Shown here: positions 1 through 26,366 of the stretch, one piece after another
Layout of the letters: every line of letters starts with the position of its first letter
Numbering within the stretch: the stretch's first letter is position 1
Virus record (IMG/VR): IMGVR_UViG_3300032285_001298
Coordinates: 1 to 26,366 of that record
Origin: a virus
Strand: one strand, 5' to 3'
DNA length: 26,366 nt
The notes under the pieces: generated by a model
What the model was told of the DNA's origin: nothing
The model's input: only the letters and a program-made list of their open reading frames with translations
Database searches by the model: none
Program-made: the position numbers and the translations under genes

Positions 1-2
1 CC

Positions 3-458
3 GCTAACCCGACTTGCTCTAACACCACGCACAAGTTCAGCCATTGCGATTGCAAGGAACCCCAACCCGAATGGCGAGAGCTTGGCCCTGACGAGGTAAT
101 CTGTGAGGGGGATGAGATGCTATGTGATAAAGGATGGGTTCCTTGCACTCTCGTAGTTGGAATGAAGGTAAGAAGCAATAAGGAACCCCGACCAATCTTC
201 CGAACCCGCCGCACGTTGCCAAATCAGGAACCCCTATTCCCGCCAGTCAACCCCAAGCAAGTCCTCACACCAGAGGAGCGCACCGAGCAGTTAAAGCACA
301 ACAGCGAGCTCGCAAGGCTCAAGGAGATGGTCATGGACGCCGCAAAACGTGGCGACGAAATGGCCTCGCATTGGAAAGAGCGAGCCGAGAAATCCGAATT
401 GATTATTAAACAACTTAACCACCTAGCAAAACAACTATCCAAAGCTAGTAAAACCTAA
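3..458 (+). CDS. Partial early protein with W/GDE domain and C-terminal coiled coil
   Basis: The frame is open from the left edge of the window to the TAA at 456-458, so the gene is cut at its 5' end. An internal ATG at 117 is possible, but the conserved domain begins upstream of it, so I treat the gene as longer. The readable N-terminal part is Cys/His-rich (HCDCKEP), followed by PEWRELGPDEVICEGDE, a short W-x-C/G-containing beta-like stretch and IFRTRRTLP. The same domain order recurs in the C-terminal half of the gene at 1622-2467 (PEWR...GDE...W...RIRTRRPLP). From memory, WREL-x-EVI-x-GDE proteins are common as unnamed phage proteins. The last ~60 residues are charged and helical (SELARLKEMV), probably a coiled coil. 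Function unknown. It heads the visible part of a co-directional block of small genes. Confidence 0.75.
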   Translation, partial: ANPTCSNTTHKFSHCDCKEPQPEWRELGPDEVICEGDEMLCDKGWVPCTLVVGMKVRSNKEPRPIFRTRRTLPNQEPLFPPVNPKQVLTPEERTEQLKHNSELARLKEMVMDAAKRGDEMASHWKERAEKSELIIKQLNHLAKQLSKASKT

Positions 459-476
459 TTACCACTCACAGCTAGT

Positions 477-695
477 ATGAACCACGACATGTTTAAAAAA
501 ACACTAGACGCTTGTGTTGAGTACAGAAAACAGCTCGACGAGAGAACCAACGAGGTCGCAAGGCTCCGTGAGCTTCTGAACCGAGCGATTCATATCAACG
601 AAGAGAAGTGCACCTCATGCCGTTGCGACCATTGCGACACGCTAGAAATGGAGCTTGAGACAATTAAAAGAGAACTCAACCAACTAACCAAATGA
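477..695 (+). CDS. Small coiled-coil protein with Cys cluster
   Basis: A 72-residue product that starts at ATG 477, 18 nt after the previous stop, and overlaps the next gene by ATGA. Residues 1-40 are a charged helix (LDERTNEVARLREL). Then comes a CTSCRCDHC cluster at about residues 45-54 that could bind a metal, and a second helix closes the protein. The EVARLRE segment is encoded by a 21-nt stretch repeated exactly in the gene at 1622-2467. No function can be assigned. A small coiled-coil accessory protein fits the sequence and the context. Confidence 0.72.
   Translation: MNHDMFKKTLDACVEYRKQLDERTNEVARLRELLNRAIHINEEKCTSCRCDHCDTLEMELETIKRELNQLTK
552..572 (+). repeat. 21-nt direct repeat, copy 1 (codes EVARLRE)
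   Basis: This 21-nt stretch occurs identically at 1784-1804 inside a different gene. In both places it is read in the frame giving EVARLRE. The identity includes synonymous positions, which suggests recent duplication or recombination between early genes. Confidence 0.8.
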
Positions 696-1003
696 ACACA
701 CACGAAAACACTAACAACAAACTGACGAAAGCCTACGAAACAGCTATCTACAACCTGTATCTCATCACGCAAAAAGAGAACACGGACTACGACACCTACG
801 ACGGCGCGGTTGTCTGCGCTCCCGACGAAAAGACCGCCCAGAACATGAATCCGCGCACTGGCAAACCGATGACCGATGGAGATTGGGAGTACCCCTACAA
901 CGAATGGGCTTCCGACCCAAAGCGGGTGAAAGTCAAGTTTCTCGGCACAGCCGTACCCTCGTCAAAACAAGGGGTCGTGCTGGCCTCCTACACCTCGGGC
1001 TAA
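692..1003 (+). CDS. Conserved phage protein of unknown function (YDTYDGAVV type)
   Basis: A 103-residue soluble protein whose ATG overlaps the upstream stop (ATGA). After a polar N-terminus it reads YNLYLITQ, then DYDTYDGAVVCAPDEKTA, a proline/tryptophan segment, VKVKFLGTAVP and a terminal GVVLASYTSG. From memory, this order (YDLYL, YDTYD-x-VVVA, LGTA, GVVLASF/YNAG) is a recurrent small phage protein family with no named function; I cannot confirm that here. There is no signal peptide and no membrane segment. The intact length and conserved-looking ends argue that it is a real gene. Confidence 0.82.
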   Translation: MNTHENTNNKLTKAYETAIYNLYLITQKENTDYDTYDGAVVCAPDEKTAQNMNPRTGKPMTDGDWEYPYNEWASDPKRVKVKFLGTAVPSSKQGVVLASYTSG

Positions 1004-1069
1004 CCCGCAAGATTAGAATCTACATCGAAATTCACCCATGAGGGGAATAACCCAACACAAATCAATCAA

Positions 1070-1540
1070 ATGAACCCAGAAACCTACGACCCAAATCCAA
1101 AATCCGCTGACTGCGACTGCAACCATGCTCCTTGTGAACACAAGGTGAAGGCGTGCCCAGTTCGACACCGCATCGAAGAACTGCGATCTTGCCCTGCCTA
1201 TGAAACACACATTGAAGAGCTTGAAGCCCTTGCTTTGAAAGTATTGGAGGACGGAGAGGAACAAATCTCCATGCTCACGGAAGTATTGGAAGATACCGAG
1301 CAAGTCCGCGATAGCTGGTGCGAGGCATACACCAAGGAGCGTGATGCTCACAGAGAAACCTGCAAAAATGCACAAGCTGAAATCGACAAGCTCCACACAG
1401 AAAACATTTGCCTACAAGAACTCATCCAAGAATTCTACGAGTGGTCACGCCGAGACTACCCGACCGAAGCCGAAGTCGGAGAGATGATGGATCGCTACTA
1501 CAACCTACTAAACCATAACCCGAACAATAAACCATCCTAG
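1070..1540 (+). CDS. Hypothetical Cys-rich, coiled-coil protein
   Basis: A 156-residue acidic protein. The first ~35 residues hold CDCNHAPCEHKVKACPVRH, which could bind a metal. The rest is mostly helical and charged (IEELEALALKVLEDGEEQ), typical of a long coiled coil. There is a 66-nt gap to the previous gene and no clear Shine-Dalgarno motif. I do not recognise the family. It resembles its neighbours in architecture (Cys cluster plus coil), so it may belong to the same shuffled early set. Confidence 0.72.
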   Translation: MNPETYDPNPKSADCDCNHAPCEHKVKACPVRHRIEELRSCPAYETHIEELEALALKVLEDGEEQISMLTEVLEDTEQVRDSWCEAYTKERDAHRETCKNAQAEIDKLHTENICLQELIQEFYEWSRRDYPTEAEVGEMMDRYYNLLNHNPNNKPS

Positions 1541-1559
1541 TTTACTGAAACACCACAAG

Positions 1560-1575
1560 TTTACTCACCAGTAAA
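1560..1575. other. Small perfect hairpin in an 81-nt intergenic gap
   Basis: TTTACT-CACC-AGTAAA forms a 6-bp perfect stem with a 4-nt loop between the genes ending at 1540 and starting at 1622. The octamer agtttact also occurs at 1539-1546 and again at 1558-1565. It could be a weak terminator, an operator or an mRNA processing element. There is no T-run after it, so it is not a canonical terminator. Confidence 0.3.
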
Positions 1576-1621
1576 AAGCCACACAATTAATAAAAACATC
1601 AACACCGCATTTAATAATAAT

Positions 1622-2467
1622 ATGAACCCCGACACCACACCAACTTACGCCAATCTAACTATTGCCAAGATAGAACGCGAACTGACCGAGAAAACCAACG
1701 AGGCTTCCAACTGGCATCAGCACTACCGGGATGAACGGAAGACTGCCCAAAGCTGGAAAGAGTGGGGATTCAAGCAACAAGATGAGGTCGCAAGGCTCCG
1801 TGAGGTATGCGAATGGGCTGCTGATATGATGGATGGTATCAGCCCTGCAAGGGGTCAAGAAATCCGAGATGCACTAGCCCGACTCGCCCCCGCGCCAGAG
1901 GAGTCCGTGAGCGAGGGAACCCGCATCGCAGCCGAAGCGAGAGATGCCTGCAATTCACTGACCGAGGAGGAGCGCAAAAGATACGCCTCCCTCGCCGAAG
2001 ATGTGCTGAAGCTCCACAAGCCGGACACGGAAGGCGTGGCGGGTCTTTATTCCCAGCGAATGGTGGTTTGCCCTGTCTGCGGCAACAAGAGATGCCCAAA
2101 AGCAAACGATCACCGCGCCGCCTGCACAAACTCCAACGAGCCAGGGCAAGTGGCTGAGTTGGCGCAACCCGCTCCCGAATGGCGCATCCGTGACATAGGA
2201 GAAACCATTGAAATCGGAGACGAGCAACACAACGGGTGGGAATGGCTAGCCTGTGTAGGCTTCCAGATTGGCCAACCCGTTACATGCAGAGAAATTCGCA
2301 TCCGCACCCGCCGCCCGTTGCCTGTGCAGGAGGAGATGCCGCTGGAGAAGGAACTAGACTACCTGACCCGCCCATCATTCCACGCATCCGACATTCACAA
2401 TCACGCTCTCATCGTGGAGTGCCTCCGCTACCTCCGAGACGAGATCCAGAAGCTAAAACAGAAATGA
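1622..2467 (+). CDS. Modular early protein: coiled coil, Cys motif, W/GDE domain
   Basis: A 281-residue protein with three recognisable parts. Residues 1-65 are a charged coil containing DEVARLREV. Around residues 150-175 lies CPVCGNKRCPKANDH followed by ACTNSNEPGQ; from memory this motif is frequent in phage early proteins and resembles a metal-binding site. Residues ~185-235 are the W/GDE domain (PEWRIRDIGETIEIGDE, then RIRTRRPLP), paralogous to the partial gene at the left edge. A C-terminal helix follows. Its start follows an AT-rich 81-nt gap, one of the larger gaps in the plus-strand block, so it may head its own transcript (inference). Function unknown. Confidence 0.8.
   Translation: MNPDTTPTYANLTIAKIERELTEKTNEASNWHQHYRDERKTAQSWKEWGFKQQDEVARLREVCEWAADMMDGISPARGQEIRDALARLAPAPEESVSEGTRIAAEARDACNSLTEEERKRYASLAEDVLKLHKPDTEGVAGLYSQRMVVCPVCGNKRCPKANDHRAACTNSNEPGQVAELAQPAPEWRIRDIGETIEIGDEQHNGWEWLACVGFQIGQPVTCREIRIRTRRPLPVQEEMPLEKELDYLTRPSFHASDIHNHALIVECLRYLRDEIQKLKQK
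1784..1804 (+). repeat. 21-nt direct repeat, copy 2 (codes EVARLRE)
   Basis: Exact copy of 552-572, about 1.2 kb downstream, in the same coding frame sense. Confidence 0.8.
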
Positions 2468-2802
2468 GATTCAAGGCCAAGGCAAACATGACTAGGCGAG
2501 TTGCTGGTCAGATGAACAAAACCGAGCAAGCCTATGCCGCCCTGCTAGAAGAACGGAAGAAAGCTGGAGAGATCCATCACTACCAGTTTGAAGCTGCAAA
2601 ATTAAGACTTGCAGACAACACAAGCTATTGCCCTGACTTTATGGTAGTAGATAAAGATGGATATATTGAATGGCATGAAGTAAAGGGGTTTTGGCATCAG
2701 GCTGGAAGAATTAAAATTAAAGTAGCCGCAGATATTCACCCATATTTTCGATTCGTTGCTGTCCAATACAAGAAAAAGCAATGGTCATACGAGGAGTTTT
2801 AA
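2464..2802 (+). CDS. PD-(D/E)XK nuclease-like protein (DUF1064-like)
   Basis: A 112-residue protein. The frame is open further upstream, but the ATG at 2464 overlaps the previous stop as ATGA, the pattern used repeatedly here, so I chose it. The core reads NKTEQAYAALLEERK, then HHYQFEAAKLRLADNTSYCPDFMVVDKDGYIEWHEVKG. The PDFMV and E-W-HEVKG elements fit the PD-(D/E)XK nuclease signature (D in PDF, E-x-K in EVKG), and the layout resembles small phage DUF1064-type proteins. Likely role: DNA cleavage in recombination or replication (inference from family). Local sequence becomes more AT-rich from about this gene onward. Confidence 0.8.
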   Translation: MRFKAKANMTRRVAGQMNKTEQAYAALLEERKKAGEIHHYQFEAAKLRLADNTSYCPDFMVVDKDGYIEWHEVKGFWHQAGRIKIKVAADIHPYFRFVAVQYKKKQWSYEEF

Positions 2803-2803
2803 C

Positions 2804-3223
2804 ATGAGTGAAGAAGAAGACAAAGATTGCTGTCCTTGCTGTGGACGACCATACAAACTAACAAGGACTCGCAAAAAGTCAGAACCAAAGCCCACAGATG
2901 AGGAATGGATGGCATCACTCAAGGATCTCTATCCCTGGGCTGATGTTCCTACCGAGTTGAAGCGTATGGAGGCTTGGCTATCCATCAATCCTCGTCGCCA
3001 GAAGACCAAAAGATTCATCATCAACTGGCTGAATAAAGTTGAAAAGCCATTGAGCATTCAGATACAAAAGCCAACCATAAACAAGGTGCTTCCCAAAGTT
3101 GATGAAGATCATTATCGGGCATGGAAGACAGCAGAAGGATACCCTCCTGCAATCATACCAAGCCTGTTCAAAGATGATCCTGCATTCATCCAGAAGAAGT
3201 ATCTAGCAACCACAAAACCATGA
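2804..3223 (+). CDS. Probable replication-associated protein with Cys motif
   Basis: The start at ATG 2804 is preceded by GAGGAG (2791-2796) at good spacing and follows the previous stop by 1 nt; the upstream in-frame ATG at 2756 lies inside the previous gene. The 139-residue product begins with an acidic stretch and CCPCCGRPY, a possible metal knuckle. It continues with a helical domain, MEAWLSINPRRQKTKRFIINWLNK. That segment resembles the C-terminal end of many phage replication initiator/helicase-loader proteins (AWLxANPxxRKT..fi.nWL). A role in replication or DNA binding is inference; no helicase or primase domain is present. Confidence 0.72.
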   Translation: MSEEEDKDCCPCCGRPYKLTRTRKKSEPKPTDEEWMASLKDLYPWADVPTELKRMEAWLSINPRRQKTKRFIINWLNKVEKPLSIQIQKPTINKVLPKVDEDHYRAWKTAEGYPPAIIPSLFKDDPAFIQKKYLATTKP

Positions 3224-3378
3224 ACCTAGAAGAACAAGAAATCGAACGCCTCCGCACCCAGATCATCTATCTGCAAGAGGTACTGAAAAAGATCGTGGAA
3301 CTAAATAGCATGGGAAAATCCTTGCGAGTACATGATCTATGCAAGGATGCCCTAGAGAGACTTAATCCCTATGAGTGA
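3220..3378 (+). CDS. Small helical protein, 52 aa
   Basis: A short gene with ATGA overlap onto the upstream stop. The product starts MNLEEQEIERLRTQIIYLQE and is predicted helical or coiled-coil with one Cys. It ends at TGA 3376-3378, and the next small gene starts inside its last codons. The tight overlaps on both sides are the main evidence that it is real. Function unknown. Confidence 0.65.
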   Translation: MNLEEQEIERLRTQIIYLQEVLKKIVELNSMGKSLRVHDLCKDALERLNPYE

Positions 3379-3541
3379 GGAACGCACCATGCAGGAGAAG
3401 CTAGACCTTTCCAATGATCAGCGTGATCGTGCTATAGCCATAGCTGACGGCATGATGGCATGGGAGACTCCTGCACAGGCAAGGCAGTCATCCAAAGATC
3501 TATCAGCACTTAAAAAAGAGATCAATGAAAAGCAGGATTGA
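3371..3541 (+). CDS. Small hypothetical protein, 56 aa
   Basis: Starts at ATG 3371, overlapping the previous gene by 8 nt, and ends at TGA 3539-3541, inside the start of the next gene. The product starts MSEERTMQEKLDLSNDQRDR and is hydrophilic and mostly helical, with one Trp. A second in-frame ATG at 3389 is possible. Family not recognised; supported by gene packing only. Confidence 0.6.
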   Translation: MSEERTMQEKLDLSNDQRDRAIAIADGMMAWETPAQARQSSKDLSALKKEINEKQD

Positions 3542-3818
3542 CTCCATCTTAAACGAGATCGGACTTGAGACTCCCGATTTGCCTCCGATTAACAAGCGAG
3601 AGGCATTAGAAATGGGCATGATTCAAGGCAGAGAGAAGCCAAAGATATGCGAGGGATGCGGAAAGAGTGCCTACGCCTCACGCTCCAAATGCGATCAAGC
3701 GGCAAAGTCTCGACTCAAACAGGGCAACGCAGGAACGGATTTCTTGCGGAGTTATGAATGCGACATTGTGCCAGGGAATTGGCATTTATCTTCAAGTCAC
3801 AACAAACTAAACAAATGA
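3525..3818 (+). CDS. Small Cys-motif protein with WHLSS end
   Basis: A 97-residue protein whose ATG lies 17 nt inside the previous gene. After a helical N-terminus it has CEGCGKSAYASRSKC, a Lys-rich stretch, YECD and NWHLSS. From memory, a CxxCGK...Y.C....WHL(T/S)S pattern is typical of small phage zinc-ribbon-like proteins. Four Cys (CxxC...C...C) could bind Zn. Role unknown, probably nucleic-acid related (inference). It overlaps the next gene by ATGA. Confidence 0.7.
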   Translation: MKSRIDSILNEIGLETPDLPPINKREALEMGMIQGREKPKICEGCGKSAYASRSKCDQAAKSRLKQGNAGTDFLRSYECDIVPGNWHLSSSHNKLNK

Positions 3819-4027
3819 ACCAACTACAAGCCTTAACGATGCTGACGCTCATGCATACAGCACCCATGCAACCACAGACTTATTATGTGGCAAATCTATC
3901 CGAGAACGATGGAGCCAATTGTGGATCATACTACATGGTTTTCCCACAGAACCAAGTAATGCCACAGCAATATGCACCTATAACGCCATGCGTTATGGAT
4001 GAGCATGAAGGTTATTCGGAGGAATAA
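3815..4027 (+). CDS. Small hypothetical protein, 70 aa
   Basis: Start at ATG 3815 chosen because it overlaps the previous stop (ATGA); the longer frame from 3758 runs inside the previous gene. The product is Met/Gln-rich (MNQLQALTMLTLMHTAPMQP) with an acidic end (MDEHEGYSEE). The codons near its stop carry the GGAGG that serves the following methyltransferase, and its TAA overlaps that gene's ATG. Family not recognised. Confidence 0.65.
   Translation: MNQLQALTMLTLMHTAPMQPQTYYVANLSENDGANCGSYYMVFPQNQVMPQQYAPITPCVMDEHEGYSEE
4018..4022 (+). promoter_or_regulatory. Shared Shine-Dalgarno GGAGG for two overlapping starts
   Basis: GGAGG lies 4 nt before ATG 4027 (methyltransferase) and 8 nt before ATG 4031 (overlapping frame). 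The sequence reads ATGAATG, so two starts four bases apart share one site. The 8-nt spacing is closer to the usual optimum than the 4-nt spacing. Confidence 0.7.
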
Positions 4028-4905
4028 TGAATGAGCTACACTTATTTGCTGGAGTCGGGGGAGGAATACTCGGCGGGATGCTTCTCGGACATACCACAGT
4101 ATGTGCTGTTGAGCTTGAACCTTATTGCCGTCGAGTCTTGCTCCAGCGGCAACGAGAAGGCTGGCTTCCAAGATTTCCAATCTGGGACGATGTTACCACT
4201 TTTGATGGAAAGCCCTGGAGGGGAAAAGTTGACATTGTTGCAGGAGGATTCCCTTGCCAAGACATCTCTTCAGCAGGAAAGGGAGAAGGAATTACAGGCG
4301 AAAGAAGCGGTCTTTGGAAAGAAATGTCGAGAATCATTTGTGAGGTTCGACCCAGATACGCTTTCGTGGAAAACTCACCAATGCTCACTTCTAGAGGATT
4401 GGGAATCGTTCTCGGAGACTTGGCCTCAATGGGGTATAATGCAAGATGGGGAGTGTTGGGAGCCGACAATCTTTTTGCCCCACATTCTAGAAAGCGAATT
4501 TGGATTGTTAGTGAATTGCGGGGGGGGGGGGGCCACAATATGGCCAACTCCAACAGCCTGTATGAGCAAGGGAACCAATGTGAATGCCCTAACAAGAAAG
4601 AATGGAAGGAGCAGGGAGAGGGATCGTCTAGACCATGCTGTCCTTCATATGATGGTGTTTCCTACACCCCAAGCAAGCGATCACAAAGATCGAGGTCATG
4701 TTGGTTCTCTTTCGATCCAGCGGAGATTGGAGAAGGGAAAGCAAATCAACCTCTCAATGACAGTATCAAAGAAACATGGGGCATTGAATCCAGAGTGGGT
4801 AGAGTGGCTCATGGCATTCCCAATAGGGTGGACAGACTCAAAGCCCTTGGAAACGCCCAGGTTCCAATCGTGGCGGCAACAGCATTCAAAATCTTAAAAC
4901 CATGA
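4027..4905 (+). CDS. C5 cytosine DNA methyltransferase (Dcm-type)
   Basis: A 292-residue enzyme expected to transfer a methyl group from S-adenosylmethionine to C5 of cytosine. Visible motifs: motif I FAGVGGG (residues 7-13); motif IV GGFPCQ (73-78) with catalytic Cys77; motif VI ENS (115-117); motif VIII-like RKRIWIV (155-161); and motif X, RLKALGNAQVP, about 25 residues from the end. The target-recognition region is short and low-complexity. It begins with four Gly encoded by a 13-G tract and continues MANSNS. The target site cannot be read from sequence. A likely role is protection from host restriction, or epigenetic control. Its ATG overlaps the upstream TAA, and its stop overlaps the next ATG. 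The whole gene is overlapped by another long frame. Confidence 0.95.
   Translation: MNELHLFAGVGGGILGGMLLGHTTVCAVELEPYCRRVLLQRQREGWLPRFPIWDDVTTFDGKPWRGKVDIVAGGFPCQDISSAGKGEGITGERSGLWKEMSRIICEVRPRYAFVENSPMLTSRGLGIVLGDLASMGYNARWGVLGADNLFAPHSRKRIWIVSELRGGGGHNMANSNSLYEQGNQCECPNKKEWKEQGEGSSRPCCPSYDGVSYTPSKRSQRSRSCWFSFDPAEIGEGKANQPLNDSIKETWGIESRVGRVAHGIPNRVDRLKALGNAQVPIVAATAFKILKP
4031..4897 (+). CDS. Overlapping +1-frame ORF with WPTP / WVEWLM-x-FPIGWTD motifs
   Basis: A 288-codon frame runs uninterrupted inside the methyltransferase gene, starting 4 nt after its ATG and ending 8 nt before its stop. It is not random text. Residues ~100-145 read SFVRFDPDTLSWKT...SLLEDW...FSETWPQWGIMQDGECW; then WPTPTA (171-176), FPTPQASDHKDRG (210-222) and ALNPEWVEWLMAFPIGWTD (251-269). 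From memory, this motif series is widespread in phage and bacterial proteins, both stand-alone and as the C-terminal half of C5 methyltransferases, where GFPxGW resembles motif IX. The first ~95 residues are less recognisable. The ORF may be a true overprinted gene, or the alternative C-terminal half reached by slippage at the G tract. Function unknown. Confidence 0.65.
   Translation: MSYTYLLESGEEYSAGCFSDIPQYVLLSLNLIAVESCSSGNEKAGFQDFQSGTMLPLLMESPGGEKLTLLQEDSLAKTSLQQEREKELQAKEAVFGKKCRESFVRFDPDTLSWKTHQCSLLEDWESFSETWPQWGIMQDGECWEPTIFLPHILESEFGLLVNCGGGGATIWPTPTACMSKGTNVNALTRKNGRSRERDRLDHAVLHMMVFPTPQASDHKDRGHVGSLSIQRRLEKGKQINLSMTVSKKHGALNPEWVEWLMAFPIGWTDSKPLETPRFQSWRQQHSKS
4520..4532 (+). repeat. 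Homopolymeric G13 tract inside methyltransferase gene
   Basis: Thirteen consecutive G lie just after the motif VIII region of the methyltransferase. In the 4027 frame they code for Gly, and also Gly in the 4031 frame. Loss of one G would join the catalytic half to the WPTP...GWTD frame, ending at 4897. Gain of one G would join the N-terminus of the 4031 frame to the motif X frame. Such tracts are classical phase-variation sites but are also prone to sequencing error. Confidence 0.85.
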
Positions 4906-5624
4906 TCATCACGGCACAGCCGTTTTTAAACGAGGTAGAACGCCTTTTAATCAAGTTTGAAACCCTCAAGGGTGCTGTAGATTTGCACATTGTAGCTGAA
5001 TCGCCAGTAACTTTTACTGGAGTAAACAAGGCTATGCATTTCAAGCTGAACCAGCATCTCTTCAAGGATTATCCTGTTCACTATATTGATCTATCCGATC
5101 TACCAGAGAGCAGGGCAATGAAAGCCGATCCTTGGGCAATGGAAGAGGCGCAGAGACAGGCAACGCTGAAGGAGATCAAGAAGATTGATCCAGAGATTGT
5201 GATCTTTGGTGATGCTGACGAGACACCCAAGCCAGAAGTCATAGAGAAGTTCCGTAGTCTGAATTGCCATACCGCAAATCTGGAGATGGATATGCTCCTG
5301 TTCTACTTCAACAGGATTGATTCTACCCCTTGGAGATACCAGCGTATTTGCAAGTTCCAAGGCAGGGTATGTGACCGAGGTAACTGGAACCATCCCATGA
5401 TTACCGATGCAGGATGGCACTTCCAGTACATGGGGGGAAAGCAGACGCTACTGGATAAGGTGAACTCCTCTAGTCATGCTATGGAAGTAGGAGGAAGAAA
5501 CTTCTACCAAGCAGTTAGCCGAGGCGAGAAGCCTGGTCTTGAAGCGTGTTCCGAGTATCCAGAGGAGAAGCTACCAGCGTATGTCCGAGAGAATCGGGAA
5601 CGCTTTAGCGAATGGTTCGCTTAA
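4902..5624 (+). CDS. GT17-like glycosyltransferase
   Basis: A 240-residue protein resembling glycosyltransferase family 17 (beta-1,4-mannosyl-glycoprotein N-acetylglucosaminyltransferase-like) proteins found in phages and bacteria. Visible features: FLNEVERLLIKFETLKGAVD near the N-terminus, VAESPVTFTG, HYIDLSDLP, W-x-x-EEAQRQ and then IFGDADETPKPEV (residues ~101-113), where DADE is the presumed metal/nucleotide-sugar site. C-terminal aromatic motifs include WHFQYMGGKQ. Cytoplasmic; no signal peptide. The acceptor is unknown: modified DNA, virion protein or host glycan are all possible. Its ATG overlaps the methyltransferase stop, implying co-translation, and its 3' end overlaps the convergent gene by 20 nt. 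Confidence 0.85.
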   Translation: MIITAQPFLNEVERLLIKFETLKGAVDLHIVAESPVTFTGVNKAMHFKLNQHLFKDYPVHYIDLSDLPESRAMKADPWAMEEAQRQATLKEIKKIDPEIVIFGDADETPKPEVIEKFRSLNCHTANLEMDMLLFYFNRIDSTPWRYQRICKFQGRVCDRGNWNHPMITDAGWHFQYMGGKQTLLDKVNSSSHAMEVGGRNFYQAVSRGEKPGLEACSEYPEEKLPAYVRENRERFSEWFA

Positions 5625-7134
5625 CAGGCTTTTTTACTTTTCCTTCGTAGTTTGCATTTTCCAACTCTTGAAGGGGCATTTTCCTAATCTCCAGCCATTC
5701 CCTTGCCAGCTTCCTATTGCGTAGGTTGCTTGGATCATGGTTGTAGTTGGAGGCATTCTCCCAGAATGATGGATGCCGTTCATGGTATATGGCATGATAC
5801 AATTCCCTTCCTTGGGATTGCTTGAATAGTTCACGCATGATCTTATCCCATGCCTCTCGACCCAGGATCATATCTGGGAACAGGTGATGGTTTCTACGCC
5901 ACCATCCCACACGGCAAGCGAATAAATCGCACCCTCCGTACTTTTCACCAGCGATTATCTGATCATCCTTAATCGGAGAATCCAGTTTATTGAAGTCATA
6001 GCGATAGGCATATGCAGGCAGTGTCCCCACAAGCCTGTTAACGATGTTTGACACAACGCAAGTGTCGGTGTTCGTTAACACGATCACATCCTTGTCATCA
6101 CGACCGACACAAGCCATTCGCATCATCTCTTTGATCAGAGGTATCTTTTTGGTTTCCTTGGGTACTACTTCAGCGGCGGTCTTCACAAAGCAGTTGTCAT
6201 CTAGACCACAATCGACCCATCCGATCTTGTCCCATGTCTGCTTGGCTACGGCATTCCTACGCTTCTCCTCACCAGTTGCCCAAGGAGTTCTCTGGTAAAC
6301 ATGGATAATGTTGGGATGCTTTGGCTTTGCAGGAGGATTCCTAATCAATTCCAAGATCCTAGTCACATCCCTAGGGAAGTTCTTATAGCGTGTATAAGAA
6401 GCGTAGGATGGTCTCCACGGCGCACCAAACCACATGGTAGGTGAATCTGCTATGAGGGCATGGGTAGGCTTGGAAGAGGCATAAGCCAAGTGCAAAGGGC
6501 CGCTATCAATGAGAACATTACAATGCGTATTGGGATGGTCTAGGATTCCCAATAGATCAAAAAACTTCTGTGCCTTGATCTTGGTCAAGTCAATGATGTG
6601 AAAATCATCCAAGCAATGGCTAAATATCAACCACAATAGATCCCTCCACGGGAATGGCGATGAGATTCCGTCCGTTCCTACAACGATCCAAGGCTTGTCC
6701 ATAGGAAGACCCTTGGTAAGTTTCTCCTCCCTTTTGGCAGACCGCTTATCGAATACCAGCGGTAACTGCTTGGGCCATGTCTCTAGCTTTCCAGCGAGGC
6801 GTAGGATGTCTTTGCCAAAAGAGTCCGTAATGATCTTGGGATGGTGATCTTGACCATAAACTTGACTAATAATGAAGTTACTATCCCCTACAACTTGAGC
6901 CGTCTTTGGCTCCAAAGACAGGCTCTTGGCAAAATCTAATGCCCCCTTTATGTCATCGAATGCTCCATTATATACAATCTTGTTGATGTAGCTTGTGCCA
7001 TCAAGGATGTCTTGGAAATCCTTGGAGATGATCAGACTAGGCTTTACGCCCGTCTGTTTGAACTCATCGTAAAGTGCTGGAAGCAGGCAACATACATCAC
7101 CGTATTTGCCCAGATTAAGGTATGTGTTAGCCAT
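5605..7134 (-). CDS. Two-domain glycosyltransferase (GT9-like plus second domain)
   Basis: A 509-residue protein. The N-terminal ~270 residues look like a GT-B fold of the heptosyltransferase (GT9) kind: LNLGKYGDVCCLLPALYDE at the start, IVVGTDG mid-domain, and LIDSGPLHLAYASSKPTHAL (residues 208-227), matching the DSG..H.A...P signature. The C-terminal ~235 residues start IIHVYQRTPWATGEEKRRN, include VLTNTDTCV (~352-360), then GGCDLFACRVGWW and FPDMILGREAWD. That pattern resembles uncharacterised GT-A-like proteins. The fusion suggests two sugar-transfer steps or an enzyme plus acceptor-binding unit (inference). Last gene of the minus operon; it starts 8 nt inside the end of the upstream gene. 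Acceptor unknown. Confidence 0.78.
   Translation of the reverse strand: MANTYLNLGKYGDVCCLLPALYDEFKQTGVKPSLIISKDFQDILDGTSYINKIVYNGAFDDIKGALDFAKSLSLEPKTAQVVGDSNFIISQVYGQDHHPKIITDSFGKDILRLAGKLETWPKQLPLVFDKRSAKREEKLTKGLPMDKPWIVVGTDGISSPFPWRDLLWLIFSHCLDDFHIIDLTKIKAQKFFDLLGILDHPNTHCNVLIDSGPLHLAYASSKPTHALIADSPTMWFGAPWRPSYASYTRYKNFPRDVTRILELIRNPPAKPKHPNIIHVYQRTPWATGEEKRRNAVAKQTWDKIGWVDCGLDDNCFVKTAAEVVPKETKKIPLIKEMMRMACVGRDDKDVIVLTNTDTCVVSNIVNRLVGTLPAYAYRYDFNKLDSPIKDDQIIAGEKYGGCDLFACRVGWWRRNHHLFPDMILGREAWDKIMRELFKQSQGRELYHAIYHERHPSFWENASNYNHDPSNLRNRKLAREWLEIRKMPLQELENANYEGKVKKPVKRTIR
5607..5635 (+). terminator. Candidate terminator at the convergent junction
   Basis: AGCGAA-TGG-TTCGCT (5607-5621) is a perfect 6-bp stem with a 3-nt loop, followed 8 nt later by a run of six T (5630-5635). 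It sits at the tail-to-tail overlap of the two glycosyltransferase genes and could end the plus-strand transcript. The gap before the T-run makes it imperfect, and the minus orientation lacks a T-run. Confidence 0.4.
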
Positions 7135-7318
7135 TTGCCTTCACATAGGCAGAATGGAAAGCCTTAGCAAGACCAGCGGCATGAACAGCAAGGGTTTTGA
7201 CCCGTTCCGATCCACCCCTTGTGGCAAGTATCTCTGGAGATAATTCGCCAGATGCGGCGAGTCCTTGGACAATTGCCACCCAAGTCGCCTCTAGTGACGA
7301 ATTAGCTTTGATGGTCAT
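7127..7318 (-). CDS. Small hypothetical protein, start uncertain
   Basis: From the ATG at 7318 the product is 63 residues (MTIKANSSLEATWVAIVQGL...), soluble and Ala-rich, with a helical character. The same frame stays open back to an ATG at 7459. That would add a Lys/Arg/Pro-rich N-terminus (KPKRKYTKRRNSK) but would overlap the upstream gene by 158 nt. I prefer the shorter form, with a 17-nt overlap, although a GGAG directly abuts its ATG, which is poor spacing. The gene overlaps the glycosyltransferase start by 8 nt. Function unknown. Confidence 0.55.
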   Translation of the reverse strand: MTIKANSSLEATWVAIVQGLAASGELSPEILATRGGSERVKTLAVHAAGLAKAFHSAYVKANG

Positions 7319-7655
7319 CTCCGTAGGATTTGGTGAACTTCTTTCTAGGCTCTTCGTCAACTGGCTTTGGGAGAGCTTTGAGTTGCGGCGTTTCGTGTAC
7401 TTCCGCTTCGGCTTCGGTTGGTTGGATGGTTGCTCCTGTATCATAATCCATTGGTTCAAGTGGGCCGTACTGCTGGATGTATCGACCTAGTTCAATAAGA
7501 AGATTGCGGCGAGTGTCCAGAGTGTAGGCTAAAGCGGCCTTGTAGAACTCACTCTCTGGGCGATTGTTCTCTTGACCATCCTGCACAAGTTGCTGGAGGC
7601 CAGGGTCAGAATCAATGTGAACGGCGAATGCGTGAGGTATTTTGTACTTTTTCAT
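7302..7655 (-). CDS. Hypothetical acidic protein downstream of giant gene
   Basis: A 117-residue protein from ATG 7655 (MKKYKIPHAFAVHIDSDPGL). The frame is open further upstream into the giant gene, but that part is a shadow. The first half has a helical segment with SEFYKAALAYTLDTRRNLL. The second half is Pro/Glu-rich and probably disordered. It lies 52 nt after the giant protein's stop, with no clear Shine-Dalgarno motif before the ATG, so the exact start is uncertain. Position suggests a minor virion or assembly protein (inference). Confidence 0.65.
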   Translation of the reverse strand: MKKYKIPHAFAVHIDSDPGLQQLVQDGQENNRPESEFYKAALAYTLDTRRNLLIELGRYIQQYGPLEPMDYDTGATIQPTEAEAEVHETPQLKALPKPVDEEPRKKFTKSYGDDHQS

Positions 7656-7707
7656 GTGGTTGCTAAAGACTGAACTATCTGGAATTTCCAGAGAGTTGGC
7701 AAGAGGA

Positions 7708-10700
7708 TTATTGCAACCCTCTTCCTGTTCTTTGCCTTGATTGGAAAGACTTCTCGTATTCTTCAATGTCGGCAGGGGTTTCAAGCCTTGTTCCAAGGAA
7801 TGCGGCTGAACCAGCTTTTGCGGCGGCAGGAATAAATTCCTTTTGCGTTGCGGCTTCTGAAATAGGAATAGGAGCAAATTGCTCTTGCACAATTTCACCC
7901 CATGTCAGCCTGCGGCGACCACGATCTGGTTGCTGGCTAGACCAAGGAACAACATTTCCAAGGTAATCCTTTCCAGTTGCGCCAACAATAATGTCACGGG
8001 TAATAGGGCTAAATCCGCTTCTAAAGTATGTGTAAAGAGCATCCTTCATGGCGGCCTCCCTGCCACCACGGGCTTTTTGGATTCGTGTAAGATCGCCAAA
8101 TACAGCGTTGTATTCTTGAGCAACCAACCTAGCAATGCGAGTAAATGCCCCAATGGTAGAGAGATTGTATCCAAATCCCTTGTATGCCAGCCAATCATTC
8201 TTCTTTGGGTTAAAGAAATTGATGTTCTGATTGCTTCCAGTAACAGAAAGTAGTGCTTGGTTTGCAAGCAATGTACCAGTTAGGAATCCCAAGAACTTTG
8301 CTTTATTCTTGGCTTCGTAGAATGCAGACATTCTTTCTTCTGGTGTAACTTTTGTTAAGGGATTTGCCATCTTTGCAAATGTTCCAAGCATCTTTGCAGG
8401 ATCTTGAATCAACCATTTGAATCGGCTTGCAATAAGTTTAGGAGCAAAGAAAAGAACCTTTGTAATTGGGCTTTGCAGTATTCCCTTTGTTCGATCTCCA
8501 CCCTTAGTAAATCCAGTTGCATTGTTAATGCTTTCAGCAAGCATTTCTGCCATCTCTGGTGTCCTTTGAGTGATGCTTAATTTTTCCCATGCTTGGTCAA
8601 ACATATCTTGACGCAAATGGAAAAGAGCATCGAATCCACGACCTCCGCTAATTGTATCCAATGCCCTAGCCAAAGCAGTATCGCTTCTTGCTGGAGTTGC
8701 ACCCTCTCTTCTGGTTTCCCTTGGGTCATTTTCCAATCCAGCCCTACGAGCAACAGTCCAGTTGGGTCTATAGATCAGATCCTTGTTATCAACAATGTTT
8801 TGAATGCGACCATTCTTGCCACGGAAAGAATAAGAAAGACCTTTTAACCAAGCCTTAAATGCCGCCCTTGGATGAGTATAAAGAGTTGTTGGTGCGTGAG
8901 TTCCAATGAATGCAGTCCCGTGACCAAAGATTGCCAATTTGAATGTCTTTTCAGCAAGTGATCCAAATACACGACCAACCCAACTTGCTTTCTGATTTTC
9001 CAACCAGCGTTTTGCTTCATCCAAAGCCATTTGCCTATTGCGTTGCTTCAGATACATATCATCAGAAACCTTCTTTGCTCCCTTTGGAGAAGCCAATCCT
9101 CTCCTTACTTGATCTGGAAGAAGCCCAAGGTCACTAGCTAGATCGTTTACCATCTTGTCCCAATCGCTTTCTCCTTTATCAAGGTAGAATTTCTTTGCGG
9201 TTTCCCACAAGGTTTTGACTTGTTCTGGGTTTAGCTTTTCACCAATCTTGTCTTTAGCAAAAAGATCACGCTGTTTAGCTTTTAGACGAGCATCAGAAAG
9301 TTGTTGCTTCTTTTCAGCAAGATCCTTCTCAAGTCCTTGGATTTCTTCATTGGTAACTTTTTCAACATCTTTAGGAGTAGTTACACGACCTTCCTCAATG
9401 TCTTTAATCTTTTTCTCGTATTGAGAAATACGCTTTCGGAGATTGTCTGCGGCTTTCTCGGCAAGAGTTAATGGCTTTTCGGTAAGTTTCTTTTTAAGTT
9501 CAGAGATTTGTTTTCTCTGTTGCTTTGTTTGATCCTCAAGTGCCTTAATCCTATCATTTGTTGCTTTTTGAGAAGTCTTTGACTCTGGTAGTTTTCCTTC
9601 TTTTAAGGATGCTATTTTTTCTTCATTGTCAGAAACTTGTTTTTCCAAGCTCTTGATTCGGCGATATTCTGGAGATGATTTAGACCTAATGGTTTTTACT
9701 GCTTTTTCGCCACCGTTTTCTCCATTGATTAATTCATGTGCCTTTGCCCATGCATCTTTCAAAGAAGGTTTAATTTTAGGGCCAAACTTTTCAATAAGCA
9801 TTGCGGAGGATTTTGTAAAATCCAATGCAAGTTCACCAATATGCGCCCTCATTATCCTAGCAAGAGTTAAAATAATTGTAGGATCTGGCGATGACCCCAT
9901 TTGATTAAGCTGTTTCCTTAATTGCTTTTCAGCTTCAGCGGCATCAGCTTTCCACTTATCAACAATCTTTCTAGCTTGTTCAAATACTTCTTTCCCAAAC
10001 TTTGGTTGTGATTCAAGTTGGTTATTAAGATCACGAATCTTTGCTTCGTAGTAACTCTTCAAAGACTCTGCATCTTGACCAGTTTCTTTGGCTTGCCTTA
10101 CTTCCTCAAGCGTTTGCTTTGTTTGTTCAAGTTCACTATTCAGCCTATCAATCTCATCCTTTGCCTTCTTTCCTTGTGCATCAGATAGATCAGCAATCTG
10201 TTGTTGTCCTTCCTCGACTGATTCTGGTGTCTTTACATCAACATCAGAAAGCGATTCATCCAGAGTATCACGAACTTTTTGAGTAGCCTCGCCAGCTTCT
10301 TTTATGCTTGTGTCAACCTTATCAGCAACTTTCCTAATCTGTTCATGCTGTGAAAGCGTAGGCTCTTGTCCTGTAATCTTTGTATATTCACGGGCAATAT
10401 CAGCGGCATCAGAAAGATCAGTCTCGCCTTGGAATGTCCTTAAAATATCAGAAGCAATAGTTCCAGCTTCTCGTATGCCTTCGTAGTAATCTTGATATTG
10501 CTTGGCAAGATCCTTGTACTCTTTGGATTGTGGGCCAAACTTTTTAAGAGCTTCACTCACTTGTTTTGCCAATGCATTTGCATATGCTTTGGCAGTAGTA
10601 AGAGCATTAAAGTCACCTTGCTTGGCTTTCTCTAAAGCATTGAAAGGATCAGCACCATTTCGTAAATTGGCATTTCCTTGTTCAATTATTCCAGCCCTAG

Positions 10701-13700
10701 AAGTGCCTTCTCCAGCAGGAACGGGGGATGTAAGGATTCCCCTACGAACTTGATCTTCTTGATCCTTTGTGCGAATGGAAATCTTTTCTGGAGTTTCCTC
10801 GGTAGTAACGGGAGGCTTTACTTCAGCAACGGGTGGCTTTGGCTTTCCTGTGGCAGATGCGTAAAGATCAGATGCCTCACGGGAGGTGATGCCAGGGAAC
10901 TTCCTAGACAGGATGTTTTGCATCTCTTGCTCTGTGATAGGTTCCATCTTACCTTTGGCAACCGCATCGGCAACTTTCTTGGCAAAAGCCAATCTTTCAT
11001 CCTGTGCCTTTGGCTTGAATCGCTCATCAGCACCAATGTCAATAGATCCACGCTCGGCGGCTCTTTCTAGGATTCTCCCTCCACCAGTAGAGATGGCATG
11101 GTAGATCTGACGCAGATACTTACGGACACCATCTCCAAGGCGTGAAGCCATATCCCTAGACCAATCGGCAAAGGATTTTCCAGCTTTGGAAAGCGATTTT
11201 GCTACATCGACAACTCCATCATAGATGATCTTTGGAAAATCGGTAAATGCCGCTTCGCCGCCCTTTCTTCTTGAATCAAACCAATCTTGAAGCTCTTGGT
11301 TCCTTTCTTGTTCAAACAATTCGGGATTAGTTGTGCGTAATTTTTCGGTTTCCTTTGCTCTGTTGAGAACCTGTCTTCCTAGTTTTTCAAGTCGCGCCTC
11401 TTCAGCTTGCCTCTTTTCAGCGGATTTTGATGATTGCTCAATACGATTCCATAAATCGGATGCGGTTGAACCCTCTGGCATCAATCCTTGATCGACCAAT
11501 GCCTCTACTGCTGTATCAATAGGTTCTCCTCTAGTGCTATAAATCTGTGAAGCGTGACCTTTATTGATGGTTGGAGCATCATCGTAAACACCTCCTCCTT
11601 CTTTTATTTCACCCTTTTTAACACGCCTCAAGTATTCGGACTTGGACATGATTGGGTTTTCTTGGAGGTATGCCATTACAGGGTCAATTCCAAGGTATCC
11701 ACCTTGAAGCTCTCTAGCACCCCTCTTAACGCTAGGAATCGGTTCTGGAGGGTTGTCGTGATGGTTTGCTTCTCTTTCTATTGATGAAAGCAATGCCTCA
11801 ACATCTGGATCTTCGCCAACTTCCATTTGCTCCCTAAATTTATCAACGGCGGCTTTTAGGTACTTGTTTTTTTCTTTCTTTGCCACTTCAGCGGCGGCAT
11901 CAGCAAAATCTCCATGCGTCCTAATTTCGTGATAGAATCGGTTTAGGAGATCGGTGTACGGATTGGTTGGCTTTGGAGCCTCACCCAAAGGAAGCTGTTG
12001 CTCTTCCTCTGTGCCTACGGTTGGATTCTCTGGCTCTGGAGCCATTGTCTCTCCAGCCAGATTGAATGGTAGCTCTTTCTCTTGGAAAAGGTTTCCTTCT
12101 CCATGAGTTTCAATTGTTGGAGTAGTTGGCTTTTGCTCAATAGGTGATTCTATTTTTTCTCTTGGTATATTTGCCTCTTTTCCATCTTCAAAACGAACTG
12201 GAACACGACCGAATGAAGTAGTTCCTACAACTTTTCCATTTTTTCCTTCTACGGAAACAGGCTTTCCCATGTAGTTAGATGATTCACGCTTTTCTTTTGC
12301 AATCTTTTCTTTAGCGGTAAGATTTCCAGTAAGATCGCGTTTTCTTGCAGATGCTTGCATTCCCAATGCTTTAAGCTGTTTTGGAATCTGATCTATAGAT
12401 GGGCCGTTGCGATTTTCTATTGCCGCTTTGTAATCATCCTCTAGTTGCTTTCTTTTCTTTTTTACAAAAGCATCTACCTCTTCTACTGTTTGAGCTTGGT
12501 AAACGCTGTAATACTTGGATACATCTACTTCTTCTTGGGGCTTTTCTTCACCTTGCGGGGCAGGGACTTCTGCTTCGTTTTCTGCGCCCACTCCTTCGCC
12601 CACGGCTGGTGCGTTGCGAACGCCCACTTCTCTTGCGCCTTGCTTCTGAACGGACTCATTTTGTTGTGTAGGTTGTGCTGGTTCTTCAGCAGATGGTTCT
12701 CCATACAATACAAGTTCCCTTTGTTTCAAAAGTTCAACTTGCTGTAAACGATTTTGATCAATTCTATCTTGAATTTGCCTCCTTCCAACGCTCCCTTGTG
12801 GATATTTTGGAAGCTCTTCAATAACAAGCCTATTGTTCTCGTTTGTAAGATCTTGAATCTGTTGGTTTACATCGGACGCTACAGGAGCTTCAGCGGGTTT
12901 GTTTAATGCATCAATCTGTTGCTGAATTGCAGTATGCTCTGGCGATCCTTCGTCGTGGAACGCCTGTTCAATGGTTAGACTACGCAAATCATTCGCAGGA
13001 GTTTCAGCAACAAGAGCAGGAGCTTCTTCTGTTGGCTTTGGAGCTTCTGGGATAGGAGCTTGGGAATCAGCGGATGCGAGAATCTGTGCCTCACGCTCGT
13101 TGACTACGGGATTAGCAGAGGGAGCCACCTCTGGAGCAGGGCCTCCAAGTTGAGCGTCAGCTTTTTTCTTTGCTTCTGCGCTTGCTTCCATCCCTGTGGA
13201 CAATCCATGCAATGCACCAAACAGAATATCTTGAGTAGTTCCTTCGGCGGTAAGCATCAAGGGCTGACCTTCCAATCCTCGCAATCCAGCGGATGTTGCC
13301 ACATTAACTCCAGCGGCGGCGGCTCCTCCAGCTAATCCTTTAACAAGAGGAGTTGCTTCTTTGAGTAATGCCCCTGTAGCTTCTGATGTCAACTTGCCGC
13401 CAACAAGGTATGCTCCAAGTTGGGGAACGGTTGCTACAGCGGCTTGGCTTCCAGCCTCATGCCCTGCATCATCAATTGACTTTTGATCAGTAATGCCTTG
13501 CTTTTTAAGTTCATTAACCTTTGAATCGTATGCTTCTGCATATGCTTGATTTCCAGCTTGAACAGCAGTCAATGGAATACCTAATCCACCAGTCAACATT
13601 GCTGGAGCCATTCCAAAAATGCTACCCAATCCACGACCGATTCCAGCGGCAGTAGATGCATCTTGCGGATTTGCGTTGTAAATAGTCTCTGCTTCCTTTG

Positions 13701-14805
13701 ATGCTTGAGACATCAAATTAGCTTGCTGTGCGGCTTCTTGCCTTCTTGTTGCAAGGTCGGCTTGCTCTTGAGGTGTAAATTCTTGCCCACCAAGAGTAGC
13801 TTGCTTCTGAACTTGAGTATTCTGAATCTGCTGTTTTAGCTGATTAATGCGGTTTTGATCATCGGCTGTAGCAAATCCTTTTTTGGCAACAACAGATTGA
13901 AGGCTATTTAATGCGGCTTGTTGATCTGCAATAGATTTATCAAAAGTTGCAGTTGCTTCTTCTGGTGTTTGTTCAGCCCTAGATAACCCTCTTAATTCAC
14001 CGCCTATAGTGTTGATTACGCTTTTGGCGGCGGCGGCGGCAAACTGATTTGGCAATGCTTGATACCAAGGTTGTGAAGGAACATAATCTGGCCCGACATC
14101 ACCAAAAGTTTGTGCTTTTCCAGTATTTGTAGGAGCAGTCCCAAAGCTGGCAGGAGTTTCTTGTGAAGGAATCAGATCAGCAAATGGATTATCGGGCAAT
14201 CCCTTGGATGCTTGTGATTGGAATGCGGCTCCAGTAGATTGGGATGATTGATCGTTCTTTGGGATCAAATCAGCAAAGGGATTCTCCATCTGTTGCTGTT
14301 GCGTCTGTGATCCTTGCTGAATCCTTCCAAGGCTAGTATAAGCACCTTCTCCCTCTGGAACCTTTCCAAAGTTCTTTAGCAATTCACCAACCCCACCAGC
14401 AGTCTTTGGAATCTGATTAGCAGGGACTCTTCCCACAGGAACTAGATTCCTTTGACCAGAAAAACCCGTGTATTGTGAGGGAGGAGTGTAAATATCAATG
14501 ACATTGGGATTGGCATTCCCATGCTTGTCTCCAGCGACATATGCCTCACCAGTATCGGCATCCTTGAAGATTGTTCCTATAGGGTAAACATCTGGATTTA
14601 CGGCTACAACACCTGGAGCCAACTCGTTATCTGAAGATCCGTGACCTTGCGCTGTTCCAGAATCATACGACTCATCAGCACCTCCCACAGAAGCAGGAAT
14701 GCTGTAGGTAGTAACAGGCGTAGGACTAGCAACAGGGAGATTGATTACACCGCCCTGTTCTGACCCTCTTTGGGGAATTAGGTCGGCAAACGGATTGTCT
14801 CCCAT
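7708..14805 (-). CDS. Giant virion/ejection protein with N-terminal 3D-like lytic domain
   Basis: A 2365-residue protein, 27% of the window. Residues ~45-110 resemble the 3D (double-psi barrel) domain of MltA-type wall hydrolases: SYDSGTAQGHGSS, GVVAVNPDVYPIGT, AYVAGDKHG and NVIDIY. The first of the three usual Asp is Asn here (VNP). NPFADLIP recurs at residues 4, 175 and 206. Residues ~385-510 are Gly/Ala-rich and hydrophobic (GLGSIFGMAPAMLTGG; LAGGAAAAGVNVATSAG), possibly membrane-active. Residues ~550-950 are low-complexity Pro/Glu/Gln linkers with an SH3-like patch near 845-885. Residues ~1480-1850 are long coiled coils. The last ~400 residues form a compact, better-ordered domain. By analogy with podovirus internal proteins it would be ejected to open the wall and guide DNA (inference). 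The ATG at 14805 is 3 nt after the previous stop. Confidence 0.85.
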   Translation of the reverse strand: MGDNPFADLIPQRGSEQGGVINLPVASPTPVTTYSIPASVGGADESYDSGTAQGHGSSDNELAPGVVAVNPDVYPIGTIFKDADTGEAYVAGDKHGNANPNVIDIYTPPSQYTGFSGQRNLVPVGRVPANQIPKTAGGVGELLKNFGKVPEGEGAYTSLGRIQQGSQTQQQQMENPFADLIPKNDQSSQSTGAAFQSQASKGLPDNPFADLIPSQETPASFGTAPTNTGKAQTFGDVGPDYVPSQPWYQALPNQFAAAAAKSVINTIGGELRGLSRAEQTPEEATATFDKSIADQQAALNSLQSVVAKKGFATADDQNRINQLKQQIQNTQVQKQATLGGQEFTPQEQADLATRRQEAAQQANLMSQASKEAETIYNANPQDASTAAGIGRGLGSIFGMAPAMLTGGLGIPLTAVQAGNQAYAEAYDSKVNELKKQGITDQKSIDDAGHEAGSQAAVATVPQLGAYLVGGKLTSEATGALLKEATPLVKGLAGGAAAAGVNVATSAGLRGLEGQPLMLTAEGTTQDILFGALHGLSTGMEASAEAKKKADAQLGGPAPEVAPSANPVVNEREAQILASADSQAPIPEAPKPTEEAPALVAETPANDLRSLTIEQAFHDEGSPEHTAIQQQIDALNKPAEAPVASDVNQQIQDLTNENNRLVIEELPKYPQGSVGRRQIQDRIDQNRLQQVELLKQRELVLYGEPSAEEPAQPTQQNESVQKQGAREVGVRNAPAVGEGVGAENEAEVPAPQGEEKPQEEVDVSKYYSVYQAQTVEEVDAFVKKKRKQLEDDYKAAIENRNGPSIDQIPKQLKALGMQASARKRDLTGNLTAKEKIAKEKRESSNYMGKPVSVEGKNGKVVGTTSFGRVPVRFEDGKEANIPREKIESPIEQKPTTPTIETHGEGNLFQEKELPFNLAGETMAPEPENPTVGTEEEQQLPLGEAPKPTNPYTDLLNRFYHEIRTHGDFADAAAEVAKKEKNKYLKAAVDKFREQMEVGEDPDVEALLSSIEREANHHDNPPEPIPSVKRGARELQGGYLGIDPVMAYLQENPIMSKSEYLRRVKKGEIKEGGGVYDDAPTINKGHASQIYSTRGEPIDTAVEALVDQGLMPEGSTASDLWNRIEQSSKSAEKRQAEEARLEKLGRQVLNRAKETEKLRTTNPELFEQERNQELQDWFDSRRKGGEAAFTDFPKIIYDGVVDVAKSLSKAGKSFADWSRDMASRLGDGVRKYLRQIYHAISTGGGRILERAAERGSIDIGADERFKPKAQDERLAFAKKVADAVAKGKMEPITEQEMQNILSRKFPGITSREASDLYASATGKPKPPVAEVKPPVTTEETPEKISIRTKDQEDQVRRGILTSPVPAGEGTSRAGIIEQGNANLRNGADPFNALEKAKQGDFNALTTAKAYANALAKQVSEALKKFGPQSKEYKDLAKQYQDYYEGIREAGTIASDILRTFQGETDLSDAADIAREYTKITGQEPTLSQHEQIRKVADKVDTSIKEAGEATQKVRDTLDESLSDVDVKTPESVEEGQQQIADLSDAQGKKAKDEIDRLNSELEQTKQTLEEVRQAKETGQDAESLKSYYEAKIRDLNNQLESQPKFGKEVFEQARKIVDKWKADAAEAEKQLRKQLNQMGSSPDPTIILTLARIMRAHIGELALDFTKSSAMLIEKFGPKIKPSLKDAWAKAHELINGENGGEKAVKTIRSKSSPEYRRIKSLEKQVSDNEEKIASLKEGKLPESKTSQKATNDRIKALEDQTKQQRKQISELKKKLTEKPLTLAEKAADNLRKRISQYEKKIKDIEEGRVTTPKDVEKVTNEEIQGLEKDLAEKKQQLSDARLKAKQRDLFAKDKIGEKLNPEQVKTLWETAKKFYLDKGESDWDKMVNDLASDLGLLPDQVRRGLASPKGAKKVSDDMYLKQRNRQMALDEAKRWLENQKASWVGRVFGSLAEKTFKLAIFGHGTAFIGTHAPTTLYTHPRAAFKAWLKGLSYSFRGKNGRIQNIVDNKDLIYRPNWTVARRAGLENDPRETRREGATPARSDTALARALDTISGGRGFDALFHLRQDMFDQAWEKLSITQRTPEMAEMLAESINNATGFTKGGDRTKGILQSPITKVLFFAPKLIASRFKWLIQDPAKMLGTFAKMANPLTKVTPEERMSAFYEAKNKAKFLGFLTGTLLANQALLSVTGSNQNINFFNPKKNDWLAYKGFGYNLSTIGAFTRIARLVAQEYNAVFGDLTRIQKARGGREAAMKDALYTYFRSGFSPITRDIIVGATGKDYLGNVVPWSSQQPDRGRRRLTWGEIVQEQFAPIPISEAATQKEFIPAAAKAGSAAFLGTRLETPADIEEYEKSFQSRQRTGRGLQ
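14167..14796 (-). repeat. Three NPFADLIP repeats in giant protein
   Basis: The octapeptide NPFADLIP is encoded at 14773-14796, 14260-14283 and 14167-14190, each preceded by Asp or Glu and separated by disordered Gln/Ser-rich linkers. The conserved short motif in variable surroundings suggests a linear docking motif, for example to another virion protein, or a processing signal. Confidence 0.85.
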
Positions 14806-14808
14806 AAA

Positions 14809-15729
14809 TTATGCTGTTTCTTTTGCGCTCTGGTCTTCGGTTTGGTCTTCTGTATCTGGTTCGACAACTTCTGGTTCTTCTGCTTCCGCTACATTGCCTT
14901 GAACAGCACCAGCGGCGGCAGGGAGTTGTGATCCTCCACCCGAAAGGGGAACGCCTGTATTAAAGCTAGGATTAATTTGAAGTCCAGCAGGAAGTTGAAC
15001 AGGAGCTTGCTTTGCTGGAATAGCTGATGGTGTAGTTATTGCAGGAGAAGATGTTTTTGTTGCAGATCCAAGTGCCTTGTATTTCTCAAGAACTTTTTTA
15101 GGATCAGCACCAGCGGCAATTGCTTGTTTTGCCATCAATACATTCTCAAAATTAGGATCAGTTACTCCAGAATCCTGCTTCATTGCTTGGTATTTATTCA
15201 AAGCAGATGCAAATTGCGGAACATCTTCTCCAGAAAGGAATTTATCAACATTATCCCTATTGTTATCCCAAATAGCATTAAGATCCTTTCGGTACTTGTA
15301 AGTATTGGCGGCTTGCTGTCCACCTGTCATTGGTCTAGCTCCAGCACCAGCGGTTCCTCCTGCTTTGATATTTGCCCTCATCAATGCACCTTGTTGGGCG
15401 GCAAGTGTCCTCAACCCATGTTGAGTTTGGACATTCGCCATGTTTGCAATGTTTACGGCATGACTAGCCATAGGCGCAAGCAATGGATTCTGTGAAGCAA
15501 TCATGCTGGCTCCATAAACATCACTAAGACCAGCGGAATCACCAGAGGCAATCTTATCAAGACCCTGCTTATACTGTTGTTGCAACATGGGCAACATAGC
15601 CTGTGCAGATTGAGTTGCGGCATGGTTCTCAATTGAATGACCAATTTGCTGACCAAGACCAGCAAGAGAATTAACCACTTGCTGGTTTCCAGCCATCACA
15701 TTCCCAAAATTGTAGTATCCGATTGGCAT
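14809..15729 (-). CDS. Internal virion-like protein, Ala/Gln-rich
   Basis: 306 residues from ATG 15729. The frame is open upstream and would add a hydrophobic segment, but that part overlaps the previous gene in another frame. The ATG at 15729 sits in a TAATATG junction with AAGGA upstream, so I reject the longer form. N-terminal half: helical, with Gly/Ala/Gln-rich text (VVNSLAGLGQQIGHSIENHA), many Met and Asn. C-terminal ~90 residues: Pro-rich, then very acidic (EEPEVVEPDTEDQTEDQ). Position between another internal-type protein and the giant ejection protein, as in the gp14-gp15-gp16 order of T7-like phages, suggests an ejection protein. Family not recognised by sequence. Confidence 0.75.
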   Translation of the reverse strand: MPIGYYNFGNVMAGNQQVVNSLAGLGQQIGHSIENHAATQSAQAMLPMLQQQYKQGLDKIASGDSAGLSDVYGASMIASQNPLLAPMASHAVNIANMANVQTQHGLRTLAAQQGALMRANIKAGGTAGAGARPMTGGQQAANTYKYRKDLNAIWDNNRDNVDKFLSGEDVPQFASALNKYQAMKQDSGVTDPNFENVLMAKQAIAAGADPKKVLEKYKALGSATKTSSPAITTPSAIPAKQAPVQLPAGLQINPSFNTGVPLSGGGSQLPAAAGAVQGNVAEAEEPEVVEPDTEDQTEDQSAKETA

Positions 15730-15730
15730 A

Positions 15731-16924
15731 TTATTGGAATCCTTGGTTATAGTAGCCAGACTGACCGCCACCAGAGTAGTAAGCAGGAATAGCACCAGCA
15801 CCAAAAGCGGCTTGTACAGCGGCAGGAGTTTCATAGAAACCACCAGAACTCATCATATCGGAACCAAATTGGTTTCCATATGCTGAAGATCCTTGTTGTG
15901 GCCCTAGATTGCCAAGTTTATTATAGTAGTTAGCAGTATTTGCGGCATTAAATCCTTGCAGACCTAATCCAGCACCAGCTAGTCCAAGTGCTTGCTGATT
16001 CTGCTGTTGTGCAACATTAGCTCCATATTGGTTAGCTTGAGACTGATACAGATTCTCGGCATTTTGATCAGCAATATTAGCACCGAATTGAGCCGCATTA
16101 ATGTTTGCCTGTGCAGACTGATACATAGGATTGAATCCTGCCAACGCACTCGACAAACCTTGAGTATTGGCTTGAAGACCAAGACCAAGACCTTGCAATC
16201 CAAGAGCTTGCGATTGGAGTCCAGCTTGGAGTCCAACAGTAGGAGATACCACCATTTGATTGGCAAGTTGTTGCCAAGTCGGGGCGGCACTCAATCCGAA
16301 TTGGGAAAGACCAAGGCTAGTTTGACCGATGTTACGGGCAAAGTTTTGGGGAGCCTGTCCTCCACCAGAGAAAAGATTGAATCCTCCACCAAGGTTCTGT
16401 GCAACAGTACGATTAATCTGTTGCTGAACATCTTGGGGAACTTGACCTTGGATGTAAGCATTAAGCTGATTCTGTGCAAGTTGCCTCTGTGCTTGTGACC
16501 CTGGTGTAACCGCTTCTTGGTTGGCAATGTTTGCCGCTGTTCCTCTCTGTGCAAAATCTATTCCTTGATTTGCGGCGGTGTTGTAAATGTTTTCTGGCGT
16601 GTATTGTTGCGCCTTTTGTGAAATCCCAAGGTCGGCATTGTAAATATCTTGACCTTGATTATAAAGCTGTTGGGCAAATGGCTGAAGTCCAGCCGCCCAT
16701 TTCTGTTGAGTATCTACAAACGGAGTTGCGGCGGCGGCATTGTAAGTAGGGAAGGAACTAGACCCTCCACCACCTCCTCCAAACAATTTTCCCAATCCGT
16801 AAGAAGCTCCAGCACCGGCAATTCCTGTTGCGGCGGCAGTTCCAATAGTAGCAAGCGTTTCATACACGGGCATCTGCTGATGCTTGTATTCAGCAATAGT
16901 CTGTGAAGGGATTACGAAACGCAT
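15731..16924 (-). CDS. Internal virion/DNA-ejection-type protein, Gly/Gln/Asn-rich
   Basis: Up to 397 residues. A second start at 16873 (MPVYETLATIGTAAATG) would avoid the 13-nt overlap with the cupin gene; neither start has a clear Shine-Dalgarno motif. The N-terminus is a small-residue hydrophobic stretch (TIGTAAATGIAGAGASYGLG) followed by FGGGGGGSSS. The middle and C-terminus are rich in Gln, Asn, Leu and Gly with quasi-repeats such as GLQAGLQSQALGLQGLGLGL, and the tail is Gly/Tyr-rich. This composition is typical of podovirus internal proteins that form the ejection channel. Role inferred from composition and order. Confidence 0.75.
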   Translation of the reverse strand: MRFVIPSQTIAEYKHQQMPVYETLATIGTAAATGIAGAGASYGLGKLFGGGGGGSSSFPTYNAAAATPFVDTQQKWAAGLQPFAQQLYNQGQDIYNADLGISQKAQQYTPENIYNTAANQGIDFAQRGTAANIANQEAVTPGSQAQRQLAQNQLNAYIQGQVPQDVQQQINRTVAQNLGGGFNLFSGGGQAPQNFARNIGQTSLGLSQFGLSAAPTWQQLANQMVVSPTVGLQAGLQSQALGLQGLGLGLQANTQGLSSALAGFNPMYQSAQANINAAQFGANIADQNAENLYQSQANQYGANVAQQQNQQALGLAGAGLGLQGFNAANTANYYNKLGNLGPQQGSSAYGNQFGSDMMSSGGFYETPAAVQAAFGAGAIPAYYSGGGQSGYYNQGFQ

Positions 16925-17415
16925 GGCAATTCTAGTTCTTTATTAGAGTGGATTAGGCTAGGGCTGATGTCTTTCCTCCATTGATTAAACTGCGGAGAAT
17001 CGCTATCAATCAAAGGATTATCGGTTCTTTCAGCAATATTTAACACAATCTCATCTGGATCTTCAATATCATTCGGATTGGCATGGCAAGTAACCCATGT
17101 TGTGTCCTCAATATTCCAAAGGAATCGTTTGGTGTTTGGTTTTGTAATTCCCATGTCACCGCCCTGGTACATCGCTTCTTGCTCAAATCCACCATCTGGA
17201 GACTCTTTAAGAACAGCAACTTTTCCTTTTAGGATAAAAAACGGGTGCGTTGTCTTGTGTTTCATTGAAACTACAAAACTATTTGCTGGCATGAATATCT
17301 TGCGAACGTAAAGACCCTTTGGGAAAAAATGCTCTAAAGGCAAATCAATAGGAGGAAGGTTTGCCATTTCAGCTTCCACACGGTCAAATGCAGATATTTC
17401 AGCTAAATCTTCCAT
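16912..17415 (-). CDS. Cupin-fold phage protein
   Basis: 167 residues from ATG 17415, one base after the previous stop (TGATATG). An earlier ATG at 17439 would add eight residues and overlap the upstream gene. The core fits a single cupin: LEHFFPKGLYVRKIFMPANS, then KHKTTHPFFILKGKVAVL (His pair in cupin motif 1), then YQGGDMGITKPNTKRFLWN and WVTCHANP (motif 2). From memory, similar cupins (AEMxxLPxxDxPLxHxFxPGxYxREI) are frequent within podovirus structural operons. The role is unproven: sugar binding, structural, or enzymatic. A virion or assembly role is inferred from location. Confidence 0.78.
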   Translation of the reverse strand: MEDLAEISAFDRVEAEMANLPPIDLPLEHFFPKGLYVRKIFMPANSFVVSMKHKTTHPFFILKGKVAVLKESPDGGFEQEAMYQGGDMGITKPNTKRFLWNIEDTTWVTCHANPNDIEDPDEIVLNIAERTDNPLIDSDSPQFNQWRKDISPSLIHSNKELELPCVS

Positions 17416-17416
17416 A

Positions 17417-18424
17417 TCAATAAGGCCATGAAGCTCCATCGTCCCAAGCATATGTCGGGATCAGAGCGTTGAGCATCATGTTGTTTGGGAACTGGCGAAT
17501 AACACTACCAGTAGGCTCTTCTTGGTCAGCAGTCTCCCTATTGACTTCAAAGATGGCATTCTGCAACGACACATTATAAAGCTGGTCGCTACCCTTGTTC
17601 TCACGATAGACAACTGCCATGACAGCAGAGATCATCGCTTCGGGCGTAAACTCTACTTGATCGGTAAGGTTGTATAGGTCTTGGTAATTCTTCTTGCAGT
17701 ACAGGATCACTGAATCCTTGACGCATCCCTTAATGGCATACCTACGGAAGCTAGGGTTGATGTCGTAAGGCTGATAGATCGACAACAGCATCTGTGCTTG
17801 GTTGTCGGGGTCATATGCGTAAAGCCTTACCCTTCCTTTGGTTTGACCCTTGGTGACTTGGAAAACAGACTTAAAGAAGTTGGTTGAGTAGGTGTAGGCA
17901 GGGGCTAGTCCAAGGGTAATCGTCTCACTAATCCTTGTTCCATAAGCATCGTCTCCAAAAAAGGTAATCTCCGTACCAGCATCCAGCGGAGATTCTGACT
18001 CTATGCAAAGCTGATATGGTGCGAGATCATAATTCTGGAAAGTGATGTGATTGCCACCAATTTCAATAAACTTCTTGTTTCCACCATTCCAAGCATATGC
18101 TTGACCCCATCCGTTACCATACCCACCGCTTGCGGCATCACCCCATGTATCTTGTGGTACACTCTGATACCATTCATTTCCTAAACTAACGGGAACTCCA
18201 TCAATCCATGCCAAGCGTACTTGCTTGTAAACGCTAGGAAGCGTCAGGATTCCATTGACACACTTGATGCAGACATACTCGCAAAGGCTATTCTGATCGA
18301 CCTTGTTCCAAAGCAGACTTCGCCCTTTGTTCATGTATTGCAACTGCAATGTTTGGTTGCAAGTACCGCTATTCCCTGCATAGGGACGGATAGCGTTTAG
18401 AATTGTGGCTACATCGTAGAGCAT
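17417..18424 (-). CDS. Virion structural protein, possible tail connector
   Basis: 335 residues, beta-rich, with few charged runs. N-terminus: LYDVATILNAIRPYAGNSG, then a segment with NKGRSLLWNKVD; next LTLPSVYKQVRLAWIDGVPVS and NEWYQ, a pattern seen in podovirus proteins that read LP..v..v..v.idG.p...r.qWyeF. The C-terminal part has FTPEAMISAVMAVVYRENKG and a final ALIPTYAWDD. Size and position between small virion proteins and internal proteins fit a head-tail or tail-tube component, but I cannot assign it to a named family. Starts 4 nt after the upstream small gene; ends with TGA at 17417-17419. Confidence 0.7.
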   Translation of the reverse strand: MLYDVATILNAIRPYAGNSGTCNQTLQLQYMNKGRSLLWNKVDQNSLCEYVCIKCVNGILTLPSVYKQVRLAWIDGVPVSLGNEWYQSVPQDTWGDAASGGYGNGWGQAYAWNGGNKKFIEIGGNHITFQNYDLAPYQLCIESESPLDAGTEITFFGDDAYGTRISETITLGLAPAYTYSTNFFKSVFQVTKGQTKGRVRLYAYDPDNQAQMLLSIYQPYDINPSFRRYAIKGCVKDSVILYCKKNYQDLYNLTDQVEFTPEAMISAVMAVVYRENKGSDQLYNVSLQNAIFEVNRETADQEEPTGSVIRQFPNNMMLNALIPTYAWDDGASWPY

Positions 18425-18428
18425 AGGA

Positions 18429-18596
18429 TTAGATCATTTCACCACGGGTAATCGGACTACCAACGATGTTGCGGGTAGGTCTTAATTTCGGGCCAGTAGT
18501 CGTTTTGACATCACCAAGTTTGATGCTTGGTGCAGTCTTGACAGAAAGCATACGGCTCCTCATCGACCCTCCTGTGGAAAGTTTTGGCAATTTCAT
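18429..18596 (-). CDS. Small basic virion-operon protein, 55 aa
   Basis: Found by reading the gap between the homing endonuclease and the 335-residue protein. ATG at 18594-18596, in a TAATATG junction with the endonuclease stop; TAA at 18429-18431, 4 nt before the next ATG. Product: MKLPKLSTGGSMRSRMLSVK..., Lys/Arg/Thr/Pro-rich, no Cys or Trp, probably unstructured or wrapped around another virion protein. Its style resembles the two small genes upstream (60 and 83 residues). Function unknown. Confidence 0.7.
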   Translation of the reverse strand: MKLPKLSTGGSMRSRMLSVKTAPSIKLGDVKTTTGPKLRPTRNIVGSPITRGEMI

Positions 18597-18597
18597 A

Positions 18598-19158
18598 TTA
18601 TGCACAATAGAATTTTTGAAGAGTATAGGACAATTGTATAGCTTTTCTCATATTTTCAATGTGTTTGCTAGACTTTTCCCTTCCTTTCCAGAATTGCGAC
18701 ATTTTCTTTCTGCTTTCTAAAGAATGGTTTTTACCAAAAAAAGAGTTTTTATTGCCGCTTTGATTTAGCGACATTTTCTCTTTTGTTTTAGTTGAATGTA
18801 TCTTTCCTTTTCCAGCTTCAGCTATTTTTAGTTTTGTTTCCTCAGAAACAATTTGACCATCTTTTCCCCCACCTAAAAGGTTGTAACCAAATTTGCGATT
18901 TATAGTTTTGTATTTTTCAATCCACTCTATTTCTCGCCAGTTCAGTAATTCATGAGGGCAAAACTCTAAAACAGAAAACTCAAAGGAATCTTCTCCATCT
19001 TGATTCCAAGCATTCTGAAAATGTCCGTTTCCGTTTGATCTGTTATTTAGAGTCCAAATATGATGCGTCTTGCGATCAAACATAACGACACTCTGCCCGA
19101 TATATCTCTTTCCGTTTTTCTTATTACGGAAACAATATATACCTGAGCTAGAGGCCAT
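18598..19158 (-). CDS. GIY-YIG homing endonuclease with NUMOD3
   Basis: A 186-residue protein. The GIY-YIG nuclease domain is clear: SGIYCFRNKKNGKRYIGQS (residues ~5-23) with GIY and YIG, then DRKTHH, EFSVLEFC, WREIEWIEKY (with the likely catalytic Glu) and FGYNLLGGG. NUMOD3-like DNA-binding segments follow: SEETKLKIAEAGKGK, and SLESRKKMSQFWKGR. The role is DNA cleavage that spreads the element into phage genomes lacking it. The gene is free-standing. Its ATG overlaps the upstream TAA as TAATG, and it ends one base before the downstream ATG, so it is inserted between two virion genes without breaking either. AT content is higher than in its neighbours, consistent with transfer. Confidence 0.92.
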   Translation of the reverse strand: MASSSGIYCFRNKKNGKRYIGQSVVMFDRKTHHIWTLNNRSNGNGHFQNAWNQDGEDSFEFSVLEFCPHELLNWREIEWIEKYKTINRKFGYNLLGGGKDGQIVSEETKLKIAEAGKGKIHSTKTKEKMSLNQSGNKNSFFGKNHSLESRKKMSQFWKGREKSSKHIENMRKAIQLSYTLQKFYCA

Positions 19159-19409
19159 TAAAGGAAATCGCTATTAAAGGGGCTACCCTTACCCATAGAA
19201 GTCTCATTGGCAGGGCCACCTACAGAAAACGCTTTCTGATTGGACTCACCAATGGATTTGATACGGGCGGTACGGGCATCCTTGTACGCACGAATGGCAG
19301 GGATGTCGTTTTTGATCTGAACGCTCTGCATCGGTTGAGGCATTGCGTGATCAAATACAATACCCCTTTGGGTCTTATCGACCGTGTATTGTACGCCGTG
19401 AGAGGCCAT
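19158..19409 (-). CDS. Small virion-operon protein, 83 aa
   Basis: ATG at 19409, in a TAATATG junction; the longer frame from 19430 overlaps the previous gene and is less likely. Product starts MASHGVQYTVDKTQRGIVFD and ends with NETSMGKGSPFNSDFL. It is hydrophilic, with mixed charge and no Cys. It lies between the 60-residue gene and a homing endonuclease. Probably a minor virion or scaffold-like protein (inference from place only). I do not recognise the family. Confidence 0.68.
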   Translation of the reverse strand: MASHGVQYTVDKTQRGIVFDHAMPQPMQSVQIKNDIPAIRAYKDARTARIKSIGESNQKAFSVGGPANETSMGKGSPFNSDFL

Positions 19410-19410
19410 A

Positions 19411-19593
19411 TTATTTCTTGGAGGAACCACGACCTGGCGAGGTCGGTTCGGGCTGGAGCTTGCCGCTGTAGAAGATTCCGCTGAACTCGTTACCTTTAGG
19501 ATGATTGCTCATTCCTTCTTTGATGGTTCCACGAGTGCTGAATCCTTCGCTCTGGAGCTTGGGCTGTGTAGCACGATTAATGTCTTTAGCCAT
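19411..19593 (-). CDS. Small virion-operon protein, 60 aa
   Basis: Product MAKDINRATQPKLQSEGFST... with a Gly/Ser/Pro/Lys-rich end (EPTSPGRGSSKK). Hydrophilic, basic, likely disordered. It starts 38 nt after the upstream homing endonuclease in an AT-rich gap with no clear Shine-Dalgarno motif, and ends in the TAATATG junction with the next small gene. Family not recognised. Confidence 0.65.
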   Translation of the reverse strand: MAKDINRATQPKLQSEGFSTRGTIKEGMSNHPKGNEFSGIFYSGKLQPEPTSPGRGSSKK

Positions 19594-19631
19594 AATATTG
19601 TTTTGGTTAATTGTTAATGCAAGTATGCGGT

Positions 19632-20249
19632 TTAATTTATAGTAGAGTTGCTTGCCTCACGCAAGGCTTTCCTTTTTTGCTCTCTGATTTTTGCTTTAGC
19701 CCTCATTTTCTGTTTTGTTTCTTCTGAATGCACCCTATTCAATCCAGCTAACGCAAGGTTTTTCCTGTGTTCTATAGAAAAAGGCTTTTTAGATTTTCCT
19801 TTTTGGGCATTGCTTATCTTTTTTCTTGTTTCATCTGACCTTTTTAATCCCTTTGATGATAGAGATATTTTCTTTTTGTGTTCTTCAGAAAGTTTTTTCC
19901 CCTTTTTTGCCAAAGACATCTTTTGTCTACTTTCTTGAGAAATTCTCATCATTAAACCACCGCCTAGATGAATATTGTATCCATAGTTTCTATTGGCACT
20001 ATTAAAATAATTGATCCAAGAAACCTCCCTTACATCCATCATGTCTATATTACATTCTTCTAATACGTAAAATTCAAAAGATAACTCTCCATATTTATCC
20101 CAAGCACTCTGTAGATACTGATTTTTATGTTGTGCTTTTCTCAACAACAACAAATGGCTGATTTTTCTTTTTGCTATATTGGAACTTTGTCCAATATATC
20201 GTTTTCCATTTTCTAAATTATGCCAGCAATATATGCCAGAGACAATCAT
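19632..20249 (-). CDS. GIY-YIG homing endonuclease with NUMOD3 repeats
   Basis: A 205-residue protein. Nuclease domain: VSGIYCWHNLENGKRYIGQS (residues 3-22), AKRKISH, SAWDKYGELSFEFYVLEE, DVREVSWINYF and YGYNIHLGGG. It is followed by several NUMOD3-type helix-turn units (SQESRQKMSLAKKGKKL, SEEHKKKISLSSKG, SDETRKKISNAQKGK) and a further SIEHRKNLA / SEETKQKM segment. The C-terminus is very basic. The ATG overlaps the upstream TAA (TAATG), as for the other copy. It is related to but clearly divergent from the 18598-19158 gene, so the two were probably not produced by a recent local duplication. Lower GC than neighbours. Confidence 0.92.
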   Translation of the reverse strand: MIVSGIYCWHNLENGKRYIGQSSNIAKRKISHLLLLRKAQHKNQYLQSAWDKYGELSFEFYVLEECNIDMMDVREVSWINYFNSANRNYGYNIHLGGGLMMRISQESRQKMSLAKKGKKLSEEHKKKISLSSKGLKRSDETRKKISNAQKGKSKKPFSIEHRKNLALAGLNRVHSEETKQKMRAKAKIREQKRKALREASNSTIN

Positions 20250-20722
20250 TACAGAACCGATAAATTATAGACGCTCCAAACAATGGAACTTATGTTTGAA
20301 CCGCTTGGACAGTTGGCGAAAAACTGAAAACCAGTCGTTGCAATAGTACCAGAAGAAATGCTCCAAGCAGGAAAAGCCGTAGGAGTTCCTGTAGCGACGA
20401 AATAAATGTCAATCTGATATGCGGCACTAGCCATAGCTTTAGGAAATGAAACCGCATAGGTTCCGATTCCAGTAGTGATGGAGGTAATGCTTCCAGTTTG
20501 GTAGCTTACGGCATCCAGTTGGTTCTGAATGGTTAGAACATTCTGCTGAAGGGTTTGAATCTGTTGCGGGGTAACTTGATTCAGACCAGGGATATTAACC
20601 GTACCGTTGTTTAGATACAGAGTGGTAAATGAATTAAGCACATCGCTCCAAGTTCCTTCGGGACAGAAAGTTGAAGGAACCGTAGGAAACAAAAGCTGTG
20701 CTGGAGAACTCTGATTATCCAT
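20249..20722 (-). CDS. Tail fibre/adhesin-type protein
   Basis: 157 residues. N-terminus PSTFCPEGTWSDVLNSF, then NNGTVNIPGLNQ and a short coiled coil (TPQQIQTLQQNVLTIQNQLD) that could trimerise. After that comes a beta domain: SITTGIGTYAVSFPKAMASAAYQI, ending in FANCPSG and VWSVYNLSVL. The beta domain matches the pattern in the 23407-23778 protein (SSITKNGTGDYTVNFATAMADANY), so the two are paralogous. Likely a small receptor-binding or fibre-tip protein. A 43-nt AT-rich gap separates it from the tail protein gene upstream. Confidence 0.75.
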   Translation of the reverse strand: MDNQSSPAQLLFPTVPSTFCPEGTWSDVLNSFTTLYLNNGTVNIPGLNQVTPQQIQTLQQNVLTIQNQLDAVSYQTGSITSITTGIGTYAVSFPKAMASAAYQIDIYFVATGTPTAFPAWSISSGTIATTGFQFFANCPSGSNISSIVWSVYNLSVL

Positions 20723-20765
20723 AGTTATTTAAGGTATAGGGATATTTCAACTTTATTGCAACACT

Positions 20766-22964
20766 TTAAGCGCAAGTGGATGACACAAAATCGGGAAGCG
20801 GAACAATGCGATAATATGTCAAATCACATTGGCAAGAGCATTGAACAGGTGTCGGATCATTAAAAAAAGTATCTGGGCAATCACCTTGGGGAAGGTCAAG
20901 GGAGTCATTGAAGATGCCAGATAGTCGAACCCTATCCACAATGCAGGAACCAGTTACTTCAATCTTTAGCTGGAACTCTGCACCTTCTTGTGGGCTTATC
21001 TGTGAGAAATACTCGCAATCGTTAATGTCTGGAGTAGGGAATTTAAGCTGTTGGTAACGAGGCTGTGACAATGCAGGGACACAATTCGTTGTTACAGGAG
21101 TGCATTCATCCACTCCAATGGTGATAGGTCTGGATAGCGTTGTGTAACAGGGATAAGAATCTGGTCTAAATTCGCAAGCTACCGTCACGGCTTCCTTGAG
21201 ATTGGAGATCCATACTTCTCCACCAGCAAGCTGTTTACGGACAAATCGGCTTGCACCAGGATTTGGCGTAAAGTCAAACCTCTTGGTTACAAAGTACGAT
21301 TTGATTGGTACGCTTCCATAGACTTGCGAGTAATCGTCAATACCAGTTAGCAGTACGCTACTATTCTGAAGCTCGTACAAGCGGTTCTTGTTGTCTCCAT
21401 CAAATGAGAAACAGAATCCACGCTGGACTCCCTTGATTTGGGCAGTAAGAAGTTGTGTAGGTTGTGGCCCTTCCCAGAGTCCATTCCATTTGGTCGGGAG
21501 TGATGCTCCTGGATCAATCTGGCTTTCCTGCTCCACATCCAAAACAATCATTGCCCTGCTAGGACGATGCAATCCGTATTGATCGGAAGTAGAAACCGTG
21601 AATGGGGAAACGGTAGCAATCAGTCGGTTGTCGAAGAACATTGCCGATTCAAATTGCCTTAACCAAGGGGTATCATAGTTTACCCAAGGCTGTACTTCTC
21701 GACTAATCTTACGGAATGCCAGAGCATTGTAGAAATCTACCTGTGCGTTGTTGTAGAAAGCCCATCCGTCATCAGAACGGAAATACACATCATTGTTGAC
21801 TCCGCAAATGCTCCAAGGAGAACGGCAACCACGACCAATAAGGGATACTTTTTGAATGTTGCTGGCTTGCCAAGTTGTCCTGTCTTGGGAGAGATCCAAG
21901 GTAAAAGATCCATTTTCACAGAAGACAACCAATTCACCTTGTCCACGAACATTGATGTTCAAGGACGGCATGACTCTCATCCCTGTAATTACTCCAAGGT
22001 TTGCAGGGGGAGTGAACGATCCACCTTCAGCCCAATAAGTTTGCTCCGTAAAGTTTTGAGTATTGGAAGTAGTGGTGAATCCGTTTCCGTAGATGATGTC
22101 GGAAACATAAATGTTATTGAACTTATCGCTTACAGCTACCCTTCCGTAAGCATATGCCATGATGGTTCCAATCGGCATTTGTTGTTTGGCAGGGTTAAGC
22201 CTGTACACATTTCCTGTCTGCTCTGGAGTTATTTGCGGGTTGCCAGATGAAGTAGTAGCAATGTTTGACCAAGGGGTAGAAGATCCATCGGGATACAATG
22301 ATCTTACTTGGAAAGAATATTGCGTTGTGGAATTACTGGTTGAATAACTAAAATAATCCTGTCCATATGCAATGGTTGCAAATGTAGTAAAAACATTGCC
22401 AGAGGTTTGAACTTGAAGTTCCGTAAAGGTTGCGCCAGGTGCATTGTCAGTCCAAGTTAGTTCAATGCTTGTTCCATTAATTCCCTGTGCTTGGAGATTT
22501 GTCGGCGCACCAGAAATGATTCCATTCCATGCAATAGGATCTTGGTATCCATTTTGGACATAGATCCAATCCTCGGCTTGAACAAACCAAGTGTGCATCA
22601 TGTACGGATCATTGCCATCAATGAGTTTGTACAATGTGCAAATGTTATTAACTATGGAAAGAAAGTAAATAGTGCCAGCAACGGAGCAAACAATTCCATC
22701 AGTTGATCCAGATTTTACTGCACGATACGGATAAGCACCTTGGAAGTTACCCGTTTGGAAATCAGTCAAGATTTGGGGGTCTTGACCATACGCTACATTG
22801 ATCTGGAGATCCGTAAACGGGGGGCGTGTTGCATTTACACCTTGTCTGAAAGAACGATTTACGCAGGAAGAGACATAATTCGGAGGAAGGTTTGATGGAT
22901 GCGTTTCTGCATCCATTGCAACCGTACTGGTTGTTCCATCATAGACTCTCCCATCTTGAGCCAT
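20766..22964 (-). CDS. Tail tubular/stabilisation-type protein with FN3 domain
   Basis: A 732-residue protein. The N-terminus (YDGTTSTVAMDAETHPSNLP, then SFRQGVNATRPPF) and the following VAGTIYFLSIVNNICTLYKL and WFVQAEDWIYVQNGYQDPIAWNG segments resemble the beta-propeller-like tail proteins of podoviruses (T7 gp12 / P22 gp10-like roles). Residues ~152-240 are a fibronectin type III module: APTNLQAQ, IELTWTDNAPG, YSFQVRS and TPWSNIATTSS. The rest continues as beta-sheet-rich text (GRGCRSPWSICGVNNDVYFRS). The C-terminus is Cys-rich (PVQCSCQCDLTYY). The FN3 may aid carbohydrate or cell-surface contact (inference). Largest protein of the tail region. Confidence 0.8.
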   Translation of the reverse strand: MAQDGRVYDGTTSTVAMDAETHPSNLPPNYVSSCVNRSFRQGVNATRPPFTDLQINVAYGQDPQILTDFQTGNFQGAYPYRAVKSGSTDGIVCSVAGTIYFLSIVNNICTLYKLIDGNDPYMMHTWFVQAEDWIYVQNGYQDPIAWNGIISGAPTNLQAQGINGTSIELTWTDNAPGATFTELQVQTSGNVFTTFATIAYGQDYFSYSTSNSTTQYSFQVRSLYPDGSSTPWSNIATTSSGNPQITPEQTGNVYRLNPAKQQMPIGTIMAYAYGRVAVSDKFNNIYVSDIIYGNGFTTTSNTQNFTEQTYWAEGGSFTPPANLGVITGMRVMPSLNINVRGQGELVVFCENGSFTLDLSQDRTTWQASNIQKVSLIGRGCRSPWSICGVNNDVYFRSDDGWAFYNNAQVDFYNALAFRKISREVQPWVNYDTPWLRQFESAMFFDNRLIATVSPFTVSTSDQYGLHRPSRAMIVLDVEQESQIDPGASLPTKWNGLWEGPQPTQLLTAQIKGVQRGFCFSFDGDNKNRLYELQNSSVLLTGIDDYSQVYGSVPIKSYFVTKRFDFTPNPGASRFVRKQLAGGEVWISNLKEAVTVACEFRPDSYPCYTTLSRPITIGVDECTPVTTNCVPALSQPRYQQLKFPTPDINDCEYFSQISPQEGAEFQLKIEVTGSCIVDRVRLSGIFNDSLDLPQGDCPDTFFNDPTPVQCSCQCDLTYYRIVPLPDFVSSTCA

Positions 22965-22970
22965 GATTTA

Positions 22971-23402
22971 TTAAATAGCCGCATTAGCCGTAATTGCGGC
23001 TTGTACTGGTTCAATAGCGGCAACAAGTTGCTCGGTCGTAGTAGCGGATGAAATTGAAGATTGTGCATTTGCAACCAATGTTTTCCAGTCGGCATCGGCA
23101 AGAATATTAGAAAGACCAGATAGCGTTTTTACAGCACGATGTGCATATTCGTTATACACAATTTGGTTAAGTGTATTGGTTTGTTGGTTTTGGGCTTTTG
23201 AAAAATCCAATACTGCACCAAAAGTTTGATCAAATACATATGAGTTAAAAAATGTATTATCAATGTTTAATGATTCAACAATTGCATATGTAGCTCCAGC
23301 AGGAACATCTTTATCAGCAATTTGTTGAATACTTAAAGATGGGTCTGCGGGTATGATGACCGCAACCCGTCCGTTTTCTTGTGGGTAGGTGATGAAGGGC
23401 AT
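22971..23402 (-). CDS. Small tail-fibre-associated protein
   Basis: 143 residues from ATG 23402, a few bases after the previous stop; the longer frame from 23441 overlaps the upstream gene. Begins MPFITYPQENGRVAVIIPAD, then IQQIADKDVPAGATYAIVES and FNSYVFDQ. From memory, this VAVIIP...IA.KDVP.G..Y.IV order is common in small proteins next to phage fibre genes. The second half is Ala/Thr/Gln-rich and helical. Possible chaperone or tip component. Confidence 0.75.
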   Translation of the reverse strand: MPFITYPQENGRVAVIIPADPSLSIQQIADKDVPAGATYAIVESLNIDNTFFNSYVFDQTFGAVLDFSKAQNQQTNTLNQIVYNEYAHRAVKTLSGLSNILADADWKTLVANAQSSISSATTTEQLVAAIEPVQAAITANAAI

Positions 23403-23406
23403 AAGA

Positions 23407-23778
23407 TTAGTTTCCGAAGACAACAGCGTAAAAGTTTGCACAATCTATCAATCCTGCTCCTGATGTTGCATTATGAGTAACTCGCACTTGAGTTGCGCTT
23501 TGCAAAGTTGGTGCAGAGGAAGAACTAGTCGATGTAACTTGAGATGTTGCTCCATATGAAGTGGCGTATCCAAACGCTATTGCATAATTCGCATCAGCCA
23601 TAGCCGTTGCAAAATTCACCGTATAGTCTCCTGTCCCGTTCTTTGTAATCGAGGAGACATTGTAACTTGCACGGGGAGTAATCGGAGTTGAAAGGGTTCC
23701 ATTGAAATTTACCCACGCTTTGGCATATTGAACAGCTTGACCAGGTGAACCAACTATAGATGAAAGATTAATAGCCAT
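23407..23778 (-). CDS. Tail fibre/adhesin-type protein
   Basis: 123 residues, beta-rich. Reads QYAKAWVNFNGTLSTPITPR, then SYNVSSITKNGTGDYTVNFA, TAMADANYAIAFGYATSYG, a Ser/Thr stretch and a terminal CANFYAVVFGN. The AKAWVNFNGT...GDYTVNF...MA.ANY signature is typical of phage receptor-binding or fibre proteins. It is paralogous to the beta domain of 20249-20722. The ATG lies in a TAATATG junction with the stop that would end a read-through version of the upstream gene. Confidence 0.82.
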   Translation of the reverse strand: MAINLSSIVGSPGQAVQYAKAWVNFNGTLSTPITPRASYNVSSITKNGTGDYTVNFATAMADANYAIAFGYATSYGATSQVTSTSSSSAPTLQSATQVRVTHNATSGAGLIDCANFYAVVFGN

Positions 23779-23779
23779 A

Positions 23780-23836
23780 TTAAGAAACGATTATATACCA
23801 AGATGTGTTATTGTAGTAAAGAGTAACTTGCCAGTT
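23780..23836 (-). other. In-frame extension after TGA: candidate read-through or decayed C-terminus
   Basis: After the TGA at 23837-23839 the same frame continues for 18 codons (NWQVTLYYNNTSWYIIVS) to a TAA at 23780-23782. That TAA sits in the TAATATG junction used elsewhere in this operon. The paralogous end of the 25014 gene reads NWLVILYYTGTTWQINV at the same place. So the extension is homologous protein sequence, not chance. Confidence 0.7.
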
Positions 23837-24643
23837 TCAAACATTGCAAATGAAATTTTGAACCAATCCTTGAATTGTGCTTCCAGATGAAGGAGCAATT
23901 GTCAGATTGTTTGTACCCCAAGATGCCTTGGCATCGGCAACCGTGATAACAGTTCCATTGTTAGGGGCAGAAGGGAGTGTAAGCGTCCAAGCACCAGCAG
24001 AAGTATCAGCGGCAATTGATTGGTTTGCCGTAGCAATGTAATTACCAGACTTATAAATGTAGCTCTGGGTAATCGAAGGGGTAGATGCAATTGGATTACC
24101 AGAGGCATCAAAAGAAACAAACTGACCAGACAGACCAGTAAGCTGGTAAACCGTATTTGCCGCAAGAGATCCATCAGCAGATGGGCCTGTTTTGTAAACA
24201 ATGCCTTGGTTGGGAAGTATGCTTTCAATCGTTCCCCAAGTAGCTGTGCTACCAGAAGGTGTTACAACAGGGAATTGAGTTTCCGTAGATGTGCTAGGAA
24301 TAAATCCAGAAAGCTGACCAGTAGGAGTAATGGCTTGAATCTGACCAGACGAGATTGTTGCCTGTGCAGAAGAGGAAGATCCAAGGAAAACAGGATTTGC
24401 AACAGATGTGTCTCCCCATTTAACAAGACCCGTTGAAGCATTGTAAAAAAGGATACTGTTGGAAGACAGCGTAGGTACGGTGTATTTGCAGTAAGCAGAG
24501 TCTTCACCCACGACACGCTGGATAGTTCCAGAACCAAGGGCTGTGCAATAAGTTGGGAAATTAGGGTTACAAGCGGAAGGTGCATACTGAACAGTATTGC
24601 ATCCGCATCCTCCACCCCATCCGTTGTTTGATCCGCAAGACAT
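23837..24643 (-). CDS. Tail fibre protein, C-terminus cut by in-frame TGA
   Basis: 268 residues to the TGA. The N-terminus is Cys/Gly-rich (MSCGSNNGWGGGCGC, more Cys to residue ~52). The middle has FYNASTGLVKWGDTSVANPVF, similar to the 24679-25008 product. The C-terminal ~70 residues (AWTLTLPSAPNNGT...WGTNNLTIAPSSGSTIQGLV) match the end of the 25014 gene. The paralogue continues past NLICN for 18 more residues, whereas here TGA interrupts after FICNV. Either a nonsense change (real or sequencing error) or programmed read-through would explain it. Receptor-binding or fibre role inferred. Confidence 0.8.
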   Translation of the reverse strand: MSCGSNNGWGGGCGCNTVQYAPSACNPNFPTYCTALGSGTIQRVVGEDSAYCKYTVPTLSSNSILFYNASTGLVKWGDTSVANPVFLGSSSSAQATISSGQIQAITPTGQLSGFIPSTSTETQFPVVTPSGSTATWGTIESILPNQGIVYKTGPSADGSLAANTVYQLTGLSGQFVSFDASGNPIASTPSITQSYIYKSGNYIATANQSIAADTSAGAWTLTLPSAPNNGTVITVADAKASWGTNNLTIAPSSGSTIQGLVQNFICNV

Positions 24644-24678
24644 AGATTAAAGAGTTGTATGTGTTATTAATGTGATTG

Positions 24679-25008
24679 TCAATTAGGAACAATCAGTTGC
24701 CTGTATCCAGTTCCTCCGCTATTGGCAGATCCAACAGATGCGGCTATACATTCAAGTTGACCAGTTGATGATCGAAGTACAACATAAACAACAGAGCTTT
24801 GGGTAACTTGCTGAAGGTTGGGAAGATAAATAGGAGCCTGTGCTGAACCATCACCCCAACGCGTTGTTGTTCCATCGTAAACAAGCCAGCTTGCATTAAG
24901 CGGTGTATTTAGGCGTGTAATCTGGTTTCCGTTCTGCCAAATAATAGGACTTGGCCCTCCACTTACAGGAGGAAGTATGCTAATTGGAACTTGTGGATGA
25001 CACACCAT
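24679..25008 (-). CDS. Small fibre-associated protein, 109 aa
   Basis: Reads MVCHPQVPISILPPVSGGPS, IIWQNGNQITRLNTPLNASW, then LVYDGTTTRWGDGSAQAPIY and a C-terminal SGGTGYRQLIVPN. Beta-rich with a single N-terminal and one central Cys. The YDGTTTRWGDGS segment is similar to YNASTGLVKWGDTS in the next gene, so it is probably another member of the fibre set. It starts 5 nt after the upstream fibre stop. Family not named. Confidence 0.72.
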   Translation of the reverse strand: MVCHPQVPISILPPVSGGPSPIIWQNGNQITRLNTPLNASWLVYDGTTTRWGDGSAQAPIYLPNLQQVTQSSVVYVVLRSSTGQLECIAASVGSANSGGTGYRQLIVPN

Positions 25009-25013
25009 ATAGA

Positions 25014-26366
25014 TCAGACATTAATTTGCCAAGTTGTTCCAGTATAATACAAAATTACAAGCCAATTGCTAGTATTGCATATTAGATTTTGAACAGATCC
25101 TTGAATGGTATTTGCACCACCTGGAGCAATCGTCAGGTTATTTGTTTTCCAATTGTTTGCGGCATCAATAACCCAAACAGTACTTCCAGTAGCAGGAGAA
25201 GTCGGCAGGGTAAGCGTCCATGCAGAGCTTGCTGTGCTTGCGGCAATGTAGCTATTTGCTGTAGCCGTAGTTGTTGTAGAAGCGGCAGTCCATGTAACTC
25301 CAGCAGTTGCCCAAGTGGGAGCAGAAGTGCCATTAGATTGCAAGAATTGACCAGTTGTACCAGCCGCAAGGAAAGAAGTAGCTCCAGATCCCGTATTGTA
25401 AGGAACTTGTCCAGCCCCTCCACCAGCTAAATTGGTAGCAGTAGTGGCGTTGGCAACAGCAGTTGAACCAATAGTGGAAACTACTTGCGATGCGGTTGCG
25501 GCAGTAAATGCAGAGGTTCCATTTCCGTATGCCAATCCAGTTAGTGTATTAACACCAGTACCACCATACCCTGGAGTAACAACCGCACCATTCCAAGTAG
25601 CTCCTGTAATTGATCCAGTATAGTTAAATGTATTAGTTGACCAAGATACATTGGCTGGACTTGAGAAATGATAATCCCAAGTTCCAGCGGCAGTTGCATT
25701 AGTAAGCAATACTAGAGTTACATAACCTCCAGATGGAATTCCTCCAGAAATAATAGAAGTTCCAGAATTGTTATTTAACGCAATTACTCCGCTACTTTGA
25801 TTATTATTGAAAGTAAATGTTGCTCCGCTTGGCAAAGTAGTAGCATTTGGAAGCTGGAATACTTGTCCTCCAGATCCAGTTACATACCAATTTTGTTGGG
25901 AAGATGCCGTTAAAGTCTGAGTAGTTCCACTAGCTGTAATCTGGCTATAACCTTCAAAAATACAATTGGTGGTTATATTTCCATTGGACTCTCTTAAAAC
26001 AACAGAATTTACTCCGCTTGAAGAAGTAACTCCAGTTCCTCCATATGATACTCCAAGAGTTCCCCAAGTTGGCGAACCCGTACCTCCAGATAGCAAGGGT
26101 TGTCCAGTTGTTCCAGCGGCAGTATATGCAGTTGTTCCAGTTGCGCTCTGCCAAGGAAGCACACCAGCAGAACCTCCTGCAAGATTGGTTGCAGAAGTTG
26201 CAGTACCAGAAGGAACCCAAGTGGGAGCATTGCCAGCGCCTTGCGATGTTAAAACATATCCAGATGTTCCAGCATTAAGAAATGTAGTAGTTCCAGAAGC
26301 AGATTGATAAGGAATATAACCAACTCCACCACCAGAAAGGTTTGTTGATGTTGTTGCCGTACTTGC
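25014..26366 (-). CDS. Partial tail fibre with repeated Gly/Ser/Thr modules
   Basis: The frame is open across the right edge, so the N-terminus lies outside; the GTG at 26160-26162 is only an internal valine. The visible 450 residues hold at least three ~41-residue modules (NLAGG-x-AG...PYQS..GTT.FL.AGT.G..L.S.G...PTW), two YGGTGV segments and a central beta-rich domain (~residues 140-240 of the visible part). The ~65-residue C-terminal domain ends NNLTIAPGG...TIQGSVQNLICN and NWLVILYYTGTTWQINV. This is typical of phage side-fibre shafts with a C-terminal tip. Its C-terminal domain is shared with 23837-24643. Ends with TGA at 25014-25016. Confidence 0.88.
   Translation of the reverse strand, partial: ASTATTSTNLSGGGVGYIPYQSASGTTTFLNAGTSGYVLTSQGAGNAPTWVPSGTATSATNLAGGSAGVLPWQSATGTTAYTAAGTTGQPLLSGGTGSPTWGTLGVSYGGTGVTSSSGVNSVVLRESNGNITTNCIFEGYSQITASGTTQTLTASSQQNWYVTGSGGQVFQLPNATTLPSGATFTFNNNQSSGVIALNNNSGTSIISGGIPSGGYVTLVLLTNATAAGTWDYHFSSPANVSWSTNTFNYTGSITGATWNGAVVTPGYGGTGVNTLTGLAYGNGTSAFTAATASQVVSTIGSTAVANATTATNLAGGGAGQVPYNTGSGATSFLAAGTTGQFLQSNGTSAPTWATAGVTWTAASTTTTATANSYIAASTASSAWTLTLPTSPATGSTVWVIDAANNWKTNNLTIAPGGANTIQGSVQNLICNTSNWLVILYYTGTTWQINV
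25311..25433 (-). repeat. Fibre module repeat 3
   Basis: Codes NLAGGGAGQVPYNTGSGATS...APTW, separated from module 2 by ~210 residues that include a distinct beta-rich domain. Confidence 0.8.
26064..26186 (-). repeat. Fibre module repeat 2
   Basis: Codes NLAGGSAGVLPWQSATGTTA...SPTW, immediately after module 1 with a short Ser/Thr/Ala linker. Confidence 0.8.
26217..26342 (-). repeat. Fibre module repeat 1
   Basis: Codes NLSGGGVGYIPYQSASGTTT...PTW; similar in order and length (~41-42 residues) to modules 2 and 3. The three are divergent at the protein level, so this is an old repeat. Confidence 0.8.

Follow-up and report, generated by a model that had tools for sequence, protein, structure and literature searches.

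Comparative evidence for a probable split C5 DNA methyltransferase of phages, with a putative recognition subunit overprinted on the catalytic subunit

Natural split C5 DNA methyltransferases (MTases) exist, for instance M.EcoHK31I, recognizing YGGCCR, and M.AquI, recognizing CYCGRG (PMC3404938). All the specific contacts of M.HhaI and M.HaeIII come from their small domain, which is built of the variable region and motif IX (PMC3404938). In M.EcoHK31I, motifs I-VIII and X are located on the large polypeptide and motif IX on the small one, and the predicted target-recognition domain (TRD) belongs to the large subunit, not to the small one (PMC3404938). In M.AquI, one polypeptide carries motifs I-VIII, and the other carries, in part, the recognition region, together with motifs IX and X (PMC3404938).

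Here we analyze a C5 MTase gene of a virus that overlaps with a second open reading frame of the same strand (Table 1). The source is the virus record IMGVR_UViG_3300032285_001298, positions 1 to 26,366; this whole stretch of 26,366 nucleotides is called the window, and its numbering is used throughout. The locus resembles M.EcoHK31I in that the motifs appear to be divided between a large and a small polypeptide, a likeness of arrangement. Lee, Kam and Shaw reportedly observed in 1995 that the small ORF of M.EcoHK31I is nested in the large ORF in another frame; a nested second gene is also found here. Unlike M.EcoHK31I, the locus is an orphan phage gene, with the inner start 4 nt past the MTase start. 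Further, selection on its TRD region is confined to the inner frame, whereas the predicted TRD of M.EcoHK31I belongs to the large subunit, which counts against reading the inner frame as the source of the TRD. The proposed placement of motifs I-VIII on one polypeptide, and of the recognition region and motif IX on another, is shared with M.AquI; motif X, located on the small subunit of M.AquI, is here in frame 0, and, unlike in M.AquI, the second gene lies almost wholly inside the first.

Table 1. Features of the overlapping genes and their surroundings, in window coordinates.
Feature	Coordinates	Strand	Basis
C5 DNA MTase, frame 0, proposed large (catalytic) subunit, 292 aa	4027..4905	+	PF00145, phrog_363, HhaI/HaeIII catalytic fold
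Inner gene, frame +1, proposed recognition subunit, 288 aa	4031..4897	+	phrog_1008; stop depletion, start-codon conservation, pN/pS
Shine-Dalgarno-like GGAGG	4018..4022	+	read from the sequence; spacers of 4 and 8 nt to the two starts
Inner start ATG, built from MTase codons 2-3 (AAT GAG)	4031..4033	+	codon usage, start conservation
MTase residues 1-156, motifs I-VIII, constrained in frame 0	4027..4494	+	pN/pS; pLDDT about 85-98
Double-constrained stretch, MTase residues 97-144; inner SWKTHQCSL..FSETWPQWG	4316..4459	+	pN/pS, simulation
TRD region, MTase residues 157-264, constrained in +1 only (WPTPTA, FPTPQASDHKDRG); in frame 0 essentially without constraint and largely disordered	4495..4818	+	pN/pS; pLDDT 30-60 over most of 170-265
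Inner ALNPEWVEWLMAFPIGWT, motif IX-like	4781..4834	+	aligns with canonical RLTPRECARLMGFPDTF; inner pN/pS 0.15, the strongest
Motif X (RVDRLKALGNAQVP), MTase residues 265-292, both frames constrained	4819..4902	+	pN/pS; pLDDT 83-97 over 271-292
G13 tract near the point where selection changes frame	4520..4532	+	sequence; contigs of nearest relatives end there

Both frames are open, as the earlier note on this DNA had stated, and the C5 motifs and the +1 motifs that it quoted are all present and in order. The frame-0 protein matches PF00145 (1.5e-29) over residues 3-165 only, and phrog_363 (5.8e-65) over its whole length. The +1 protein matches phrog_1008 (1.4e-29, residues 59-271), phrog_26627 and other PHROG families, and phrog_1008 is also matched by all 78 inner homologues in the first alignment, A1, which was too diverse for the pattern search. 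No Pfam or NCBIfam model matched the +1 protein, and a PDB sequence search with it gave no meaningful match. Though phrog_1008 is named 'DNA methyltransferase', it is the family of the +1 frame, so that the label fits the overlapping gene and not an MTase domain. In GenBank, the +1 frame is called as an internal gene in Paenibacillus phage Shelly (SHELLY_56, 'g55 internal gene'), is called instead of the MTase in Vibrio phage 1.236.O and Pseudomonas phage phPA-G, and is often left wholly without annotation. The +1 proteins are already known from scattered GenBank entries and a PHROG family, and are merely unexplained; a search of a limited library of papers found no account of this phage family.

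Among other genes of the window, a glycosyltransferase family 17 gene (4902-5624, + strand) starts in overlap with the MTase stop codon, a GIY-YIG-type homing endonuclease (18598-19158, - strand; phrog_314, 9e-36) is located amid tail genes, and a 2365-aa ORF (7708-14805, - strand) has just a weak PHROG match (8.8e-06). If the G13 tract lost a single base, frame 0 would be joined to the inner frame. The nearest relative, IMGVR_UViG_3300025598_000065, has two contig ends (L096 and L008) that stop in the G tract, and another contig (L009) begins there, a pattern suggestive of an assembly break or of heterogeneous length. The possibility of phase variation or frameshifting at these G residues was considered and found unsupported, as the tracts are differently placed in relatives and encode glycine in both frames.

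Frame 0 has the hallmarks of a C5 MTase, with motifs I, IV (PCQ), VI (EN) and VIII and the catalytic fold; its catalytic domain aligns with those of M.HhaI and M.HaeIII over about 168 residues at about 2 Angstrom rmsd. In the AlphaFold model, the catalytic domain and motif X (GNxxVP; conserved as RLKALGNAQVP and ordered in the model) are confidently predicted, and residues from about 170 to 265 mostly fall below pLDDT 60. M.HhaI and M.HaeIII have the TRD and motif IX in one chain with the catalytic domain, whereas the frame-0 protein does not: residues 166-264 are essentially unconstrained and mostly disordered, and a scan of frame 0 with the canonical motif IX profile gave a background score only. 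Frame 0 is thus without a recognizable TRD or motif IX.

The +1 frame is kept open far beyond chance. Homologues were gathered twice, once with each frame as the query, and interior stops were counted in a non-redundant set of 59 loci picked on the MTase frame alone (median amino-acid identity 61%), with the expectation obtained by redrawing synonymous codons from the usage of flanking genes. Frame +1 of these homologues contains 4 interior stops versus about 342 expected, and frame +2 contains 695 versus 661. The deficit is present in each sub-region (for instance, none observed versus 42 expected in residues 2-30), and the window's own +1 frame has no interior stop where 7.5 are expected. 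As a negative control, 16 canonical C5 MTases of the same genomes have 212 stops versus 216 expected, that is, no deficit. Two loci, L095 and L136, have one mid-gene nonsense codon each in the inner frame. In three others (L118, L145 and L159) the MTase frame stops early and the inner frame extends 307-661 nt past the MTase stop; their catalytic subunit may be cut off ahead of motif X.

The start of the inner frame is conserved as well. Among 253 loci with an MTase beginning xEL, 245 have a start triplet 4 nt past the MTase start, ATG in 232 cases and GTG in 13. Codon 2 of the MTase is AAT in 224 of the 225 cases of Asn, while elsewhere in the same genes AAT accounts for about 37% and AAC is commoner; codon 3 is GAG in 222 of 225. 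The inner ATG or GTG survives changes of MTase residue 2 to His, Tyr, Asp or Arg. In several divergent prophage homologues from Enterobacteriaceae the inner start is internal instead, an ATG after the strong Shine-Dalgarno sequence AAAGGAG. Both the kept start codon and the internal signals of the Enterobacteriaceae group point to independent initiation of the inner frame. In the window, one GGAGG could serve as the ribosome-binding site for both start codons.

Selection changes frame along the gene. From 80 independent pairs with 73-96% nucleotide identity, the frame-0 pN/pS ratio by region is 0.16-0.39 to residue 165, 1.16 in residues 166-255 and 0.52 for the 3' end. For the inner frame, the regions before residue 166 give, in order, 1.13, 1.94, 0.88 and 0.73, and the two later ones 0.41 and 0.51; frame +2 stays at 1.4-2.6 all along. 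In windows of 12 codons, the change of frame falls near residue 157, where motif VIII ends, and frame-0 constraint returns at about residue 265, at motif X. By window, the frame-0 ratio is 0.09-0.49 in residues 1-156 and about 0.93-1.5 in residues 157-264, where the inner ratio is 0.15-0.50 from residue 169 on; in residues 265-292 the two are 0.35-0.57 and 0.48-0.88, respectively. Within residues 97-144, the inner ratio of 0.60-0.91 compares with 1.4-2.9 in frame +2. In simulation, the inner frame alone dominates residues 157-264, and both frames are required at 97-144 and at the end.

The same shift is seen in simple counts. Of 71 pairs, 63 have a lower pN in the inner frame than in the MTase frame across the TRD region, and substitution rates in residues 166-255 are.350,.178 and.189 at MTase codon positions 1, 2 and 3, which is the pattern of the inner reading frame, its wobble position being the fastest. 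The window and its nearest relative (about 90% identical) differ by 10 MTase and 37 inner changes in residues 1-96, and by 20 MTase and 7 inner changes in residues 166-264. The earlier note had considered selection on both frames of the overlap; this holds at about residues 97-144 and from 265 to the end, where the double constraint is true, and fails elsewhere, where one frame is selected at a time. Its suggestion of a second protein is supported: stop depletion, start conservation and pN/pS among the homologues together make a strong case for a selected protein in the +1 frame. Frequent +1 stops in homologues, or no excess constraint at synonymous sites, had been named as findings that would speak against it, and neither was found.

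The inner C-terminus, LNPxWVEWLMGWPxGW, resembles the canonical motif IX, LTPRECARLMGFPDxF. In hhalign, the motif IX segment is the sole match of the inner protein (P 0.31, not significant alone). A profile of the inner segment has motif IX as its top window in 11 of 15 canonical MTases, and, in 84 of 93 inner proteins, the segment selected by the canonical motif IX profile is the C-terminus, the homologues in both directions being not independent and the motif short. The division known from M.EcoHK31I, with motif IX on the small polypeptide and motifs I-VIII and X on the large one, is thereby matched with moderate strength. The model of the inner protein is of low confidence (pLDDT 58), and a Foldseek search with it gave no meaningful fold match.

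We consider it likely, from these alignments and models, that the locus encodes a split C5 MTase, in which a second protein, overprinted on the catalytic subunit, provides the TRD and motif IX. Frame 0 would yield the catalytic subunit, in which a linker lacking conservation connects motifs I-VIII with motif X. Translation of the +1 frame would begin at a separate ATG, 4 nt further on, probably with a shared ribosome-binding site, and would yield a second polypeptide supplying the target-recognition region and motif IX that the catalytic subunit lacks. Together, the two polypeptides would form an active MTase with sequence specificity, whose most likely role is to shield phage DNA from host restriction. 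We infer the translation of both proteins, their mutual binding, the recognition of DNA by the inner protein and the anti-restriction role. Since the small domain of canonical enzymes provides the specific contacts and natural split enzymes exist, the simplest reading of the +1 protein is as the recognition part. Of the roles offered in the earlier note (anti-restriction factor, partner or alternative C-terminus), that of a partner fits best, as the TRD region and motif IX, missing from the MTase, lie in the inner frame.

The overlap arrangement recurs in hundreds of phage and prophage loci of many bacterial phyla. We collected 327 loci as the best matches of each search, including 160 found with inner-frame alignments as queries and a further 80 with the inner protein alone. 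The MTase and the inner frame occur together in 325 of them, the other two being contig-end fragments, and no standalone inner homologue was found among these best matches. In genome contigs, 361 relatives were counted; the best 80 of the 361 come from Proteobacteria, Spirochaetes, Planctomycetes, Verrucomicrobia, Nitrospirae, Firmicutes and others. A near relative is present in 4 of 5,426 complete Escherichia coli genomes. No restriction enzyme was noted next to the divergent Enterobacteriaceae homologues, whose flanks are, by eye, prophage-like genes. On balance we favor, with somewhat less assurance than the split of this single locus, the existence across phages of a class of C5 MTases whose sequence specificity resides in a trans-acting protein fully overprinted on the catalytic subunit.

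Variant arrangements were also observed. The E. coli PT62 prophage (L330) has two adjacent C5 MTase genes, and the +1 frame of the upstream one matches the inner family (2.5e-10). In Mycobacterium phage Llama (L007), the MTase is split across two annotated genes, gp74 and gp75, by a frame change, and the inner frame of the first part continues into the MTase frame of the second; two-piece matches of this type are seen in several related phages.

The inner protein could also be real and separate and yet act outside the enzyme, as an anti-restriction factor or a regulator inhibiting or tuning the MTase. Its poorly predicted fold and the shortness of the motif IX likeness leave some room for such a role, but we think it unlikely: in the 327 loci, the best matches per search, the inner frame never occurs without the MTase, and it carries exactly the region absent from frame 0, in the same DNA order. 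Less probable still, and in our opinion improbable, is programmed ribosomal frameshifting that would fuse frame-0 motifs I-VIII to the +1 TRD and motif IX, with the separate inner protein not being the functional product. Selection does change frame at about residue 157, close to the G13 tract of the window; however, no shared slippery site was seen at the junction, with G tracts located elsewhere or absent in relatives, and the position of motif X in frame 0 after the TRD region would demand a second shift back. Frameshifting also leaves aside the strong conservation of the inner start codon and of the open inner N-terminus, as well as the lineages with an internal Shine-Dalgarno sequence plus ATG. 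Constraint on DNA or RNA (recombination sites, structure or codon use) with no second protein would fit some excess conservation of frame +2 in shuffle tests and the low synonymous change over the first 72 codons, but is largely refuted already by the frame-specific pN/pS of 0.15-0.50 and the sub-region stop counts, with substitutions falling mainly at the inner wobble position, stops depleted in +1 only and the start codon conserved, and we regard it as very improbable.

To our knowledge, long same-strand overlaps have seldom been proven in phages or bacteria. At this locus, the two halves of one enzyme appear to be divided between the frames, and the comparative support for the overlap is strong. 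A split enzyme would account for the misnamed PHROG family and for the conflicting GenBank calls of either frame. If the wider class exists, it would turn M.EcoHK31I from a seeming curiosity into an example of a general class, with half of an enzyme in each frame and selection changing frame in the middle of the gene. Single synonymous changes would abolish one product and leave the other intact. Changes in the inner TRD would just rewrite the disordered linker of the catalytic subunit, and the overlap may offer phages a route to alter methylation specificity with the conserved parts of the catalytic subunit untouched.

Follow-up and report, generated by a model that had tools for sequence, protein, structure and literature searches.

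What a run of thirteen guanines does in the middle of a phage methyltransferase gene is the question raised by this viral DNA, a stretch of 26,366 nt called the window here. The run occupies positions 4520-4532, is the only run of eight or more Gs in the window, and alone accounts for six G8 matches, against a mean of 0.52 in dinucleotide shuffles. At the assembled length of 13, two reading frames stay open across it, both on the plus strand like every feature of the gene given below: frame 1 (4027-4905, 292 aa) and frame 2 (4031-4897, 288 aa), which overlaps nearly all of frame 1. The tract provides glycine codons in both. A Shine-Dalgarno-like GGAGG (4018-4022), of putative function, is read 5′ of both start codons, and scans for promoters and terminators gave no signal above chance. 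The upstream halves of frames 1 and 2 are named N1 and N2, the downstream halves C1 and C2, and motif X is abbreviated X. The initial annotation proposed that changes in tract length swap the C-terminal halves of the enzyme and could thereby switch its specificity or activity. The evidence points instead to a split C5-cytosine methyltransferase encoded in two overlapping frames, with the G13 tract as a joint ON/OFF switch, a reading to which a probability of about 0.7 is given. Elsewhere, the minus strand of the window carries two homing endonuclease genes (18598-19158 and 19632-20249; GIY-YIG family PHROGs) and one 2365-aa ORF (7708-14805), large for a 26-kb phage contig.

The catalytic domain of a C5-cytosine DNA methyltransferase is found in frame 1, with motifs I, IV (PCQ), VI (ENS/V) and VIII. 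Matches are obtained to PF00145 over residues 3-165 (1.5e-29), to PHROG 363 over the whole length (5.8e-65) and to M.HhaI, the latter by profile (6e-27) and by Foldseek with the AlphaFold2 model. Motif IV, GGFPCQDIS, which holds the catalytic cysteine (4243-4269), is placed by invariant columns in alignment A3 and by the M.HhaI alignment. Motif VIII, HSRKRIWIV (4483-4509), is placed by alignments with relatives and with M.HhaI, and its codons are followed by 10 nt and then by the tract. Motif X, RLKALGNAQVP (4834-4866; alignment A3), is joined with the catalytic domain at G13 and shares the frame of motifs I-VIII in 306 of 311 relatives that lack a tract. The AlphaFold2 model is highly confident over residues 1-165 and in the helices of motif X, but not at all over residues 181-243; between motifs VIII and X, frame 1 has no visible constraint or predicted fold. 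Since this middle is unlike a target recognition region (TRD), the function drawn for an alpha-like chain composed of motifs I-VIII, the unconstrained middle and motif X rests on the analogy with M.EcoHK31I.

About 300 relatives conserve frame 2 across the gene, with its own start mostly 4 nt after the first; in 209 of 265 loci an NTG codon follows the frame 1 anchor by exactly 4 nt. All observed Asn-Glu starts are written with AAT, which creates the frame 2 ATG, AAC being commoner elsewhere in these genes. Frame 2 matches PHROG 1008 (1.4e-29) and otherwise smaller PHROGs alone, some of which likewise bear the name DNA methyltransferase. Loci of one kind are retrieved whether frame 1 or frame 2 is the query, and frame 2 is open throughout in 65 of the 69 loci retrieved with the frame 1 query alone. 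When synonymous codons were shuffled within each of 134 unique intact genes, the first 490 nt remained stop-free in frame 2 in 5.6% of the shuffles, against 98.5% of the real genes; from nt 490 to 60 nt before the end, the corresponding values are 26% and 97.8%. Both frames are already annotated as methyltransferases in some phage records, among them that of Paenibacillus phage Leyra (gp61 and gp62). The AlphaFold2 model of frame 2 is poor (pLDDT 57), too poor for a fold search. A second chain can be read in an alternative frame of the same gene, and would be translated from its own start.

Codon divergence tells which frame is selected where. In pairs 90-99% identical, divergence at frame 1 positions 1/2/3 is 0.047/0.017/0.130 before nt 480 of the gene, and 0.135/0.024/0.028 after it. 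The latter pattern is, by its distribution over codon positions, the signature of frame 2. In a sliding window, motifs I-VIII are under frame 1 constraint, which gives way to frame 2 constraint and returns over the final 60 nt, the place of motif X; signs of double constraint appear near nt 300-450. The closest relative follows the same course, with identities of 90% in frame 1 and 70% in frame 2 before the tract, and of 82% and 90%, respectively, after it. It could be argued that the homopolymer arose by chance and that frame 2 is a mere shadow of frame 1, given that N2 conservation partly mirrors the conserved frame 1 motifs and that amino-acid constraint on N2 is slight up to about nt 300. 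Stop avoidance far above that of synonymous shuffles, the third-position signature of frame 2 downstream, the conserved frame 2 start and the enrichment of tracts at the junction (see below) make this extremely improbable. On these data frame 2 is more than a by-product of the switch.

What frame 2 contributes is indicated by its downstream half. C2 runs from the WPTP repeats to motif IX (4541-4837), and the motif IX region, LNPEWVEWLMAFPIGWTD (4784-4837), was located with alignment A1 and a C5 methyltransferase profile alignment. In the single-chain enzyme of Gordonia phage Trax, VPQLEEWMMGFPPGWVT directly precedes motif X in the same frame; in the actinophages Pioneer, Samora, Andrew and Firecracker, the PTP repeats, a VPQLEEWMMGFPPGWVT-type segment and motif X are all in the +1 frame. 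The C2 profile aligns with the profile of these Trax and actinophage enzymes (hhalign 97.3%, E 1.8e-11), the alignment ending at LNPEWVEWLMGWPIGW against RLSPxFxEWMMGxPxGW. C2 is on this ground read as the target recognition region plus motif IX, which are found in frame 2 and not in frame 1. The suggestion of the initial annotation that the WPTP to GWTD segment belongs to other C5 methyltransferases is borne out by this profile alignment. Its placement of the tract between the catalytic half and the recognition region is likewise supported, the run coming directly behind motif VIII. No match to the C2 profile was found among PDB sequences, and the search with alignment A4 gave a single weak, unrelated match.

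The profile alignment of C2 to the TRD and motif IX rules out an unrelated overprinted gene in frame 2, and a hidden HNH insertion there is contradicted by searches of Pfam and PHROGs, neither of which gave an HNH match. In 318 of 328 loci, C2 is shifted to +1 relative to motifs I-VIII, whose frame is resumed at motif X, which rules out N1-C2 as the ordinary full-length layout. A programmed frameshift as the sole source of C2 is disfavoured, since frame 2 has a conserved start codon of its own and no stops in its N half. Layouts of other kinds also occur. Four actinophage loci (L572, L573, L574 and L577) have the TRD, IX and X all in +1 after motif VIII, the order of M.AquI, and are annotated as two overlapping methyltransferase genes. 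Genes 74/75 of Mycobacterium phage Llama (L162) and gene 64 of phage SG4 (L163) are the same methyltransferase, split in the former and intact in the latter; the Llama split results from a single-base difference inside the catalytic half, where there is no homopolymer.

Tracts recur at the junction far more often than in the surrounding DNA. In 274 unique protein-retrieved loci, G or C runs of nine or more occur at 0.43 per kb at the junction versus 0.008 per kb outside the gene, an enrichment of about 50-fold. At least 62 viral loci pass the threshold of nine at this site, with runs of ten or more Gs (in one case Cs), a total that combines protein-retrieved loci with scans for G-run patterns. 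Protein-retrieved loci alone show G12-G14, and also C14, and a scan of viral contigs for G11 or longer followed by WPTP brought in a distant family with G11-G12 at the same site and 37-39% identity in motifs I-VIII. A search of isolated phages with a tract locus revealed no tract-bearing relative. Both upstream frames are open in 58 of 59 tract loci among the matches listed, with codon constraint unchanged; judged in this way, tract-bearing genes are not decaying.

A comparison of tract length in relatives, advised by the initial annotation, finds N1-C1-X, N1-C2 and truncated forms. Among the matches listed, 50 unique tract loci have both sides of the tract present: 21 of them keep motifs I-VIII and X in one frame, 16 lead from motifs I-VIII into C2 and 13 into the third frame, so that the phases are near equal (p=0.38). 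Ten of the at least 62 loci were left unphased, their contigs ending soon after the tract. Tract-free loci behave differently, 306 of 311 being in the single phase that joins motifs I-VIII to X (Fisher p=2.6e-24 versus tract loci); the same phase is found in 150 of the 152 tract-free loci retrieved by C2 alone, a query that does not depend on how the N half is phased. A range of tract lengths is found between flanks such as CACTCCAGACAC..ACATCTGGACT. Near-identical viruses may also differ, as in G11 (L172) versus G10 (L413), with 96.7% identity upstream and 99.8% downstream, and in G12 (L506) versus G14 (L548). The 44-kb contig IMGVR_UViG_3300025598_000065 (L009/L081) bears the tract at both ends, as G13 and as G14.

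All these are assembly lengths, which short-read homopolymer error can shift by one, and the variation could in principle be mainly technical, stemming from PCR stutter or assembly error around a stable glycine linker. The lengths in the main flank family do centre on 13, short reads are error-prone in G runs, and there is one obvious artefact at a contig end, G43 in L477 where the 99.6% identical L084 has C14, probably a dark-cycle sequencing artefact at a C tract. Yet 29 of the 50 unique loci are off the in-frame phase among the matches listed, too many for consensus error, and a glycine linker does not need GGG codons alone. Near-identical contigs from different metagenomes agree in length (L412/L413, L491/L511 and L124/L126), which disfavours random assembly error, while diverged relatives differ. 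A technical origin is consequently improbable, and phase variation among relatives is well supported by the assembled sequences. The tract is a recurrent coding homopolymer whose predicted ON and OFF lengths both exist among relatives; the population of the window phage itself may be fixed at 13. The contigs of the closest relatives (L009/L081 and L082) are broken exactly at the tract.

Homopolymers are also found at other positions in these enzymes. A second poly-G site (G9-G11, about nt 241-262), right after motif IV, characterizes a different group of relatives (L032, L038, L051, L055, L057, L065, L067, L071, L075, L079, L085, L259 and L289), with a density of 2.08 per kb versus 0.008 outside the gene; nearly all of these loci are assembled in frame, L259 (G9) being out of frame, and the window has no tract there. 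Distant C5 methyltransferase families (L350, L370, L371, L382, L403, L409 and L437) contain G9-G11 runs about 540-1220 nt after the start of the catalytic-domain match.

The preferred mechanism would operate as follows. Frame 1 would give the alpha-like chain with motifs I-VIII and X, and frame 2, starting 4 nt later, the beta-like chain, which carries the TRD and motif IX; the G13 tract would lie in the loop between motif VIII and the TRD. Its length would change by slipped-strand mispairing during replication. With G13, both chains would be full length and the enzyme ON, activity presumably needing both of them. With G12, motifs I-VIII would be continued by the 120 codons of the TRD and motif IX and would lack motif X, while frame 2 would end about 10 codons on. 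With G14, the catalytic half would end about 10 codons past the tract and frame 2 would enter the frame of motif X. The frame arithmetic of the initial annotation is the same: loss of one G joins motifs I-VIII to the WPTP to GWTD frame, and gain of one G joins the other N-terminus to the motif X frame. The shifted phases part motifs I-VIII from X and also disrupt frame 2, and are for this reason read as an on/off switch for both subunits. The G12 and G14 states should be inactive, so that both subunits would go ON and OFF together, and a phage population would carry modified as well as unmodified genomes.

The likeliest role is that of a reversible switch that turns both subunits on or off together; the specificity swap is less likely. 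The swap assumes that each downstream frame supplies a recognition region, whereas the TRD and motif IX lie in frame 2 only and frame 1 offers motif X behind an unconstrained stretch, which argues against a change of specificity. It remains conceivable, with a low probability, that the minus-one N1-C2 form is a working enzyme or a DNA-binding form, the tract then swapping activity or specificity. Its parts follow the order of single-chain C5 methyltransferases up to motif IX, and it occurs in 16 of the 50 unique tract loci among the matches listed. It is not enriched over the truncated phase, however (16 versus 13 among the same matches), and is without motif X, which is conserved under frame 1 constraint. 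A three-state switch between the two-subunit enzyme, a catalytic-TRD fusion with a function of its own (altered or DNA-binding-only) and a truncated form has a similarly low probability.

Polymerases and ribosomes can slip on long G runs. The tract might accordingly be a site of transcriptional or ribosomal slippage at which N1-C2 is made alongside the two chains from one DNA length, in keeping with the move of constraint from frame 1 to frame 2 at this place. Such a role is improbable, as 306 of 311 tract-free loci show the same change of frame, frame 2 begins at a codon of its own and contains no stops upstream, and the DNA lengths of relatives fall in all three phases. The tract-free relatives also bear on the switch itself. 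The initial annotation had counted relatives that keep both frames without a G tract against its proposal, and they are the common case. Most relatives being tract-free, the switch is not essential to the system, and both frames being kept in them, the layout must have another reason, probably a split enzyme on which the tract is superimposed.

If the on/off reading is true, contingency loci for DNA modification are not confined to bacteria but are kept by phages too. A single lineage could then release a mixture of methylated and unmethylated genomes, a hedge between restriction enzymes that need a bare site and those that attack methylated DNA. The overlapping two-frame split C5 methyltransferase appears widespread in phages and prophages, and annotation often misses one of the frames or calls both methyltransferases. 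One characterised enzyme is named for the two-frame layout in the literature searched. Its small chain (M.EcoHK31I, target YGGCCR) is read from another frame inside the gene of the large chain. As described in PMC3404938, one chain of M.EcoHK31I has motifs I-VIII and X and the second has IX (Lee, Kam and Shaw 1995, via PMC3404938), the arrangement also seen in the window gene. The two differ, by the same description, in the TRD, which is predicted in the larger chain of M.EcoHK31I and corresponds to a constrained TRD-like segment of frame 2 here. M.EcoHK31I moreover belongs to a restriction-modification system for which this source reports no homopolymer switch, whereas the window gene is a phage gene with a G tract. 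M.AquI is likewise a C5 methyltransferase split after motif VIII, in the variable region; its motifs IX and X share the second chain according to PMC3404938, unlike the window gene, where X is in frame with I-VIII and not with IX.

A partial literature search found no report of a phase-variable phage C5 methyltransferase, which is weak evidence of novelty. Other systems resemble the locus in single aspects. The ShiLan domain, a mobile insertion by which a phage methylase gene comes to contain an out-of-frame HNH endonuclease (PMC11855218), shares with it a second reading frame hidden inside a methylase gene, but C2 is methyltransferase sequence without an HNH match and is present in nearly all relatives. 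In Helicobacter canadensis, poly-G length also alters C-terminal sequence rather than just stopping the protein (PMC2823697). This C-terminal phase variation mostly alters a few residues near the 3′ end, while the window tract sits in the middle of the gene, and a change in its length alters the set of conserved motifs that are fused. The bacterial phasevarions of type I and III mod genes offer a parallel in logic, in that the DNA methyltransferase gene contains a simple repeat within its coding sequence and is switched ON and OFF by slippage. Those reviewed are bacterial, mostly adenine-specific type I/III systems in which the OFF state truncates one ORF, whereas in the window a tract in a phage C5 enzyme would control two overlapping subunits.
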